Positions 1 through 64,000 of a stretch of 64,000 bases of DNA are shown in pieces. The notes under the pieces are model-generated. The model saw only the letters and a list, made by a program, of their open reading frames with translations. It did not search any database and was not told where the DNA came from. The translations under genes were made by a program, and so were the position numbers. Position 1 is the stretch's first letter; every line of letters begins with the position of its first letter. Origin of the DNA: Arthrobacter sp. H35-D1 (lineage in GTDB: Bacteria > Actinomycetota > Actinomycetes > Actinomycetales > Micrococcaceae). The stretch covers positions 95,687-159,686 of the forward strand of contig NZ_JASISP010000003.1 of NCBI RefSeq assembly GCF_030063185.1. Direction: 5' to 3'.

Positions 1-17
1 TGACTTTTGCAGAGAGC

Positions 18-482
18 TTGGCTACGTATGTCCACGAGATTGTAAAGCTCCCCATCCGGGATACTCTTCAGGAGCTCAGTAATGTTTGGGGAATGGCGTG
101 GGCGGATGTCGCCAGAATGGTTGGTATTAGTGTTCCAGCACTGCGTAAGTGGAGAGTCTCAGGGGGAGCGTCCGGCGAAAACCATCGGCGAGTAGCAGAA
201 CTCCTGGCATTTATCCGGGTCTTGCATGAGGTCGGAGTCAAGGAACCGGCCGGATGGATTTCAATCCCCCTAGTCGATGGATATACGGTGACACCGCGGC
301 ACCTGTACGGTTCTAACTCAGCGCCAACGTTGGTGGATGTAGCCTCGAGTTCAATTAGTCCTACGATTGCCCTTGACGAGCTATCGCCTGGATGGCGAGA
401 GGCCTACTCCTCCGAATTTGAGGTGCAGGCCTCTGCCGACGGACAATCTGCAATCGTCGATAGAAGGCAAATGCATGGCTGA
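18..482 (+). CDS. HTH-type small protein, antitoxin-like; start may lie left of the window
   Basis: A 154-residue protein read from a TTG at 18. The frame stays open to base 1, so the true start may lie outside the window. Residues about 15-70 look like a helix-turn-helix followed by an alpha-helical region (WADVARMVGISVPALRKW). This resembles the DNA-binding half of Xre/MbcA-type antitoxins, but the match is by eye only. The C-terminal half has no recognised motif. Its last 8 nt overlap the ATG of the next gene, so the two are probably translated together. Local base composition looks less GC-rich than the core genes further right, consistent with an accessory region. I cannot assign a function beyond probable DNA binding. 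Confidence 0.55.
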   Translation: MATYVHEIVKLPIRDTLQELSNVWGMAWADVARMVGISVPALRKWRVSGGASGENHRRVAELLAFIRVLHEVGVKEPAGWISIPLVDGYTVTPRHLYGSNSAPTLVDVASSSISPTIALDELSPGWREAYSSEFEVQASADGQSAIVDRRQMHG

Positions 483-1233
483 TGTCCTTGAGTTCCTTAT
501 CCCACCACCGGAACTCTATGACTACCGGCGGGACGAAGAAGATGGCGTCCCATTTTGGCTTCCGTATGCTCAAGGGGACGTCTTTGAGAACATCACTATG
601 CCTGGTTTTCCTGACGATGATGCCGGGCTTGCCATGCTTTTCATGCACCCGTGCACCATGCGTGAGGGTGCTGTGCTCAGAGAATTTGTAACGGCGATAA
701 AAGTTGATGTCTTTAGCTCAAAGAAGGTAGTCAGTGCCCCGGAGAAGTGGGCCAACCGAAACAAACTTATGCCTTTGCCCGACCTTTTTGGGGGAGGACA
801 TTCCACTCACATTGCCGACTTCATGAAGATCAGCACGATCCCGTCTGCTAGTTTGAATCGCAGCAGCAGAGTGTGCCAGCTTTCAATTGAGGGACGGCTG
901 CAGATGCAGCAGCGCCTAATTTTCCATCTGAGTCGATATGCACCATCAGTGGACGTGCTTCGGACAGCCACAGCAGCGTTGGACTTGGAAATGCAGGCCC
1001 AAACAGACTGGATGGAGGCGGCCAGTTTGGCCGGTGCGTTGCGTGGCGCAAGTTCAGTCATTGAGCAGGAAGCTAACTTCGATGCGTTCATGGGTGCATC
1101 GATAATGGAATCGAGAGCCTTGAGTGAAACTGCTAATAGACCTCCCTCTCGCCGTGAACTTCTGCGAAGTCCGCACGACGCTCCGTCCGTCGTGCGTGAC
1201 GTGCAGAGACAAATCCAGCAGCTCTTCAGCTAG
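475..1233 (+). CDS. Unknown protein with an HPCTMR motif, coupled to the HTH gene
   Basis: A 252-residue soluble protein with no signal peptide or membrane segment. The ATG at 475 lies inside the end of the preceding gene (8-nt overlap), which supports this start over the longer open frame. Visible landmarks are MHPCTMREG near residue 60, a LPDLFGGGHSTHIADF stretch in the middle, and a helical region with LQMQQRLIFHLSRYAP. I do not recognise the family. The arrangement (small HTH protein, then a larger partner with overlapping reading frames, beside a type I modification operon) is what one sees in toxin-antitoxin or defence modules, but no toxin fold was identified. The pair converges on hsdS and is separated from it by a strong hairpin. 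Confidence 0.6.
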   Translation: MADVLEFLIPPPELYDYRRDEEDGVPFWLPYAQGDVFENITMPGFPDDDAGLAMLFMHPCTMREGAVLREFVTAIKVDVFSSKKVVSAPEKWANRNKLMPLPDLFGGGHSTHIADFMKISTIPSASLNRSSRVCQLSIEGRLQMQQRLIFHLSRYAPSVDVLRTATAALDLEMQAQTDWMEAASLAGALRGASSVIEQEANFDAFMGASIMESRALSETANRPPSRRELLRSPHDAPSVVRDVQRQIQQLFS

Positions 1234-1303
1234 CCCCTCTTTATCGGTTAGTGGGAGAAGAATCTGACTGACAGCGGGTCACTGGAACATTTGCCACGGA
1301 GAC

Positions 1304-1337
1304 GCAGCTAGGTAGTGACGCAGCACTGCCTAGCTGC
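1304..1337. terminator. Bidirectional hairpin terminator between converging genes
   Basis: The arms GCAGCTAGGTAGTG (1304-1317) and CACTGCCTAGCTGC (1324-1337) pair over 14 bp with one wobble around a 6-nt loop. The hairpin sits between the stop of the rightward gene (1233) and the stop of leftward hsdS (1341), which is where a shared terminator is expected. There is no long T-run on either side. Confidence 0.7.
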
Positions 1338-1340
1338 GGA

Positions 1341-2579
1341 TCAGATTGCTTCCGAGACGAGTGACTCGGCGTCCTTGACGCGCAGCTTGCCGGACATCAG
1401 CTGCGGGAGCAGTGCGTCGCGGGTGGCGGCGAGCATTGAGTTCTCCTTGAGCGCATTTCTGGCGGCAGCATGGAGCGGTATTGCTTTGGTTTCGAAGGCT
1501 CGCATAGTTTCTGAATTGGCGAGACGGACTTTGAATTTCTTGAAGTTACCGCGGCTTAGCTCCAAGAACGTTGCGCCATTCGCCAGAGAGATGAACTCGT
1601 CTACTCGACTGAGCATTTCATGAAACAACCAGTAGCGCATGCCCGGTTCGTTTGGCTCTACCACGATGAAACCCTGGTTTACCGCAGTTGGAACTTGGGC
1701 AATGGCGAACGCTCCGATCGTCGCTCGAGAAGTCATCAGAATGGCGCCTGGCTGGAACAAGTCCGACGAACACGTGGATAAGCCGTCCACCGTAATAGGC
1801 CGCGAAGTTGCCTCAAGGTAGGGGCCTCGAAGCGCGGTAACGTCCGTCGGTGTTGCCCAGTTGGTGTCACCACCCCAGTATTCGGGCACCTTGGTGCTTG
1901 GTGTTCCACCGCCGCTGACCTTAGCTACGTCCGCAAATGTCTTGTCTGAAAAGTCGACAGCAAGGATGGATTGGTGGAAGAGGGTCTTCGCTAGATCAAG
2001 CGATGTGGCAGCGAGTTTGGTGTTGGCGGCGATTTTGTCGTCGAGTGCGCCCAGGACTTCAGCGATTGCCCGCTGCTGGCCTAAGGCTGGAAGCGAAATC
2101 TTCTGAGTGGCTGCAAAAGCGGTGTATTGGAATCGAGCCACTCCAGTGTGTTGAACCTGATACTGTTCGATTTCCCCGGACTGATACATCGCTTGAAGGA
2201 ACCAGTAGAGATATCGGGCGTCAATTCGAGAACCATCAACCCTCAGAAAACGAGCAAAGCTTGCGCATGTTGCCGGACCTGAGAGTGCGGCCATGACTCG
2301 ATCGGTTACCAGCATCGTTCGGCCGGTGGGGCGTCCGGGAGAGCCTCCTGCGGTCTCAATCAGGATGTCGTTTTCTTGGAGAGTTCGTCTGCTCACTGTA
2401 TGCGCCGGCAAATATCGGGTAGGGACGTTACCCATGTTTCCGAGCGAGGCAGCTGAAAAGTCGGTAGCTCGAATCACCTGATACTTCAGTAAACCGTCTT
2501 CGGGATCGCCTTTGCCCCAGTCCCCGTCTTTGGTTGTCAGCAGGAGATCTTGCAGTAGTGGGGAGTCTTCGATTTTCAT
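1341..2579 (-). CDS. hsdS: Type I restriction-modification specificity subunit HsdS
   Basis: A 412-residue HsdS that supplies sequence recognition for a type I methyltransferase complex. Two target-recognition halves are visible. The first ends with GQQRAIAEVLGALDDKIAAN, the conserved helical spacer. The second holds GGGTPST..YWGGDTNWATPTDV and ends with a second helical region (RDALLPQLMSGKLRV). The length is normal for the family. The ATG at 2579 overlaps the hsdM stop by 4 nt (ATGA), so S is translated right after M. The sequence looks lower in GC than hsdM, as is common for exchangeable specificity genes. No hsdR follows: the next gene to the left is on the other strand. Confidence 0.95.
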   Translation of the reverse strand: MKIEDSPLLQDLLLTTKDGDWGKGDPEDGLLKYQVIRATDFSAASLGNMGNVPTRYLPAHTVSRRTLQENDILIETAGGSPGRPTGRTMLVTDRVMAALSGPATCASFARFLRVDGSRIDARYLYWFLQAMYQSGEIEQYQVQHTGVARFQYTAFAATQKISLPALGQQRAIAEVLGALDDKIAANTKLAATSLDLAKTLFHQSILAVDFSDKTFADVAKVSGGGTPSTKVPEYWGGDTNWATPTDVTALRGPYLEATSRPITVDGLSTCSSDLFQPGAILMTSRATIGAFAIAQVPTAVNQGFIVVEPNEPGMRYWLFHEMLSRVDEFISLANGATFLELSRGNFKKFKVRLANSETMRAFETKAIPLHAAARNALKENSMLAATRDALLPQLMSGKLRVKDAESLVSEAI

Positions 2580-4186
2580 GAAACCCGCCCCAGCTGCTCG
2601 CGCACTACAGCCGCCAGCCGCGAAGACTCGTCGAACTGGGTGAACAACTCGGCTGACAAGCGCGCGATTTTTTCCTCGATCGGTTCGCCGTCGTCCTCGA
2701 CCTCGGCGGCGCCCACGTAGCGACCCGGGGTGAGTGCATAATCGGCGGCCTTGATTTCGGCGAGGGTGGCGGACTTGCAGAAGCCGGGTTCGTCGTCGTA
2801 CTCACCGGAGTCAGCAGTGGTGCCGCGCCAGGCGTGGAACGTCCCCGCGATGCGAGCAATGTCCTCATCAGAAAGTGCACGCTCGGCGCGGTCCACCATG
2901 TGGCCCAGGTTCCGGGCGTCGATGAACAGCACCTGACCGGTGCGGTCCACAGATCCGTGGTCACCGGCGGTCTTGTCCTTCGCAAAGAACCACGTGCACA
3001 CGGGAATGCCGGTGGAACGGAACAACTGGGTGGGCAGGGCAATCATGCAGGAAACCAGGTCCGCCTCCACCAGCTCGGCACGGATTTCGCCCTCACCGCC
3101 GGAGTTCGAGGACATGGAACCGTTGGCCATGACCACACCGGCGGACCCGCCCGTGGCCAGCTTGGAAATGATGTGCTGGATCCACGCATAGTTCGCGTTC
3201 CCGGCCGGGGGAACACCGTACTTCCAACGCGGGTCCGACTCCGACCGCGCCCAGTCCTTGATGTTGAACGGCGGGTTGGCCATGATGAAATCGGCCTGCA
3301 TGTCCGGGTGCTGGTCGCGGGCAAACGTGTCGCCCCAGCGGGAGGCCAGGTTGCCGTTGAGCCCGTGGATGGCCAGGTTCATCTTCGCCATCCGCCACGT
3401 ACGCTCGTTGAGCTCCTGACCGTAGACGGAAATCTCCGAGCCCTCCTTGTTGTGCGATTCCAGGAACTTCTCAGCCTGCACAAACATGCCACCGGAACCA
3501 CACGCGGGGTCGTACACGCGGCCGTGGTCCGGGCGCAGCACCTCCACCAGCACACGCACCACACCGGCCGGGGTGTAGAACTCGCCGCCGCGCTTGCCCT
3601 CGGCGCGGGCAAACTTCTCCAGGAAGTACTCGTACACCTCGCCGAGCAGATCCCGGGCCTTTGTGGCACCCTGACCGGTGAACTTGGCGGAGTTGAACAG
3701 ATCCAGCAGTTCACCCAGACGGCGCTGGTCAATGTTGTCCTTGTTGAAGATCATCGGCAGCGTGGCAGCCAGCGACGGGTTGGAGCCCATGACGTACGCC
3801 ATGGCGTCGTCGATCAGTTCGCCGATGCTCTTGGCATGCTCATCCACGGTGGCCTGCGTGCCCTTGGCATTCTGCGCCAGGTACGTCCAGCGGGCGCGGG
3901 CCGGAACCCAGAACACGCCGCGGCCGGTGTACTCGTCCACGTCGTCGATCAGCTGGCCGATCTGCTCCTCATTCAGCCCGTCCGCTTCCAACTCAGTCCG
4001 GATCTGCTCGCGGCGCTCGTCAAAGGCATCGGAAACATACTTCAGGAACACCAGCCCCAGAATTACGTCCTTGTACTGCGAGGCATCCATGGACCCGCGC
4101 AGCTTGTCCGCGGCCTTCCACAGCGTGTCCTTCAGTTCCTTCATGGTCGACGGCAGTGCCTCAACCGTGCCCTTCTTCGCAGCCAC
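2576..4186 (-). CDS. hsdM: Type I restriction-modification DNA methyltransferase subunit HsdM
   Basis: A 536-residue N6-adenine methyltransferase. The N-terminal helical HsdM domain (about 15-160) is followed by GEFYTP (201-206), the AdoMet motif DPACGSGG (226-233) and the catalytic NPPF (304-307). All are intact, so the enzyme should be active with HsdS. The start is a GTG at 4184-4186 that shares one base with the stop of the upstream fusion gene (TAGTG), giving a tightly coupled three-gene operon: fusion, hsdM, hsdS. With no hsdR in the window, the operon could act as a stand-alone epigenetic methylase or depend on a distant R subunit. Confidence 0.95.
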   Translation of the reverse strand: MAAKKGTVEALPSTMKELKDTLWKAADKLRGSMDASQYKDVILGLVFLKYVSDAFDERREQIRTELEADGLNEEQIGQLIDDVDEYTGRGVFWVPARARWTYLAQNAKGTQATVDEHAKSIGELIDDAMAYVMGSNPSLAATLPMIFNKDNIDQRRLGELLDLFNSAKFTGQGATKARDLLGEVYEYFLEKFARAEGKRGGEFYTPAGVVRVLVEVLRPDHGRVYDPACGSGGMFVQAEKFLESHNKEGSEISVYGQELNERTWRMAKMNLAIHGLNGNLASRWGDTFARDQHPDMQADFIMANPPFNIKDWARSESDPRWKYGVPPAGNANYAWIQHIISKLATGGSAGVVMANGSMSSNSGGEGEIRAELVEADLVSCMIALPTQLFRSTGIPVCTWFFAKDKTAGDHGSVDRTGQVLFIDARNLGHMVDRAERALSDEDIARIAGTFHAWRGTTADSGEYDDEPGFCKSATLAEIKAADYALTPGRYVGAAEVEDDGEPIEEKIARLSAELFTQFDESSRLAAVVREQLGRVS

Positions 4187-6258
4187 TAGCTGGTTCCTTC
4201 CCTAGGTGTATCCACAATTCCAAAATGTCCGTTCACAACACCCTCCAGCAGCGCCCCGCCCAGCTCGTCCAGCTGGGCCAACCGTACCGCCAGCCTGTGA
4301 CGTTCCGCCGCGACCTGGGCCAATGCCCCGTCCAGGGCGGGCTTCACCTCTGTGTCCACCCGCCGCACGGTCCGCTGCCGCCACGGCCCGGGCGGTGCGT
4401 TCCTGAAGTCCTGCGCAAGCATTTGCGGCAGCATGCTTGCCTTGTTCCTTGCCCCGATCCGTAGAATCCGAGCCGGATAGAGCACGACGCCGGACCCCGC
4501 CTCATCGACCACGGCGCTACCTTGCGCTCCGGTAGTGAAGATGACGTCGCCCGGTTCGGTCAGCCGGCCCTGGGGGTAGGCGTTCGCCATTACAAGTTGG
4601 TTGATCTTCCGGGATCCCCACGGCTGCTGTCCACTGACTTCCTCCGGACCAATGATAGTGAACTGCGCGCTGCCGGACTGCATGGCTTCCAGGTGCCCGG
4701 CGTCGACCCTGAGGCCGGGCAGGTATTTGAGGGAGCCGTCCTTGAGGGCCTCACCGACCGAACAGGGCGGTCTCGGTGCGACCTTGCCTGCCACAAGGCG
4801 CAAGGCGGCAAGCGGTGGGCCGCCGTCGCGAACTTGGGTGAGCAGGTCTTCGGCTGCCACCAGTTTGGAGCTGGCCTCCGCATGGGATGGAACCCTTTGT
4901 TGGGGTGTTCTGTGTGCCGGGGCTGCTGCGGTCAGAGAGCCGGAGCCGGCCAGCAGCGAACGCGTCAGCACCAGCGTGGTGAAACGAAAGGAGTGCGCCC
5001 GGATTTGCGTTCTGTCTCCCAGCGACGCCGCCAAGTCCCCCACGAGGTCCTGCAGGACATCCTTGTTCAAATCCACCCCGGTCAGATTCGCCACCATGGT
5101 CCACCGATCGGGGATCTCCACATGGTTGTGTGCCTCGCCCAAGACCCACAACGCCATGGCCTGGCGGGGTTTTGCAGGGACTAGCCCTTGGGGGAGCCTG
5201 ACAATGGCCCGGATGCGGGCCGAGCGCAGGATGTCCGACCGGATGCGCCCGGCATCGCGGCCTTCAGGGGAAGGCGGCAGGGCGTCCGTCAAAATTGAGG
5301 CGGGCGCAAGGACCACGGCCGTGGCGTGGCCCTCCATCCCCAGCGCCATCTCGTCGATGGCCGCAAGAACCTGAACCGCATCCGTTAACGGGTGCGACGG
5401 CGAGGGGAACTGGGCGAACCTGACAACGGATGCCGAGCGTTCCGCAGGTGGCGGCGGTTGCCGGGTGATGCGCAGGTTTTCCTTATATCTGCCAAGGACC
5501 TGCATACGGCGCCAAGCCAGCCGGGCCGCAGCATCCGAGCCGGCGCCAACACACAGCACCGCCACCTCCGCCTCGCCCAAAATGTCCGCGACGGCCGGCA
5601 AGAAGCCGCTGCCGCCGTCGTCCATGAAAACGGGGGGATTCAGGCTGCCCGCAGCCAGCTCAAGGGCGGCCGAAACTGCCAGATCAACCGCCTCCGGCGT
5701 CAGTGCAGTCCTGCCCTGCGCCGGGGAATCGGGGCCCGCGCGGTCCAGCAGCAGTTCGAAAGCCGCGGCGGCCGTGTAGGAAGCATTGCTGAGCTGGTCT
5801 GCATACCGGGCGAGGGGAAGAAGCTGGCCGCCCACGTTCTCAAGCTCGCTGTAGAGGAGCTCGTCGTCTGGATCGCATTCATCGGCCATGTCCAGTAGAT
5901 CCTCGACGCTGTGGGAGCCCAACGGCGAATCCCGCAGGCAGCGCAAAGCAAGAAGTGCGGTCAAGGCCGTGAAGTGCTCGATTTTGGTGTCGGGGCCCGG
6001 TGGGGAGGCAAAGGCGGCAGCGTCCTCGCGGGCCTGGGGATTGTTGCCCCGGCCGGTCTCGGAAAGCCATCCCGTGACCTCGGCGGCGTCGAAGAGTTCC
6101 TGCCGCCCACGGACGCCGACCGGAAGCGGAAAAGGGGTGTGCGTGTGCTTGTTGCGTGAGCGCCACATCGACACCACGGGGCGTTGCACGCGGGCCAGGC
6201 CGGCAATGTCGGAAAGGGTGAGGCGCAAATCTAGCTGGATCTGTTGCTTGGCAGTCAT
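4186..6258 (-). CDS. HTH / degenerate N6-methylase / HsdS-like fusion protein
   Basis: A 690-residue first gene of the hsd-like operon. The ATG at 6258 has a strong ribosome site (AAGGAGGAACGC). Residues about 10-60 form an HTH/MerR-like segment. Residues about 95-440 follow the HsdM fold: a helical part, a GSG remnant of the AdoMet loop (216-218, in VFMDDGGSGFLP) and IRAIVRLPQG (349-358), which matches the HsdM strand after the catalytic site. The catalytic NPPF/NPPY is absent; the aligned place reads FAQFP (281-285). Residues about 500-690 resemble an HsdS half, with GDVIFTTGAQGS (570-581) and a terminal helix. I infer a catalytically dead methylase fold that binds DNA and perhaps docks on HsdM/HsdS. 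Similar single-chain N-6 DNA methylase-like proteins occur in actinobacteria, but I know of no fixed role. Confidence 0.75.
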   Translation of the reverse strand: MTAKQQIQLDLRLTLSDIAGLARVQRPVVSMWRSRNKHTHTPFPLPVGVRGRQELFDAAEVTGWLSETGRGNNPQAREDAAAFASPPGPDTKIEHFTALTALLALRCLRDSPLGSHSVEDLLDMADECDPDDELLYSELENVGGQLLPLARYADQLSNASYTAAAAFELLLDRAGPDSPAQGRTALTPEAVDLAVSAALELAAGSLNPPVFMDDGGSGFLPAVADILGEAEVAVLCVGAGSDAAARLAWRRMQVLGRYKENLRITRQPPPPAERSASVVRFAQFPSPSHPLTDAVQVLAAIDEMALGMEGHATAVVLAPASILTDALPPSPEGRDAGRIRSDILRSARIRAIVRLPQGLVPAKPRQAMALWVLGEAHNHVEIPDRWTMVANLTGVDLNKDVLQDLVGDLAASLGDRTQIRAHSFRFTTLVLTRSLLAGSGSLTAAAPAHRTPQQRVPSHAEASSKLVAAEDLLTQVRDGGPPLAALRLVAGKVAPRPPCSVGEALKDGSLKYLPGLRVDAGHLEAMQSGSAQFTIIGPEEVSGQQPWGSRKINQLVMANAYPQGRLTEPGDVIFTTGAQGSAVVDEAGSGVVLYPARILRIGARNKASMLPQMLAQDFRNAPPGPWRQRTVRRVDTEVKPALDGALAQVAAERHRLAVRLAQLDELGGALLEGVVNGHFGIVDTPREGTS

Positions 6259-6561
6259 GCGTTCCTCCTTTCCTCGTGGCGTTCCTGACCGTGGGGTTAC
6301 AGCTTATGCCGTTATCCACACTTCTTATCCACAGTGTTGATAACCCCTGTTATCAACGTTCAATGATTGTTCGCTGTTGCATCTGTTCTAGTGTCATTAC
6401 ATCAACGGGGATGCCAAGTCCGGAAATGAAATGGTGGGCCCATCTATTGGGGGCGGGCCCACTCCGCCAAGGGAAGTCTGGAGTGCCAGAGCCTCCTGCA
6501 AGACTTCGCACAAGCCGCCGGATCATCACTGAATGCATCGCCCCAGTCCTCAGGAGGAACA
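6259..6561. other. Divergent intergenic region of the hsd-like operon
   Basis: This 303-bp gap separates the leftward hsd-like operon from the rightward membrane-protein genes. It holds the box cluster at 6312-6358. It must also contain promoters for both directions, but I could not assign -35/-10 elements with confidence. No gene was seen in it. Confidence 0.6.
6312..6358. promoter_or_regulatory. Cluster of four TTATC(C/A)AC(A/G) boxes, DnaA-box-like
   Basis: Two perfect TTATCCACA boxes lie at 6312-6320 and 6325-6333. TGTTGATAA (the complement of TTATCAACA) is at 6335-6343 and TTATCAACG at 6350-6358. The last two form a perfect 9-bp inverted repeat, GTTGATAAC and GTTATCAAC, around CCCT. TTATCCACA is the consensus DnaA box. 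The cluster sits 54-100 bp upstream of the leftward fusion gene. It may be a DnaA-binding site, or the operator of the HTH domain encoded just downstream. Confidence 0.6.
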
Positions 6562-7107
6562 ATGACATCGCCACCACCGGAGTTTCCGCCAACTGGCCCT
6601 GACAAGCCGGATTTCCCGGAACAGTATTCAAACGTGCAGCAAGCTCCGACGGATACATGGGGCCAGCCTGTTTTCCCTGTACCAGCTCCCTTGCGGAAAA
6701 GCAGGAAGCACCTGTACTTCGGTTTCGGCGGGCTGGCTATTGGGATGGCGGCAGGACTGCTTTTGGGCGTGGTGGGTGGAGCCGTTGGCGGGGCCGTGGC
6801 TGGCCCCAGCGCCATTCCGACTGCAGTAGAGAAGTGTGCTGCCGTCGATGCCACAGGGGTTGACGTCATGGACGCGGGCAAGAGCTTGAACCTGTCTACG
6901 GCAGGCACGGAGAACGATGGCGCCAATATGTTGACTGTCGTTTGTGTTCTCACCGCGCTGGAAGCGCCGGACAGCCTCTCCACGAAGCTGGATTCAACCC
7001 GAGCCTTGGATGGAACCCAGAGAAGTGAATGGGCGGGGTTCACCGCGTCGTGGACCTATCACCCGGACAACGGTTTGAACATCATTTTGGAAACCGCAAA
7101 CCAGTAG
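6562..7107 (+). CDS. Membrane-anchored protein of unknown function
   Basis: A 181-residue protein with a strong ribosome site (CAGGAGGAAC). Residues 1-50 are a proline-rich cytoplasmic segment. Residues about 55-80 are a glycine-rich membrane span (FGGLAIGMAAGLLLGVVGGA). The rest is extracytoplasmic, with two cysteines (in EKCAAVD and VVCVLT) that could form a disulfide. This layout (Pro-rich N terminus, one span, small exported domain) is frequent in actinobacterial surface proteins of unknown role. It is the first of a rightward series of small membrane proteins ending at 9056. No catalytic motif is visible. Confidence 0.75.
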   Translation: MTSPPPEFPPTGPDKPDFPEQYSNVQQAPTDTWGQPVFPVPAPLRKSRKHLYFGFGGLAIGMAAGLLLGVVGGAVGGAVAGPSAIPTAVEKCAAVDATGVDVMDAGKSLNLSTAGTENDGANMLTVVCVLTALEAPDSLSTKLDSTRALDGTQRSEWAGFTASWTYHPDNGLNIILETANQ

Positions 7108-7132
7108 TCGGCCTGAGCGAAAAGGAGATGTC

Positions 7133-7306
7133 ATGACAGGACAAATGCCGGCAAAGGATGCGCAGTCCGGCGGTGCCGCCGAGGTGAGCATCAGTCCAGC
7201 GATTCCGTGGCGGATGCTGTTTCCACTTCCGCTGCCACCAATTTCGAATGATTCCAGGGCTGTGGGCCAAGCTCCAGCCACCTGCGCCACGTGTCCCAAG
7301 AACTGA
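7133..7306 (+). CDS. Possible 57-residue small protein
   Basis: An ATG at 7133 follows a very good ribosome site (AAAAGGAGATGTC). The frame runs 57 codons to TGA at 7304-7306, starting MTGQMPAKDAQSGG and ending with a CATCPKN tail. It has a proline-rich hydrophobic middle and two closely spaced cysteines, but no clear domain. It lies between two membrane-protein genes in the same direction. It could be a genuine small gene or the remnant of a longer one; the ribosome site is the main support. Confidence 0.4.
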   Translation: MTGQMPAKDAQSGGAAEVSISPAIPWRMLFPLPLPPISNDSRAVGQAPATCATCPKN

Positions 7307-7385
7307 ATTGGTTCCCGGACAAAGCGACGATGTTGAATTTTGAAAAACCGGCCTTCAATTCGGCCAACTGTCTTTAGGGGAAGTC

Positions 7386-8132
7386 ATGAATAAGCCAGAA
7401 CAACTGAAATCCAAGGATTCAGACAAGTCCGCTACATCCGGTACCACGGCAGGCAGTGGAACAGTCAGCCAAAAACAAGAGCCGATGCCTGTTGCTCCAG
7501 TCAAGCCTGGCTTTCCGTCGCCGACTGCACCCGCCGGGAAACAACCAAAGGGTGGCAAGCTTCCAAGCGGAAAACTGCTGGCAGCCTTGGTTGTCGGTGT
7601 CCTGCTTGCCGGCGGAGGATTCTGGCTTGGAAAGGTGACGACCGATCCGACCATCAGTGACGCATATGTTGCACTGGAAGCAACTTCGCGGACAGCGGAG
7701 CTGGACCGTGACGTTTACAGTGCACAAACACGGGCACTGCAGGGAAAAGTGGTATCGCTTGAGAAGGAAATCGAGGAGCGGGAGGATTCTGTGTCAGGCC
7801 GTGAGGCCGCGCTGACGACCGCTGAAGCGGCACTGAAAACCCAAGAAGAAGACCTCACGAAGCGTGAAGCGGCTGTTTCCGGCACCGAGAAAAAACAAGC
7901 GGCAAACACGGTCAGCGACGGCACCTGGGTTGTGGGCGTGGACATTGAACCAGGTTCGTACAAAGCCAAATCCGACGTGGGTTCGAGATGCTATTGGGGC
8001 ATCTACGCCAGCGGCAGCAACGGCGACGACATCATCGCCAACGATATTCCCGGCGGAGGGCTCCCCACAGTGACTCTCGCCGCGGGGCAGGACTTCAAAT
8101 CTTCCCGCTGTGGGTCCTGGACCCGGCAATAA
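7386..8132 (+). CDS. Membrane-anchored coiled-coil protein with a C-terminal exported domain
   Basis: A 248-residue protein of unknown function. It has a Pro/Lys-rich cytoplasmic N terminus (1-60) and one membrane span (LLAALVVGVLLAGGGFWLG, about 63-81). A long charged coiled coil follows (about 110-170, with repeated EKEIEERED and EEDLTKRE heptads). The C-terminal domain contains DGTWVVGVDIEPGSY and two cysteines (SRCYWG, SSRCGSW). The W-VG-D--PG-Y pattern recurs in exported domains of many actinobacterial proteins, where its ligand is unknown. The ATG at 7386 has AGGGGAAGTC upstream. A hairpin follows the stop. Confidence 0.8.
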   Translation: MNKPEQLKSKDSDKSATSGTTAGSGTVSQKQEPMPVAPVKPGFPSPTAPAGKQPKGGKLPSGKLLAALVVGVLLAGGGFWLGKVTTDPTISDAYVALEATSRTAELDRDVYSAQTRALQGKVVSLEKEIEEREDSVSGREAALTTAEAALKTQEEDLTKREAAVSGTEKKQAANTVSDGTWVVGVDIEPGSYKAKSDVGSRCYWGIYASGSNGDDIIANDIPGGGLPTVTLAAGQDFKSSRCGSWTRQ

Positions 8133-8152
8133 CGAACTAATCCAGCTGGCGA

Positions 8153-8175
8153 CGGGCCGTTCTGGACACGGCCCG
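8153..8175 (+). terminator. Hairpin after the coiled-coil protein gene
   Basis: CGGGCCGT (8153-8160) pairs with ACGGCCCG (8168-8175) around a 7-nt loop, about 20 nt after the stop at 8132. No T-run follows, so termination strength is uncertain. Confidence 0.5.
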
Positions 8176-8261
8176 CCAAGCATACGACTCACACCATCAA
8201 CAACAACCAGCATCACCAACTACCGGCACCGGCAGCTTTGCCATGCCCGAAAGGAATCATC

Positions 8262-9056
8262 ATGACGCACAACGCTTATGTGAAAACGCCCCAGCAGGCG
8301 CCATTCAATCCGGCCAGGCAGGAGGGACCCAAGTCCTTTTTGGCAACGTGGCTGCTCTCCTTGTTCCTGGGTTACTGGGGAGTGGACAGGTTTTACCTGG
8401 GCAAGGTGGGCACCGGCCTGCTGAAACTTTTCACCCTTGGCGGACTCGGTGTATGGGCGCTGATCGACTTGATCATCACCTTGGCCGGGAAGCAGACCGA
8501 CAAGGCAGGGAACTCCCTGGCCGGCTACTCCAAACACAAGGTCGTGGCGATTGTGGTGACTCTGGCGTTGCTGCTGGTGGGTGGCATCGGCGGCAGTGTT
8601 GCCGGAGCATCCGCCGGAAGTGCGATTTCCGGATCCGGCAGCCAGGACCCTGCTCCTGTGGGCCCCGAAGCAGAAGCCCCCGCAGCGCCCGTCGCGGAGC
8701 AGGAGCCTGTAAAAGAGGAGCCGGCGGCCAAGGAACCGGCAGCAGAGGCAACGTGGGTTGAGGTTGTGGCCCTGTCAGGCACCGCGGATCAAGCCAGCCA
8801 GGTCTTTGAACTCTCGGGCAAGGAAACCCGCATGGTGTACGAATTCCTTGGCTCCGACCCGGACATGGCCATTGCCGCCATCTACGTGGAAAAGGAGGGC
8901 AAAGACATCATGGTGGACGGCGGCGTTCCCGTTGTCATGGCCAGCAAACCGGAGAGCAACACCACGGCCTTGCACAAGAAGGCCGGCAAGTACTTCCTGG
9001 ACGTCAAGGCAGCAAACCTGGACTCCTGGACCGTGAAGATCGAAGAAAAGAAGTAG
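8262..9056 (+). CDS. TM2-domain membrane protein
   Basis: A 264-residue protein with an N-terminal TM2 domain (about 18-85). It has two membrane spans with the family's conserved pattern LLSLFLGYWGVDRFYLGKV followed by GLGVWALIDLI. A third span (about 92-120) leads to an Ala/Glu/Pro-rich linker and an exported C-terminal domain. That domain has no known catalytic motif. TM2 proteins are widespread and their role is not settled. The ATG at 8262 is chosen because AAGGA sits 6 nt upstream; a TTG 24 nt further up is in frame but lacks a site. A hairpin shared with the converging gene follows. Confidence 0.85.
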   Translation: MTHNAYVKTPQQAPFNPARQEGPKSFLATWLLSLFLGYWGVDRFYLGKVGTGLLKLFTLGGLGVWALIDLIITLAGKQTDKAGNSLAGYSKHKVVAIVVTLALLLVGGIGGSVAGASAGSAISGSGSQDPAPVGPEAEAPAAPVAEQEPVKEEPAAKEPAAEATWVEVVALSGTADQASQVFELSGKETRMVYEFLGSDPDMAIAAIYVEKEGKDIMVDGGVPVVMASKPESNTTALHKKAGKYFLDVKAANLDSWTVKIEEKK

Positions 9057-9070
9057 CGCGAAAAACCATT

Positions 9071-9111
9071 GGCCGGGTTGCCAGCGCCTCAGGGGCGCCG
9101 CCAACCCGGCC
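9071..9111. terminator. Bidirectional hairpin between converging genes
   Basis: GGCCGGGTTG (9071-9080) pairs perfectly with CAACCCGGCC (9102-9111), with a smaller GC-rich stem nested inside. Read leftward, the hairpin is followed by a T-rich stretch (complement of 9059-9065). It lies between the stop at 9056 and the converging gene ending at 9146. Confidence 0.7.
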
Positions 9112-9145
9112 ACAGCAGTTTCCTCGAGAGGACACCGGGCGGGTG

Positions 9146-9583
9146 CTACTTTTTTTCGTCGTTGGGGTGCTGCTCGCGGAGCTTGTCTTCGCGCAGCTTC
9201 GCCTCGTGGGCTTCCAGCTCGGCCTTGAGTTTGCGGAGGCGTTCAGCCTCCATCTTTTGGGACCTGTCGACTGACAGGTTGCGCAAGAACTCGGGGTTGT
9301 CATCCGGGGCCACGGAGCGGCCATAACCGGTGGAGGCGGACTGACTGCGCTGGCCTGAGGACTGGCCACCGGACGTTTGCCCTTGGCTGGACGCCGCTGC
9401 GGCATATTGTGGGCGTCCGAACAGGAACCACAAGGCCACGCCTATGACATTCAAAAGGACAATGACGAGTACCCAGGCTGGTTTGGGAATGCTCCGCACG
9501 TCGCTGGGTTCGCTGCGGAGGCAGTCGATGAGTCCATAGACGAACAGGGCGACACCTAGGGTCGCGGGAATGATATAGCGCAT
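9146..9583 (-). CDS. PLDc_N-type two-span membrane protein
   Basis: A 145-residue membrane protein. The first 65 residues match the phospholipase-D-nuclease N-terminal (PLDc_N) pattern: a first span (IIPATLGVALFVYGLIDCL), then RSIPKPAWVLVIVLLNVIGVALWFLFGRPQ. The remainder is a Ser/Gln-rich linker and a charged coiled-coil tail (KMEAERLRKLKAELEAHEAKL). No phospholipase catalytic domain is present, which is normal for these short actinobacterial versions. They often sit next to menaquinone genes, as here. Function is unknown. Confidence 0.8.
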   Translation of the reverse strand: MRYIIPATLGVALFVYGLIDCLRSEPSDVRSIPKPAWVLVIVLLNVIGVALWFLFGRPQYAAAASSQGQTSGGQSSGQRSQSASTGYGRSVAPDDNPEFLRNLSVDRSQKMEAERLRKLKAELEAHEAKLREDKLREQHPNDEKK

Positions 9584-9667
9584 GCTTCATTCTAGCGTTG
9601 ACCGGCAAATCTGTTCCCCTTCGGCAGTGCGGGGGAGACACCCAGCTTCAGCGGCTAAACTTTAGCC

Positions 9668-10009
9668 GTGCCTTTCTTCAAATACTCCCTGATCCGCGGC
9701 GTGCTGTTCCTGGCGTTCTTCCTCATCGCCTACATGGCACTTGATTTTTCCCCGCTCACCGCAGCCTTGATTGCCGCACTGTGCGCTTTCTTGGTCAGTT
9801 TCATTTTCCTGCGCAAGCAGCGCGACGGTGCAACCGCCGTGGTCGCCGACCGTTTCGCCCCGAATGCCGAGACCTCACAGTCCGCAGGCGCCACGGCCGA
9901 TGCCGACGCCGAGGACGCGCTGATTGATGAAAACCCCGACATTTGGGTTGATGCAGACCGCAAGCCCAGCCTGTCCAAGACCGAGCGCCTCGAAGGCGAA
10001 TCGGCCTAA
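9668..10009 (+). CDS. DUF4229 family membrane protein
   Basis: A 113-residue protein with two N-terminal spans (YSLIRGVLFLAFFLIAYMAL and TAALIAALCAFLVSFIFL) and a basic segment, followed by an acidic soluble tail. This is the layout of the actinobacterial DUF4229 family, which is typically found beside menaquinone genes. The start is a GTG at 9668. It converges on menA with only 23 nt between stops. The role is unknown. Confidence 0.75.
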   Translation: MPFFKYSLIRGVLFLAFFLIAYMALDFSPLTAALIAALCAFLVSFIFLRKQRDGATAVVADRFAPNAETSQSAGATADADAEDALIDENPDIWVDADRKPSLSKTERLEGESA

Positions 10010-10032
10010 ACGCCGCCAACTCCAACCGCTGG

Positions 10033-10911
10033 CTACAGGGCCGTGAGGGCCATGGCCACGGCGAACAGCACGCTGAATCCCAGGTTGAGCAGGCCGGTTT
10101 GCTGCAAAACCGGGATCAGGCTCTTGCGCTTTTTCCCCTTGAGCATGAGCCAGCTGGGCATCAGCATGAACGGGACCAGCAACAAGACCAGCAGTATCCA
10201 CGGCTTCGCCGGCACCAGGAACATCATCAGCAGCACCGACAGCGCCAGCATCGCCACATAGCTGAGCCGGGCATTCTTGTCGCCCAGCCGCACGGCCAAG
10301 GTTCGCTTTCCCACTTCGGTGTCGGTGGGAATGTCGCGGACATTGTTGGCCATCAACAGTGCGACGGCGATCAGCCCCGTGGAGATTGAACCCAACACCG
10401 CCGCCGCGCTCACCGAACCGGTTTGGGTGAAGGTGGTGCCCAAAGTTGCCACGGGGCCAAAGAACACGAACACAAAAATATCGCCCAAGCCCATGTAGCC
10501 GTAGGGGTTTTTGCCGCCGGTGTAACCCCACGCGGCGAAAACGGCCCCGGCACCGATCAGCAGCAGCCACCAAGCCTGGGACAGCAGCACCAGTCCCAGC
10601 CCGGCCAGCATGGCCAGCCCCAGGGCGGCAAAGGCAGCCGTTTTCACATGTGAGGGTTTTGCCGCCCCGCTGCCCACCAGCCGCAGGGGCCCAACACGCA
10701 CTTCATCCGTGCCGCGGATACCGTCGGAGTAGTCGTTGGCGTAGTTCACGCCAATTTGCAGCAGCAGTGCCACGACCATGGCCAGTACGGCCCGGCCCCA
10801 ATGCAAGCCCCCCATGTCGTAGGCCGCGGCGGTACCGATGATCACGGGGGCCATTGCCATGGGCAAGGTTCTTAGGCGAGCCCCGGAAATCCATTGCCCC
10901 ACAGTGGCCAC
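10033..10911 (-). CDS. menA: 1,4-dihydroxy-2-naphthoate polyprenyltransferase
   Basis: A 292-residue integral membrane UbiA-family prenyltransferase. MenA attaches the polyprenyl tail to dihydroxynaphthoate, giving demethylmenaquinone. The Mg/pyrophosphate motif NDYSDGIRG (about 59-67) and the second Asp-rich motif (NNVRDIPTDTEVGKR) are both visible, along with about eight spans. The start is a GTG at 10911. It lies 113 bp downstream of menE on the same strand; that gap has two TTTTTGTGCA repeats and may carry a separate promoter. It completes the menB-menE-menA order. Confidence 0.95.
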   Translation of the reverse strand: MATVGQWISGARLRTLPMAMAPVIIGTAAAYDMGGLHWGRAVLAMVVALLLQIGVNYANDYSDGIRGTDEVRVGPLRLVGSGAAKPSHVKTAAFAALGLAMLAGLGLVLLSQAWWLLLIGAGAVFAAWGYTGGKNPYGYMGLGDIFVFVFFGPVATLGTTFTQTGSVSAAAVLGSISTGLIAVALLMANNVRDIPTDTEVGKRTLAVRLGDKNARLSYVAMLALSVLLMMFLVPAKPWILLVLLLVPFMLMPSWLMLKGKKRKSLIPVLQQTGLLNLGFSVLFAVAMALTAL

Positions 10912-11024
10912 AGCGTTACTCCTTCAATTTTTTTGTGCAAGCTCTTGGTGCAGTCTTTTTGTGCATCGAGTGTTCGCGGACTCCGGCAACGGGCCCGCAG
11001 TGTCAATTGTGCCGCTTCACGGCA

Positions 11025-12173
11025 CTAGGCAGTTTGCGCGGCCTCGGACAGGGCAGCCAAAATGGCCGTCCTGTCGGGCTTTCCGGTGGCGAGCAGGGGA
11101 AGCTCGGAGACGAACACCACAGTCTTGGGCACCAACGGTGCCTCCACGACGGCGGCGGCGCCGGCCAGCAACTCGTCCAGGGAGCAGGTTGCAACAAGCA
11201 TCGCCGCCACCTGCTGCCCCCACTCGGCGGAGGGCACGGGAGCCACAAAGGCTTCGCGCACGCCCTGGACACGGTGCAAAGCCTCGGTCACAACGCCGGC
11301 GGAAACCTTCAACCCGCCGGTAATGATGACGTCGTCCACACGGCCCAGCACCCGCAAACGTCCCTCGCCGTCCAGCTCGCCCAAGTCGCCGCTTTCATAC
11401 CAGCGCACCGTCTCGCCGTCGTGCTCTTCTTCATGGAAGGAGGTGCTGGTCAGCGCGTCGTCGCCCAAATAACCGGCGGCCACCACGTCGCCGCCGAGCA
11501 GCACTTTGCCGTCGCGAATGGCGAGTTGCACGCCTTCCAGCGGGACGCCGTCGTACACGCAACCGCCGCACGTCTCGCTCATGCCGTACGTGGTGACGAC
11601 GCTCAGCCCGGCACCGCGCGCAGCCTCGAGCAGCACCGGGTTGATGGGGCCGCCGCCGAGCAGGATCGCGTTAAAGCGACGCAGCACCGTCAGCGTTTCC
11701 GCGCTGGGGTTGCTCAGCAGGCGGGTGAGCTGCGTGGGGACGAGGGAGGTGAAACGTAGTTTGTCGGTGAGCTCGAGCGCAGCCTCGGTGAACGCTTCCG
11801 GGGTGAAGCCGCCGCTCAGATCCATGGCCCAGGGGCGGGTGCCGGCGAACAGGCTGCGCACCAAAACTTGCAGCCCGGCCACATAGTTCATGGGCAGCGC
11901 GAGCAGCCACTGGCCTTCCCCGCGCAACGCCACCGCCGTGCCCACAGAGGAGGCCGCCAGCGCATCGACGCTCAGCAACGTGCGCTTGGGTGTGCCGGTG
12001 CTCCCCGAAGTACGGACGACGGCGGCAATATCCGTTTCGCTTCCGGCAGGGAGTCCCAGCTCGGCCTGCGGGATGAGCTCGAAGCTGCCGTCGGGGGAGA
12101 TTTCAATGGCCGGGCCAACGCCTGCCAGTGCTTCGGAGAGGGCCTTGAGCAGGGGTTCAATATTCATGGGCAC
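11025..12173 (-). CDS. menE: o-Succinylbenzoate-CoA ligase
   Basis: A 382-residue AMP-forming ligase that activates o-succinylbenzoate for MenB. Landmarks: the phosphate loop SGSTGTPK, the adenylate motif TYGMSETCGG, YESGDLGELDGEGRLRVLGR with its Asp, and the C-terminal TGKPDR with the catalytic Lys. It is shorter than typical acyl-CoA synthetases, as usual for actinobacterial MenE. The longest frame starts at a GTG (12173); an ATG two codons later (12167) is equally possible. It follows menB by only 8 nt, so the two are co-transcribed. Confidence 0.93.
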   Translation of the reverse strand: MPMNIEPLLKALSEALAGVGPAIEISPDGSFELIPQAELGLPAGSETDIAAVVRTSGSTGTPKRTLLSVDALAASSVGTAVALRGEGQWLLALPMNYVAGLQVLVRSLFAGTRPWAMDLSGGFTPEAFTEAALELTDKLRFTSLVPTQLTRLLSNPSAETLTVLRRFNAILLGGGPINPVLLEAARGAGLSVVTTYGMSETCGGCVYDGVPLEGVQLAIRDGKVLLGGDVVAAGYLGDDALTSTSFHEEEHDGETVRWYESGDLGELDGEGRLRVLGRVDDVIITGGLKVSAGVVTEALHRVQGVREAFVAPVPSAEWGQQVAAMLVATCSLDELLAGAAAVVEAPLVPKTVVFVSELPLLATGKPDRTAILAALSEAAQTA

Positions 12174-12181
12174 CTGGGTCC

Positions 12182-13135
12182 TTAGAAGTAGTAGGGGAAG
12201 GAGGACCAGTCGGCGTCGCGTTTTTCAAGGAACGCTTCCTTGCCTTCGACGGCCTCGTCTGTCATGTAGGCCAGGCGGGTGGCTTCGCCGGCAAAGACCT
12301 GCTGTCCGGCCAGCCCGTCGTCGGCCAGGTTAAAGGCGAACTTGAGCATGCGCAGGGCCTGCGGGGACTGGCGGGCAATGTCCGCAGCGTATTCCAGCGC
12401 GGTGTTCTCCAGGTCTGCGTGGGCCACTGCTTCGTTGACGGCGCCCATGGCGACCATCTCCTCGGCCGAGTATTCGCGGGCCAGGAAGAAGATTTCGCGA
12501 GCCTTCTTTTGGCCGATTTGGCGGGCCAGCAGCGCCGAGCCGTAACCGGCGTCGAAGGAGCCCACCGTGGCGTCGGTCTGCTTGAACTTGCCGTGTTCGC
12601 GGGAGGCGATGGTGAGGTCGGAGACGACGTGCAGCGAGTGCCCGCCACCGGCAGCCCAGCCGTTCACCACCGCGATGACCACCTTGGGCATGGTGCGCAT
12701 GAGGCGTTGGACTTCCAAGATGTGCAACCGTCCGGCACGGGCCGGGTCGATGGTTTCGTTCGTTTCCCCGTCGGCATACTTGTAGCCGTCGCGGCCGCGG
12801 ATGCGCTGGTCCCCGCCGGAGCAGAAGGAATGGCCGCCGTCCTTGGGAGAGGGGCCGTTGCCGGTGAGCAGCACGGCGGCCACGTCCGGAGTCATGCGGG
12901 CGTGGTCCATGGCCCGGTAGAGCTCGTCAACGGTGCCGGGGCGGAAGGCGTTGCGCACTTCGGGACGGTCGAAGGCGATGCGCACCGCCGGCAGGTCCCG
13001 CACGATGGTGCCGTCGTTGTCCCGCTCCACCTGGCGGTGGTAGGTCATGTCGGTGAAATCAAAGCCCTCCACCACACGCCAACGGGTGGGGTCGAAGTTC
13101 TCGGATACCTGCTCGGGGAGATTAGTGGCATTCAC
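12182..13135 (-). CDS. menB: 1,4-dihydroxy-2-naphthoyl-CoA synthase
   Basis: A crotonase-fold ring-closing enzyme of menaquinone synthesis. Visible: the oxyanion-hole segments (FCSGGDQRIRG, VNGWAAGGGHSL), VGSFDAGYGSALLARQIGQKKAREIFF typical of MenB, and the C-terminal DWSSFPYYF. I chose the GTG at 13135 because similarity to MenB begins at about SENFDPTRW. An in-frame ATG at 13186 would add 17 residues (RSPTAPRARPPAKIVS) that look like translated intergenic DNA, yet it has a slightly better upstream GGA. It is the first gene of the leftward menB-menE(-menA) group. Confidence 0.92.
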   Translation of the reverse strand: MNATNLPEQVSENFDPTRWRVVEGFDFTDMTYHRQVERDNDGTIVRDLPAVRIAFDRPEVRNAFRPGTVDELYRAMDHARMTPDVAAVLLTGNGPSPKDGGHSFCSGGDQRIRGRDGYKYADGETNETIDPARAGRLHILEVQRLMRTMPKVVIAVVNGWAAGGGHSLHVVSDLTIASREHGKFKQTDATVGSFDAGYGSALLARQIGQKKAREIFFLAREYSAEEMVAMGAVNEAVAHADLENTALEYAADIARQSPQALRMLKFAFNLADDGLAGQQVFAGEATRLAYMTDEAVEGKEAFLEKRDADWSSFPYYF

Positions 13136-13373
13136 GCTAACGATCTTAGCTGGCGGGCGCGCGCGGGGTGCAGTGGGACTCCGCATCCGGCCATTCCGTG
13201 GCTCTCAACGGGCCACTGGAGTGAAACACAAGAATTATGCGCTGGATTGGGGGTCGAATGGTGCGCCACGGCGTCACTGGCACAGGATTCAGGGGTGAAT
13301 CCCGCGCATAGTTTAACGGGAGCCCTGAATTCGACGCGGAACGCCCCAACTTTCCGTGGGTTAGTGTTTTTTC

Positions 13374-13982
13374 ATGACAGCAATTGCACCGGTAACCCTG
13401 TCCGGAAGATACGTCGTCCTTGAACCCCTCAGCCTGGACCACCACGACGGACTGGTGGCCGCGGCGTCCGACGGCGAACTCTGGAACCTTTGGTACACCT
13501 CCGTGCCGCAGCCTGCGGGCATGCGAGCCGAGATTGAACGGCGGATGGCCTTGCAGGAAGCAGGCAAAATGCTTCCGTTCACCACGCGTTTCAAGGACCC
13601 CGGGACCGGCGAACCAGGCAAGGTCATCGGCATGACCACCTACATGAACATTGATGCAAGTGTGCCCCGCGTGGAGATCGGTTCCACTTGGAACGCCGCC
13701 AGCGCCCAAGGCAGCGGCACCAACCCGGACAGCAAGCGCCTGCTGCTGGGACACGCTTTCGAAGCCCTTGGGTGCGTGGCCGTCGAATTCCGCACCCACT
13801 GGATGAACATGCAGTCAAGGAAATCTATTGCCCGGCTCGGGGCCAAGCAGGACGGGATACTCCGAGCCCACACCCGCACGGCCGACGGCTCCCTGCGCGA
13901 CACCGTGGTCTTTTCCATCCTCGCTGCGGAATGGCCCCAGGTGCGCAACGGCCTCGACTTCAGGCTGGGTAAAAAACGGTGA
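13374..13982 (+). CDS. GNAT family N-acetyltransferase (RimJ/RimL-like)
   Basis: A 202-residue GNAT acetyltransferase. It has the fold's N-terminal strand pattern (LSGRYVVLEPLSLDHHDGL), a central VIGMTTYMNID strand and a VEIGSTWNA strand. A C-terminal region (AVEFRTHWMNMQSRKSIARLGAKQDGILR) is characteristic of the RimJ/RimL branch that modifies protein N termini or small molecules. The acceptor is unknown. The stop overlaps the GTG start of the next gene by 4 nt, so the acetyltransferase and the phosphatase are made together. Confidence 0.85.
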   Translation: MTAIAPVTLSGRYVVLEPLSLDHHDGLVAAASDGELWNLWYTSVPQPAGMRAEIERRMALQEAGKMLPFTTRFKDPGTGEPGKVIGMTTYMNIDASVPRVEIGSTWNAASAQGSGTNPDSKRLLLGHAFEALGCVAVEFRTHWMNMQSRKSIARLGAKQDGILRAHTRTADGSLRDTVVFSILAAEWPQVRNGLDFRLGKKR

Positions 13983-14662
13983 CGAATCCACAGTGGGAAG
14001 GTGCCGTCAATGCACGCCTGCTCGCCGGAGACATTTACCGCATGGGCCGCAGCGAATGGCTCACCGAGCACGGCTGGGAGCAGCTCGTTGACGACGGCGT
14101 TCGCACGGTCATCGATCTAAGGAACCCCGCCGAGCGGAAGCGCAGGCCCACCGACCCCGTGGTGGACGAGGATGCTCTGGCGAGGCTTGTCGTGCTGCAT
14201 TCACCCACCGAAAACCCCGACGATCCGCGCTACCACGAACTTTTTCACCCGTACATGAACCATCCGCGGCTGTATGCGGATATTGTGCGGCTGTTTCCGC
14301 AGCAGGTGGCGGACGTGTTCAAGGAACTGGCGGCGGCACAGGGCGCCGTGGTGATCCACTGCTCGGCCGGGAGAGACAGGACCGGACTGATCGCCACGTT
14401 GCTGCTGGCGCTGGTGGGGCAGTCGGATAGGGCGGCGCGTGAGGACGAGCTGGCAACGCGCGGCATCAACGACTGGCATTTGGTGGCGCCCGTGAAGCAT
14501 CGCTACGAGCGGCACATGGACGCCGCGGAGCTGTCGCAGGTGGTTTCCGGCCGCGGGGAGGCCGTGGAGGAGTTTGCGGATGGATTGGATGTGTGTGGAT
14601 TCCTGATGGCGAACGGTGTCAGCGCTGCCGAGATCGACGCCGTGATTGCGCGGAGCCGCTGA
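13979..14662 (+). CDS. Tyrosine/dual-specificity protein phosphatase
   Basis: A 227-residue cytosolic phosphatase. The signature HCSAGRDRTG contains the nucleophile Cys128 and phosphate-binding Arg134. The upstream segment VIDLRNPAERKR is typical of the LptA/YbfN-type actinobacterial and fungal tyrosine phosphatases (Y_phosphatase3). Substrates may be phosphotyrosine proteins or phosphoinositides; nothing here decides. The GTG start at 13979 overlaps the preceding stop (GTGA). No ribosome site is needed if re-initiation occurs. Confidence 0.88.
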   Translation: MTNPQWEGAVNARLLAGDIYRMGRSEWLTEHGWEQLVDDGVRTVIDLRNPAERKRRPTDPVVDEDALARLVVLHSPTENPDDPRYHELFHPYMNHPRLYADIVRLFPQQVADVFKELAAAQGAVVIHCSAGRDRTGLIATLLLALVGQSDRAAREDELATRGINDWHLVAPVKHRYERHMDAAELSQVVSGRGEAVEEFADGLDVCGFLMANGVSAAEIDAVIARSR

Positions 14663-14792
14663 ACGGGCCGGTGCTGTTGCCGAAAACGGGGGAAGGCTGC
14701 GAAATGGCCGAGACGAAACGCCGTTCTCACAGGCAGTCCCCGCTCTCGACGAAACCGGTGTGAAGGTCCTCCGTTCTGGCATGGGCGCGGGG
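14663..14792. repeat. Intergenic copy of a GC-rich dispersed repeat (copy A)
   Basis: The gap between two converging genes contains CCGAAAACGGGG (14679-14690), GAAACGCCGTTCTC and CCGTTCTGGC. The same elements occur at 34600-34760. The arrangement is imperfect and mixes both orientations. It is either a dispersed repeat or two independent terminator-like regions. Confidence 0.4.
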
Positions 14793-15365
14793 TCAGCGGG
14801 GTGAGCCGGCGCCGATGAGCTGGTGGTTGGCGGGGCCGGACGACTCGGCCAGGCCTGCCAAAGCCGCCGCCGGGATCGCTGCCGCCGGAGCCGATGGCCC
14901 AGCGCCCGCCAGTACTGGTTCGCCGGCGAGTTCCTTGTTGAAGACAAAGTAGCGGTAGGCGAGGAAGCGGAATACGGTGCCCAGAATCAGGCCAATGACG
15001 CCGCCGGCAATGAAGTCGGCCGTGAATGAGGTAAAACCCAAAACGTAGCGGGAAACTACCTGGCAGGCGAGCACAATGCCCAGCCCCAGCCCGTTCATGA
15101 GGATGAACAGCATGAATTCCTTCCACACCCGTTCGGAACGGCGGTGCCGGAAGGTCCAGTAGCGGTTGGCGAACCAGGCAAAGAGGGTGGCGGCAACGGT
15201 GGAAACCACACGGGCCTTGATGGTGCTCTCGGACATGGGCCCGTGCCAGAGAACCGTGTAAATTCCATTGTCGATAAACCAGCCGAGACCGCCCACGGCA
15301 CCAAACGTCAGGACTTCACGCCAGAGCAAGGCGATGAGCTTCATGATCTTGTCAATGACGTGCAT
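14793..15365 (-). CDS. GtrA family membrane protein
   Basis: A 190-residue protein with four membrane spans in the GtrA/DPMS-type arrangement: FGAVGGLGWFIDNGIYTVLW, then STVAATLFAWFANRYWTFRHR with the conserved NRYWTF. Two further spans are followed by an Ala/Pro-rich cytoplasmic tail. GtrA proteins are thought to help flip lipid-linked sugars for cell-wall or teichoic-acid glycosylation. The ATG at 15365 is chosen because GGAAAGG lies just upstream; the frame is open further but has no similarity there. It is transcribed away from secA2. Confidence 0.85.
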   Translation of the reverse strand: MHVIDKIMKLIALLWREVLTFGAVGGLGWFIDNGIYTVLWHGPMSESTIKARVVSTVAATLFAWFANRYWTFRHRRSERVWKEFMLFILMNGLGLGIVLACQVVSRYVLGFTSFTADFIAGGVIGLILGTVFRFLAYRYFVFNKELAGEPVLAGAGPSAPAAAIPAAALAGLAESSGPANHQLIGAGSPR

Positions 15366-15592
15366 GGGGCCTTTCCGCGTCGGGCAATCACCGGAGTTAT
15401 CGATAACAAGTCTGCGCGGGGATGTCCCTGGGTGCTGTTCTATGCTTACGTTATTGAAAGTAACACCAGATTTGACAATGTGCGCAAATTCGCGACTATT
15501 GTTCGAATTGTGACGTGACTCATGCTGATTGATGTTGCGTCGCAACCCCTTGGGCAGAACCCCGTCCTTCCCCGTGGAAAGCAAAAGACCAA

Positions 15593-18046
15593 ATGAGCAA
15601 CGAAGCACCGAAGCAGCAACGCCGTGCCAAAGGCAAGGCACTGGTGGGAAACAAGTTCAAGAACTGGCTCTTCAACGCACCGGGAGTGGTTGACACGGCA
15701 AAGCTTGGGACGCTGGTGGACCGAGCCGTTGCCAGGGCGCAGCAGCGTGAAACCGAGCACCACGCCGTCGGCGGAAATGCAGCGGCCACCGCTGGCATTC
15801 TGGCCGGGCTGCGCCGGGACCTGCCGGCAAAGTCGGCGGAATGGAGCGATGCCGCGCTGGAGGACTACTTGTTTTGTGCCCGCCTGCTGGGCAAGGAGTC
15901 GCTGGGCATGGAACTCTTTGACACGCAGTTGCTGGCAGCTGCCAGCATGTTGCGCGACACTGTGGTGGAGATGGACACCGGCGAAGGCAAAACCCTTGTC
16001 GGAGCCCTGGTTGCCGGAGCGCACGCACTGCGCGGGCACCGTGTCCACGTGCTGACCGTCAACGATTACCTGGCCGGACGCGATGCCCACTGGATGGCAC
16101 CCTTCTTCAAGCTGTTGGGCGTTACCGCGGCGTCGGTAACAGAGGCGTTGGGCGCCGCTGAGCGCCAACAGGCCTACCTGGCGGACATTGTCTATGTCTC
16201 CGTGAACGAGCTGGGCTTCGACGTCTTGCGCGACCGCACCAGCACGGAACCGGAAGAATCCGTCCTGCAACCATTGGACGTCTGCATTGTTGACGAGATT
16301 GATTCAGTGCTGGTGGATGAAGCAACTGTGCCGCTGGTTTTGGCCGGCCGGGCGCGCAGCGAGTTGCAAAGCGTCGATGTGGCAGCCTTTGTCTGCGAAC
16401 TACGGCCGGACCTTGACTACACGGTGGAAGCGGACAGGCGCAACGTGTCCCTCACGGACAACGGCCTGCGCAGTGCCGAGGTGAGGTGGCCCGGCGTCGA
16501 GCTTTATTCAGCGGAAGGGACGCCGCTGTTTTCCTCCATCAACGTGGCCCTGCACGCCCAGGTTTTGCTGCAGCGCGACGTCGACTACATTGTGCGCGAC
16601 GGCAAGGCGGAAATAGTCTCCGATTCGCGCGGGCGGGTGGCAGCGCTGCAGCGCTGGCCTGACGGCCTGCAAGCCGCCGTGGAGACCAAGGAAGGACTGC
16701 ACAAAACCGAGCAGGGCGAGGTCCTCGACCAACTCCTCGTCCGGGACTTGGTGAAGTCCTTTGCCAGCGTGACGGGCATGAGCGGCACGGCGGTGGCTGT
16801 GTCCGAATACCTGCGCACGCATTACTCCCTGGATGCGGGCCGGATCCCCTCGCACAAGTTGTGCATCCGCGAGGACCGCCCCGAGCAGATCTACGCCACG
16901 GCCGCCCAGCGCGACGCCGCCGTGGTCGCCGCCGCGGCAGCCGCCCACTCCACTGGCCAGCCAGTGTTGGTTGGTACCCACAGCGTGGCCGCCTCCGAGC
17001 GTTTCGCCGCCTTGTTGGCGGCCCGCGGCATTGACTGCCAGGTCCTGAACGCCCGCAACGACAGCCTCGAAGCCGAGATTGTTGCCCAAGCCGGGCGCAG
17101 GGCTGCCGTCACAGTCTCCACCCAGATGGCTGGCCGGGGCACCGATATTTTGTTGGGCGGAACCGTTGCCACCCTGGCCGGCCACGGGGCCGTCGCGGCC
17201 CTGGGCGGACTGCTCGTCATCATTGTGGGCCGCTTTTACTCGCCCCGCCTCGACGCCCAGCTGCGGGGCCGGGCCGGCCGGCAAGGGGACCCCGGCGCCA
17301 GCGTGATCTTCTCCAGCATGGGAGATCCTGCGGCCAACGGCCAGGAAGCACACGGCCTGGAGCTCAGCGATTCCGTGGCACGGGACCTTGACGACGCCGG
17401 ACGTGTCACCCGGGCGGATGTGTCGAAGCTGCTGGACAGGGCACAGCGCCTGGCGGAACAAGAACGCCTGGAAACCGCGCAGAACTCGTGGAAATACAAT
17501 GAGCTGATCGCCTACCAACGCCAGGTTGTCCTGGCCGAACGCGACAAGATCCTGCGCGAAGACGGTGCGGCACTAAAGGCTTTTGAAGCTCTTCAGGACG
17601 CAGACGGCGTGGACGGGAGTGTTTCAACCCCGCGCGATCCGGGGCCGGGCCGTCTGCAGGAACTGCGCAGTGCGCTGGGCGCCGAAAGGCTAGCCGCAGT
17701 GTGCAAGTCCGTCATGCTCTTTGAACTGGACGGGCAGTGGAGCGACCACTTGGCGTTGCTTTCCGAGCAGCGGGCAGCCATCCACCTGCGCTCCCTCGGA
17801 CGGCAAAACCCGCTGGATGAATTCCGCCGGGAGACCATCAGCGCCTTCGACGGCTTCTTCGACAGGGTGAATAAAGGCGCCCTTGAAAGTCTTGGAGCCC
17901 TTGAGGTTGTTGACCGCGACGTGGACCTGGAGGCTGCCGGCCTCCGCCGCGGCTCCACCACGTGGACGTATGTGGCGAACGAGAATCCGTTTGGCAGCCA
18001 GAGCGACCAAGCCGTGAAATGGCTGTTGAAAAAGATGGGCAGATAG
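15593..18046 (+). CDS. secA2: Accessory Sec translocase ATPase SecA2
   Basis: An 817-residue SecA-family ATPase. It is shorter than housekeeping SecA (about 900 or more) and close to the size of mycobacterial SecA2. Visible: Walker A in MDTGEGKT (about 127-134), TVNDYLAGRDA, Walker B in VDEIDSVLVDEA (about 231-242), MAGRGTDILLGG, and LRGRAGRQGDPG of the second motor domain. The C-terminal zinc-binding tail of SecA1 is absent, as expected for SecA2. The known role is export of a subset of proteins with SecYEG. The ribosome site is weak (GGAAAGC). No SecY2 or accessory secretion factors are nearby. Confidence 0.93.
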   Translation: MSNEAPKQQRRAKGKALVGNKFKNWLFNAPGVVDTAKLGTLVDRAVARAQQRETEHHAVGGNAAATAGILAGLRRDLPAKSAEWSDAALEDYLFCARLLGKESLGMELFDTQLLAAASMLRDTVVEMDTGEGKTLVGALVAGAHALRGHRVHVLTVNDYLAGRDAHWMAPFFKLLGVTAASVTEALGAAERQQAYLADIVYVSVNELGFDVLRDRTSTEPEESVLQPLDVCIVDEIDSVLVDEATVPLVLAGRARSELQSVDVAAFVCELRPDLDYTVEADRRNVSLTDNGLRSAEVRWPGVELYSAEGTPLFSSINVALHAQVLLQRDVDYIVRDGKAEIVSDSRGRVAALQRWPDGLQAAVETKEGLHKTEQGEVLDQLLVRDLVKSFASVTGMSGTAVAVSEYLRTHYSLDAGRIPSHKLCIREDRPEQIYATAAQRDAAVVAAAAAAHSTGQPVLVGTHSVAASERFAALLAARGIDCQVLNARNDSLEAEIVAQAGRRAAVTVSTQMAGRGTDILLGGTVATLAGHGAVAALGGLLVIIVGRFYSPRLDAQLRGRAGRQGDPGASVIFSSMGDPAANGQEAHGLELSDSVARDLDDAGRVTRADVSKLLDRAQRLAEQERLETAQNSWKYNELIAYQRQVVLAERDKILREDGAALKAFEALQDADGVDGSVSTPRDPGPGRLQELRSALGAERLAAVCKSVMLFELDGQWSDHLALLSEQRAAIHLRSLGRQNPLDEFRRETISAFDGFFDRVNKGALESLGALEVVDRDVDLEAAGLRRGSTTWTYVANENPFGSQSDQAVKWLLKKMGR

Positions 18047-18115
18047 CTTTCCGGACTGCCCTGCATGGCGAATACTTGGAAGGGTCAACGTCGGAACGCG
18101 CAGGAGGCGGGAGCC

Positions 18116-18676
18116 ATGGGCCAACTTGTTTACTCAGCGATCACATCCCTGGACGGTTACATCGAAGACCGCGAAGGCAGCTTCACTTGGGGTATGCCCG
18201 ACGACGACGTGCACTCCTTCATCAACAATCTTGAACGAAGCATCGGCACTTACCTGTACGGGCGCAAAATTTATGAAGTCATGAAAAGTTGGGAGCCTTT
18301 GTTCGGCCAACCGGACCAAACTCGCGTGGCGCGGGACTATGCAGCCATCTGGCACATGGCCCAAAAGGTGGTGTTCTCACGAACTCTTGAGAACGCCGAC
18401 ACGGCCAGGACACGGATGGAACGCAGCTTTGACCCGGAGGCCATCCGCGCCATGAAGGCCCACGCTGAAGAAGACCTTTCCATCGGTGGTGCCGAGCTGG
18501 CGACAGCCGCGTTCGACGCCGGGCTGGTGGACCAGATCCACCTCTTCCTTTCACCCATCGTGACAGGTGGTGGAAAGGCAGCCATGCCCAATGTTCCCGC
18601 AACCCGGCTGGAACTGCTGGACCAGCACGTCTTTGGCAACGGCGTCGTCCATCTCCACTACCGAGTACAGAACTAG
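18116..18676 (+). CDS. Dihydrofolate reductase / RibD C-terminal family protein
   Basis: A 186-residue NADPH-binding reductase-like protein (RibD_C/DHFR fold). It starts with LVYSAITSLDGYIEDREG, has YLYGRKIYEVM and ends with LSIGGAELATAAFDAGLVD plus the family's HLFLSPIVTGGGKA. The ATG at 18116 has a perfect AGGAGG 8 nt upstream. An in-frame ATG at 18065 is less likely. The physiological substrate of this widespread short family is unknown; it is not a housekeeping FolA. The stop shares CTAG with that of the converging M50 gene. Confidence 0.87.
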   Translation: MGQLVYSAITSLDGYIEDREGSFTWGMPDDDVHSFINNLERSIGTYLYGRKIYEVMKSWEPLFGQPDQTRVARDYAAIWHMAQKVVFSRTLENADTARTRMERSFDPEAIRAMKAHAEEDLSIGGAELATAAFDAGLVDQIHLFLSPIVTGGGKAAMPNVPATRLELLDQHVFGNGVVHLHYRVQN

Positions 18677-19422
18677 ACGTCCAGCAACCCCCACAGCAGC
18701 CAGCCGGAGAGCGCGGCGGAACCGGCGATCACCACGGCAAAACCGGTGAGCCAAATGAACGAAGGAACGTGCGTGGACTGGGCCAGGATGTAGGCGTCGG
18801 AGTTGGCGAGTTGGTTGCGGCGGCGCGTGTGGACGGCTGCGACCTTGAAGAAGTCGCGCACGGATCCGACGCCCAGTGCGATGCCGAGGGCCAGAATGAG
18901 GTAGCTGACGGTGGCGGGGTCGGCAAACATGACAAGTGATTGGGCGATGGCGGCGCTGACCAGGGCCACCACGATGCCGGTGAAATTGCGCAGAAAAATC
19001 AGCGCCACCAACAGGACGAGCGCGCCTATGGATGCCGCAGCCCCGGCCCAACCGGCGGACACCGACCACACGAGCGCCACGCCCACCACCGCCGGTGCCG
19101 GGTAGCCCCAAAAGCCGGACCAGGTGGCGCTGAATCCGCGCCGGCCGCTGCTGACGAGTTGGCCGGAATGGTCCAGCCCAATCTTCAGGCCGTGAATGAA
19201 CCGGCTCGTCATGAGAGCGGCGAAGGCGTGGCCCAGCTCGTGCACAAAGGTGACGTACAGGCCGAACCAGCGCCACGTTGCGCGCGGAATGCTCAGCACC
19301 ACTGCGGCGGCAACGATGCCCAGCAGCAGCAATGCGGGGACAGTGGGTGGATCGGTGCGGACAAAGCCGGACAGCACGGCCTGCCACCAGGTGTCCATGG
19401 CATGGAGGGATTCATTCATCAC
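18673..19422 (-). CDS. M50-type membrane metallopeptidase
   Basis: A 249-residue membrane protein of the site-2-protease-like M50 group. The zinc motif HELGH (61-65) lies just after a first span (LLLLGIVAAAVVLSI). Five or more further spans follow, including ATWSGFWGYPAPAVVGVALVW. It lacks PDZ and CBS domains, matching the short actinobacterial M50 proteins of unknown substrate. The start is GTG followed directly by ATG (19422/19419). It overlaps the converging gene by 3 nt at the stops. Confidence 0.85.
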   Translation of the reverse strand: MMNESLHAMDTWWQAVLSGFVRTDPPTVPALLLLGIVAAAVVLSIPRATWRWFGLYVTFVHELGHAFAALMTSRFIHGLKIGLDHSGQLVSSGRRGFSATWSGFWGYPAPAVVGVALVWSVSAGWAGAAASIGALVLLVALIFLRNFTGIVVALVSAAIAQSLVMFADPATVSYLILALGIALGVGSVRDFFKVAAVHTRRRNQLANSDAYILAQSTHVPSFIWLTGFAVVIAGSAALSGWLLWGLLDV

Positions 19423-19545
19423 CCAAGGAATCCTATGCGAACCGGCTGGTGATGCCCTGACGGAACACCGGAACGTCCATGGAGCACGGCATCCCCTTCA
19501 GAAAGGCAGCGGCTCCCGACGCGGGTCGGCGGTAGGCTGGCAGGC

Positions 19546-19839
19546 GTGAACCCTGACCCGCAAGTGATGCGCCGTTTTGAACTGACCCTGCACAAGCGCT
19601 GGCCCGGCTGGGTTCCCAAGCCCACGGTCGTGGTCAACGGCGAAGCCCAACCGACCCAGTGGGGGACGCGGAACTGGAAGGTGCCCGGCACTGACCCCGT
19701 TGCCGTAACGGTCTTCCTGTTCAACCGGATGTGGAAGTTTGGCGAAGTGCAGTGCACCGTGGGCCCGGACGACGGGCAGCGGTTCAAATACTCGGCACCG
19801 TGGCTCCCCTTCGGGGCGGGGAAGATCCGGCCTGTTTAG
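19546..19839 (+). CDS. Conserved small protein of unknown function
   Basis: A 97-residue, beta-rich soluble protein starting at a GTG after a short purine-rich stretch. It has regular alternation typical of a small beta-sandwich (FELTLHKRW, KPTVVVNGEAQ, AVTVFLFNRMWKFG). It has no cysteine other than one in VQCTVG, and no signal peptide. I do not recognise the family. It converges on the RIO kinase gene with 49 nt between. Confidence 0.65.
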   Translation: MNPDPQVMRRFELTLHKRWPGWVPKPTVVVNGEAQPTQWGTRNWKVPGTDPVAVTVFLFNRMWKFGEVQCTVGPDDGQRFKYSAPWLPFGAGKIRPV

Positions 19840-19888
19840 CCCCGGGCCTGTTCGACGTCGGGCCGGACCAGCCGTGCGCCGGCGTCAC

Positions 19889-20809
19889 CTACCAAGCAGC
19901 CGCCAGGAGCTCGCCGAGCAATTCGCCGTGGTCCACCTCCAAGCCCCGGGCGTTGAACCAGTTGCACAGGTTGCGGCAGTCCCTGGCCAGCAGCTCCGAA
20001 GCCTGCTGGTTGCCGGCCAGATCCACCAGCTGCGGCAGGTCGATGACCACCAGGCGCTCCCCGGCAGCCAACACGTTGTACGGAGAGAGGTCGCCGTGGG
20101 CGAATCCCATGCGGGCGAATGCCGTCATGGCCGCCACCAGCTGCTCCCAGTACCCCTGCAGGCATGCCGGCGATGGATGGACGCCCTGCAGGCGCGGTGC
20201 CGCAACACCTGGATTTTCGGGATCCTCGATGAACTCCATCATGATCTCGGTGCCGCAGATCTGCACCGGATACGGCACGGCAATGCCATGCTCATGCGCC
20301 ATGCGCAACGACTCCCACTCGGCGTTCGCCCAACGCGCGGCCTCGAGTTCCCGGCCGTAGCTGCTGCTGTTTTTGATGGCGCGGGCATCGCGGGAACGAC
20401 GCACCGACCTCCCCTCCGTGTAGGCGGCGGAACGGTGGAACAGGCGCTGCTCGGCGGGACGATAGCGTTTTGCGGCCAGCAGTGCACGCCTGGATTCGGT
20501 GGCCCGCTCCACCAGAAACACATCTGCTTCCTTGCCGGTTTTCAAGACGCCCAGGTCCGTGTCGACGGCCCCGGCATCTTCAATGATGAAAGGTGGATAG
20601 GGGAGGGGCCCGCGCATGAGCTTCTCCAGCTCGGGCCAAGTGGACCAGCGTTGGTTCTCGGCCAGTGAGTCGTCAAGGACGTTCCAGTTGGCAGAGCGCG
20701 GGTCTCGGTCAGGGAAGTCGTGCTCGAAGCGGGCGCGCTTGGTTGAACTGTGCTTGGTGGAATTGCTGGGGGGTGTTTCCTCGTGCTGTTGCTCAGCAGA
20801 ATACTTCAT
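19889..20809 (-). CDS. RIO-type atypical serine protein kinase
   Basis: A 306-residue RIO kinase. Landmarks: the flexible phosphate loop LKTGKEADVF (89-98), the ATP-binding Lys in AAKRY (about 114), the catalytic HGDLSPYNVL (Asp240, Asn245) and the metal-binding IDLPQ (Asp257). All key residues are present. Bacterial RIO kinases are uncommon and their targets unknown. Residues 1-45 are a charged, probably disordered leader. The gene is single, with 195 bp to the next gene upstream. Confidence 0.9.
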   Translation of the reverse strand: MKYSAEQQHEETPPSNSTKHSSTKRARFEHDFPDRDPRSANWNVLDDSLAENQRWSTWPELEKLMRGPLPYPPFIIEDAGAVDTDLGVLKTGKEADVFLVERATESRRALLAAKRYRPAEQRLFHRSAAYTEGRSVRRSRDARAIKNSSSYGRELEAARWANAEWESLRMAHEHGIAVPYPVQICGTEIMMEFIEDPENPGVAAPRLQGVHPSPACLQGYWEQLVAAMTAFARMGFAHGDLSPYNVLAAGERLVVIDLPQLVDLAGNQQASELLARDCRNLCNWFNARGLEVDHGELLGELLAAAW

Positions 20810-21004
20810 GGGTGAATCGGCTCCTGTGGAAGGACAAGCGAATGTTTTGGGCGTAAAAAGCTGCGAAAACAGTCATTGGATCCTCCTAAGGCTCGATTCG
20901 AACATGAAAGTGTTGCGCGTTAATCGCACCACGACAGGGACGGCTGTGTCAACGAAAAACTATTGTCAACGGGCTTCGGATGCAGCTCTGTCACGGGGTC
21001 CGGA

Positions 21005-21916
21005 TTACGGCGTCCCGGCCGTGATTGCCACCTGAACCAGTTCCGAGATCCCCTTGCGCGCGTCCCGCCCGATCCTGGTCGGCAGCAGCGGAAACACATG
21101 GAGTTGGCCATCGAGCTGGATGAACTCGACGTCAACACCCGCCTTGGCTGCTTTCTCTGCGAAGAGCCGGCCGTCGGGGTTGAGGATGTCGCGGGTTCCG
21201 GAGAAAAGTGTGAGGGGGCCCAATCCCTCCAGCGCGCCGTTGAGCGGACTGACGACGGGGTCATTCACGTCGAGAGTGTCCTTCCACAGGTCGATGAAAA
21301 GCTGCGTGCCCTTGGTGCCGAGCCAGGGGTCGCTCGGTTGAACGACGGGAATGTCAGGGTTCTTCATGGACAGGTCAACGGCCGGGGAGATGGCGATGGT
21401 CCGCGGCAGGGTGACGCCGTGCCGGTCACGAAGCTGCAGGACGGCCGACAAAACGATCTGCCCTCCCGCGGAGTCCCCGGCGAGGACAGTGGGCCCGTGT
21501 GTGCGGGTGGAAAACAGGGCCGCGGCAGCGACGCCGTCGACGACTTCCTGCGCCGTTCCGTAGGGGACGAGGGGGTAGATGAGGATCTGGACCGTGGTCT
21601 TGGCTTCGGCGGCGATTTGGGCGGCCAGTTGCCAGTGCTGGGGCGCGATCTCGTTGACCCATCCGCCGCCGTGGATGTACACCACGGCGCCCCGCGCCGT
21701 CGTGTTGCGGGGAGTGACCGAATAGCTGGGCCAGCCCGCTTCATTCCGTGTGGCCGAGACGAGGACGTCCGCCCTGATCCTTCGCGGCGGTCCGTACGGC
21801 CGGGGGCGAAGGGTGCGTTCACGCAGCTGGGCGCGGGCCCCGGCTTCAGTGACGAAGGCTGCGTTCGCTTTGCCCGCGCGAAGCAACGCCGGTATGAGTC
21901 GATCAGGAAGGAGCAT
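21005..21916 (-). CDS. Alpha/beta hydrolase (HSL-type esterase)
   Basis: A 303-residue carboxylesterase of the hormone-sensitive-lipase group. It has the oxyanion motif HGGGW (82-86), the nucleophile elbow GDSAGG (Ser149), an Asp in SGTRDILNPDG and a His in QLHVFPL. It probably cleaves short-chain esters in the cytosol. No signal peptide is present. The ATG at 21916 has AGGAAGG-like purines upstream of the start on the coding strand only weakly, so the exact start is uncertain. Confidence 0.87.
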   Translation of the reverse strand: MLLPDRLIPALLRAGKANAAFVTEAGARAQLRERTLRPRPYGPPRRIRADVLVSATRNEAGWPSYSVTPRNTTARGAVVYIHGGGWVNEIAPQHWQLAAQIAAEAKTTVQILIYPLVPYGTAQEVVDGVAAAALFSTRTHGPTVLAGDSAGGQIVLSAVLQLRDRHGVTLPRTIAISPAVDLSMKNPDIPVVQPSDPWLGTKGTQLFIDLWKDTLDVNDPVVSPLNGALEGLGPLTLFSGTRDILNPDGRLFAEKAAKAGVDVEFIQLDGQLHVFPLLPTRIGRDARKGISELVQVAITAGTP

Positions 21917-22018
21917 AGGTTGGGACGATTCTTATCAGTTGTTGTTGGCCGCAAGCGTGGAAACCTTGCCAGGCTTGTGATCATGGAGTGCCTACACGGA
22001 CATGGTAGTTGACTGCCT

Positions 22019-22046
22019 CTGGCACTTCCCTGCTGGCACTTCCCTG
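22019..22046. repeat. Perfect tandem 14-bp repeat
   Basis: CTGGCACTTCCCTG occurs twice head to tail (22019-22032, 22033-22046) in the 203-bp gap between the esterase gene and the P-type ATPase gene. Nothing else was identified in this gap. Confidence 0.7.
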
Positions 22047-22119
22047 CCGGATCCGGTGCCGGTACGACGCCGGACCCCTCGCCTTGGTTTTGCGTGTCAC
22101 CTCGGTTTGCCGGCTCGCC

Positions 22120-24039
22120 TTACTTGTGCGCGTCCACCAACGCTTCCCCGCCATCCGCGGCGAGCGGTGTTGCCGGAACTGTGGCGGCCGCTGCATGCTT
22201 GTCCCTGTAGCGGACCAGCCTGACGGCGTTGACAATGACCACCAGGACGCTGATCTCATGGACCAGCATGCCGGTCGCCATGAACACCTGGTGCGTGAGC
22301 ACCCCCGCCAGCAGCAGCACCACAGTGCCCAGGGCAATAACGGTGTTTTGCAACATGTTCCGCACAGTGGCCTTCGCCAGCGAATACGCGTGCACCAGCT
22401 GGTCGAAACGGTTGCCCATCAAGATGACATCCGCCGTCTGGATGGATACGTCCGTGCCGGCGCCCATGGCCAGGCCCATGTCCGCGGTGGCAATGGCCGG
22501 GGCGTCGTTAATGCCGTCGCCCACCATGGCCACCTTGTGGCCCTCCGCCTTCAGCTCCGAGACGATGCGGACCTTGTCCTGCGGCAGCAGTTCCGCCTTC
22601 GCCACGTCGATGCCGAGCTCTGCGGCGACGAGCTGGGCTGTGTGCCGGTTGTCTCCGGTGAGCATGTAGAACGCTTTGATGCCGGAGGCGCGGAGCGCGG
22701 CAATCGCATCACGCGCCTCGGGGCGGATCTGGTCTGCGATGGACACCACCCCGGCCAGCACTTCGTCGATCACCACAAACACTGCCGTGTTGCCCAGGCG
22801 CTCGCGGTCCACCGCATGCGCATCGGCAGTGCCCGGCAAAGCAACGCCCATGGCGGCCAGCACCCGGCGTGAACCGACAGCCACCTGATGCTCGTCAACC
22901 GTGCCGCGGATGCCGCCGCCCTTGATGACCTCCACATGCGTCGGGTGGGCCGTGACGTCCATGCCGCGTTCGGCGGCCTGGTCAACAATGGTCCTGCCCA
23001 GCGGGTGTTCGGAAGCCAGCTCAAGGTGGGCTGCAAGCGCAAGGACGGTGTCGGCGTCGAACGTTCCCACGGGGTGGACTTCGGTGACTTCCGGCCGTCC
23101 CACGGTGAGGGTGCCGGTCTTGTCAAAGACGAGGGTGTCGATCTTGGACAGGCGTTCCAGCGCGTCCCCGCCCTTGACGAGCACGCCGTGGCGGGCGCCG
23201 TTGCCCAGCCCCGCCACCATGGAGACGGGGGTGGAAATGACGAGTGCGCCGGGGCAGGCGATGACGAGGAACGTCAGTGCAAACTCGATGTCGCGCGTGA
23301 AGACCAGCACGGCAACGGCCATCACCACAATGGCTGGCGTGTAGATCTGCGCGAACTTGTCCAGGAAGCGCTGCGCCTTCGTCTTGGTTTCCTGCGCCTC
23401 CTCCACCAGCTCAATGATCTGCGCGAACGTGGTGTCATCGCCCACCTGTTCGGCTGTGACGCCAATGAAACCGTTGTCCACGATGGTGCCGCTGTAGACC
23501 CGCTCTCCCACGGACTTGGACGCCGGGACGGGTTCACCGGTGATGGTGGCCTCGTTGATGTGCGCGCGGCCGGTGGCGATGACGCCGTCCACGGCGATCT
23601 TGCCGCCGGACTGGACCACCAAGTGGTCGCCCACCACGACGTCGTCCACGCCCACGGTGAGCGTCACGCCGTGGCGCACCACCTGCGCCTCCTGCGGCGC
23701 CATGTCCACCAGGTCACGCAGCGAACGTCGCGTCTTCTCCAGCGTGCGTGCCTCCAGCCAGGCACCGAAGATGAACAGGAAGGAGACCACGGCAGCTTCG
23801 ACGTATTCGCCGATGAGCAGTGCACCGACGACGGCGATGGTCACCAGCAGGTCGATGCTGAACGCCTTCGCGCGCAGGGCTTGGAACGCCCGGATGGCGG
23901 TGGGGACGCCGGCGATGATGGCGCTGGCGAACAAGAGCACGTCCCGCGCCGGGAAGAAGTCCAGCAAGTGAAGTGCCAGCGCTGCGATCAACATGATGCC
24001 GGTCGCGGCGGCGATCCGGGCTTTCGTCCTGCCAGTCAT
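22120..24039 (-). CDS. Heavy-metal-translocating P1B-type ATPase with a CPG metal motif
   Basis: A 639-residue metal-exporting ATPase. It has two leading spans, the actuator TGEPVP, a channel helix with Cys262-Pro263-Gly264 (ACPGALVIS), the phosphorylation site DKTGT (Asp306), the HP motif (SEHPLGR) and GDGINDAPA. The usual second cysteine of CPC is replaced by glycine, so metal specificity cannot be read from the family rule; related enzymes move Zn, Cd or Co. It has no N-terminal HMA domain; a stand-alone HMA protein is encoded upstream at 24932-25156. The ATG at 24039 has AAGGAGC upstream. A TTGAC-N4-GTCAA palindrome lies about 98 bp upstream. Confidence 0.92.
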   Translation of the reverse strand: MTGRTKARIAAATGIMLIAALALHLLDFFPARDVLLFASAIIAGVPTAIRAFQALRAKAFSIDLLVTIAVVGALLIGEYVEAAVVSFLFIFGAWLEARTLEKTRRSLRDLVDMAPQEAQVVRHGVTLTVGVDDVVVGDHLVVQSGGKIAVDGVIATGRAHINEATITGEPVPASKSVGERVYSGTIVDNGFIGVTAEQVGDDTTFAQIIELVEEAQETKTKAQRFLDKFAQIYTPAIVVMAVAVLVFTRDIEFALTFLVIACPGALVISTPVSMVAGLGNGARHGVLVKGGDALERLSKIDTLVFDKTGTLTVGRPEVTEVHPVGTFDADTVLALAAHLELASEHPLGRTIVDQAAERGMDVTAHPTHVEVIKGGGIRGTVDEHQVAVGSRRVLAAMGVALPGTADAHAVDRERLGNTAVFVVIDEVLAGVVSIADQIRPEARDAIAALRASGIKAFYMLTGDNRHTAQLVAAELGIDVAKAELLPQDKVRIVSELKAEGHKVAMVGDGINDAPAIATADMGLAMGAGTDVSIQTADVILMGNRFDQLVHAYSLAKATVRNMLQNTVIALGTVVLLLAGVLTHQVFMATGMLVHEISVLVVIVNAVRLVRYRDKHAAAATVPATPLAADGGEALVDAHK

Positions 24040-24130
24040 GATGCTCCTTGGCTCCAACGGCGGTGCCCGTCCGGTGCGGCCGGGTTCTCAACTGTTGCCT
24101 TGAGCCTGCCAAGATATGGGGCCCGCCGCC

Positions 24131-24144
24131 TTGACCGGGGTCAA
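24131..24144. promoter_or_regulatory. Fnr/Crp-type palindrome before the ATPase gene
   Basis: TTGAC-CGGG-GTCAA is a perfect 5-4-5 palindrome, in the gap between the Crp/Fnr gene and the ATPase gene. The flanks (GCCGCC before, GAACG after) are the same as at 25231-25244. The encoded regulator has an ETLSRK recognition helix like Fnr, which reads TTGA. It is therefore the likely operator for ATPase transcription. Confidence 0.7.
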
Positions 24145-24171
24145 GAACGAACCAGTTGGAGCTGCAAGTGC

Positions 24172-24915
24172 TTAAAGTTGTTGGAGTGCCGGGGTGTCAA
24201 GAAGTTCAACTGTGCGCCGCGGTTGCATGCGAATCCAGCCGGCGGACTCAAACTGGGCGAACTTGCGGCTGAGCGTTTCCGGGGTCAGGCCCAAAAAAGA
24301 GGCCACGTCCTTCTTGGCGATGGGCAGGACCACGGTGGCGGTGCCTTGTTCTTCCGTGGAGTGCTCCGCGGCGGCCTCGTGCAGGACGGCGGTGCCCTGT
24401 TTCCCGGCAAGCTCCAGCAGGTACCCGGCGACCCTGTGCTCGGCGCCCTCTCCGGCGAAGATGCTGACTTGGCGTTCGGTGTTTTCCAGCCGGGTGCTGA
24501 GGGTTTCGAGCATTTTGTAGGTCACGGTGGGGAAGCGGAGCAGGTAGTCGCGCAGGTCGTCGTGGTGAAGGGTGCAGATGTCCGCCGCGTCAAGGGTGCT
24601 GGCGAAGTGGTCGGCGGGTGCGCCGCTGATGAAACTCGTGTCGCCCAGAAAATCACCTTCGCCGAGCACACGGATCAGCTGCTCATGCCCGGACTCGCTG
24701 ATGCGGTACACCTTCACGTGCCCGCTGTGGATGATCATCAGGTGCGGGTTGCTTTCACCGGCCCCGTACAACTGCTCGTTGCGGCGGTGGTGGCGCAACT
24801 TCACGCGGCCGGAAATGTCCTTGAGTTCGACGTCGTCCAGCTGACTGAAAAGGGGAACACGCCCCACCAGGACTTCCAGTGGGGCGTGCCCGGGGTGGGA
24901 TGCGTGCTGTTCCAT
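24172..24915 (-). CDS. Crp/Fnr family transcriptional regulator
   Basis: A 247-residue regulator. An N-terminal cyclic-nucleotide-binding-like barrel (about 15-130, with GEGDFLGDTSFISG) and dimer helix are followed by a winged HTH (about 195-240). The recognition helix KKDVASFLGLTPETLSRKF has the Fnr-like E--SR triad. The N-terminal cysteine cluster of oxygen-sensing Fnr is missing, so the signal is something else, perhaps metal, redox or a nucleotide. The ATG at 24915 is preferred; the frame is open upstream into the HMA gene. It sits between the HMA and ATPase genes, both of which have TTGAC-N4-GTCAA boxes upstream. Confidence 0.9.
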   Translation of the reverse strand: MEQHASHPGHAPLEVLVGRVPLFSQLDDVELKDISGRVKLRHHRRNEQLYGAGESNPHLMIIHSGHVKVYRISESGHEQLIRVLGEGDFLGDTSFISGAPADHFASTLDAADICTLHHDDLRDYLLRFPTVTYKMLETLSTRLENTERQVSIFAGEGAEHRVAGYLLELAGKQGTAVLHEAAAEHSTEEQGTATVVLPIAKKDVASFLGLTPETLSRKFAQFESAGWIRMQPRRTVELLDTPALQQL

Positions 24916-24931
24916 GGCCCCAGTCAACCAG

Positions 24932-25156
24932 TTATGCGGCGACCTTGTGGGACAACACCGGGTAGCCCAGTGCCGAGATGGACTTGGCGATGGCATCCGC
25001 GGTGACCAGGGTGTCGTCGAAGGTCACCTTCACCTTGCTGGAGTTGAACATGACCTTTGTTTCGGCAACACCGTCCAGCTTGTCGACAACATTCTCGATC
25101 TTGGCGATGCACGACGGGCACGTGAACGGTTCGGTTTCAAATTTGGCGGTGCGCAT
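24932..25156 (-). CDS. HMA-domain metal chaperone
   Basis: A 74-residue stand-alone heavy-metal-associated domain with the metal-binding CPSC (Cys13, Cys16) in TCPSCIAKIENVVDKLDGV, and the ferredoxin-like beta-alpha-beta-beta-alpha-beta pattern to its end. It probably hands metal to the P1B ATPase encoded two genes downstream, which lacks its own HMA domain. CxxC HMA domains commonly bind Cu(I) or Zn/Cd. It is followed by the Crp/Fnr gene after 16 nt, on the same strand. Confidence 0.92.
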   Translation of the reverse strand: MRTAKFETEPFTCPSCIAKIENVVDKLDGVAETKVMFNSSKVKVTFDDTLVTADAIAKSISALGYPVLSHKVAA

Positions 25157-25230
25157 GGTGTGCTGGCCCTTTCCCTGAGTCTGGATCCTTGCTGGTGTTA
25201 CCAGTACACCGGGTTCCGCACGCCGCCGCC

Positions 25231-25244
25231 TTGACGTGGGTCAA
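25231..25244. promoter_or_regulatory. Fnr/Crp-type palindrome before the HMA gene
   Basis: TTGAC-GTGG-GTCAA is a perfect 5-4-5 palindrome centred about 81 bp upstream of the HMA start. It overlaps the last codons of the gene at 25241-25960. It is the twin of 24131-24144, including flanks, which makes chance unlikely. Confidence 0.7.
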
Positions 25245-25960
25245 GAACGCGAAACCTTCTCCGCCGGGAGGTTTTTCCACTGTCCCCAGCCGTAGACGGC
25301 AAGGCCGATCACGGCGATCAAAAGGAACATCCGCACCGATCCTCCCGCTGAGAGGACGGCGTCGGCAATGCTGACCAGCGCGGAAACGACAATCAGGAAC
25401 CAGGCCCAACGGCCGCGGTGGGCCAGGCCCAGCAGACCTGCCGGCAGCAGCCCGATGAGCAAGCTCGAGATCAGGGGGGTGAGCACAATCCCCAACCCAG
25501 GTTGCAGGTGGCGGCCGTAGGTGGCGTAGAGGGAAAGCAGCGGGATCAAGGATGCCAAGGCAAAGACAGCTGCCACGACCAGCGGAGCCAACAACGCCGT
25601 CGGAGTGAAACGGTGCAAGGTGATGCCGCGGGTCATCGGGTCCGCAAGGGGAAACTTCCGAAAGGACAGCAGACCGTAAATGCCAAGGCCAATCCCCAAC
25701 GCCAGCGGTATGGCGGCAGCCGCCGCATACAGGACAAGGGTCAGTGGCGTGGACATCCCCAGGGTGGGCGAGCCCAGCAGCGCGGCCGGCCCGGCCAGCA
25801 GGTAAGAGCCTGACACAAACCACCAGCCGAGTTCATGGCGCCGTGCCAAGAAGGCAAGGGCCACACACATCAGCAGGGTCCTCGCAAGGGACAGGGCCAC
25901 AACGGTTGCCTCCAGGGCGCCGTCCACGCGACCAAACAATAGCTCGCTCATTCCATCCAT
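25241..25960 (-). CDS. Multispan membrane protein of unknown function
   Basis: A 239-residue membrane protein with about seven spans and short loops. The last span ends in VIGLAVYGWGQWKN, which loosely recalls PnuC-type vitamin transporters, but I would not assign that. There are no conserved charged residues that identify a transporter class. The ATG at 25960 is chosen by reading-frame start; the ribosome site is weak. It lies directly upstream of the HMA/regulator/ATPase set on the same strand and is divergent from pta by 125 bp. Confidence 0.7.
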   Translation of the reverse strand: MDGMSELLFGRVDGALEATVVALSLARTLLMCVALAFLARRHELGWWFVSGSYLLAGPAALLGSPTLGMSTPLTLVLYAAAAAIPLALGIGLGIYGLLSFRKFPLADPMTRGITLHRFTPTALLAPLVVAAVFALASLIPLLSLYATYGRHLQPGLGIVLTPLISSLLIGLLPAGLLGLAHRGRWAWFLIVVSALVSIADAVLSAGGSVRMFLLIAVIGLAVYGWGQWKNLPAEKVSRS

Positions 25961-26085
25961 GCTTTCAACTCTAGGTGGAAGTCTCAAACGGCAGCATTTT
26001 AGGGTGATCCGCGCCGCAATATGTCCCGCGCCGTGTCCGGCCGTGCTTGGATAAGGAGAGACGCACGAAAGGGAAGAAATTGACC

Positions 26086-28242
26086 ATGGCCCGTGGAATT
26101 TATGTCAGTGCCACCACTCCTGGTTCAGGAAAAACGTTGGTGTCCTTGGGATTGGCGGACGCCCTTCACCGGCGAGCGGGCAGGATCGGGTTTTTTCGCC
26201 CCATCACCACCGCAGCGGACCCGGAGAACGATCCCACGGTAACCATGCTGCGCCGCATGTACCAGCTGGACCCCGAGGTCTGCCGCGCCGGGATGGCCAG
26301 CACCGAGGCCCGCGCTTTGCTGGCTGCAGGCCGGCGGGAGGAAATCGATGCCCTCGCCGTGGAGATCTTCAGCGAGATCGCCAAGAAGTGCGACGTTGTC
26401 ATCGTTGAAGGCACCGAGCTGAGCGGCCAGAATGCGGCGGTCGAGTTCGACCTCAATGCCCGGCTGGCCAACAACCTCGGCTTGCCCATACTGGCGGTGG
26501 TGGGCGCCGGCGGCCTCGACGCCGCAGAGATTGCCGACGCCGTCGACGTTGCGCGCAAGGAACTCGCCGCCGAAAACTGCTCGTTGCTGGCCATGATGGT
26601 CAACCGGGCCGAGCCCTCGGAAATGGCGGCCATCACCGCTGCCATGCGCCCCGGCCGCAGCCACCGTCCGGTGTATGTGATCCCCGAAATTGCCGAGATT
26701 TCCCGCCCCACCGTGGGTGAGGTGGCTGCCGCGTTGGGCTTGCGCCAGATGGCGGGCAGCTCGGAGCTGGACCGCGACATCCACGCCATCAAGGTTGCCG
26801 CCATGACTGTGGGCAACTTCCTGAACCTCCTGGACGCCAATGACCTTGTCATTGTCCCCGGCGACCGCGCCGACGTCATGGTGGCTTCGCTGGCCTCGGC
26901 TTTCTCGCCGGAATTCCCCGTCCCCAGCGGCATGGTCTTGACTGGCGGCCTGCCGCCGGACCCGCACGTGCTGCCGTTCCTGGCGCACGCCCCCTTCCCC
27001 GTTTTCGCGGACGACGGCGACACCTACAGCGTTGCGCGTGCCGTCAGCGAAGTGCGCAGCGAGATACATTCGGGGCAACGGCGGAAGGTGGCCGCTGCCA
27101 TGGGGGCCTGGGCGCGCAACGTGGACGAGGAAGAGCTGCTGGAACGGCTCACACTGCCCAGGGCCGCCACGATGACGCCGCTGCGTTTTCTGCACGAACT
27201 CATTGAACGGGCCCGCAGCGAACGCAAGCACATTGTCCTGCCCGAAGGCACCGACCGGCGGGTGCTTGCAGCCGCTGAAATCCTGCACCGCCGCGACGTG
27301 TGCGACTTGACGGTTCTCGGGACGGTGCAGTCCGTCGAGGAGGTGGCCGCAGCCCACGGTGTTGAGCTGAGCGGGATCAACATTGTGGATCCGGCCACCT
27401 CGCCGTTGCGTGAGGAATTCGCCGTGGAGTACCAGCGGCTGCGCGCACACAAGGGCATGGACCTGGCCCGGGCCCGGGAAATCATGGTGGACGGTTCCTA
27501 CTTTGGCACCATGATGGTCCAGCTTGGCCATGTGGACGGCATGGTCTCCGGCGCCGCCCACACCACGGCCAACACGATTCGGCCGGCACTGGAATTCGTA
27601 AAAACCCGCCCGGGCGTGCGCATCGTGTCCTCGGTGTTTCTCATGCTGCTCGCCGACAGGGTGCTGGTCTACGGCGACTGCGCCGTGAACCCCTCCCCGA
27701 ACGAGGAACAACTGGCCGACATTGCCATCGCCTCAGCCGAAACTGCCGCCCAGTTCGGAGTGGATCCGCGTATTGCGATGCTCTCCTACTCCACCGGCGG
27801 ATCCGGTTCGGGGGCGGCCGTCGACGAGGTGCGCAAGGCCACCGAGCTGGCCCGGGCAGCGCGTCCGGACCTGGCCATCGAGGGGCCCATCCAGTACGAC
27901 GCCGCCGCCGATGCCACCATCGCCGCCTCCAAGCTGCCGTCATCCACCGTTGCCGGACAGGCCACCGTGTTCATCTTCCCGGACCTGAACACCGGCAACA
28001 ACACCTACAAGGCGGTGCAGCAGTCCTCGGGTGCCGTGGCCGTTGGCCCCGTGCTGCAGGGCCTGAACAAGCCCATCAACGACCTCTCCCGAGGCTGCAC
28101 CGTGGAAGACATCGTCAACACGGTGGCCATCACGGCCATCCAGGCCCAAATCCCCAGCAGCTCCCCGGACTCGCAAGCCCACCCGGGGACCCCTGCCGCT
28201 GTGGGCTCTGTTGCGGCAACCACCGAAGTGAAGGACTCCTAA
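26086..28242 (+). CDS. pta: Phosphate acetyltransferase, long form
   Basis: A 718-residue enzyme interconverting acetyl-CoA and acetyl phosphate. It is the long form: an N-terminal BioD-like P-loop domain with TTPGSGKT (9-16), a middle DRTGG-type regulatory domain (about 215-330), and the catalytic PTA_PTB domain from about 385. The last contains RKHIVLPEGTDRRVLAA and SYSTGGSGSG. The ATG at 26086 has AAAGGGAAG upstream; an earlier in-frame TTG at 26047 is unlikely. The stop TAATG overlaps the ackA start by one base, so the pair is a coupled acetate operon. Confidence 0.95.
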   Translation: MARGIYVSATTPGSGKTLVSLGLADALHRRAGRIGFFRPITTAADPENDPTVTMLRRMYQLDPEVCRAGMASTEARALLAAGRREEIDALAVEIFSEIAKKCDVVIVEGTELSGQNAAVEFDLNARLANNLGLPILAVVGAGGLDAAEIADAVDVARKELAAENCSLLAMMVNRAEPSEMAAITAAMRPGRSHRPVYVIPEIAEISRPTVGEVAAALGLRQMAGSSELDRDIHAIKVAAMTVGNFLNLLDANDLVIVPGDRADVMVASLASAFSPEFPVPSGMVLTGGLPPDPHVLPFLAHAPFPVFADDGDTYSVARAVSEVRSEIHSGQRRKVAAAMGAWARNVDEEELLERLTLPRAATMTPLRFLHELIERARSERKHIVLPEGTDRRVLAAAEILHRRDVCDLTVLGTVQSVEEVAAAHGVELSGINIVDPATSPLREEFAVEYQRLRAHKGMDLARAREIMVDGSYFGTMMVQLGHVDGMVSGAAHTTANTIRPALEFVKTRPGVRIVSSVFLMLLADRVLVYGDCAVNPSPNEEQLADIAIASAETAAQFGVDPRIAMLSYSTGGSGSGAAVDEVRKATELARAARPDLAIEGPIQYDAAADATIAASKLPSSTVAGQATVFIFPDLNTGNNTYKAVQQSSGAVAVGPVLQGLNKPINDLSRGCTVEDIVNTVAITAIQAQIPSSSPDSQAHPGTPAAVGSVAATTEVKDS

Positions 28243-29381
28243 TGCGCGTGCTGGTCATCAACTCAGGCTCCTCCTCGCTGAAATACCAGGTGCGCGACAC
28301 CGACACCAACGAGGTGGCCGCCACCGGCCTGATTGAACGCATCGGCGAAGGCGGGCAGGGGCCTGCCAACCACGGCGAAGCCATGGACCAGGTCGCTGCC
28401 GCGCTGGAAGACGAGCTGACAGAACGTCCGCTGGACGCCGTCGGGCACCGGGTGGTGCACGGCGGGGAACGCTTTAGCGAACCGGTGCTTGTCAACAATG
28501 AGATCACCCGCGCCATTGAGCGGCTGAACCCGCTGGCGCCGCTGCACAATCCCGCCAACGTGCTGGGGATTCGCGCCATCACCGCCAAATGGCCGGACAT
28601 GCCGCAGGTGGCAGTTTTTGACACCGCTTTCCACCGCACGCTGCCGGAACACGCCTGGCGCTACGCGGTCCCGGATTCGCTGTACCGCCAGTACGGAATC
28701 AGGCGCTACGGCTTCCACGGGACCTCGCACGAATTTGTGACGGGGCGTGCGGCCGAGCTGCTCCACGTTCCGTTGGAGGAGTTCAACGCCGTGGTGGCGC
28801 ACCTGGGCAACGGGGTCTCGCTGACGGCCATCCAAGGCGGTGTCAGCATTGACACCTCCATGGGCTTCACGCCGCTGGAAGGCTTGGTGATGGGCACCCG
28901 CAGCGGCGACATCGACCCGTCGATCCTGATCTTCCTGCAGCGCCAAGGCATGTCCGCCGACGAAATCGACACGTTGCTCAACCGTGATTCCGGACTCAAG
29001 GCGCTCTTTGGCGACAACGACATGCGCGCCATTGTGGACGCCGCCGAGGCAGGGGACGACCGCGCGCAAAAAACGCTGGCCGTCTCCTCCTACCGGCTGG
29101 CCAAGTACATCGGCAGCTACCACGTGGCGGTGGGTGGTGCCCACGCACTGGTGTTCACTGCCGGCATTGGGGAGAATTCCGCCGCGTTCCGCCAGCTGGT
29201 GGTGGACCGGCTGGGTGCGCTCGGCATGGCGCTCGACGCCGAAGCGAACCTTGTCCGCTCGAAAGACCCGCGGGTCATCAGCACACCCGACTCGGCCATC
29301 CCCGTCCTGGTGGTGCCCACGGATGAGGAGCGGGCCATCGCGGAGGCGAGCGCCGCCGTCGTGCTGGCTGCGCGGGGCTGA
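28242..29381 (+). CDS. ackA: Acetate kinase
   Basis: A 379-residue kinase converting acetyl phosphate and ADP to acetate and ATP, or the reverse. It starts with VLVINSGSSSLKYQ (the phosphate-1 motif). It has RRYGFHGTSHEFV with the active-site His, LGNGVSLTAI and FTAGIGENS, all ASKHA-fold landmarks. Length is close to the usual 390-400. Together with Pta it can assimilate acetate or make ATP by overflow and fermentation. It is translationally coupled to pta. Confidence 0.96.
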   Translation: MRVLVINSGSSSLKYQVRDTDTNEVAATGLIERIGEGGQGPANHGEAMDQVAAALEDELTERPLDAVGHRVVHGGERFSEPVLVNNEITRAIERLNPLAPLHNPANVLGIRAITAKWPDMPQVAVFDTAFHRTLPEHAWRYAVPDSLYRQYGIRRYGFHGTSHEFVTGRAAELLHVPLEEFNAVVAHLGNGVSLTAIQGGVSIDTSMGFTPLEGLVMGTRSGDIDPSILIFLQRQGMSADEIDTLLNRDSGLKALFGDNDMRAIVDAAEAGDDRAQKTLAVSSYRLAKYIGSYHVAVGGAHALVFTAGIGENSAAFRQLVVDRLGALGMALDAEANLVRSKDPRVISTPDSAIPVLVVPTDEERAIAEASAAVVLAARG

Positions 29382-29435
29382 CTGGGGCCGTATGGTTTTG
29401 TGCGCGTCGGTAGCGGGAGAATGTAGGGTCTGTAC

Positions 29436-30002
29436 ATGGTTGAAATTCCTTACCCACTGACCACGAATCGGCTCGTGTTGCGGCCCTTCGCCACCGAGGA
29501 CCTGGAGGCCTACTTCGCCTACCAGAGCCTGCCCGAAACGGCCCAGTACCTCTACGGCGAGGCGCGCAGTTATGCGGAGTGCATGGGGCGGATCGCGCAA
29601 TACACGCAGGAGCGTTTTGCCGGTCCGGGCGATTGGGCCACGTTCGCGGTGGAACGCATCGGCGTTCCGGGGCTGGTGGGGGAGCTGGTCCTGAAATGGA
29701 ACGACGGCGGCAAACCGGAAGGCGGTGGCGGCACCCCCGGGCGGGTGGGGGAGATCGGCTGGACGTTGGCGCCAGCGGCGCGCGGGCTGGGGTTCGCCAC
29801 GGAGGCTGCCCGGGCCGTCCTGGAGCTGGCCTTCGATCAGCTGGGCTTCATCCGTGTGGAGGCCCGGCTCGACGCCAGAAACCGCGCCTCCGCGGCCATT
29901 TGTGAACGCCTCGGCATGCAGTTTGAGGGTGTGTTGCGGGAGAACATGTACCTCAAGGGCGAATGGACGTCCGAGGCCATCTACGCTGTGGTGCGCAACT
30001 AG
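29436..30002 (+). CDS. GNAT family N-acetyltransferase (RimJ/RimL-like)
   Basis: A 188-residue acetyltransferase. N-terminal TNRLVLRPFATEDLEAYFAY, a GEIGWTLAPAARGLGFATEAA acetyl-CoA-binding segment (R-x-x-G-x-A form) and ARLDARNRASAAICERLGM are typical of the RimJ/RimL branch. The acceptor is unknown. It has its own short upstream gap (54 bp) after ackA, without a good ribosome site. The stop is followed 38 nt later by a copy of the dispersed palindrome. Confidence 0.88.
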   Translation: MVEIPYPLTTNRLVLRPFATEDLEAYFAYQSLPETAQYLYGEARSYAECMGRIAQYTQERFAGPGDWATFAVERIGVPGLVGELVLKWNDGGKPEGGGGTPGRVGEIGWTLAPAARGLGFATEAARAVLELAFDQLGFIRVEARLDARNRASAAICERLGMQFEGVLRENMYLKGEWTSEAIYAVVRN

Positions 30003-30040
30003 CGGCCCAACGGTCCCGCGCAGTATCGAACGCACAGCAG

Positions 30041-30101
30041 ATCGAATGTGCAGCAGTCGGCAATGTTTTTCGAGAACATTGCCGACTGCTCCCGTTTCGA
30101 T
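30041..30101. repeat. Dispersed palindrome, copy 1
   Basis: The core arms GCAGTCGGCAATGTT (30053-30067) and AACATTGCCGACTGC (30075-30089) enclose a 7-nt loop. After 6 unpaired positions, a further 6 bp (ATCGAA/TTCGAT) pair outside. The same core recurs at 32208-32266 and 40098-40160. It lies between a gene end (30002) and a gene start (30207), so it may terminate the upstream transcript. Confidence 0.85.
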
Positions 30102-30206
30102 TTCCGCGGCAACGCGACTTCGCGACACTGAACTGGGCATGGTCAATGGGGCGGAAGCGTCGTAGGGTTGTACGCAAGGAAACCGCCACCCGAAGCCGTG
30201 TGAACC

Positions 30207-32162
30207 ATGCGAGAAATCCTCAGCCGTTTGGCACTTTGCGCAACAACCGCCGCCCTTGTCGCAGCCTTTGGGGTCGGTGCGGCGCCGGCAGCCCCGGCCG
30301 CCGTGCAGAAAGCAGCAGTCACGACGGTGGCACAACCGGCGGCCCCGTCGCCGTCGGCCCAGCTGGCCCGCATGACGATGGAGCAGAGGGTCGGGCAACT
30401 GTTCATGGTGGCCGCCGACGCCAATGGAGCCTCAGCCGCCACCCTCTCCGCCTTGTCCAACTATCACGTGGGCAACGCCTACCTTTCCGGACGCAGCACC
30501 GCCGGCACCGGCGCGACAGCCGCCGTCGTCCGGCGCCTGACGCAGCGAGTCTCGCCCGGCACCACGGGCAACGTGAAGCTGCTTGTGGGTACAGACCAGG
30601 AAGGCGGCTACGTCCAGGTTCTCAGCGGCCCGGGATTCTCCAAGATCCCCACAGGCCTGTCGCAGGGTTCGCAGGCGCCGGCGACCCTGCACGCCAACGC
30701 GCTGGCGTGGGGCAGGCAACTGGCGGTCGCAGGGGTGAACCTGAATCTAGCCCCGGTGCTGGACACCGTGCCCAGTGCCGCCTTCGCCCCGTCCAATGCC
30801 CCCATCGGCTATTACGAACGCGAATACGGCTACACGCCCCAGACTGTGACCAGCCACGGCCTTGCCTTTGCCTCCGGCATGACACAGGCCAACCTTGTCA
30901 CGGCCGTCAAGCACTTCCCGGGGCTCGGACGGGTCACGGCGAACACCGACACCAGCCGCAACGTCCACGACACCGTCACCACCAGCAATGACGCCTATCT
31001 GCAGCCTTTCCAAGCGGCCGTCTCGGCGGGCACCGGCATCGTCATGGTCTCCAGTGCCTACTACGACAGGATCGACGCCTCCCACATCGGCCCGTTTTCC
31101 GCCACCATCATGCAGACCATGCTGCGCGGGAACCTGGGCTTCAACGGCGTCATCCTCTCCGACGACCTGTGCAACGCCCAGCAGCTGGCGCCCTGGACCC
31201 AGGCCACGCGGGCCACGAGCTTCTTCAGCGCAGGAGGGAGCATGCTCCTGTGCGCCAATCCGGCCAACATCCCGGCCATGTACAACGCAGTTCTCAGCCG
31301 GGCCCAGTCCAACTCCGGGTTCAGGGGCGTGGTCAACGCCGCAGCGTTGAAGGTGCTCCAGCTCAAGGCCGCCACGATCCCGGGTGCGTTCGGCCCCGGA
31401 TCCGCGGGTTACGCGACGGACTTCAACGGCGACGGCACCTCCGACGTGATCGCCCGTGACGCGGTCGGGAACCTGTATCTGTACCCCGGCAGCGGCCGCG
31501 GCGGATGGCTCTCGCGAGTGCAGATCGGCTACGGCTGGAACATCTACGATCTCGTGTTCAGTCCCGGCGACTTCAATGGCGACGGCAGGGCAGACCTGTT
31601 GGCACGGGATGCCGCCGGGAACCTCTGGTTCTATGCCGGGACAGGGGACAGCGGCTTCCTGTCCCGGGTGCAGGTGGGTCACGGCTTCCAAGGGCTGAAT
31701 ATGATCGCCGGGGCCGGGGACTTCAATGGCGATGGGAATGCCGACGTGCTGGCGCGAAATGGTGGCGGGGATCTGTGGCTGTACCCGGGCAACGGGCGCG
31801 GCGGCTGGTTGCCGCCGTCGCAGATTGGCCACGGCTTCCAGAAGTTCAACACGATTTTCAGCCCCGGGGACTTCAACGGCGACGGTCACGCTGATGTGAT
31901 GGCGCGCGATGGTGGCGGGGATCTGTGGCTGTACCCGGGCAACGGGCGCGGCGGTTGGTTGCGGGCTGTGCAGGTGGGCCACGGCTTCCAGAAGTTCAAC
32001 ACGATTTTCAGCCCCGGGGACTTCAACGGCGATGGTCACGCTGATGTGATGGCGCGCGATGGTGGCGGGAACCTGTGGATGTACCCTGGCAGGGGCGACG
32101 GGGGTTGGTTGCCACCGTCGCAGATCGGCCGCGGCTGGCAGGGCTTCACCATCATCTTCTAG
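30207..32162 (+). CDS. Secreted glycoside hydrolase family 3 enzyme with FG-GAP repeats
   Basis: A 651-residue exported protein. The signal peptide is about 1-30 (basic start, ALCATTAALVAAFGVGA core). A GH3 domain of the beta-N-acetylhexosaminidase (NagZ) type (about 45-385) contains DQEGG (about 130), KHFPGLGR (about 235) and the SDD segment (about 317) with the expected nucleophile. From about 400 to the end there are five FG-GAP/VCBS units of 50 residues, each with DFNGDG and YPG. Those units bind calcium and form a propeller in other proteins, perhaps here attaching the enzyme to wall or polymer. The start has no convincing ribosome site; a TGA codon just upstream in frame excludes a longer protein. 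Confidence 0.88.
   Translation: MREILSRLALCATTAALVAAFGVGAAPAAPAAVQKAAVTTVAQPAAPSPSAQLARMTMEQRVGQLFMVAADANGASAATLSALSNYHVGNAYLSGRSTAGTGATAAVVRRLTQRVSPGTTGNVKLLVGTDQEGGYVQVLSGPGFSKIPTGLSQGSQAPATLHANALAWGRQLAVAGVNLNLAPVLDTVPSAAFAPSNAPIGYYEREYGYTPQTVTSHGLAFASGMTQANLVTAVKHFPGLGRVTANTDTSRNVHDTVTTSNDAYLQPFQAAVSAGTGIVMVSSAYYDRIDASHIGPFSATIMQTMLRGNLGFNGVILSDDLCNAQQLAPWTQATRATSFFSAGGSMLLCANPANIPAMYNAVLSRAQSNSGFRGVVNAAALKVLQLKAATIPGAFGPGSAGYATDFNGDGTSDVIARDAVGNLYLYPGSGRGGWLSRVQIGYGWNIYDLVFSPGDFNGDGRADLLARDAAGNLWFYAGTGDSGFLSRVQVGHGFQGLNMIAGAGDFNGDGNADVLARNGGGDLWLYPGNGRGGWLPPSQIGHGFQKFNTIFSPGDFNGDGHADVMARDGGGDLWLYPGNGRGGWLRAVQVGHGFQKFNTIFSPGDFNGDGHADVMARDGGGNLWMYPGRGDGGWLPPSQIGRGWQGFTIIF
31621..32120 (+). 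repeat. Tandem 150-bp repeats encoding FG-GAP units
   Basis: Within the GH3 gene, units of exactly 150 bp (50 codons) repeat. The copies starting at 31770 and 31920 are nearly identical over most of their length, both containing CACGGCTTCCAGAAGTTCAA. Earlier units are more diverged. This points to recent in-frame duplication. Confidence 0.85.
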
Positions 32163-32207
32163 GCTGCCGGCAACCAGCCATTTCCGGCCCGCTGCGCATC
32201 AAGGCCT

Positions 32208-32266
32208 TCGAAAGTGCAGTAGTCGGCAATGTTCGCGAAAAACATTGCCGACTACTGTACTTTCGA
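32208..32266. repeat. Dispersed palindrome, copy 2
   Basis: A 26-bp stem with a single mismatch (arms 32208-32233 and 32241-32266) around the 7-nt loop CGCGAAA. The core CGGCAATGTT is shared with copies 1 and 3, and a T-run follows. It sits between converging genes, 8 nt from the oligopeptidase B stop, and is likely to end transcription from both sides. Confidence 0.88.
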
Positions 32267-32274
32267 TTTTCGCA

Positions 32275-34488
32275 TCAGCGCAGTTGCGTGGCTCCGAGTG
32301 CGTCGGCCAGAAACGCGTAGTCCCAGGCCCGGGTCTTCCAGCCCTCATAGCGGCCGGATGCGCCGCCGTGGCCGCCGTCCATCTCGATCTTGAGCACAAT
32401 TGGCTCCGAGCCAGTGGAGACCTCGCGGAGTTCCTGCACCCACTTGGCCGGCTCCACGTACAGCACGCGGGTGTCGTTGAAGCTGGTGACGGCGGCGATC
32501 TTCGGGTACGCCACGGCGCGCACGTTTTCATACGGAGTGTAGCTCTTCATGTACTTGTACACGTCCGGGTCGGTGATCGGGTTGCCCCATTCCTCCCATT
32601 CCAGCGCGGACAGCGGCAGCTCCGGGTCAAGGATAGTGGTCAAGGTATCCACGAATGGCACCTGCGCCAGAATGGCAGCATACTTTTCCGGCGCCAGGTT
32701 CGCCACGGCGCCCATCAGCAGCCCGCCAGCCGAGCCGCCCATGGCCGCGATGCGCGCAGGATCCACCCAGCCTGACGCAGCCAGCCAGTCCGTGGCCGCA
32801 ATGAAGTCGGTGAACGTGTTTTTCTTGTTCAGCTTCTTCCCGTCGTCATACCAGTGCCGCCCCATCTCGCCGCCGCCGCGCACGTGCGCAATGACAAACA
32901 CCACGCCGCGATCCAGTAGGGACAGCCGTGCCACGCCGAAGCCCGGGTCCATGCTGACCTCGTACGAGCCGTAGCCATACACCACGCCCGCGTTCGTTTC
33001 GTCGCGGGGCAGATCCGCCCGGCGCAGCACCGACAACGGAACCTGCGTGCCGTCGTCCGCCGTGGCCCACGCGCGTTCGGCCACGTAGTCGGACGGGTTG
33101 TAACCGCCCAAAACCGGCGTTTCCTTGCGCAACAGCAGCTCGGCTGCTGCCCCGGCAAGCGGCAGGACGTAGTCGTAGACACGCGGAGGCGTGAAGTCCG
33201 AGGAGTAGACCAGCCGGACCATCGGCGACTCGTATTCGCTTCCGCCCATCGCGGTCGTGTACAGCTCTTCGTCAAAGACAGGCTCGACGGCGGCGCTTTG
33301 GCCGGGCGTGCCCAAGCCTTCCAGCGCTGTCACCTGGATGCGCTCGATGGTGTCCTTGCGCAGCGAGACCACCATGTGCGTCGCCGTCACGGTGGCGCCG
33401 TTGATGCGCACCGAATCGTCGTGGGGCACCACGGTGGCCCAGTGCTGTTCGGCCACCGGCTTGCTGAATTCCGCTGCGTCAACCAGGGAAACCATCGAGT
33501 TGACGGCGTCGCGGTCGTGGCTGAGCAGGACCTTTTCGACTCCGTCCTGAAGGAAGGGTTCGGCGTCGTACAGGATCTCGGCGGTGCGGGGGATGAGCAG
33601 CTGCAGGCCCTTGCCGGGGGCGGCGAAGTCCAGCATCCGGGTTTCGCTGAACTCGGAACAGCCGATGCCGATCACCAAGTGCCGGCGGTCCGCGGAGAGC
33701 TCAAAACCCGTCCACATGGCGACGTCGTCCTCCTGGTACAGGACCTTGTCACTCTCCACGGGCGTGCCCAAAACGTGGGTTTTCACCTGGTGGGGACGCC
33801 AGGAATCGTCGGCCACCATGTAGAAGATCGTGCTGCCGTCGGGGGAGAACGCCAGCCCGTAGAACGCGTTTTCAATGGTGTCCGGCAGCAGCTCGCCCGT
33901 GCGCAGGTCCTTGATGCGGATGGTGAAAAGCTCGTCGCCGGCAAAGTCCGCGGCGTAGGCGTAGAGGTTTCCGTCGTCGGTGACGGCCGCTCCGCCCAAT
34001 GAGAAGAAGGGCTGGCCCTCGGCTTCGGCGTTCCCGTCCAGCAGTATGACTTCGCCCGGGACATCCACGCCGGGCACAATGACAGGCGGCGTCCAATCCG
34101 CCAAGCCGCCAGTGTTCTGCGCCGCGACCCGGCACTGGATGCCGTACGACTGGCCCTCCACCATGCGCCCGTAGTACCACCAGTCGTCCTTGCGGGTGGG
34201 AACGGAAAGATCGGTTTCCTGCGTGCGGTTTTTGATCTCGGTGAAAATGTCGCCCCGCAACGATACCTGGCCGGCGGTGACAGCATCCGTGTAGGCCTGT
34301 TCGGCGTTCAAGTGCGCCAAAACTTCCTGGTTTTCCTTCTCCCGCAGCCACTCGTAGTTGTCCACAAACGTATCCCCGTGGTGCGTCCTGTGGGTGGGGA
34401 CTTTTTTGGCAACCGGCGGAGTTGCGGAGGCCTCGGGGGTGCTGGGAATCGTGGCGGATTGGGTGGCAGCGGCGTCGGAAGTGCTCAT
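32275..34488 (-). CDS. ptrB: Oligopeptidase B-like S9 family serine peptidase
   Basis: A 737-residue cytosolic prolyl-oligopeptidase-family enzyme. The N-terminal propeller begins with HHGDTFVDNYEWLREKEN, diagnostic of the group. The C-terminal hydrolase has GYGSYE, the nucleophile GGSAGG (Ser about 583), an Asp in FNDTRVLYVEP (about 669) and the His in DGGHGG (about 707). Family members of this type cut short peptides after basic residues. The ATG at 34488 is chosen because similarity starts there; the frame stays open for another 1.5 kb upstream antisense to the thiolase gene, which is a high-GC artefact. Confidence 0.92.
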   Translation of the reverse strand: MSTSDAAATQSATIPSTPEASATPPVAKKVPTHRTHHGDTFVDNYEWLREKENQEVLAHLNAEQAYTDAVTAGQVSLRGDIFTEIKNRTQETDLSVPTRKDDWWYYGRMVEGQSYGIQCRVAAQNTGGLADWTPPVIVPGVDVPGEVILLDGNAEAEGQPFFSLGGAAVTDDGNLYAYAADFAGDELFTIRIKDLRTGELLPDTIENAFYGLAFSPDGSTIFYMVADDSWRPHQVKTHVLGTPVESDKVLYQEDDVAMWTGFELSADRRHLVIGIGCSEFSETRMLDFAAPGKGLQLLIPRTAEILYDAEPFLQDGVEKVLLSHDRDAVNSMVSLVDAAEFSKPVAEQHWATVVPHDDSVRINGATVTATHMVVSLRKDTIERIQVTALEGLGTPGQSAAVEPVFDEELYTTAMGGSEYESPMVRLVYSSDFTPPRVYDYVLPLAGAAAELLLRKETPVLGGYNPSDYVAERAWATADDGTQVPLSVLRRADLPRDETNAGVVYGYGSYEVSMDPGFGVARLSLLDRGVVFVIAHVRGGGEMGRHWYDDGKKLNKKNTFTDFIAATDWLAASGWVDPARIAAMGGSAGGLLMGAVANLAPEKYAAILAQVPFVDTLTTILDPELPLSALEWEEWGNPITDPDVYKYMKSYTPYENVRAVAYPKIAAVTSFNDTRVLYVEPAKWVQELREVSTGSEPIVLKIEMDGGHGGASGRYEGWKTRAWDYAFLADALGATQLR

Positions 34489-34813
34489 GAACCCACTGTA
34501 TAGAGGCGAGGCATGCCGTTGGTGGGTGTATGCCGACAGCGCAGCGCAGCCCTCCTTGGCACGCAGCGCTGCTGCATCCGTCCGGGCCCGGATTGCGCCG
34601 AGAACGGGGCCAGCCTGCGTCGTCGCCGCCGCGCTGCTCTGCCGCTGCGCCGAGAACGGGGCCGGCCTGCGAAACGACAGGGTTGAAACGCCGTCCTCGC
34701 GTGTTGGCCCCGTTCTGGCGGAAGGAGCGACGGAATGCCCCGTTCTCGCGGTGGACCGGCGGCCGGCTCCGGAAACGGTACTGTTGACCGGCCGCCCAAC
34801 GCATGGAATATTT
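34489..34813. repeat. Intergenic copy of a GC-rich dispersed repeat (copy B)
   Basis: No gene was seen here. The region has GCGCCGAGAACGGGGCC twice (near 34597 and 34648) and inverted versions (GCCCCGTTCT) near 34710 and 34738, plus GAAACGCCGT near 34685. The same words occur at 14680-14765. It lies between the divergent ptrB and paaJ genes. Confidence 0.45.
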
Positions 34814-34835
34814 ATAGAACGAACGGTCGGTAATC
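34814..34835. promoter_or_regulatory. Candidate PaaR operator upstream of paaJ
   Basis: GAACGAACGGTCGGTAAT (34817-34834) is identical over 18 bp to the site before paaA at 46621-46638. It lies about 60-80 bp before the thiolase start. Read on the other strand it has the ACCG-N2-CG-N2-CG core that I recall for the actinobacterial TetR-type PaaR operator. The cluster encodes such a TetR protein. Confidence 0.75.
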
Positions 34836-34896
34836 TGCCGGCCTGTCCCGTGCGGAGGGCCGTAGCCGCTCCGTTTGCCAGGTGGAGGGTGTGGCC

Positions 34897-36123
34897 ATGT
34901 TCGGAAAGGCGCCGCAGGCGTACCTGGTGGGTGGCGTGCGAACGCCCGTGGGACGCTACGGCGGTGTGCTGTCCGCGATCCGCCCGGACGACCTTGCCGC
35001 ACTGGTGGTCAAGGAACTCGTGGCAAGAACCGGCATTGACCCGGCCACGGTGGACGAAATTATGCTCGGCAATGCCAACGGAGCCGGCGAGGAAAACCGC
35101 AATGTTGCCCGCATGGCATGGTTGCTGGCAGGATTCCCGGACACCGTCCCCGGCATCACCGTCAACCGCCTGTGCGCCTCCGGCATGAGTGCCATCACCA
35201 TGGCCTCCCACATGATCAAGGCCGGTGCCGCGGACCTCGTGGTGGCCGGCGGAGTCGAGTCCATGTCCCGCGCCCCGTGGGTCATGGCCAAGCCGGAGAA
35301 GGCCTTCGCCAAGCCGGGGGCCAGCTTCGACACCTCCATCGGCTGGCGCTTCACCAACCCCAACTTCCTCTCCGGGGAGCTCTCGCGCGACGGCAAGATG
35401 ACGTTCTCCATGACAGAAACGGCCGAGGAGGTGGCCCGCCGATACAACACTTCGCGGGAGGACTGCGACGCGTTTTCGGTCCGGTCCCACGAACGTGCAT
35501 TGGCCGCCATCGCCGCGGGCCGGCTCCGCGAGGAAATTGTCCCCGTGACGGTCCACGGCCGCAAGGGCGACACAGTGGTGGACACCGACGAAGGCCCGCG
35601 CCCCGGCACCACCATGGACGTGCTGGCAGGCCTGCGCGCCGTGGTGAAGGGAGGCGCCGTCGTCACGGCAGGCAATTCCTCCACCCTGAACGACGGCGCC
35701 TCCGCCATCCTCGTCGCCTCCGAAGCAGCCATCGAGAAGTACGGATTGACTCCGCGTGCCCGCATTATCGATGGCGCCGCCGCGGGCCTCGCCCCGGAAA
35801 TCATGGGCATGGGCCCCGTCGCCGCGACAGCCAAGGTCCTCCACAGGCAAGGCAGAAGCGTGGGTGAACTGGCCGCCGTCGAACTTAACGAAGCGTTCGC
35901 CTCGCAGTCGCTGGCCTGCATGCGAGAGCTCGGCCTGGACCCCGGCACCGTCAACCTCGACGGCGGCGCCATCGCCTTGGGCCACCCGCTCGGCTCGTCC
36001 GGCTCGCGGATCGTCGTGACACTGCTGGGCCGCCTCGAGCGGGAATCGCCGGGCGCGTTGGGCCTGGCCACCATGTGCATCGGCGTGGGCCAGGGCGCCG
36101 CGCTGTTGCTGGAGAGCATGTGA
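34897..36123 (+). CDS. paaJ: Thiolase of phenylacetate degradation (3-oxoadipyl-CoA thiolase)
   Basis: A 408-residue thiolase. The acylation Cys93 is in NRLCASGMS, a GNSSTLNDGASA segment follows, then the His in LDGGAIALGHPLGSSGSR and the second Cys in MCIGVGQGAA. In the paa pathway it cleaves 3-oxo-5,6-dehydrosuberyl-CoA and 3-oxoadipyl-CoA, giving acetyl-CoA and finally succinyl-CoA. PcaF-type thiolases are the same family; the paa neighbours decide the name. The ATG at 34897 is preferred to a GTG five codons upstream. Stop and next start overlap (TGATG). Confidence 0.9.
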   Translation: MFGKAPQAYLVGGVRTPVGRYGGVLSAIRPDDLAALVVKELVARTGIDPATVDEIMLGNANGAGEENRNVARMAWLLAGFPDTVPGITVNRLCASGMSAITMASHMIKAGAADLVVAGGVESMSRAPWVMAKPEKAFAKPGASFDTSIGWRFTNPNFLSGELSRDGKMTFSMTETAEEVARRYNTSREDCDAFSVRSHERALAAIAAGRLREEIVPVTVHGRKGDTVVDTDEGPRPGTTMDVLAGLRAVVKGGAVVTAGNSSTLNDGASAILVASEAAIEKYGLTPRARIIDGAAAGLAPEIMGMGPVAATAKVLHRQGRSVGELAAVELNEAFASQSLACMRELGLDPGTVNLDGGAIALGHPLGSSGSRIVVTLLGRLERESPGALGLATMCIGVGQGAALLLESM

Positions 36124-36941
36124 TGGACGACGCCGGACACCCCCTTGGGTCGGATTTCCTTGCCACGCTGGTGGTCACCGGCGCGGCGGACCGGGTGGTG
36201 GTGCAGCTGAATCGCCCGGAGCTGCGCAATGCTATCAATGCCCACATGGTTGCTGAGCTGCATTTTGTGTGTGAGCTGTTGGAAGCGGAACCGAAGGTGC
36301 TCATTCTCCATGGAACCTTCGGTGATGAGGCGGCCGGGACCACCGGTGTCTTTGCTTCGGGTGCCGACATCGCCGAACTGCGCGAGCGCCGCCGCGACGA
36401 CGCACTCGCTGGCATCAACTCCGGCCTCTTCGATCGGATCGCCCGGCTGCCCATGCCCGTCATAGCCGCCCTGGACGGGTATGCGCTGGGTGGCGGAGCG
36501 GAATTGGCTTATGCCGCGGACTTCCGCATTGGCACGCGGGCGCTGCGCATGGGCCAGCCGGAAACGTCCCTGGGCATCATGGCGGCGGCCGGGGCCACCT
36601 GGCGACTGAAGGAATTGGTGGGGGAGCCCGTGGCCAAGACGATGCTGCTGGCCGGGAGGATCCTCACCGGCGACGGCGCCCTGGCCGTGGGGCTCATTAC
36701 GGAGCTGCTGGAGCCTGCCGAGCTGTTGGACGCGGCTCATGCGCTCGCAGACAGGATTTGCGCACAGGACCCGCTGGCCGTGCAGGCCACCAAGCGGGTG
36801 TTCCACGCACCCCGCGAGGCCCATCCCGAGGTGGACAACCTCGCCCAAGCCGAACTGTTTGAATCCCCGGCCAAGTTTGAACGCATGCAGGCCTTCCTGG
36901 ACAAGCGGCTGGACAAGAAGCAGGACAGGAAGCAGCCATGA
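36123..36941 (+). CDS. paaF: Enoyl-CoA hydratase of phenylacetate degradation
   Basis: A 272-residue crotonase-family hydratase. Oxyanion-hole segments are FASGADIAELRERR and ALDGYALGGGAELAYAADFRI; the catalytic Glu region is GQPETSLGIMAAAGATWRL. In the pathway it hydrates 2,3-dehydroadipyl-CoA. Residues 1-15 (MDDAGHPLGSDFLAT) and the Lys-rich C terminus are variable. The ATG shares a base with the paaJ stop. Its own stop overlaps paaH by 4 nt, so paaJ-F-H form one coupled unit. Confidence 0.9.
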   Translation: MDDAGHPLGSDFLATLVVTGAADRVVVQLNRPELRNAINAHMVAELHFVCELLEAEPKVLILHGTFGDEAAGTTGVFASGADIAELRERRRDDALAGINSGLFDRIARLPMPVIAALDGYALGGGAELAYAADFRIGTRALRMGQPETSLGIMAAAGATWRLKELVGEPVAKTMLLAGRILTGDGALAVGLITELLEPAELLDAAHALADRICAQDPLAVQATKRVFHAPREAHPEVDNLAQAELFESPAKFERMQAFLDKRLDKKQDRKQP

Positions 36942-37831
36942 CCCCCGCCCAACCCGACGCTCCTGCACTTTCGGGGGTCTTTTTGCCATCCCTCCCGCAG
37001 TTTGTGGGCGTTTTGGGCGGCGGGCGCATGGGCACCGGGATCGCGCACGCGTTTTTGCTGGCCGGCTGCGATGTGCTGGTGGTGGAGCGCGACGGCGACG
37101 CAGCCGCCGGTGCACGCGAGCGGGTGGAATCCGCCGTGGCCAAGTCCGTGGAACGCGGGCTGATTGCCACCGCCAACGCGTACATGTCCCGGTTGGCAGT
37201 CTCCACCGACTACGCAGATTTTGCCGACAGGGAACTGGTGGTGGAGGCCGTCCCGGAAATTTGGGATCTCAAGGTTGCATCGCTTCAAGGCGTGGAAAAG
37301 CATCTCAACGCCATGGCATTCCTCGCTTCCAACACGTCGTCGCTGTCCATGTCCGGGCTGGCCGCCGAGCTGGCCCGCCCGCAGAACTTCATTGGCCTGC
37401 ACTTCTTCAACCCCGTCCCGTCTTCGACGCTGATTGAAGTGGTCGTGGCCAAGCAAACCCTGCCTTCACTGGTGGCTGCGGCGCAAGGATGGGTGGAAGC
37501 GTTGGGCAAGACCGCCGTCGTGGTCAATGACTCTCCGGGCTTTGCCTCCTCGCGGCTGGGCGTGGCGCTGGCCTTGGAGTCCATGCGCATGCTGGAGGAA
37601 GGCGTGGCCAGCGCGGCCAACATCGATGCGGCCATGGTGCTCGGCTACCGCCACCACACCGGCCCGCTGCGAACCACCGACTTGGTGGGACTTGACGTCC
37701 GGCTGGAAATTGCCGAATATTTGGCGTCGATGCTGGGGGAGAGGTTTACTCCACCGCAGATTCTGCGCGACAAGGTGGACCGCGGCGAGCTGGGACGCAA
37801 GACCGGCAAGGGATTCTTCGACTGGGGCTGA
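36938..37831 (+). CDS. paaH: 3-hydroxyacyl-CoA dehydrogenase of phenylacetate degradation
   Basis: A 297-residue NAD-dependent dehydrogenase. A Rossmann motif GVLGGGRMGTGIAHAF begins at about 24. The catalytic His is in FIGLHFFNPVP. The C-terminal domain has VVNDSPGFASSRLG and ends in GRKTGKGFFDW, as in the short 3HCDH family. It oxidises 3-hydroxyadipyl-CoA to 3-oxoadipyl-CoA. The first 20 residues are a variable leader. ATGA overlap with paaF. Confidence 0.93.
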   Translation: MTPAQPDAPALSGVFLPSLPQFVGVLGGGRMGTGIAHAFLLAGCDVLVVERDGDAAAGARERVESAVAKSVERGLIATANAYMSRLAVSTDYADFADRELVVEAVPEIWDLKVASLQGVEKHLNAMAFLASNTSSLSMSGLAAELARPQNFIGLHFFNPVPSSTLIEVVVAKQTLPSLVAAAQGWVEALGKTAVVVNDSPGFASSRLGVALALESMRMLEEGVASAANIDAAMVLGYRHHTGPLRTTDLVGLDVRLEIAEYLASMLGERFTPPQILRDKVDRGELGRKTGKGFFDWG

Positions 37832-37906
37832 TGCGCCCGTGCAAGGGCCAACCCCCACCACCACAATCAACTCAACGGCACGGCACACGGAAAGGACGGT
37901 CTGGCG

Positions 37907-40036
37907 ATGGCCACCGCAACGAAAGCAGAGTTTGTTCCCAGTTATGTGCAGGACGCATGGTGGACGCCTAATGCCGACGTTCGCGGCACGGACGCGCGGG
38001 ACGCCAGCACCGGGGAGCTGCTGGCCCGGGTGTCCGTTGAAGGGCTGGACCTGGCCGCCGTGGTGGAGCACGGGCGCACAGTGGGCCGGAGCGAGCTGGG
38101 CAAACTAACCATCCACGAGCGTGCGTTGAAACTGCGCGAACTGGCCGGCTTCCTCAACGGCCGCCGCGAGGAGCTGTACGCAATCTCCGCGCAAACCGGC
38201 GCCACAAAAATCGACTCCATGGTGGACATCGACGGCGGCATCGGGGTGCTGTTCACACTGTCCTCCAAGGGTCGGCGCGAACTGCCCAACAGCAACGTCA
38301 TTGTGGAAGGTCCGGTGGAGGTTCTCAGCAAGGACGGCTCGTTCATCGGCGAACACATTTACACCCCCATTGCCGGTGTGGATGTGCAGATCAACGCATT
38401 CAACTTCCCCGTCTGGGGCATGCTGGAAAAGTTTGCCCCGGCGTTTATTGCCGGGGTGCCCACCATCGTCAAGCCGGCCACGCCCAGCGGGTACCTCGCC
38501 ACGGCCACGGTGCGCGTCATGATCGAATCCGGCATCCTGCCGCACGGGTCGCTGCAGCTGATGTCAGGCTCGGCCCGCACGCTGGTGGATCAGCTCGACT
38601 ACCGGGACATGATCTCCTTCACCGGCTCCGCCAGCACCGCCAATCTTCTGCGTGAGCACCCAAACGTGGCCCACGGCGGTGTCCACTTGACCGCCGAAAC
38701 CGACTCGCTCAACGCCGCGATCCTTGGCCCCGACGCAGTCCGCGGCACGCCGGAGTTCGACGCTTTCATCAAGTCGGTCGTGACGGAAATGACAGTCAAG
38801 GCGGGGCAAAAATGCACTGCCGTCCGCCGCGCCATCGTCCCCGAAGACCTGCGCGCCGACGTCATTGACGCCATCGGAATCCGACTCACCGAGCGGGTGG
38901 TGGTGGGCGATCCCCGAGCCGACGGCGTCACCATGGGCGCGCTCGCTTCTCTGGACCAGCTGGCTGACGTCCGGGCTGCCGTCGAATCCATGCTCGAGGC
39001 CGGCGGCGAGCTCGCCTGGGGAACCCTCGACGCGCCCAAGGCGAAGGGCATGCAGGAGGACGGGTCCGGCGTCGAACATGGCGCGTTCATGTCCCCGGTG
39101 CTGCTCGATTGGGCCGATTCCGCTGCCCCCGCAGTGCACACCATGGAGGCGTTTGGTCCGGTGTGCGGGGTGCTGGGATTTTCCACGCACGACGGCGGCG
39201 CCTCCGAGGCAGTCCGGCTCGCTGCGCTGGGGGCCGGGTCTCTGGTGGCGACCGTCTGTACGAACGACCCCGACTTTGCGCGTCAGGTGGTGACGGGAAT
39301 CGCCTCCCACCACGGACGGGTGCTGGTGCTGAACCGGGAGGATGCGCGCACCTCGACAGGGCATGGATCGCCCGTGCCGCACCTGGTGCACGGTGGGCCG
39401 GGGCGGGCCGGCGGCGGGGAGGAGTTGGGCGGCATCCGCTCGGTCAAGCACCACATGCAGCGCACCGCCATCCAGGGCTCGCCGAACATGCTGACGGCAG
39501 TGACCGGCGTGTGGCATACGGGCGCGGACCGCGTGGTTGCCGGGGATCCGGAGTTTGGCGGGGTGGACGGGGCGGTGCATCCGTTCCGGAAATCCTTGGC
39601 CGAGCTGAGGATTGGTGATGCGTTTGCTTCGGGGCTGAGGCAGGTCACGCTGGAGGACATCAGCGCGTTCGCGCAGACTACGGGCGATACCTTTTACGCG
39701 CATACGGACGCCGCAGCTGCGGAAAAGAACCCCTTTTTCCCGGGCATCGTGGCGCATGGGTACCTGCTGGTGTCGTGGGCGGCGGGGCTGTTTGTGGAAC
39801 CGGCACCGGGGCCGGTGCTGGCCAACTACGGGCTGGAAAGTCTCCGCTTCCTCACACCCGTTGCGGCAGGTGATTCAATCCGTGTGACGTTGACCGCCAA
39901 GCAGATCACCCCGCGGACCACCGACGACTACGGCGAGGTCTGCTGGGACACGGTGCTGCACAACCAGAATGGCGACATTGTGGCCACCTACGACGTCCTG
40001 ACCCTGGTGGAGAAGGAGGAAACGCTCTACAAGTGA
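37907..40036 (+). CDS. paaZ: Bifunctional ring-opening hydrolase / aldehyde dehydrogenase
   Basis: A 709-residue fusion enzyme. Residues about 1-520 are an aldehyde dehydrogenase with the nucleophile Cys303 in KAGQKCTAVRRA. Residues about 560-709 are a MaoC-type hotdog hydratase with TGDTFYAHTD and PGIVAHGYL. The hotdog domain opens the oxepin-CoA ring and the dehydrogenase oxidises the resulting aldehyde. Both halves appear intact, so ring cleavage and oxidation can be channelled. The start follows a 75-bp gap after paaH with AAAGGA upstream. The paaJ-F-H-Z unit ends in a perfect 28-bp palindrome. Confidence 0.95.
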   Translation: MATATKAEFVPSYVQDAWWTPNADVRGTDARDASTGELLARVSVEGLDLAAVVEHGRTVGRSELGKLTIHERALKLRELAGFLNGRREELYAISAQTGATKIDSMVDIDGGIGVLFTLSSKGRRELPNSNVIVEGPVEVLSKDGSFIGEHIYTPIAGVDVQINAFNFPVWGMLEKFAPAFIAGVPTIVKPATPSGYLATATVRVMIESGILPHGSLQLMSGSARTLVDQLDYRDMISFTGSASTANLLREHPNVAHGGVHLTAETDSLNAAILGPDAVRGTPEFDAFIKSVVTEMTVKAGQKCTAVRRAIVPEDLRADVIDAIGIRLTERVVVGDPRADGVTMGALASLDQLADVRAAVESMLEAGGELAWGTLDAPKAKGMQEDGSGVEHGAFMSPVLLDWADSAAPAVHTMEAFGPVCGVLGFSTHDGGASEAVRLAALGAGSLVATVCTNDPDFARQVVTGIASHHGRVLVLNREDARTSTGHGSPVPHLVHGGPGRAGGGEELGGIRSVKHHMQRTAIQGSPNMLTAVTGVWHTGADRVVAGDPEFGGVDGAVHPFRKSLAELRIGDAFASGLRQVTLEDISAFAQTTGDTFYAHTDAAAAEKNPFFPGIVAHGYLLVSWAAGLFVEPAPGPVLANYGLESLRFLTPVAAGDSIRVTLTAKQITPRTTDDYGEVCWDTVLHNQNGDIVATYDVLTLVEKEETLYK

Positions 40037-40097
40037 CCCGCACCCCCGTTTGCCACGCAGCCGCCACATCGAAGGCGCCCCAAAGTCCACGCCCGCA

Positions 40098-40160
40098 AAT
40101 CGAGACGGGAGCAGTCGGCAATGTTTTGCAGAAACATTGCCGACTGCTCCCGTCTCGATT
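40098..40160. repeat. Dispersed palindrome, copy 3 (perfect 28-bp stem)
   Basis: The arms 40098-40125 and 40133-40160 are perfectly complementary over 28 bp around the 7-nt loop TTGCAGA. The inner 15 bp equal those of copy 1. It lies between paaZ (stop 40036) and the converging DUF427 gene, whose stop codon shares its last base. It is the best-preserved copy and a probable two-way terminator. Confidence 0.92.
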
Positions 40161-40924
40161 CAGAGCTCGACGATGTCCACCAGATTGCCGTAAAAACACA
40201 CGTACCCGGCAATTTCGGTGGCGAGTGGCAGCGGTGTCTGGTAGCTCCAGGCGACGTCTCCCTCCGGGCCGCCCGCAAGACGCCAATAGCTGGCCGAGCC
40301 CTTGTAGGGGCACAGCGTCACGGAATCGGTGGGGACGAGCGCCTCCCAATTCACATCTGTCGACGGCAGATAGATCTGCTCTGCCATGCCGGTTTCAAAC
40401 ACCATCAGCGGTGTGGTGGATTCCGCCAGCACTTCTCCCTCCACGGTGACGCGGACGTGCCGGGAGCTGTGGCGGATGTCTACGCGGTGGAACGGGTCAC
40501 GGGGGTGGGACTGGACGGCGTCGTCCTCCTCCAACCAGTCAAACGCGACAGGATCAAAGGCCACATATCCCTCCAGATCCGGATCATCAAGCCGAAAGGC
40601 GGCGCCGGCGGCAGTCTGCCCGCCGGCGGAAACATCCAGTGCAGTCCCGGGCGTGCTGTGCCGGCTGAAGGGAATTCCGGGGTGCAGCGCATGTGTTCCG
40701 GGCGGGGCGGCCTCCGGGGGCGACGCCGGGCTCAGGACACCGACGACGCCGTCCGCCGGCACCGCATAACAGGGCACCATGCGCCGGGGCTCCCACATGA
40801 TGACAGCCCGCCGGGAATCGAGCACCGGCACCCCGCCGAGCAGCGCGCGGATGTGCTTGGTGGTTGGTTCGTAGCGAAGCTCGCCGGAAAGTGCTTTCAA
40901 GGAAGCTGAAATCTTGGTGGCCAT
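40160..40924 (-). CDS. DUF427 domain protein, two tandem domains
   Basis: A 254-residue soluble protein with two DUF427 units. The first is around VLDSRRAVIMWEPRRMVPCYAVP (residues about 30-55). The second is around VRVTVEGEVLAESTTPLMVFETGM..YLPSTDVNWEAL..SVTLCPYKGSASYW (about 145-215), the diagnostic region. Its function is not known. The ATG at 40924 begins MATKISASLKALSGEL. A decayed copy of the N-terminal third lies just upstream (41000-41305). Confidence 0.85.
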   Translation of the reverse strand: MATKISASLKALSGELRYEPTTKHIRALLGGVPVLDSRRAVIMWEPRRMVPCYAVPADGVVGVLSPASPPEAAPPGTHALHPGIPFSRHSTPGTALDVSAGGQTAAGAAFRLDDPDLEGYVAFDPVAFDWLEEDDAVQSHPRDPFHRVDIRHSSRHVRVTVEGEVLAESTTPLMVFETGMAEQIYLPSTDVNWEALVPTDSVTLCPYKGSASYWRLAGGPEGDVAWSYQTPLPLATEIAGYVCFYGNLVDIVEL

Positions 40925-40999
40925 GCTTACAGCGTGCGCCCGTGCGGCCAGCTTTGTCGAGGGCCCGGGTGGCCGGCCCGGCCGCCAGAGTGCCAATCC

Positions 41000-41305
41000 C
41001 AGAGCGCCAATCCCAGCGGCGCAGGCCTTCGAAGAGCATGGCCAGCACGTCGGTGGCAAGCTTCCGGGCGGACAAATCGCCGCCGGGCTCAGGACACACG
41101 AAGTCGTCTGCCGGGACCGCGTGGCACGGTACCACCCGCCCTGGTTCCCTACTTATACAACGACGGCTCCGCGGGAATCCAGCACCACATGGCCACTGAG
41201 CAGCTCCCTGAGGTGCGTGGTGCTTGGTGGTTGGTGGTTGGTTCAAAACGGAGTTCATGGCTGAGCTGTTGGAGCTGATCTGAAATTTTCGTGGCCGTGC
41301 CTTCA
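41000..41305 (-). pseudogene. Decayed partial copy of the DUF427 gene
   Basis: Read leftward, this region encodes ATKISDQLQQLSHELRFEPTT, then LRELLSGHVVLDSRGAVVV, a stop, and after a frame change EPGRVVPCHAVPAD. These align in order with residues 2-60 of the intact DUF427 protein at 40160-40924. The start codon is ACG in place of ATG, and at least one stop and two frame shifts are present. It is a truncated tandem duplicate, and explains most of the 405-bp gap at 40925-41329. Confidence 0.8.
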
Positions 41306-41329
41306 GCGTGCACCCGGCCCGTCTGCCCG

Positions 41330-43567
41330 TCAGTGCTTTTCTGAGTTCCGGTCGTGGTGGTATATGTTGCGGCGTTCCCTGCCGGTGGTGTCCTCGGAAT
41401 AGGGTGGCTTGAACCAGGCGATGCCGCCTTCCCGCCGGACGCTCCAGCCCTTGTCATGAAGGTAGTGGTGGTGCAGGCTGCAGCACAGGACGCCGTTGTC
41501 CACGCTGGTGGTGCCCCCGTCCTGCCACGGGACAATGTGGTGGGCTTCCGTCCACTGTGCCGGTGCCATGCAGTCCGGGAATGTGCAGCCCATGTCCCGG
41601 GCCACGAGAACCTTGCGCTGGGCGAAGGTGAAAAGCCGTTGCGTGCGGCCGATATCCAGGATTTCACCATTGGAGCCGACCAGCATCTCGGTGACACCGG
41701 CGCTGCACATCTTCTCGGCAAACAATGACAATGGCACCTGGCCGCTGTAGGGGGAATCCACGGTGCCAGCATTGGACCGGCGGTCCGGGTCTTCCTGTGT
41801 GAGGGAGAGATACAACTGCGTCTTCAGTCCGCCGTTGATGGGCAGCTTGTCTGTTCCGGCGGCCAGCGTGAGGCAGTGGAGCATGCCGTCCAACAGCATT
41901 TGTGCCCGGGTGCGTTTGTCCCTGATGGCCGTATCCGTGCTGTTGGGAGCGATGGGGCTCAGCCCCGGGAGGTTCTCTTCCGATCCGGGTGCCGGCACCC
42001 AGACGCCGTTGACCAGGTGGGGCCAGGGCTGCGGGTTCGCTTCCTGCAGGTTTTCGCCGTCCGAAACATCTTCCTCAGGTGGGGCCTGTCCGGACCACCA
42101 TCTGGCTTCTGGCACTTCCTGTGTCCCGGAACAGCAGTCATCATTGGGTGTCTGTGCGCCCCTGTACGGATCGGTGCCATCGCATGGCTCCGCATCGCAG
42201 CACGGCTCCGCGGCGATGAATGGTCCGGTGCTTCCGTACAGCCCGCCATCAGGAGCCGGATCCCAGCCATTTGCGTCTTTTGCAAGGTCAGGGAACCAGA
42301 ACCATGACTCTCCTTCATAAGCTGGCGGAATTGCATTGGGTGGAGCGTTGGGAGGTCGCGGCGGAACTTTGCCCGGCGCCAACGGTCGCCTCCAGCCCTG
42401 GGCGGCTGCAGAGGTTCCACGCTGTGGAGATCTCGGAGCCGGATCCCGGGCGGGGTTCGTGTCCGAACGCGAAGAGCTCCGATCCCGGGACGGCGGTGAG
42501 GAAGCTGGTGGTGGCTGCGGGGGCGAAGCGATGCCAAGGCCGGATGCCGGATTGCCCAGCAACCGAGCCAGTTGGTCAGGTGACAGGAGCAACTGCGAGT
42601 CCTTCGGCTGGGCGCATGCCGGCTTCGCACCATCTCGCTGCACAGTGGCTCCTTGCTGTGAGTCGCAGGACTCTTCCTGGGCGGAATCCTGCGCACTGCT
42701 GCTCTGCCGCTTGGGATTTGTGGCCCAGTCGATGCAAGCCATGGTTTGTTCGTACTGGCTGATGGTCATGTAGCCGTCGATCTTGACCTATCCGCGGTAG
42801 GGGCGGCGGAAGGAGATGTCTTGTTTGGCCAGCCGCTGGGATTCGGAGGGTTTTTGCCCGTCCGGATCGAGCAGGGCCAGCGCCCGAATGCCCAAGTGCC
42901 GCAGGAAATATGGTGGCTCAACCTCGGCATGTTCAGTGAGCGTGGCCTCCAGGGACCGGGCCTGTCCGGCCTCGATTGTTCCTGACTTCTCCAGCCGGGC
43001 CGCTTGGTCAACGAAACCGGAAACTATCAACGCCTGTTCGGTTGAGATCAGGCCCGAAAAGAGCGCGGATCCAAGCACGGGCTGGCTGGGGTCGGTTGTC
43101 ACCAGCGTCAACGGGTCCGTGGACGGCAGGAACCGGTCCGCCAGCCGGAGCCGGTTGTTGGCCTCGGCCCGGCTGATGTTCAGCGAAGAACTTACGAAGT
43201 CAACGGGTTTTTGATGCCCTGCCCCCTGATACCGTCCGGCAGAAACACGTTCGGCAAGGTCTCCTGCCGAGTCAACCGTCAGCCCCTGAAGGAAGTGGTT
43301 CAAATGCTCCAGGGTCTGCGCCCAGGCGGCGGCTTCATGGTCACTGAGCGATGCCAAGTCAAGGCCTATGGCCGTGGACAGCAAAGCGCGGGTATCGGTG
43401 ACTCCCTCGGAAGTGCCCAGACAGCCGTCAGCGGAGGGACCCGGTGTGGCCGAGGCGGCCCTGACGAGTGATTCGGCAAGGGCCACCAGCCGGTGGAGGT
43501 GTTCACCAGCTGCCCTGCGACCCTGTGTGGAACCGGGATGCCCCGGCCCCTTTGCCGTCGTTTCCAT
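41330..43567 (-). pseudogene. DUF222/HNH endonuclease-like gene interrupted by an amber codon
   Basis: One frame of about 745 codons is broken only by TAG at 42788-42790. The N part (start ATG 43567) has the DUF222 helical domain, with PVDFVSSSLNISRAEANNRLRLAD. The C part continues in the same frame after the stop (VKIDGY, then MTISQYEQTM) and contains the HNH motif: TFPDC..TEAHHIVPWQDGG..CSLHHHYLH, with all Cys/His present. Such multicopy actinobacterial genes are of unknown role. The protein may be lost, read through, or re-started at ATG 42769. A low-complexity middle region (about 42000-42700) is typical of the family. Confidence 0.9.
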
Positions 43568-43726
43568 ACATCAAACATTACGCGGAGGGTCAGACATTAT
43601 AAGGTGAAAAATCGAAAATGAGGATAACTCTAGTAAGTGCTCGAACTGTGGAGGAATCATTCGGTAAAAATAGCTTCTCGTCGGCCGGAAATTGCGGTCA
43701 TTAGCGAATGAATGGGCTGATTGAGA
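43568..43726. other. AT-richer gap without a gene
   Basis: This 159-bp gap lies between the paaR stop and the start of the DUF222/HNH gene, both leftward. It is visibly AT-richer than its surroundings and probably holds the promoter of the DUF222/HNH gene. No gene or clear hairpin was found. Confidence 0.5.
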
Positions 43727-44344
43727 CTATTTCCGCAGGCCGTCGAGGGTTATGGCCAGCACGTCGTCTGCCAGCTTCGCCGCGGATAGGCTGCCTCCTG
43801 GTTTGTACCACTCGACGATGGAATTGACGGTGCCGAAGAGCAGTCGGGTGACGGTGGCGGCGGCAATGTCGTCCCGCAGGGAGCCGTCGGACTGTGCCGC
43901 GGAAACCAATCCGGTGATGGTGCGGTCGAAAGCGCGGCGGCGTGAGAGCGCCTCCCGTTCCATTTCCGTGTTCCCGCGCAGGCGCAGCAGGAGCGTGACG
44001 AAAGGCAGCCGCCCCACCAGCACCGCCACGGTCTGCCTGAGCACAAACTCAAGGCGGGCATCGGGCGTTCCGGAGGTGGCGCCGTCGAGCATTAAAACGC
44101 CTTCAAGGCCACCCAGGGCTTCCTCCAGTGCGAGCCGCAGCAGTTCCTCCTTGGATGGCACATGGTGGTAAATGGCTGACTTCGAGATGCCCAGCTTCCC
44201 CGCAAGAAGGCCCATCGAGGTGGCCTCATAGCCGTGCAGGTTGAAAACTTCCACGGCAATCCGCAGTACCGACTGCTGGTCATAACCGGGCCGGCCGCGC
44301 TTGGCGGCGGGGGCTTGTGTAGCGGCTGGGGGAGTCTTTGGCAT
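43727..44344 (-). CDS. paaR: TetR family regulator of phenylacetate genes
   Basis: A TetR-type repressor of 205 residues from the ATG at 44344 (CTAGGGACC upstream). An alternative GTG at 44407 overlaps the paaK stop (GTGA) and would add 21 residues. The HTH is clear: VLRIAVEVFNLHGYEATSMG followed by LAGKLGISKSAIYHHV. The C-terminal domain is a variable helical ligand pocket. Its place as last gene of paaI-K-R and the three matching operator-like sites near paaJ, paaI and paaA support the PaaR name. The known effector of such regulators is phenylacetyl-CoA. Confidence 0.85.
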   Translation of the reverse strand: MPKTPPAATQAPAAKRGRPGYDQQSVLRIAVEVFNLHGYEATSMGLLAGKLGISKSAIYHHVPSKEELLRLALEEALGGLEGVLMLDGATSGTPDARLEFVLRQTVAVLVGRLPFVTLLLRLRGNTEMEREALSRRRAFDRTITGLVSAAQSDGSLRDDIAAATVTRLLFGTVNSIVEWYKPGGSLSAAKLADDVLAITLDGLRK

Positions 44345-44403
44345 GGTCCCTAGTTTCTCACGGGGCCGCGCGTGGCCTGGCCCCGTGGCCTTTGCCGGGG
44401 AAG

Positions 44404-45717
44404 TCACCGGGGGCGGTTGTCGTAGATGCGGCGCAACTTGCCGTTGGAACGTGCCAGCGAGCCGGGTTCGGCGACGTCGACGGCACAGGAGACACCAATG
44501 TGGCTTTTGATCTGCGCGCGCAGTGCCAGCGCGGCGGCGGCCCGGTCCTCCGGCGTCGTATTTTCGCGCGGTTCTATATGGACGGTCATCTGGTCCAGGC
44601 GCGCCGTGCGGGTCAATTCCAGCTGAAAATGCGGGCTCAGGGCGGGGATGCGCAGGGCGAGTGCCTCAATCTGAGAGGGGAACAGGTTGATGCCGTGCAG
44701 GATGATCATGTCGTCGCTGCGTCCGGAGATGCGCGCCATCCTGCGCATGGACGGGCGGGCGGTCCCGGGCAGCAAGCTGGAAAGGTCGTTGGTGCGGTAG
44801 CGGATGACCGGCAGCGCCTCCTTGGTCAGCGAGGTGAACACCAGCTCGCCCGTCTGCCCGCCGGGCAGCACCGTGGAATGGTCCATCGGGTCGATGATCT
44901 CCGGAATGAAGTGGTCCTCCCATACATGGTCGCCGTCCTTTGTCTCAACGCATTCGCCGGCCACGCCCGGGCCCATGACCTCGGAGAGCCCGTAGATGTC
45001 ACATGCATCCAGGTCCATGCCGCTTTCCAGTTCATGGCGCATCTCATCGGTCCACGGTTCGGCGCCGCACACGGCAACCTTCAGCGAGGTGCTGCGCGGG
45101 TCGATGCCCTGGTGGGCCATCGCGTCCATGAGGGCCAGCAGGTAGGTGGGCGTGCACATGATGGCATCCGGCTCGAAGTCCTGGATCAGCTGGATTTGCT
45201 TCTCCGTCTGCCCTCCCGACATGGGAATGACAGTGGTGCCCAGTGCCTCGGCGCCGTAGTGGGCGCCGAGCCCGCCGGTGAACAGCCCGTAGCCGTAGGC
45301 GTTGTGGACTTTCATGCCGGGGCGCACGCCGGACGCCCGCATGGACCGCGCCACCAGCGACCCCCAGATGTTGATGTCGTTCCTTGTGTACCCCACCACC
45401 GTGGGCCGGCCCGTGGTGCCGGAGCTGGCATGGATGCGCAGCACCTCGCTCTGCGGCACGGCGAACATGCCAAACGGGTACTCCAGCCGCAGGTCTTCCT
45501 TGGCGGTGTACGGGAATTTGCTCAGGTCCGCCAGTTCCCTAAGGTCCGTGGGGTGCACTCCCGCCTCGTCGAACTTGCGCTTATACAGCGGCACCCGGTC
45601 ATAGGCGTAAGCCAGAGTGTGCTGCAGCCGCGTGAGCTGCAGGGCTTCCAACTCGTCGCGGCTCATCAGCTCGGCGGCATCCAGCTGGGAAGGGTCGGCC
45701 GGGGCGGTTTCGATCAT
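44404..45717 (-). CDS. paaK: Phenylacetate-CoA ligase
   Basis: A 437-residue AMP-forming ligase that makes phenylacetyl-CoA, the first step of the pathway. Landmarks: the ATP loop ASSGTTGRPTVVGYTRNDI, DIYGLSEVMGPGVAGEC, and RISGRSDDMIILHGINLFPSQIE with the conserved Arg/Asp. The C-terminal Lys region ends in RSNGKLRRIYDNR. Normal length for PaaK. ATG 45717 overlaps the paaI stop (ATGA), and its stop is next to paaR, so I-K-R is a single leftward unit. Confidence 0.95.
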   Translation of the reverse strand: MIETAPADPSQLDAAELMSRDELEALQLTRLQHTLAYAYDRVPLYKRKFDEAGVHPTDLRELADLSKFPYTAKEDLRLEYPFGMFAVPQSEVLRIHASSGTTGRPTVVGYTRNDINIWGSLVARSMRASGVRPGMKVHNAYGYGLFTGGLGAHYGAEALGTTVIPMSGGQTEKQIQLIQDFEPDAIMCTPTYLLALMDAMAHQGIDPRSTSLKVAVCGAEPWTDEMRHELESGMDLDACDIYGLSEVMGPGVAGECVETKDGDHVWEDHFIPEIIDPMDHSTVLPGGQTGELVFTSLTKEALPVIRYRTNDLSSLLPGTARPSMRRMARISGRSDDMIILHGINLFPSQIEALALRIPALSPHFQLELTRTARLDQMTVHIEPRENTTPEDRAAAALALRAQIKSHIGVSCAVDVAEPGSLARSNGKLRRIYDNRPR

Positions 45718-46199
45718 GATGGCACAGACCTTTCAAAACTTGTGCGGGTGTTCGTGTGAGAGCCGTTCACGTGTAGGGCGGGGATGGTCCGGCTGCGGCC
45801 ACGGAATTCGGCCACCACGGCGGGCTCGCCGCCGTTTTCGGCGACGACCTGCACGTCGTACAGGCCGCTTCGGCCCTGCTGTTGGCGCCGGTTGGCCACC
45901 GCAATGAGCCGCTGACCGGCGCTCGTTGGTGCCAGGAAATTAATGTCCACGCCGGACGCCACTGTCACGCTGTCCCCGTCGCCGCCGGTGGAATTGCAGG
46001 CCAGGGCAAAGGCGGAATCCGCGAAGGCGAAGATCATGCCGCCGTGTGTGACGCCAAAGCCGTTCATCATTTCCGTGCGCAGCGTCATGGCGATGGTTGC
46101 GCGGCCTTCGCCGAAACTGAGCACCTCGATGCCCAGCCATTCGGAGGCGCTGTCATTGAGCAGGAGCGGGTGCTGTGCCCCGGCTTCGTTGGACGCCAT
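45714..46199 (-). CDS. paaI: PaaI family hotdog thioesterase
   Basis: A 161-residue hotdog-fold thioesterase. The motif GFGVTHGGMIFAFADSAFALACNS matches the PaaI signature with the catalytic Asp. In the pathway it hydrolyses stalled ring-hydroxylated CoA esters, releasing CoA. The ATG at 46199 begins MASNEAGAQ. A variant operator lies 20-40 bp upstream. First gene of paaI-K-R. Confidence 0.93.
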   Translation of the reverse strand: MASNEAGAQHPLLLNDSASEWLGIEVLSFGEGRATIAMTLRTEMMNGFGVTHGGMIFAFADSAFALACNSTGGDGDSVTVASGVDINFLAPTSAGQRLIAVANRRQQQGRSGLYDVQVVAENGGEPAVVAEFRGRSRTIPALHVNGSHTNTRTSFERSVPS

Positions 46200-46217
46200 G
46201 TGCGCTCCCTGTTCTTT

Positions 46218-46239
46218 ACTGAATGTTCATTAGGTAATT
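46218..46239. promoter_or_regulatory. Candidate PaaR operator upstream of paaI
   Basis: ACTGAATGTTCATTAGGTAATT resembles the paaA site at 46618-46639, with the flanks CTGAA and GGTAATT conserved and the centre diverged. It lies 19-40 bp before the paaI start. It is weaker than the other two sites, so the assignment is tentative. Confidence 0.5.
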
Positions 46240-46341
46240 CACTCCAGTATTGCCGTGCCGGAACTCGCAGGCAAGACTGAATTGCATGCAACATAGCGGG
46301 CGGATCAAAGACCGAGGGCCTTTGCAGGGGAGATGTTTGTC

Positions 46342-46551
46342 GTGACGATCAACGCGGGGGGTCGGGAAATGCTGGAGGCGGAGGCCGCCTGCCACCAGTT
46401 CTTTCTGGCCCGGATTGACGCCACCCCGGTTTACGGCAAATACAGGCTCACCTCACCCCCAGTCGAGCACTACTTGATCCAAATCTGGCCCGAGACCGGC
46501 ATTCGCCCACGAGAGACGGTGCGGGACGACGGGTTCGGCGTGGGCGCATAA
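46342..46551 (+). CDS. Possible 69-residue protein of unknown function
   Basis: From the GTG at 46342, which has AGGGGAG 9 nt upstream (an ATG at 46333 is too close to the same site), a 69-codon frame encodes a small soluble protein. It includes YGKYRLTSPPVEHYLIQIWPE. The YLIQIWP ending recalls short actinobacterial proteins of unknown role. It lies in the divergent paaI/paaA region and may be a separate small gene. Confidence 0.45.
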   Translation: MTINAGGREMLEAEAACHQFFLARIDATPVYGKYRLTSPPVEHYLIQIWPETGIRPRETVRDDGFGVGA

Positions 46552-46617
46552 CCCCGGGCCGCATTGTTTGCCGAGTCCTGCCGTTCGTTCGTTGACTGGC
46601 CATGAACCGGGCTATAT

Positions 46618-46639
46618 CCTGAACGAACGGTCGGTAATT
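46618..46639. promoter_or_regulatory. Candidate PaaR operator upstream of paaA
   Basis: CCTGAACGAACGGTCGGTAATT lies about 64-85 bp before paaA. Its 18-bp core is identical to the site before paaJ. An inverted half copy, CCGTTCGTTC, lies at 46581-46590. From memory, the actinobacterial PaaR operator is a palindrome with ACCG-N2-CG-N2-CGGT at its heart; this site fits with one core mismatch. Confidence 0.78.
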
Positions 46640-46702
46640 AGTTTTCGGCCGTGCTGAATTGCACAGAACCGTGTTGACGGGGACAGCGTCGAAGGAGAAG
46701 CC

Positions 46703-47677
46703 ATGGCCAACGAGCAACAACTTCAAGATGCCGCCGGAGAAGCCAACTTCGCGACGGTCATCGCCAAGGACTCCCGGATTGAGCCAAAGGACTGGATGCC
46801 CGGGGACTACCGCCATGCGTTGGTGCGGCAAATGTCCCAGCACGCGCACTCGGAGATTATCGGCATGCAGCCGGAAGTAAACTGGATCACGCGCGCCCCG
46901 AGCCTGAAGCGCAAGGCCATCCTCATGGCGAAGGTGCAGGACGAAGCCGGGCATGGCTTGTATCTGTATTCGGCCACGGAAACGCTGGGCACCACCCGCG
47001 ACACCATGACGGAACAACTACTGGCCGGCAAGGCCCGGTATTCGTCCATTTTCAACTACCCGGCCGTGAGCTGGGCAGACATGGGCGCCATCGGTTGGAT
47101 GGTGGACGGTGCCGCGATCACCAACCAAGTTCCGCTGTGCCGGGCATCGTACGGGCCGTATGCCCGGGCCATGGTGCGCATCTGCAAGGAGGAATCCTTC
47201 CACCAGCGGCAGGGTTTTGAAATCCTGTTGGAGCTCTCGCACGGCACCCCGGCGCAAAAGGCGATGGCGCAGGATGCGGTGAATCGCTGGTACGCCCCGT
47301 CGCTGATGATGTTCGGCCCGCCAGACTCGGATTCGCCGAACTCGGGCAAGTCCATGGCGTGGAACATCAAGCGCTTCAGCAACGACGAATTGCGCTCCCG
47401 CTTTGTGGGGATGCTTGCCGAACAGGTCAAGGTGCTTGAGCTGGACCTGCCCGACCCCGAGGTTCGATTCAACGAGGACGCCGGGAAATGGGAGCACGGG
47501 CCCCTCGACTGGGAGGAGTTCAAGGAGGTCTTGGCCGGCCGCGGCCCTTGCAACACCCAGCGCATGGAACGCCGTCGCGCCGCGCACGACGACGGTGCCT
47601 GGGTTCGTGAGGCCGCCGCAGCCTACGCCGCGAAACAGTCCGCCGCACATGAGACGGCCGCCCGGAAAGCTGCCTAG
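46703..47677 (+). CDS. paaA: Phenylacetyl-CoA 1,2-epoxidase catalytic subunit
   Basis: A 324-residue ferritin-like di-iron oxygenase subunit that epoxidises phenylacetyl-CoA. Di-iron ligands fall in [29 protein letters not shown] and [17 protein letters not shown], the E-x-x-H patterns of PaaA. Length is typical. The start follows GAAGGAGAAGCC. First gene of the coupled paaA-B-C-D-E unit; paaB begins 2 nt after its stop. Confidence 0.96.
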
Positions 47678-47679
47678 CC

Positions 47680-48006
47680 ATGTGTCCGGAAACTGAAAGC
47701 GCGACGCCGGTCCCCGCCCCGGGTGCCACGCATTGGCCCTTGTGGGAGGTCTTCGTCCGCTCGAACAGGGGATTGAGCCACGTCCATGCAGGGTCGCTGC
47801 ACGCGCCCGACGCAACCATGGCGCTGCGCAACGCCCGCGACCTCTACACCCGGCGCAATGAAGGCGTGTCTATTTGGGTTGTCCCCTCCGATGCCATCGC
47901 CGCCTCCGACCCCGATGCGAAGGGCTCCTTTTTCGAATCCCCGCAGGGCAAGGACTACCGGCATGCAACGTACTACACGAAGAGCGAAGGGGTGAAGCAC
48001 CTGTGA
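47680..48006 (+). CDS. paaB: Phenylacetyl-CoA epoxidase subunit PaaB
   Basis: A 108-residue subunit that bridges PaaAC units. It has WPLWEVFVRSNRGLSHVHAGSLHAPDATMAL, RRNEGVSIWVVPS and the C-terminal KDYRHATYYT, all characteristic of PaaB. The stop TGA overlaps the GTG start of paaC (GTGA). The short N-terminal leader with Pro/Ala is variable. Confidence 0.95.
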   Translation: MCPETESATPVPAPGATHWPLWEVFVRSNRGLSHVHAGSLHAPDATMALRNARDLYTRRNEGVSIWVVPSDAIAASDPDAKGSFFESPQGKDYRHATYYTKSEGVKHL

Positions 48007-49013
48007 TCCCCACCGGCTCCCCTCACTCGCAAGTCCCCGGCAGCTCCCCTCACTCGCAAGCTCGTGACGGGTCCCGCGCTGCTGTGGGCCCCCGCGACGG
48101 GTCCCGCGCCGGCGTGGGCCCATCCACCGGCTCCGAGTCAGACACGGCACACCACCGCAACCCGACGCCCTATTCGCAGGGTGAGAGCTCGGCGTCGGCC
48201 ACCCGGATCACGCCGGGGAACGCGCTGCGCCCGGAGGACATTGCGCTGGCAGCCGCGGCCGGCACGGCCAAGCCCAGCGAAGGAGTGGCCGAATACGCGC
48301 TCCGCCTGGGGGACGACGCGCTGATCCTGGCCCAGCGACTGGGCCATTGGATCTCCCGCGGCCCCGAACTGGAGGAAGACGTGGCGCTGGGCAATATCGC
48401 GCTGGACCAACTGGGCCATGCACGCTCATTCCTGAGCTACGCCGGCGCGGCCTGGGGCAAGACCGAGGACGACTTGGCTTACTACCGCAGCGAATCCGAA
48501 TTCCGCTCGGCACATCTTTTTGAACAACCCAATGGCGACTTTGCGGCCACCATTGCCCGCCAGTTCATCGCCGCCAGCTACCAATATCCTCTCTACCGCG
48601 AATTGAGCGGTTCGAGCGACCCCATGCTGGCGGCCATCGCTGCAAAGGCCGTGAAGGAAGTGGATTACCACCTGGACCACAGCACGCAGTGGGTGCTGCG
48701 CTTGGGCGGCGGGACAGAGGAATCGCGGCGCCGCATGATCGCCGGGCTGGAGAACATGTGGCCGTATGTCGGCGAGCTGTTCGAGGACGATCCGCTGGCA
48801 GCGCACGTGGGGGACGCCGTCGTGGTGCCAACAAGTTTGAAGGATGAATTTGACCGGGCCACAGGGGCGGTCCTGGCGCAAGCAGAACTGGAGGTGCCTG
48901 CGCACCCCATGGCCACCGGCGGTGGACGGCGCGGGCGGCACTCGGAGCATTTGGGGTACCTGCTGGCGGAAATGCAGGTCCTGGCACGTGAATTTCCCGG
49001 GGCAAGCTGGTGA
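48003..49013 (+). CDS. paaC: Phenylacetyl-CoA epoxidase subunit PaaC with a repetitive N-terminal extension
   Basis: A 336-residue structural, ferritin-like partner of PaaA. The conserved part begins at about residue 80 (EYALRLGDDALILAQRLGHW) and continues with LALDQLGHARSFLSYAG-like and AVKEVDYHLDHSTQWVLRLG segments. The family is usually about 250 residues; here about 65 extra N-terminal residues precede it. They are built from a 9-residue repeat (SPHSQ) and a 10-residue repeat (RDGSRA-VGP). If the GTG at 48003 (overlapping the paaB stop) is used, the extension is translated. No better-placed internal start with a ribosome site is obvious. Confidence 0.88.
   Translation: MIPTGSPHSQVPGSSPHSQARDGSRAAVGPRDGSRAGVGPSTGSESDTAHHRNPTPYSQGESSASATRITPGNALRPEDIALAAAAGTAKPSEGVAEYALRLGDDALILAQRLGHWISRGPELEEDVALGNIALDQLGHARSFLSYAGAAWGKTEDDLAYYRSESEFRSAHLFEQPNGDFAATIARQFIAASYQYPLYRELSGSSDPMLAAIAAKAVKEVDYHLDHSTQWVLRLGGGTEESRRRMIAGLENMWPYVGELFEDDPLAAHVGDAVVVPTSLKDEFDRATGAVLAQAELEVPAHPMATGGGRRGRHSEHLGYLLAEMQVLAREFPGASW
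48016..48121 (+). repeat. In-frame minisatellite at the 5' end of paaC
   Basis: GCTCCCCTCACTCGCAAG occurs twice with a 27-bp period (48016-48033, 48043-48060). A second unit, GACGGGTCCCGCGC followed by GTGGGCCC, occurs twice with a 30-bp period (48063-48121). Both periods are multiples of three, so the frame is kept. Confidence 0.9.
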
Positions 49014-49555
49014 GCGTCGTGAGAGAAGCGAACACCGCAGGCATCGAAGTCTCGCAGCAGGAGGCGTGGGACATCGCCGCGGCCGTGTGTGATCCCGAGC
49101 TGCCCGTCCTGACCATCGCGGATCTGGGCATTCTGCGCGGGGTTGACGTGCGCCCGGCACAGCCTGGCAGCGAAGTGGCCGTGCGGGTGACCATCACGCC
49201 GACGTACTCGGGCTGCCCCGCCATGGACACCATCCGCAGCGACGTGCGCGCCGCTTTCGAGAAGGCGGGCCTGCCGGGTGTGGAGGTGGTGACGGTCCTG
49301 TCGCCGGCGTGGACCACCGACTGGATGAGCGCCGAGGGCCGGGCAAAGTTGGCGGCGTTTGGGATCGCGCCGCCCACCGGGAAGTCGTCGGCGGGCGGGC
49401 ACAGCGGCCCGGTGCGGCTGGCCCTGCAGGTCAAGTGTCCGCAGTGCCAGTCGCTGAACACGCGCGAGCTGACGCGATTCGGTTCAACATCCTGCAAGGC
49501 GCTCTACGTCTGCGGGGATTGCAAGGAACCGTTCGACTACTTCAAGGTGCTCTGA
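49010..49555 (+). CDS. paaD: Phenylacetyl-CoA epoxidase accessory protein PaaD
   Basis: A 181-residue protein needed for maturation of the epoxidase. The N-terminal DUF59/MIP18 domain has DPELPVLTIADLGILR and TPTYSGCPAMDTI (Fe-S related Cys). A C-terminal zinc-ribbon has CPQC and CGDC. The start is a GTG overlapping the paaC stop; the stop overlaps the paaE ATG (TGATG). Confidence 0.95.
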   Translation: MSVVREANTAGIEVSQQEAWDIAAAVCDPELPVLTIADLGILRGVDVRPAQPGSEVAVRVTITPTYSGCPAMDTIRSDVRAAFEKAGLPGVEVVTVLSPAWTTDWMSAEGRAKLAAFGIAPPTGKSSAGGHSGPVRLALQVKCPQCQSLNTRELTRFGSTSCKALYVCGDCKEPFDYFKVL

Positions 49556-50925
49556 TGAGTGTTCCCGCAAATGCAGCGGCCCGGCGCAGGGTGTCGTTCC
49601 ACAAACTGACAGTCTCCGAGGTGCGGCGGCTGACGGAGGACGCCATCGAGGTCGCCTTTGCCGTGCCCGCCCGGCTGGCCGGCTTCTACGACTACCTGCC
49701 CGGGCAATACGTGGCGCTGCGCCTGCAAATGCCGGACGCCGCCGGGGTGTTCCGCGAGCTGCGGCGCAGCTACTCGATCTGCGCCGTACCTGTGCAATTT
49801 CCCGACGGCAGCTCGGAACTGCGGGTCGCCATCAAGCGCGACATCGGCGGCGAGTTCTCCACCTGGGCCAATGCGGAGCTGGCAGTGGGGGCCGCCATGG
49901 AAGTCATGAGCCCGCAGGGCGCGTTCATCTCCCGGCACTCCGGGTTCGTGCCGGGCAGTGGAATGTCCGACGGCGCGTCCCCGGCCGACGCTGGAAACCC
50001 ACCTAACAAGGGTGGTCCCGCCCAGGCAGGCGATCCAGCGGACGGAGACGGTTCAGCGGATGGCGGCGATGCTCCGGCGGCCGCTGCCGGCCATGTGCCC
50101 GGGAGCCTCTCCGCAGCTGCAGATGCCGTGAACGTGCTCAACAGCATGAACCACCCGGAGGAGGTGGCCCGCCGTGCCGGAACGTATGTGGCCATCGCGG
50201 CGGGCTCCGGCATCACCCCCGTCATGGCGCTGGCAAAATCGCTGCTGGCAGGCAATGACGGCACCCGCCTTGACCTGGTCTACGCGAACAAGGCCGCCAT
50301 GGATGTCATGTTCCTGGAGGAGCTGGCGGACCTGAAGGACAAGTACCCGCGGCGCTTCGCCCTCCACCACGTGCTCTCGCGGGAGCAACGCATTGCCCCG
50401 TTGCTCAGCGGCCGGCTGGACGCGGAAAAGCTGGAGGCGCTGCTGGGGAAGGCCATCCACGCCGACGACGTCGACGAATGGTTTTTGTGCGGGCCGTTTG
50501 AGCTGGTCCAGCTGTGCCGCGACGTGCTGGAAGCACGCGGCGTGCCGCACGATGTGGTCCGCTTTGAACTTTTCACCACCGGCCGCCCCGATCACCCCGA
50601 AGGGCAGCGCGGGCGCCCCGTCCTGATCGATTCCTCCGAAGAAACCTGCAAGATCACCTTCACCCTCGACGGGCTCACCGCGGATATTCTCAGCCCCGTC
50701 CACGCCCGCGAAACCGTCCTCAACGCCGCCCTGCGCGTACGTCCCGACGTGCCGTTCGCCTGCGCCGGCGGCGTGTGCGGCACATGCCGGGCCAAGCTCG
50801 TTGCGGGCAACGTCCACATGGATGAAAATTACGCCCTCGAACCGGAGGAACTGGAAGCCGGCTACATCCTCACCTGCCAGTCCCACCCCACCACGCCGGA
50901 GGTCAGCGTTGACTACGACGGCTAG
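49555..50925 (+). CDS. paaE: Phenylacetyl-CoA epoxidase reductase with an inserted linker
   Basis: A 456-residue reductase passing electrons from NAD(P)H through FAD and a [2Fe-2S] centre to PaaA. It has the FAD motif RRSYSIC (70-76), the nucleotide motif GSGITP (217-222), the WFLCGPFELV segment, and the plant-type ferredoxin domain with Cys403, Cys408, Cys411 and Cys441. The family is about 355-390 residues; the excess is a Gly/Ala/Asp/Pro-rich insertion (about 128-200) between the FAD and NAD domains. All cofactor motifs are intact. The ATG overlaps the paaD stop. Confidence 0.93.
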   Translation: MSVPANAAARRRVSFHKLTVSEVRRLTEDAIEVAFAVPARLAGFYDYLPGQYVALRLQMPDAAGVFRELRRSYSICAVPVQFPDGSSELRVAIKRDIGGEFSTWANAELAVGAAMEVMSPQGAFISRHSGFVPGSGMSDGASPADAGNPPNKGGPAQAGDPADGDGSADGGDAPAAAAGHVPGSLSAAADAVNVLNSMNHPEEVARRAGTYVAIAAGSGITPVMALAKSLLAGNDGTRLDLVYANKAAMDVMFLEELADLKDKYPRRFALHHVLSREQRIAPLLSGRLDAEKLEALLGKAIHADDVDEWFLCGPFELVQLCRDVLEARGVPHDVVRFELFTTGRPDHPEGQRGRPVLIDSSEETCKITFTLDGLTADILSPVHARETVLNAALRVRPDVPFACAGGVCGTCRAKLVAGNVHMDENYALEPEELEAGYILTCQSHPTTPEVSVDYDG

Positions 50926-50972
50926 TCCCACCCGTCCCAACCAGCCGCTCCCACTCATCCCAAGGAGTCACC

Positions 50973-51770
50973 GTGATTGAACTTTCCATCAACGATGGCG
51001 TTGCCGAGATCGTGCTGAACGCCCCCGAGAAGCTGAACGCGCTCAACGAGGATGCGCTGACTGAGCTGGATGCCGCGTACGACGACGCAGCTGCCGCCGC
51101 CACCCTGCCCTTCGGCGCGGAAGGTGCCGTCCGGGCGCTGCTCATCAGGGGAGAGGGACGGGCGTTTTGCGCGGGCCGCGACATTGCCGGAGTGGACGGC
51201 GCCAACGACGACGCCCGTGGCTACCTTGAAGGCCTGCTGGCACCCTTGTTGCAAAAGATGGCAGCGTTTCCGGCTCCGACGTTTGCCGCAGCACAGGGCG
51301 CCTGCCTGGGCGTGGGGTTGGGGCTACTGATCGCCATGGACGTGGTGTATGTGGCCGAGAATGCCAAGTTTGGTTCGCCGTTTGGCAACCTTGGCGCCAC
51401 GCTGGATTCCGGCGGGCACTGGCTGTTCACCGAAACGCTCGGTGCACACCGCACGCTTGACCTTGTTTACACCTCGGATTTGATCAGCGGCTCGGAAGCC
51501 GTGGCTGCCGGGCTGTTCAGCCGGGCCATGCCGGCCGAAGGCCTGGTGGACTTCACCCGCGCCGCAGCAATCAAGGCTGCCGCCGGACCCACTCTGGCCT
51601 TCAACGCCAGCAAAACCCTCGTGGCAGCGATTCGCAGGGAAAGGCTGGGACTGTGGGACGCCGTCGTGCTTGAAAATGAAGCGCAGGTGGCACTCTCGGC
51701 AACAGCCGACTATGCGGAGGGGTTTGCCGCCTTCACCGCCAAGCGAAAGCCTGGATTCACCGGGAAGTGA
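50973..51770 (+). CDS. paaG: 2-(1,2-epoxy-1,2-dihydrophenyl)acetyl-CoA isomerase
   Basis: A 265-residue crotonase-family enzyme. The segments FCAGRDIAGVDG and AAQGACLGVGLGLLIAMD form the oxyanion hole; GATLDSGGHWLFTETLG carries the Asp expected at the PaaG active site. It isomerises the ring epoxide to oxepin-CoA. A GTG start at 50973 has AAGGAG upstream. It follows paaE by 47 bp in the same direction. Other crotonase activities cannot be excluded, but context favours PaaG. Confidence 0.88.
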   Translation: MIELSINDGVAEIVLNAPEKLNALNEDALTELDAAYDDAAAAATLPFGAEGAVRALLIRGEGRAFCAGRDIAGVDGANDDARGYLEGLLAPLLQKMAAFPAPTFAAAQGACLGVGLGLLIAMDVVYVAENAKFGSPFGNLGATLDSGGHWLFTETLGAHRTLDLVYTSDLISGSEAVAAGLFSRAMPAEGLVDFTRAAAIKAAAGPTLAFNASKTLVAAIRRERLGLWDAVVLENEAQVALSATADYAEGFAAFTAKRKPGFTGK

Positions 51771-52311
51771 CGGTGCCGGCGGGGCGGCGGCTGGCGATGA
51801 ACGACCAGGCGACCGTCAGGGCGCCGAGAACAAGAAGAATGAACGCTTCGCCGGGGAAGTCGAAGACGCGCAGTGCGATGGCGGCGGCCAGGTAGGGCAG
51901 TGCCGCCCATTTTAGCGGCGTGTGCTTGAGTCGGCTGCCCCAAGCGAAGAGCATAAGGGCGAAGTACAAGCTCAATTCAAAGCGTGCGGACCACTCTACA
52001 AAGAAGAACATCGCGGCCACGACGACAAGAACCCCTGCAGCTGCGATGGTTTGACGGCGGGCTTCCGTCCCCTTCGTGAAGGACAACGGCAACCAGAGCA
52101 GTATGGAGCAGATGACGGGGATCAGCGGTGTCAGCACAAAAACGGGCATGCTGATGGTGGCGGGATCCCCTGAACCGAGCAACAACAGCAATCCCGAGAG
52201 CAGCGCCCCCAGACCGGCAGCCATGAAGACCAGTCGGTTCACCGCGGGTGCCTCCTGGGCCGCAACGGCGGATGGGTCGGCAACAGGCTGGTCGGCGGGG
52301 AGAGACGTCAT
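51757..52311 (-). CDS. Membrane protein of unknown function
   Basis: A 184-residue protein with five to six spans after a short cytoplasmic leader (MTSLPADQPVADPSAV). The last spans (ALPYLAAAIALRVFDF, AFILLVLGALTVAWSFIA) end in a basic tail. There are no motifs of known transporters. Its last 14 nt overlap the end of paaG on the other strand. Not recognised. Confidence 0.7.
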   Translation of the reverse strand: MTSLPADQPVADPSAVAAQEAPAVNRLVFMAAGLGALLSGLLLLLGSGDPATISMPVFVLTPLIPVICSILLWLPLSFTKGTEARRQTIAAAGVLVVVAAMFFFVEWSARFELSLYFALMLFAWGSRLKHTPLKWAALPYLAAAIALRVFDFPGEAFILLVLGALTVAWSFIASRRPAGTVTSR

Positions 52312-52395
52312 GGTTCAATCGTCGCAGGTTAAAGCTGTACCGGATTGCAGTCCGCCGGGTCGCCAGCTGCAGGCTGTCCGGTGCCGGGGGTGCCG

Positions 52396-52797
52396 TTACG
52401 CGGACTTTCTGCGGGCTGGGCGTCTGTTGCCGTTTCTGAGCTGGCTGATGCGTCCGCTGGAAATGCCCAGAAGGGCTGCTGCGTCGTTGGCTGTGATGTG
52501 CTCAGCCAGGAGCAGGTTGACCACTTCGCGAGTTTCCTTCGCTGCTTGTTCCTGTGCTCGCTGTGCGGCGACCGTGGCGGTGCGGGAATTGTGAACGCGG
52601 ACCGCAATTTCCTGGGAGGAGAGTTCTAGATTAATCTCCCAGTCAGAGTGGTCTTCTTCGGGATGCCGGGAGTCGAGGTAGTCACGAACCTGCGCAGGTG
52701 CTTTGGCGAGATTGCGCACCTGCGTGATGTTGTCCGGATCAATTTCGAGTTCCCACCCGCCGTCCCAGCGGGTAACGATGACAGTGATGCTGTTCAC
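52396..52797 (-). CDS. HicB/DUF1902-like protein with a C-terminal HTH
   Basis: A 133-residue protein from the GTG at 52797. The N-terminal half (TVIVTRWDGGWELEIDPDN, IAVRVHNS) is a HicB-like strand-helix pattern. The C-terminal NDAAALLGISSGRISQLRNG is a helix-turn-helix. Such proteins are antitoxin-like or stand-alone DNA binders in actinobacteria. No HicA-type toxin gene is adjacent. The frame is open for 38 more codons upstream with little similarity. Confidence 0.6.
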   Translation of the reverse strand: MNSITVIVTRWDGGWELEIDPDNITQVRNLAKAPAQVRDYLDSRHPEEDHSDWEINLELSSQEIAVRVHNSRTATVAAQRAQEQAAKETREVVNLLLAEHITANDAAALLGISSGRISQLRNGNRRPARRKSA

Positions 52798-53126
52798 GAG
52801 TTCCGTCTTTTCACTTCCGCGATTGCTTACAGGGCGTTCCGAGGGACGCCCGGCGACACTTCGCGACTTTGGGTAATGATCACTGGTCGAATGAGGGCGG
52901 GGTGCGACCACTTCTCATGGTCGCCTTTGCCTTCGACAAGCCGTGAACCCTGCTGCAACCAAAAGCTGGGCCAGCTCTCGATACTTCATCGGCTTCGTCA
53001 GAGTTGCTAGTTTAGACCCCCTGAAGTTATTTGAATAGAGGAGGGGATATACGCGGTATGGCTTTCAAGCCTAACCGCTGATCCATGGTGGTGGTTTGCC
53101 TTCCAGATGGGTGAGCAGCCGCCAGC
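52798..53126. other. Gap without a recognised gene
   Basis: A 329-bp gap. It contains one hairpin (GCGACCA 52904-52910, TGGTCGC 52918-52924, 7-nt loop) and an AT-richer stretch around 53010-53060. No coding frame with a ribosome site was seen. Confidence 0.5.
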
Positions 53127-53579
53127 TCAGCGGTTGTCCACGTCTTCAAAGATCAGGAACGTCTGGGTATCCAGCACGCCGGCCATGGATTGCAGTTGGT
53201 CGAAGACCACCCGCCGCAGTCCCTGGTTGTCTGCGGCACGCACCAACAAAATCACGTCGAAGTCGCCGCCAACCAGCGCAATGTGTTCCACCTCGGGGAT
53301 GGCACGCAATTCCTCACGCAGCTCCCGCCAGGCGTGCTGGCTGACCTTCAATGTCACGTAGGCGGACGACTTCAGCCCAGCCTTCACCGGATCCACCAGC
53401 GCCGTGAACTTCGTCAGCACGCCGCTGGAGGTGAGCTTGGAAATCCGCGCGTAGGCGTGGGCGCGGGAGATGTGGACGGTTTCGGCAACGACGCTGACAG
53501 ACATCCGGCCGTCGCGGGTGAGCTCGGCAATGATCCGCCTGTCCACGTCGTCCAGCGGATCGGTGGCGTGCCCTTCCAT
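53127..53579 (-). CDS. Lrp/AsnC family regulator, BkdR-like
   Basis: A 150-residue regulator with an N-terminal HTH (DDVDRRIIAELTRDGRMSVSV, then ISRAHAYARISKL) and a C-terminal RAM ligand-binding domain (SSAYVTLKV, VGGDFDVILLVRA). The ATG at 53579 follows AAAGGAGCCAC. It is divergent from the branched-chain 2-oxoacid dehydrogenase operon with 293 bp between. That is the usual place of BkdR, which responds to branched-chain amino acids. Confidence 0.88.
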   Translation of the reverse strand: MEGHATDPLDDVDRRIIAELTRDGRMSVSVVAETVHISRAHAYARISKLTSSGVLTKFTALVDPVKAGLKSSAYVTLKVSQHAWRELREELRAIPEVEHIALVGGDFDVILLVRAADNQGLRRVVFDQLQSMAGVLDTQTFLIFEDVDNR

Positions 53580-53872
53580 GTGGCTCCTTTGGTGTCAGGT
53601 CTTGGGGCTGTGGCCTTCGGAGGCCGGGATTGCCAGCGTCTGGGATGCCCGACGCCGAGAACAACTTGGCGGGCCAACGCGGCATCCGCAGTGCTTGTGT
53701 CTTCCAGACTATGGAAAATGAGCGCAAAGTTCCAGAGTTTCCGAGAGTTATGGCGACGTTCCGCTAGAAAACACATACTGAAGTCAACGGAACATCTTTG
53801 TTGCTGTGGGGGATCGGCGGGCATGGTTCACACTTGGCCGTCCTGCCACCCGTTGGAAGGAATGAGTGTTCA
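53580..53872. promoter_or_regulatory. Divergent promoter region of the bkd operon and its regulator
   Basis: A 293-bp region between the divergent Lrp-type gene and the E1-alpha gene. It includes inverted elements GTTCCG (53758-53763) and CGGAAC (53787-53792), a possible regulator site. No gene is visible. Promoter hexamers are not assigned. Confidence 0.45.
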
Positions 53873-55036
53873 ATGACGAACCATCCGGAATTCTTGGAGC
53901 ACCCGGGAAACGCTGCACTGTTGGCCGGACGCCAGGGCGAGTACCTGCTTCCATCCGCCATGCCCGTCCAGCTGATAACCGCGGACGGCACTGCCCACAC
54001 GGGCGGAAAGTACAAGCAAAATTACCCTCTGCCGGACGCCGCAACCCTGCTGGAGGGGTACGGTCAGCTGGTGCTGGGCCGGCGAATCAATGAACAGGCC
54101 GGTGCTTTGGTGCGGCAAGGGCGGATGGCGGTGTATCCGTCGTCGTTCGGGCAGGAAGCCTGCCAGGCGGCGGCATACATGGCTTTGCGCCGCAACGACT
54201 GGCTGTTCGGCACGTACCGGGACACCGTGGCCATCATGGGCCGCGGCGTGTTGCCCATGGAGGTCTTTGAATCGCTGCGCGGGGACTGGCACAGTGGCTT
54301 CGACCCGTATCAGTACAACACGGCACTTCCCGCCACCTCGCTGGCCACGCAGTTGCCGCACGCCGTCGGTGTGGCGCACGCGGCCAAGCTGCGCGGTGAG
54401 GACACCGTGGTGCTGGCGCTGTGCGGCGATGGTGCCACGAGCGAAGGCGATTTCCACGTTGCGTTGAACTTCGCTGCAGTCTTCCACGTGCCGGTGGTCT
54501 TCCTGATCCAAAACAACCAATACGCCATCTCGGTTCCCCTCATCCACCAGTCCGTGGCGCCGTCGCTGGCACACAAGGCGATTGGCTACGGCATGCCGGG
54601 GGAGCGCGTGGACGGCAACGACCTGGCCGCGCTGCTTTCGGTGCTGGGCAGTGCCGTGGAGCGGGCGCGCAACGGCGGTGGCCCAGCGCTCGTTGAGGCG
54701 CACACGTATCGGATGGAATCGCACACCAACGCCGATGACGCCACGCGCTACCGCTCCTCGGAGGAAGTGGCCCAATGGGCGCCCAAGGATCCCCTGCTGC
54801 GCCTGAAGAAATACCTGCACGACGCCGGACACTTGGGTTCCGCCGAGGCCGAACGTTTCGCCGTGGCTGCCGATGCCGTGGCCAAGACACTGCGCGACGG
54901 GATGAACACGCAGAGCACTCCGGAGCCGTTGGACATGTTCAGGTTTGTGTATAGCGAGCCGACGCCGCAACTGCGCGAGCAAAGCAGCCTGTTGGCCGCC
55001 GAGCTTGCCGCAGCACAGGAAGGAAGCGTGTCATGA
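53873..55036 (+). CDS. bkdA: Branched-chain 2-oxoacid dehydrogenase E1 alpha subunit
   Basis: A 387-residue thiamine-diphosphate-binding subunit. The TPP motif runs from GDGATSEGD (about 184) to QNNQYA (about 214); RMESHTNADDATRY is the conserved phosphorylation-loop-like segment. With E1 beta it decarboxylates 2-oxoacids from Val, Leu and Ile. The ATG at 53873 has GGAAGGA upstream. The stop overlaps the E1 beta ATG by 4 nt. A pyruvate or acetoin enzyme is possible, but the Lrp regulator and layout favour branched-chain substrates. Confidence 0.9.
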   Translation: MTNHPEFLEHPGNAALLAGRQGEYLLPSAMPVQLITADGTAHTGGKYKQNYPLPDAATLLEGYGQLVLGRRINEQAGALVRQGRMAVYPSSFGQEACQAAAYMALRRNDWLFGTYRDTVAIMGRGVLPMEVFESLRGDWHSGFDPYQYNTALPATSLATQLPHAVGVAHAAKLRGEDTVVLALCGDGATSEGDFHVALNFAAVFHVPVVFLIQNNQYAISVPLIHQSVAPSLAHKAIGYGMPGERVDGNDLAALLSVLGSAVERARNGGGPALVEAHTYRMESHTNADDATRYRSSEEVAQWAPKDPLLRLKKYLHDAGHLGSAEAERFAVAADAVAKTLRDGMNTQSTPEPLDMFRFVYSEPTPQLREQSSLLAAELAAAQEGSVS

Positions 55037-56100
55037 CTGCCATGGCGGTGAACCATGCGGAGCTTGCCGGAGTCCAGCAGCTGACCTTCGCCAAGGCCCT
55101 GACGCTGGCCATGTCCGATTCCATGGCCGCAGATGCCTCGGTGATTGTCTTTGGCGAAGATGTGGGAACGCTCGGCGGGGTGTTTCGCGTGACGGACGGG
55201 CTGCAGGCAAGGTTCGGCGAGGAACGCTGCTTTGACACGCCGCTGGCCGAATCAGGCATTGTTGGCATGGCCACCGGCATGGCGATCAACGGCATGCGCC
55301 CGGTGGTGGAGTTGCAGTTCGATGCGTTCGCCTTCCCTGGGTTTGAACAAATCGTCAGCCATGTGGCCAAGATGGGCAACCGCACGCGTGGAAACATCCG
55401 CCTGCCACTGGTCATCCGCATCCCCTACGCCGGAGGCATCGGCGGGGTGGAGCACCACTGCGATTCCTCGGAAGGCTACTACGTCCACACCCCGGGACTG
55501 ACGGTGCTCACGCCGTCGACCGTTGAAGACGCCTACGTCCTGCTCCGAGACTCCATCTCCAGCCCTGACCCGGTGGTGTTCATGGAACCGAAAAAACTGT
55601 ACTTCTCCAAAGCCACGCTCGACCTTGACGCACTGCGCGCCCGGTACACCCCCGCTTCGGAGCGCGGGGGAGCCAATGCCGTTCCGTCCAGCATCGGGCA
55701 CGCCGCCGTCGTCCGTGCAGGCACCGACGCCACACTCATCGCCTACGGCCCGTCCGTGGCCCCCGCGCTCGCAGCCGCAGAAACTGCCGCCACCGAGGGC
55801 AGGTCCCTGCAGGTTATCGACGTCAGGTCGCTCGTCCCGTTCGACGACGAAACCATCTGTGCCGCGGTCAGGTCCACCGGTCGGGCGGTGGTCATCGCGG
55901 AGGCGCCGGGCTTTGCCTCCATGGCTGCCGAAATTGCCGCGCGCATCCAGGAACGCTGCTTCCATTCGCTGGCAGCACCCGTGCTGCGGGTGACAGGGTT
56001 CGACATTCCCTACCCAGCCCCCAAACTGGAACAGCACTACCTGCCAGGCGTCGACCGGATTCTGGACGCCGTGGACAAACTTCAATGGGAGGAATCATGA
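55033..56100 (+). CDS. bkdB: Branched-chain 2-oxoacid dehydrogenase E1 beta subunit
   Basis: A 355-residue transketolase-like subunit. It has VFGEDVGTLGGVFRVT, DTPLAESGIVGMATGMAI, EGYYVHTPGL and ALAAAETA..DVRSLVPFD, all standard E1 beta regions. It pairs with the preceding gene, with which it overlaps by 4 nt, and its stop overlaps E2 likewise (ATGA). Confidence 0.92.
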   Translation: MTAMAVNHAELAGVQQLTFAKALTLAMSDSMAADASVIVFGEDVGTLGGVFRVTDGLQARFGEERCFDTPLAESGIVGMATGMAINGMRPVVELQFDAFAFPGFEQIVSHVAKMGNRTRGNIRLPLVIRIPYAGGIGGVEHHCDSSEGYYVHTPGLTVLTPSTVEDAYVLLRDSISSPDPVVFMEPKKLYFSKATLDLDALRARYTPASERGGANAVPSSIGHAAVVRAGTDATLIAYGPSVAPALAAAETAATEGRSLQVIDVRSLVPFDDETICAAVRSTGRAVVIAEAPGFASMAAEIAARIQERCFHSLAAPVLRVTGFDIPYPAPKLEQHYLPGVDRILDAVDKLQWEES

Positions 56101-57611
56101 GCAGCCAGGGGCAGGTACAGGCAAACGGACAGGTGTTCCTGTTGCCGGATCTTGGCGAAGGACTCGTCGAAGCCGAGCTCGTCTCGTGGCTGGTGGCTGT
56201 GGGAGACCCCGTGCACATTGACCAGCCCATCGCCGAAGTTGAAACCGCCAAGTCTGTGGTGGAGGTGCCTTCGCCCTATGAAGGCACAGTCACCTTATTG
56301 CACGGTGCCGAGGGCGACGCCTTGGAAGTCGGCAAGCCGTTGATCACTATCGCAACTGGAGAGACGACGGCAGCTGCGGAGCTTGGCGAAGACGCGCAGA
56401 CTGGGGAGCCCGCGAAAGACGCGGCGTCCGAGTTGGCTGAGATGGCGCCGGCCTCCGCGGGCTCCCCAGCCGCTGAAACTTCATCGGATGCAGCGGAACC
56501 TTCCCTCCCTGCCGCGTCCGGCGGATCCGGAAACGTGCTGGTCGGCTACGGGTCAACAGGGCCCTCGGGGCCCGGTCGCAGCAGGCCGGCTGTCAGGCAG
56601 GCACCCCTGGTGGTCTCGCCGCTGGTGCGCAAGCTGGCCCAGGATCATGGAATCGCGCTGCCGGAAATACACGGCTCTGGAAGTGACGGTTTGATTCTGC
56701 GGTCGGACGTGGAAGCAGCCATGGCAGCGGAACCACTGGCAGTGCAGGAGCCGGAATCGGAGCCAAATAAGCAGCAGCAGCAACAGCCGAAACAGCCGCA
56801 GCCCGAGCCAGTTCCGGCTTCCGCACCCGACGCGAAGCTTCCGACGCAACCACGGCGGCAGGCAGGGGCACGAGCGGGGGAGGAATCCGGCGTCGTGGAT
56901 CAACGCACGGGCTTGCCAGTGGTGGCCCGGACTCCGTTGACGGGGATGAAGAAAGTGGCCGCGGCAGCGCTGGTGCGCAGCCGCCGGGAGATTCCCGACG
57001 CCACTGTCTGGGTGGATGTTGACGCGACCGCCCTGGTGGAACTGCGCCGCGGGATGAAGGCGAAGGGTGCGGCGCCGGGCCTGCTGGCCTTTGTTGCACG
57101 GTTCGCGGTTGCAGGGCTGGGCAGGTTCCCGGAACTGAACATGCAGCTGGAGAGCCGCGACGGGCAGGACTCGCTGGTGGAATTTGCCGGCATCAACGTG
57201 GGCTTTGCCACGCAGACCGAACGCGGTCTGGTGGTGCCGGTGCTCCGCAATGCCCAGGGGCGAACTGCCAGGGAGTTGGACGATGCCATCGGGGTATTGA
57301 CGGAGCGGGCGCTGGCGGGGCACTCCGGGACGGCGGAACTGGCGGGCGGCACGTTCACCATCAACAACTACGGCGTGCTGGGCGTGGACGGCTCGGCGGC
57401 CATTATCAACCACCCGGAGGCGGCGATGCTGGGACTGGGGCGCATCATGGACAAACCGTGGGTAGTGGACGGTCAATTGTGCGTGCGGAAAATGACGGAG
57501 CTGACGCTCGCGTTCGACCACCGCGTCTGCGACGGCGCCGTGGCAGCAGGGTTCCTGCGTTTTGTGGCCGACGCCATGGAAAACCCGGCGGGAGTGCTGG
57601 CCGAGCTCTAG
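56097..57611 (+). CDS. bkdC: Branched-chain 2-oxoacid dehydrogenase E2 acyltransferase
   Basis: A 504-residue E2. One lipoyl domain has ETAKS with the lipoylated Lys52. A long Ala/Glu/Pro linker leads to a peripheral-subunit-binding domain (VSPLVRKLAQDHGIALPEIHG, about 180-215), then a second Gln/Pro-rich linker and a catalytic domain ending in DHRVCDGAVAAGFLRF (His about 476, Asp 480). The E3 gene is not in the window; the housekeeping Lpd is presumably shared. The ATG at 56097 overlaps the E1 beta stop. Confidence 0.93.
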   Translation: MSSQGQVQANGQVFLLPDLGEGLVEAELVSWLVAVGDPVHIDQPIAEVETAKSVVEVPSPYEGTVTLLHGAEGDALEVGKPLITIATGETTAAAELGEDAQTGEPAKDAASELAEMAPASAGSPAAETSSDAAEPSLPAASGGSGNVLVGYGSTGPSGPGRSRPAVRQAPLVVSPLVRKLAQDHGIALPEIHGSGSDGLILRSDVEAAMAAEPLAVQEPESEPNKQQQQQPKQPQPEPVPASAPDAKLPTQPRRQAGARAGEESGVVDQRTGLPVVARTPLTGMKKVAAAALVRSRREIPDATVWVDVDATALVELRRGMKAKGAAPGLLAFVARFAVAGLGRFPELNMQLESRDGQDSLVEFAGINVGFATQTERGLVVPVLRNAQGRTARELDDAIGVLTERALAGHSGTAELAGGTFTINNYGVLGVDGSAAIINHPEAAMLGLGRIMDKPWVVDGQLCVRKMTELTLAFDHRVCDGAVAAGFLRFVADAMENPAGVLAEL

Positions 57612-57690
57612 GCGGGGTGTGGTCCTTGATGATGGGCTTGTTGTGCGTATAGGCTGTACATACACCCCCAGATGCTTAGGCTACTGGTTA

Positions 57691-57716
57691 GAAGGCTCCG
57701 CTGATGTGGGGCCTTC
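57691..57716. terminator. Hairpin after the bkd operon
   Basis: GAAGGCTCC (57691-57699) pairs with GGGGCCTTC (57708-57716) with one wobble around an 8-nt loop. It lies between the E2 stop (57611) and the end of the leftward NYN fragment (57722), so it can serve both strands. Confidence 0.65.
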
Positions 57717-57721
57717 GGAAT

Positions 57722-58222
57722 TTAACGTCCATTGTTTGGTCGGTGAACCACACCATGAGCATCCGCGATGGATGGTGGCAGCTGGCAGGCACGCAAGTCA
57801 TCGCCAGTGATGCGTCGAATAAGCATGGGTCCGGTTTGTCGGAGCTCGTTGCTGGTGCGCTTGGAATCCATTGGGCTCAGGAGAATCGTCTTTGCGTTCA
57901 GTTTCTCTTGGATCTTGCGCATGGGTGTGACCAGGTCTGAATCGTTGGACAGTATGGCGTAGGCGCTCGCGTCACACCTGAAGGCATCAAGCAGGGCATG
58001 GCTGGCCAGATTGACATCGGAACCCTTCTCTTCAGTCTTTTTGACTTTCACATAGATCGGCATTCCGTCTGAGCCCAGCTTGGTGGGATGTAGCGGCATG
58101 ACACGGGGATCAATCCGAAACTTTCCGAGGTAGATTTTTGTCCGCGGCAATGTTGCAAGGGCACGAAGATACGCTTGCTGCCGCTGTGGAGACTGAACAT
58201 CAGAACCAGGGCCTACTTTGAT
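57722..58222 (-). pseudogene. NYN-domain protein gene, C-terminal fragment
   Basis: Leftward, after the element's left end, the frame reads IKVGPGSDVQSPQRQQAYLR and continues through KIYLGKF, HALLDAFRCDASAYAILSND and SDLVTPMRKI to a normal stop. This is the C-terminal two thirds of a LabA/NYN-type (PIN-like nuclease) protein. The N-terminal third is at 59982-60206. The two pieces join in frame if 58223-59981 is removed. The conserved SNDSDL acidic cluster is present. The gene is inactivated by the insertion. Confidence 0.92.
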
Positions 58223-58261
58223 CGAATTTGCTCCGCGCAGACCTCTTCCGTGAGGGAGGGG

Positions 58262-58708
58262 TTAGCGGGTTTTGGGTCGTCCAACTTTCTTACTGGGCTC
58301 TCGCTGGTTTTGGATGTAGGTCTGGATGGTTTCAACGGTTGCCCCACCACTGGAAAGGGCCATGTAGGACGGTGACCAGAAGTGGTCTCCCCAGAGAACT
58401 TGCTGTACTTCAGGGTATTGCTTGGCCCGAATTTCTCGGGAGGTGTTGGTCTTTATGGCGCCGATCAGCTTCGAGAGTTGCACCTTGGGTGGGTAGTCGA
58501 TCAACAGATGCAGGTGGTCACTTTCTCCGTGAGCCTCAACGAGGGTGCTTTCAAACCTTTTGCATGATTCGTGGGCCACCGCAATGAGGTGCTCTCGCAC
58601 TCTGTCGGTGATGGGTCCGCGCCGGTATTTGGTGACCAAGATGATGTGGACAGATAATTTATAAACCACATGTCTACCAGTACGGTAGTCTTCTTTATTT
58701 GCAGTCAT
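58262..58708 (-). CDS. tnpA: IS200/IS605 Y1 transposase TnpA
   Basis: A 148-residue single-strand transposase. The HUH motif is H65-L-H67 in SDHLHLLIDYP, and the catalytic tyrosine is Tyr131 in ETIQTYIQNQ. Length is normal. The ATG at 58708 is only 17 nt from the divergent tnpB ATG. A TATAAT (58720-58715, leftward) ends 6 nt before the start, suggesting a leaderless transcript. The stop abuts the left-end hairpin. Confidence 0.95.
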   Translation of the reverse strand: MTANKEDYRTGRHVVYKLSVHIILVTKYRRGPITDRVREHLIAVAHESCKRFESTLVEAHGESDHLHLLIDYPPKVQLSKLIGAIKTNTSREIRAKQYPEVQQVLWGDHFWSPSYMALSSGGATVETIQTYIQNQREPSKKVGRPKTR

Positions 58709-58725
58709 GCTGATATTATAGACCC

Positions 58726-59946
58726 ATGAGTTTGAAGCAGCGACTGTACCCCAGTGAAGAGCAGGTAGCTCTTATGGCGATGCACGCTGATCATGCCCGT
58801 TTCATTTACAACATTGCTCTTGAACAACGCTCGCTGTGGACACCGGCTAAGCGCTATTCACCTCACAAAATCACGTACAACACCCAGGCTAGGGAATTAA
58901 CTGAGCTCCGCAAGGACACTGATTGGCTGCGTGCTGGTTCTACGGTGGTGCAGCAAGGTGCTTTACGTGATCTGGACATCGCCTTCAAGCGTTTCTTTGC
59001 CCGGCAAGGCAGCTACCCTCAGTTCAAATCAGCCATGTCCGGCAAGGACGGGTTCGCTATCCGTGATGTGTCCCTGCGGAGAATCAACCGGAAATGGGCC
59101 CTGATCCTGATTCCTAAGGTCGGTTGGGTTCGTTTCAGGCTCAGCTACCCGTGGGCTGAGGCGAAGGCAGCTACTAGCGCGAGGGCTACTTTTCGTGCTG
59201 GTCTATGGCATGTTTCCCTCACAACGCCGCCGCGTGCGAAGGTGTTCGCCAATACTGGCCGCGTGGTGGGAATTGATCGTGGCGTAAAGAACACGGTCGC
59301 CACCAATGAAGGGAATCTGGATACCATCCCTGGGTTCAGCACAGGGGAGCAAGCACGATTCCTGGCGTTGGAGCGAAAACTCGCAACCCAGACTAAAGGC
59401 TCCAACCGTCGCCAGGGGACCCTGAAAGCTCTAGCAACATTGCGGGGCAAGCTAAGTAATCGACGTACTGATTGGGTGGAGCAGAACACCACATCCCTGG
59501 CACGTAGCTACGATCTGGCGGTGCTGGAGAACCTTCAAATCAGCAACATGACTCGCAAACCAAAGCCTAAGAAAGACCCAGAAAAAGCTGGGGCTTATTT
59601 GCCGAACGGGGCTGCGGCTAAGGCTGGGCTGAACCGGGTCATTCTCGCCTCCTGCTGGGGAATGTTTGCGACCCGGCTGGAACAGAAAATGAACGTGATC
59701 AAGGTAAGCCCGGTCAACACTTCTCGTGAATGTCGTCTCTGCCACCATGTCTCGCCAAAGAACCGCAAGAGCCAAGCGGTTTTTGAATGCGAAAGCTGTG
59801 GACACGAAGAGCACGCAGACATCAACGCGGCCAAGAACATTCTGAACCGCGCACTCAGCACCCCAACCCGAGGACATTCGGGGGCTCGGGCGAAGAAGCC
59901 AGCTTCAACGCCAATCAAACACCTACAAGCCGCGCAAGCGGCCTAA
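58726..59946 (+). CDS. tnpB: TnpB RNA-guided nuclease of the IS605 element
   Basis: A 406-residue TnpB (OrfB). The RuvC residues are complete: Asp about 184 in VVGIDRGVKNT, Glu268 in LAVLENLQIS and Asp365 in HADINAAKN. The zinc finger has Cys336, Cys339, Cys355 and Cys358. TnpB proteins of this family cut DNA guided by an RNA from the element's right end. Here that RNA would overlap the tnpB 3' end and run past 59981 into host sequence beginning AATCGCCGTGAAGTAC. A TATTAT at 58714-58719 ends 6 nt before the ATG; no ribosome site is visible. Confidence 0.95.
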   Translation: MSLKQRLYPSEEQVALMAMHADHARFIYNIALEQRSLWTPAKRYSPHKITYNTQARELTELRKDTDWLRAGSTVVQQGALRDLDIAFKRFFARQGSYPQFKSAMSGKDGFAIRDVSLRRINRKWALILIPKVGWVRFRLSYPWAEAKAATSARATFRAGLWHVSLTTPPRAKVFANTGRVVGIDRGVKNTVATNEGNLDTIPGFSTGEQARFLALERKLATQTKGSNRRQGTLKALATLRGKLSNRRTDWVEQNTTSLARSYDLAVLENLQISNMTRKPKPKKDPEKAGAYLPNGAAAKAGLNRVILASCWGMFATRLEQKMNVIKVSPVNTSRECRLCHHVSPKNRKSQAVFECESCGHEEHADINAAKNILNRALSTPTRGHSGARAKKPASTPIKHLQAAQAA

Positions 59947-59997
59947 GGAATCCCCTTCCGAAAGGGAGGGGAGGATGTCAAAATCGCCGTGAAGTAC
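59840..59997 (+). ncRNA. Predicted TnpB guide RNA (omega RNA) region
   Basis: By analogy with characterised IS605 TnpB systems, the scaffold spans the tnpB 3' end and the right-end hairpin (59952-59971) and ends in GAGGATGTCAA. The guide is the next 16 or so host nucleotides (59982-59997). The 5' boundary is a guess. The expected target motif is TTGAT, as found at the left junction. Confidence 0.6.
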
Positions 59998-60206
59998 CGA
60001 ACCCGAGCGATCTCATATTCGGGTAGCAAGCGCTGAGCCAAGCCTTCAATGTCCAACCATCTGCATTCTGGATGTTTCGAGAGTTTCCGGCGGAACAGAT
60101 TGAGGCCATCAATATAGACATTGGCCAGTGGCTTGCTGCCGGTCGCTACAAGTGGATCGTCTGGGCCATCATGAAGCCAGCCTACAGACCCCCATAAATA
60201 GTCCAA
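59982..60206 (-). pseudogene. NYN-domain protein gene, N-terminal fragment
   Basis: Leftward from a TTG at 60206 (AAGGG upstream) the frame reads through NVYIDGLNLFRRKLS, with the NYN catalytic Asp, to EIARVRYFTAI at the element's right end. It continues at 58222 as the other half of the gene. The open frame runs further upstream without similarity, so the start is uncertain. Confidence 0.85.
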
Positions 60207-60268
60207 GGTGAATGGACCCTTAGGCTGGGGGCACGCGGCCAGACCGGCCGGGCAGAATCGGAGGACCC

Positions 60269-61072
60269 GTGGTGCAACAGGACGCTGGGCCCTGGGAGGC
60301 GCTGGGCCGAGGAAGCTTTGTGCTGCGCAGCAGTGCGGCACGGGCGCTTGTGAACATTGGGCTGGTGGTGGGTTCCGAGCGGGCACTCGTCATCGACACA
60401 GGTTGCGGCCCCCGCCACGCTGCAGAGATCCTGACCGCCGTGCGGGCCGTGACCACCCTGCCGCTGGTGGTCGCCAACACGCACGCGCACTGGGATCACT
60501 TCTTCGGCAACGCGGTCTTTCGAGCTGAGGGTGCCACTCGTGATGGCGCCAAGTACAACAGTTCCAAGCACGACGGCGGCCCGGACTTTTGGGCGCACGC
60601 AGCCGCCGCGCGAGCCATGGCCGAGACGGCGGAGTCGCAGCGGGTTTTTGTGGACGGTCCGGAGCCGGAAATGGCTGCCGGAGACGGGGTGGGAACGGAG
60701 ATTGTGGCTCCCACCCACCTGCTTGGCTCCGAAGGTTCAGCCGGGGTGGCACAAACGGGGACGCCTGTGGTGCTGGACCTTGGCGGCATCAGCGTGGAAC
60801 TTTTTACGCTGGGGCGCGGGCACACCGACGGCGATCTCATGGTGGGCGCGCCTGGCGTTCTCTTCACCGGGGACGTTGTGGAGGAAGGTGCCGAGCCGTC
60901 CTTTGAAGACTCCCACCCCGCCGAGTGGATTGCCGTGCTGCGACGCCTGGCCGGCATGGGCGCACAGTACCCGGTCATGATTCCAGGCCACGGACGCCCC
61001 GTGGACGCTGCGTTTGCCGCAGCGATGGCGGACACCATGGAGAGGGGCGGTCCGCACAGGCACCCGCGGTGA
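60269..61072 (+). CDS. MBL-fold metallo-hydrolase
   Basis: A 267-residue metallo-beta-lactamase-fold protein. The metal motif is THAHWDH (about 71-77), with further ligands in GHTDGD, FTGDVVEEG and IPGHGRP. The substrate is unknown; the family covers thioesterases, lactonases and glyoxalase II. The GTG at 60269 (or the next GTG) follows CGGAGGA. It is followed after 9 nt by the transporter gene. Confidence 0.88.
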   Translation: MVQQDAGPWEALGRGSFVLRSSAARALVNIGLVVGSERALVIDTGCGPRHAAEILTAVRAVTTLPLVVANTHAHWDHFFGNAVFRAEGATRDGAKYNSSKHDGGPDFWAHAAAARAMAETAESQRVFVDGPEPEMAAGDGVGTEIVAPTHLLGSEGSAGVAQTGTPVVLDLGGISVELFTLGRGHTDGDLMVGAPGVLFTGDVVEEGAEPSFEDSHPAEWIAVLRRLAGMGAQYPVMIPGHGRPVDAAFAAAMADTMERGGPHRHPR

Positions 61073-61081
61073 GGGAGACTG

Positions 61082-62305
61082 GTGAACTGCGGGCGTAGTG
61101 TTGAGACAGTGAGCAAAACAGCGAATCCCGGCGACTTTAGCCTGTGGTCCATCGCCATTCCGGCGTTTGGGCCATCCTTGCTGTTTGGCATTGGCGAAGG
61201 TGCCATCCTGCCGATCATTCCGCTCAGTGCCCGCGAGATGGGCTCCTCCCTGGCCGGCGCCGCCCTTGTGGTGGCGCTGATTGGCATTGGTTCGCTGGTC
61301 AGCAACATTCCTGCCTCCATCGTCACGGACAAATTCGGTGAACGTCGGGGCATGATGGGCGCAGCAGGATTGAGCCTGGTGGCCTTGCTGCTGTGTGTTT
61401 TCTCAACGAACCTGGGGCAGTTTGCCGCCGGGGTGTTCTTGATCGGCGCAGCAGCAGCCGTCTTCAACCTGGCCCGGCAAAGCTATCTGACCGAGGCGGT
61501 TCCGGCGTTCCTGCGAGCCCGGGCCATGTCCACGCTGGGCGGTGTCGGGAGGATCGGGCTTTTCGCCGGACCGTTCATCGGTGCCCTCGTGATCCACCTG
61601 GTGGGCCTGTCCGGTGCCTACTGGGTGGCCGCCGTGGCCATGGCAGCCGCCGGATCGTTGGCCTGGTGGCTGCCGGACCTTGTCGGCGACACCACCACTG
61701 GCCCTAAGGGGCCCGCCCCCACGATTCGTTCACTGGTCCAGGCCCACCGCAGAGTGTTTTTGACCGTGGGAATCGGGGTGCTGCTCGTCAGTGCCGTGAG
61801 GTCCTCGCGGCAAGTGGTGGTGCCGTTGTGGGCCGACAACCTGGGACTGAGCCCTGCGACGACGTCGCTGATTTACGGGCTGTCCGGGGCCATCGACATG
61901 CTGGTCTTTTATCCGGCCGGACGGGTCATGGACAAGAAGGGCCGCAGCGCGGTGGCCGTGCCGTCCATGGTCCTCATGGGGATCGCACTGTTGCTCACTC
62001 CGCTGACAAACGGTGCCGCATCGCTGCTGCTGGTGGCCTTGCTCATTGGCTTTGGCAACGGCATTGGCTCCGGGCTCATCATGACCCTGGGTGCAGACTA
62101 TGCACCCCGCCGCGGCCGGCCCCAGTTCCTGGGTGTCTGGCGCTTCTTCTCCGACATTGGCGGTTCCGGCGGCCCGGCCGTTTTGGCTGGGCTGACCGCC
62201 GTGGCCACCTTGTCCTTTGGCATTGCCGCCACTGGACTCCTGGGCCTGGCGGCTGCCGCCATGCTGGGGTATTGGATTCCGCGCAACAACGCTGCCGCCC
62301 ACTGA
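61082..62305 (+). CDS. Major facilitator superfamily transporter
   Basis: A 407-residue transporter with twelve predicted spans. The MFS motif A-like loop is DKFGERRGMMGAAG after span 2. A second-half copy is GRVMDKKGRSAVAVPS. It resembles drug/proton antiporters. The GTG at 61082 has AGGGAG upstream; a second GTG at 61109 is possible. It is close behind the MBL gene, so the two are likely co-transcribed. Substrate not predictable. Confidence 0.87.
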   Translation: MNCGRSVETVSKTANPGDFSLWSIAIPAFGPSLLFGIGEGAILPIIPLSAREMGSSLAGAALVVALIGIGSLVSNIPASIVTDKFGERRGMMGAAGLSLVALLLCVFSTNLGQFAAGVFLIGAAAAVFNLARQSYLTEAVPAFLRARAMSTLGGVGRIGLFAGPFIGALVIHLVGLSGAYWVAAVAMAAAGSLAWWLPDLVGDTTTGPKGPAPTIRSLVQAHRRVFLTVGIGVLLVSAVRSSRQVVVPLWADNLGLSPATTSLIYGLSGAIDMLVFYPAGRVMDKKGRSAVAVPSMVLMGIALLLTPLTNGAASLLLVALLIGFGNGIGSGLIMTLGADYAPRRGRPQFLGVWRFFSDIGGSGGPAVLAGLTAVATLSFGIAATGLLGLAAAAMLGYWIPRNNAAAH

Positions 62306-62324
62306 ACACCGCTCCCCACTGAAC

Positions 62325-62346
62325 GCTGCCGCCCACTGAAGGCAGC
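62325..62346 (+). terminator. Hairpin after the MFS gene
   Basis: GCTGCC (62325-62330) pairs with GGCAGC (62341-62346) around a 10-nt loop, followed by TGCAAAAAG. The words CGCCCACTGAA and CTCCCCACTGAA repeat three times across 62289-62340, so the hairpin arose within a small tandem repeat. Confidence 0.5.
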
Positions 62347-62393
62347 TGCAAAAAGTTGTTGACGCGCAGGCCGGGGCCGCGAATCATTGAAAC

Positions 62394-63581
62394 ATGAACT
62401 CCCAATTTGATGCCGTGTGGCAAGCCTTGGAAGCAAAGGTGGAGTCGGGATGGGCACCCGGAATGGTCGCCGGGATCCGCTACCGGGGAAGCACGGAGTA
62501 TTTTGCCACGGGAGTGCGCACCCTGGGCCAGCCGGCGAAGATGCGCAAGGACACGCCGTTCCGGATTGCGTCCCTCAGCAAGCCGCTGGCCGGAGCGGTG
62601 GCCGTGTCAATGATTGCCGACGGCACCTTGGCGCTTGACGACCCGGCAGACATTTGGCTGCCTGAACTGGCGTATCCCCGGGTGCTGAGCCGCCCGGACG
62701 CCGCTTTGTCGAGCACCGTTGCCGCGGAGCACGAGATCACAGTGCGGCAGCTGCTGAGCCTCACCCACGGCCTGGGCGCCATCTTTGATGACACCCCGCT
62801 GGCACAAGCCATGGACGCGGCCGGCCTGTCTCCGGGCCCGCTCCCACCGGCGATGACCGCCGACGAGTACATGTCCCGTGTGGCCGAGTTGCCGCTGGCA
62901 CACCAGCCCGGCACCAGGTGGAGCTACCACGTGGGCAGCGAAATTCTCTCCGTCCTGCTGGCCCGCGCCGGCCAGGCCTCGCTGCAACAGATCCTGCGGG
63001 AACGCATCACCGGCCCCCTCGGCATGGAATCAACCGGGTTCACCGCCGACCCCGACAGGCTGCCCACCGCCTATCAGCCCAGGGCCGGCGGGCTTGGCGT
63101 TTTTGACGAACCCGGCGGGGTGTTTTCGCAGCCGCCACCGTTCGAATCGCTGGCGGCGGGCCTGGTTTCCACCGTGCCCGACTACCTGAACTTTCTCGCA
63201 GCCCTTGCGGGCGACACCCTGCTTCCTGCCGGTCTCCGCGCGCAAATGACAAGCGACCAGCTCACTCCCCGGCAGAAGGTTGGCTTGGCGGGGATGGTGG
63301 GGCCGGGGGAGTCCTGGGGTTGGCAGCTGTCGGTGGAGACCGGGCCGCTGGAAACCGGGGGCGGCACGGCAGCGCCCGCGAAACCGTGGCATGCCGCCGG
63401 CCGCTACGGATGGACGGGCGGACTCGGGACCACCGCCTATGTGGACCCCTCCCGGGACCTCATTGGCGTCTTGTTCACCCAGCGGCTGATGGACGGCCCC
63501 AACGAGGACTTTTCCTATTTTTGGGAGCCGCTGGCAGGCTCGCTCGAGCCCGCCACGGACTGCGGCGGGCCAAAGGACTAA
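62394..63581 (+). CDS. Serine hydrolase of the beta-lactamase/PBP-like family
   Basis: A 395-residue class C beta-lactamase-like serine hydrolase. The active-site SxxK is Ser60-Leu-Ser-Lys63 in RIASLSKPL. A Tyr motif is in TRWSYHVGSEIL, and the third motif is YGWTGGLGT. It has no signal peptide, so it is probably a cytoplasmic esterase or peptidase and not a resistance enzyme. The ATG at 62394 has a poor ribosome site. The end overlaps the converging PAP2 gene by 4 nt. Confidence 0.88.
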   Translation: MNSQFDAVWQALEAKVESGWAPGMVAGIRYRGSTEYFATGVRTLGQPAKMRKDTPFRIASLSKPLAGAVAVSMIADGTLALDDPADIWLPELAYPRVLSRPDAALSSTVAAEHEITVRQLLSLTHGLGAIFDDTPLAQAMDAAGLSPGPLPPAMTADEYMSRVAELPLAHQPGTRWSYHVGSEILSVLLARAGQASLQQILRERITGPLGMESTGFTADPDRLPTAYQPRAGGLGVFDEPGGVFSQPPPFESLAAGLVSTVPDYLNFLAALAGDTLLPAGLRAQMTSDQLTPRQKVGLAGMVGPGESWGWQLSVETGPLETGGGTAAPAKPWHAAGRYGWTGGLGTTAYVDPSRDLIGVLFTQRLMDGPNEDFSYFWEPLAGSLEPATDCGGPKD

Positions 63582-64000
63582 CGCCGGGAACGCCGTCGTA
63601 CCGGGAACGTCAAGAGCAGCGTGCCGGCAATCGTCAGCCCGGACCCGGCCGCCACGATCTGGGCGACTCCCACCAGAAAATAGCTGATGGTGCTGGTCCC
63701 ACCGGTGGCCGTGACATGGCGCAGCAGCAAAGCTGCAGCGACCCCGGCCAGCACGGCAGCCAGCGCCGACCAGCCCGTCCACCAGCGCGAGGAGGCCCAA
63801 TGGCTGCCCGAGCCCAGCCACACATTCCACCGAGGGCCGGAGCGCAGGATGAAAAGTGCGGCCAGAGCCGTCCAAAACGACACGATGAAGAAGGCCGCCA
63901 CGACGTCGGACGGTCGGTGCCACTGGTTGATGAGCGTGGAAATCCCGGCCATGATGGCGTAGCTTCCACCCACAAAAGCCGCGGCAGGGCGCAACCGTGG
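63578..64000 (-). CDS. PAP2 family phosphatase, C-terminal part (cut by the window edge)
   Basis: The frame is open to base 64000, so the N terminus lies outside. The visible 140 residues start within PRLRPAAAFVGGSYAIMAGI and contain QWHRPSDVVAAF, the last PAP2 motif with its catalytic His and Asp. Three further membrane spans and a basic tail (FPVRRRSRR) follow. The SGH and KxxxxxxRP motifs would be upstream. It is a lipid-phosphate or undecaprenyl-pyrophosphate phosphatase-like membrane enzyme. Confidence 0.8.
   Translation of the reverse strand, partial: PRLRPAAAFVGGSYAIMAGISTLINQWHRPSDVVAAFFIVSFWTALAALFILRSGPRWNVWLGSGSHWASSRWWTGWSALAAVLAGVAAALLLRHVTATGGTSTISYFLVGVAQIVAAGSGLTIAGTLLLTFPVRRRSRR

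What the first reader, a model, noticed from the sequence alone, without database searches (positions are those of the whole stretch)
4186..6258. Dead methylase fold fused to HTH and HsdS-like domains, heading an hsdM-hsdS operon that lacks hsdR
The 690-residue protein follows the HsdM fold but has FAQFP where NPPF/NPPY should be and only a GSG remnant of the AdoMet loop. It also carries an N-terminal HTH and a C-terminal HsdS-like half. It overlaps a fully intact hsdM by one base, and hsdM overlaps hsdS by four. One operon thus encodes an active M/S pair and a pseudo-enzyme that could compete for, redirect or sense the methylase. I know of no named system with this order. It could be a methylation-dependent regulator or a defence sensor with no classical nuclease.
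Basis: partly seen in the sequence, partly recalled or inferred. Interest (0 to 1): 0.75.

Follow-up and report, generated by a model that had tools for sequence, protein, structure and literature searches.

The report
Dead methylase likely regulating restriction operon
A large gene that looks like a DNA methylase with its active site destroyed heads a bacterial restriction-modification operon, and a matching DNA switch found in front of it and its relatives suggests that it has become the operon's own transcription regulator.

Summary
The claim that hsdR is missing fails: the genome's only HSDR_N protein is a full-length hsdR about 23 kb downstream on the same strand, and an hsdR was found for 40 of 42 X loci. 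New finding: a palindrome, GATAA-N6-TTATC, lies upstream of X in 39 of 42 loci exactly and 42 of 42 with at most one mismatch; its longer form TGATAA-N6-TTATCA occurs once in this 4.46-Mb genome, even with one mismatch allowed. A -10-like hexamer starts exactly 40 bp past its centre in 29 of 42, with no -35 signal. An imperfect copy with its own -10 precedes hsdR in 12 of 18 loci where hsdR is detached, this genome included, and in 0 of 23 where it adjoins hsdS. Best reading: X is a pseudo-methyltransferase turned dedicated regulator, probably activator, of a type I RM system. Binding was not tested. New variant of a known kind (RM controllers).

The parts
4186..6258 (-). X: 690-aa HTH / pseudo-methyltransferase / HsdS-like protein, proposed controller of the RM system
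6055..6225 (-). N-terminal HTH of X (about residues 12-68), the most conserved part of the family (mean pairwise identity 0.54 against 0.36-0.44 elsewhere)
5059..5643 (-). pseudo-methyltransferase part of X (about residues 206-400): motif I site reads DDGGSGF, motif IV site reads AQFP
4189..4773 (-). HsdS-like C-terminal part of X (about residues 496-690)
   Evidence: X family vs HsdS Prob 83; wider fusion proteins vs HsdS Prob 97.1
2576..4186 (-). hsdM, intact (DPACGSGG, NPPF)
1341..2579 (-). hsdS
6337..6356 (.). X-box: perfect palindrome TTGATAAC-AGGG-GTTATCAA, centre 88 bp upstream of the X start; only TGATAAN6TTATCA in the genome even with one mismatch allowed
6301..6306 (-). -10-like TAAGCT, starting exactly 40 bp past the palindrome centre

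Best explanation
X is the dedicated transcription regulator of a complete type I restriction-modification system. It evolved from an HTH-methylase-specificity fusion protein whose catalytic site was lost. Steps shown: (1) X heads hsdM-hsdS, and an hsdR is present, adjacent or detached; (2) its catalytic motifs are gone in the whole aligned family; (3) a palindrome sits at a near-fixed place in front of X and goes with X, not with its divergent neighbours; (4) a weaker copy with its own -10 sits in front of hsdR in many loci where hsdR is separated from hsdS. Steps inferred: (5) an X dimer binds the palindrome through its HTHs; (6) because the box is held at a fixed distance from a -10 that lacks a -35 (centre near -52, TSS not mapped), binding probably activates transcription (about 0.55; auto-repression is the alternative); (7) a perfect box at X-M-S and an imperfect one at hsdR would let methylase build up before nuclease; (8) the pseudo-M/S body may sense HsdM or target sites, or only dimerise.
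For: Box: 39 of 42 X upstream regions exact, 42 of 42 with <=1 mismatch, 0 in any of 200 Markov shuffles of the set. Spacing: a TA[N][GA][CAG]T hexamer at exactly +40 in 29 of 42, at +41/+42 in 3 more; the TTGACA match at the -35 position is no better than shuffled (2.45 vs 2.39 of 6). Mean identity across 42 X promoters: box 0.74 (partly by construction, as regions were aligned on it), -10 0.47, flank 0.30, spacer 0.27. Linkage to X: TGATAAN6TTATC in 34 of 36 genomes with X against 7 of 44 without (grouped; the reversed control pattern hits 10 of 80), one of the 7 (G035) having it at a contig edge beside the usual X neighbours. The divergent neighbours U1/U2, in 11 genomes without X, have no exact GATAAN6TTATC within the 16-18 kb fetched (0 of 11). 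In this genome TGATAAN6TTATCA is unique even with one mismatch (reversed control 3 per strand). hsdR: imperfect box plus TA[CG][CG]GT at +41 to +43 in 12 of 18 detached hsdR and 0 of 23 adjacent hsdR; across 11 hsdR promoters box 0.73 and -10 region 0.69 identity (both aligned on the motif) against flank 0.27 and spacer 0.39. X diverges far faster than HsdM and HsdR (mean identity to the window's proteins over 26 loci: X 40, HsdM 82, HsdR 75, HsdS 32%), while its HTH is its best conserved part. Precedents: regulatory MTases with an N-terminal HTH and C proteins (PMC12707154, passages); HsdC upstream of hsdMSR and a controller-methylase fusion in Mollicutes (PMC5282649, passages).
Against: No binding, expression or TSS data. 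That X rather than another protein reads the box rests on co-occurrence. Six of 18 detached hsdR genes have no recognisable box, so control of hsdR is not universal; this genome's own hsdR box has 3 mismatches in 12, near chance level by itself (best match of 3 or fewer in 42 of 840 shuffled regions), and counts only through its conserved place and -10. Nine of the 12 hsdR boxes come from one genus (g1). Ten of 42 X promoters lack the -10 at +40 to +42. Several distant relatives in front of hsdM-S-R have no such palindrome. AlphaFold gave no usable model (pLDDT 34.9).
Confidence: 0.68

Rival explanations
1. X is a plain auto-repressor: binding the box limits its own operon (as RptR or HsdC do), without activation.
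For: The two type I regulators whose papers I opened act as repressors: RptR (PMC12255303, abstract and passages) and apparently HsdC (PMC5282649, passages).
Against: RptR and HsdC sites overlap the -10, whereas the X-box centre lies about 40 bp upstream of the -10 at a nearly fixed distance, with no -35 signal.
Confidence: 0.28
2. X is a subunit or decoy of the RM enzyme: its pseudo-M/S body joins HsdM or HsdS to tune assembly, specificity or restriction, and the HTH is secondary.
For: Fold relation to HsdM and HsdS, 1-nt overlap with hsdM suggesting coupled translation, constant pairing with hsdM (41 of 42).
Against: X diverges much faster than HsdM and HsdR, and the HTH is its best conserved part. 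It does not explain the box. It may be true in addition.
Confidence: 0.15
3. The box is read by another factor (host regulator, or HsdM-HsdS), and X has some other role.
For: Binding was not tested; in six of 42 loci, this one included, DnaA-box-like 9-mers lie between box and -10 (name recalled), so other factors may act there.
Against: The box goes with X (34 of 36 genomes against 7 of 44), is unique in this genome and absent beside U1/U2 without X. HsdS varies (mean 32% identity) while the box does not, so it is hardly the methylation target.
Confidence: 0.1
4. X is still an active or conditionally active methyltransferase.
For: It is related to fusion proteins that keep near-intact motifs (DPACGSG plus NPPY in L135 and L139).
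Against: 0 of 39 X proteins keep [NDSH]PP[FYW] or the motif I loop.
Confidence: 0.03

Closest known systems
C (controller) proteins of type II RM systems
   Same: Encoded with the RM genes; described as binding upstream of and activating their own promoter and delaying nuclease relative to methylase (PMC12707154, passages).
   Different: X is 690 aa with a pseudo-methylase and an HsdS-like body, not a small HTH protein (size recalled), and serves a type I system.
Regulatory methyltransferases (Ecl18kI and SsoII are the names in the passage)
   Same: HTH fused to the N-terminus of a methyltransferase, with a binding site between the RM promoters (PMC12707154, passages).
   Different: There the methyltransferase itself auto-represses and is the system's enzyme; X has no catalytic motifs and stands beside a separate active HsdM.
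HsdC of Mollicutes type I systems
   Same: Regulator gene upstream of hsdM-S-R; a fusion of controller and methylase is listed (PMC5282649, passages).
   Different: HsdC binds direct repeats (GTGTTAN5)2 over the -10; no pseudo-M/S body is mentioned in the passages seen.
RptR
   Same: First gene of a type I RM island with cargo between hsdS and hsdR; autoregulator (PMC12255303, abstract and passages).
   Different: Small protein, TAGCTA sites over the -10, repressor, reported across Gammaproteobacteria.
HTH-N6_Mtase-HsdS fusion proteins in the same phylum (two of them, P0001 and P0002, match PADLOC MTase_I model PDLC03037)
   Same: Same three-part build, 627 aligned columns; some stand in front of hsdM-S-R (L081, L139, L148).
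   Different: Several keep motif I and [HN]PP[FY] and have no hsdM, S or R in the fetched stretch (L134, L135, L137, L138, L141, L143).

Membership tests
Type I restriction-modification system (hsdM, hsdS, hsdR) | Intact HsdM | tested here: met
   PF02384 2.9e-113, HsdM_N, DPACGSGG and NPPF
Type I restriction-modification system (hsdM, hsdS, hsdR) | HsdS | tested here: met
   PF01420 3.1e-21
Type I restriction-modification system (hsdM, hsdS, hsdR) | HsdR in the genome | tested here: met
   Only HSDR_N hit in the genome, full length, same strand, about 23 kb away; relatives of it adjoin hsdS in other X loci. That it works with this HsdM/HsdS is inferred.
Active N6-adenine methyltransferase (X) | AdoMet motif I and [NDS]PP[FYW] | tested here: not met
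   0 of 39 X proteins
C-protein family (small Xre-like HTH) | Small HTH_3-type protein | tested here: not met
   X has 690 aa and no Pfam hit at E<=1; the family definition is recalled
RM autoregulator (functional class) | Conserved operator-like site at own promoter | tested here: met
   39 of 42 exact, 42 of 42 with <=1 mismatch
RM autoregulator (functional class) | The protein binds that site and changes expression | not testable with these tools
   needs EMSA and reporter assays
Regulatory methyltransferase (SsoII type) | HTH plus catalytically active MTase | tested here: not met
   HTH present, catalytic motifs absent

The most novel reading that the evidence does not exclude
X is a methylation- or assembly-sensing transcription activator. 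Its pseudo-HsdM/HsdS body binds HsdM, or unmodified target sites, and passes that state to the HTH, so that hsdR is switched on through its weaker box only once enough methylase has accumulated: a type I counterpart of the C-protein timer built from a dead copy of the enzyme it controls.
Probability: 0.25. Interest if true: 0.82.

Novelty: new variant of a known kind. Interest (0 to 1): 0.64.

Why it matters
[quoted passage not shown] Here is a family-wide candidate: a dead enzyme of methylase fold with a defined candidate operator that one gel shift can test, and a second, weaker site at a detached nuclease gene, which suggests how a nuclease gene can end up tens of kilobases away behind cargo and still stay under common control. 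Its relatives show degrees of decay, from near-intact HTH-methylase-specificity fusions to pure pseudo-enzymes.

Tried and rejected
Direct Pfam and NCBIfam identification of X failed (0 families); 3 of 39 family members hit N6_Mtase weakly, best 3.3e-4. A PDB sequence search with the X profile gave HsdM-like matches of E 0.0077, 0.49 and 0.5 and three unrelated ones. The structure prediction from a two-row alignment was unusable (pLDDT 34.9, pTM 0.28), so no fold search was run. A viral-contig scan found no relative.

My first profile comparison with HsdM (Prob 100 and 91.9) was partly circular: the HsdM set held one HTH-fusion protein (L080), and the fusion set held X-like rows. I repeated it clean and quote only that; X vs HsdM fell from Prob 91.9 to 65.3, while the two-step link through the fusion proteins stayed (99.9 and 100).

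Considered and rejected: 'operon without nuclease' (hsdR exists and is linked); box as methylation target (HsdS varies, box does not); box as property of the divergent U1/U2 genes (0 of 11 X-less U loci have it); U1-U3 as obligatory parts (U2 relatives occur in 11 sampled genomes without X).

Paper searches whose listings showed no description of an HTH plus dead HsdM/HsdS protein as RM regulator: (open-licence PMC library only; subscription papers and preprints not held). One search returned no paper.
Full report
What is there. The window is G000:C33:95687-159686 of a 4.46-Mb genome in 86 contigs. On the minus strand, X (6258-4186, 690 aa), hsdM (4186-2576, 536 aa) and hsdS (2579-1341, 412 aa) form one block; X and hsdM share one base (TAGTG) and hsdM and hsdS share ATGA. 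HsdM is intact. X hits no Pfam or NCBIfam family at E<=1. The one relative found in the named genome collection is an Arthrobacter MAG locus at 84% identity.

X is a family. A search of 245 genomes of the family matched 42 at E<=0.001, five of them (G065, G132, G173, G214, G235) through the HTH stretch alone; 5 of 72,556 plasmid records match. 39 X proteins were aligned; they are 29-84% identical to the window copy. Over 26 loci with all four genes, mean identity to the window's proteins is X 40, HsdM 82, HsdR 75 and HsdS 32%. Four of the five plasmids were opened: each is annotated hypothetical protein, class I SAM-dependent DNA methyltransferase, restriction endonuclease subunit S, type I restriction endonuclease subunit R, in that order.

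X is a dead methylase with HTH and HsdS-like end. In a clean comparison X aligns over 627 columns to 12 HTH-methylase-S fusion proteins (hhalign Prob 99.9); these align to HsdM (Prob 100) and HsdS (Prob 97.1); X aligns directly to HsdM at Prob 65.3 and to HsdS at Prob 83; the control, HsdR, gives 0.2. An earlier run gave higher values for HsdM but was partly circular; with a thin HsdM alignment X did not align (Prob 0.2). The fusion proteins show degrees of decay: DPACGSG plus NPPY (L135, L139), DPACG-type plus HPPF or HPPY (L134, L137, L138, L141, L143), DPVAGSG plus DPPY (L148), DPMIGFA plus EGPW (L081); in the window's X the sites read DDGGSGF and AQFP. None of 39 X proteins has [NDSH]PP[FYW] or a DP.CG.G-like loop.

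hsdR exists. The genome has one HSDR_N match, at G000:C33:73417-74034, in a 1124-codon ORF (L082:4868-8242, -) with HSDR_N, SWI2/SNF2 and T1RH-like_C domains. It lies about 23 kb downstream of hsdS, same strand. Of 42 X loci used here, 41 have hsdM and hsdS beside X (L063 ends inside X). An HsdR is in the fetched flank of 29; in eight more, this genome included, it is farther off on the same contig and strand, and in three on another contig; some of these hsdR are broken (for example G025, G128). For L007 none was seen in the 22 kb held, and L063 cannot be judged. Gaps between hsdS and hsdR reach about 54 kb (G115). So this is a complete type I system whose hsdR has been separated by cargo, not an M/S pair without nuclease. 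That the distant HsdR is the partner of this HsdM/HsdS is inferred from linkage, strand and its relatives.

The candidate operator. Upstream of X, GATAA-N6-TTATC is present in 39 of 42 loci, and in 42 of 42 with one mismatch allowed; none of 200 Markov shuffles of the set gave any. The three inexact cases are the two Streptomyces plasmids (TGGTAACC...GGTTATCA) and L056. In the window it is the perfect palindrome TTGATAACAGGGGTTATCAA at 6337-6356, centre 88 bp before the X start. TGATAAN6TTATCA occurs nowhere else in the genome, also when one mismatch is allowed; the reversed control pattern then gives 3 per strand. Of 80 genomes, TGATAAN6TTATC occurs in 34 of 36 with X and 7 of 44 without (my grouping); the reversed control occurs in 10 of 80. 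One of the seven, G035, has it at a contig edge next to genes that usually flank X. Outside the family, L131, a full-length match to the X profile in front of hsdM-S-R, has the box; other distant HTH-fusion loci (for example L081, L139, L147, L148, L149) do not.

The promoter. A hexamer of the TAnGCT kind begins exactly 40 bp past the palindrome centre in 29 of 42 loci and at 41 or 42 in three more; ten have none there. At the place of a -35 the match to TTGACA is no better than in shuffled sequence. Box identity across loci is 0.74 (partly by construction), -10 0.47, flank 0.30, spacer 0.27. A fixed distance between a dyad near -52 and a -10 without -35 is what activator-dependent promoters look like (general knowledge; TSS not mapped).

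The second site at hsdR. In loci where hsdR is more than 2 kb from hsdS or on another contig, 12 of 18 carry an imperfect box (1-3 mismatches in 12) 73-81 bp upstream of a fixed anchor (residue 61 of this genome's ORF), followed by TA[CG][CG]GT at +41 to +43; of 23 hsdR genes within 2 kb of hsdS none does. The six without are G115, G028, G004, G098 (C91, hsdR broken), G208 and G171. In this genome the hsdR box is TGATAACCCTGCATACCG at G000:C33:74132-74149, about 86 bp before the likely ATG at 74055, with 3 mismatches; alone it would be weak evidence. Across 11 hsdR promoters the box (0.73) and the -10 region (0.69), each aligned on its motif, stand out against flank (0.27) and spacer (0.39). 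Of the 12 loci nine are in genus g1, one in g28 and two in g25.

Controls on neighbours. Divergent genes U1-U3 (6562-9056) are common beside X, but U2, mostly with U1, also occurs in 11 sampled genomes without X, and none of those 11 loci has an exact GATAAN6TTATC. The box goes with X.

Mechanism. I take X for the system's transcription regulator: HTH on the box, body used for dimerisation or sensing. Shown: anatomy, linkage, conservation of the site, second site. Inferred: that X binds, that it activates (about 0.55 against about 0.28 for repression), and that strong and weak boxes order methylase before nuclease. Related ideas exist for C proteins, HTH-bearing regulatory methylases, HsdC and RptR (PMC12707154, PMC5282649 and PMC12255303; passages and one abstract). 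The listings showed no description of a dead HsdM/HsdS fusion as controller.

Score. The family build, the candidate operator and the split hsdR make this a new variant of RM controllers, directly testable by gel shift.

Noticed in passing
window 6562-7107, 7386-8132, 8238-9056 (+): Divergent genes U1 (181 aa), U2 (248 aa, NCBIfam Rv1352/Rv1906c domain) and U3 (TM2 domain) have relatives next to X in many loci. U2 relatives (E<=1e-28) also occur in 11 sampled genomes without X.
   Followed up: partly
G000:C33:76000-95900 (L004) and window 3-1233: The stretch between hsdS and hsdR holds likely cargo: a GmrSD_N protein, a TIGR04255 protein, HipA, a PRiA4_ORF3 protein, a weakly alpha/beta-hydrolase-like protein and what look like metabolic genes.
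   Followed up: partly
window 6312-6320 and 6325-6333: Two TGTGGATAA 9-mers (DnaA-box-like, from recall) lie between the palindrome and the -10; similar 9-mers are in five further loci of the 42 (L007, L042, L043, L044, L054).
   Followed up: no
L146:8873-10600 (-): HTH of the X type fused directly to an HsdM with NPPF, heading hsdS-hsdR, with a palindrome TGCTTAACCGGGTTAAGCA just upstream: possibly an independent case of the same idea.
   Followed up: no
L140:10351-12551 (-): HTH-MTase with DPPY and a separate 210-aa HsdS-like ORF, followed by a second hsdM-hsdS-hsdR set.
   Followed up: no
L148:3058-9517 (-): HTH-MTase fusion with DPPY followed by two different hsdM genes in tandem, then hsdS and hsdR.
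   Followed up: no
L163 (G035:C18:597-614): X-box at the edge of a contig beside U-type genes in a genome where no X was found: probably an X locus cut by the assembly.
   Followed up: partly
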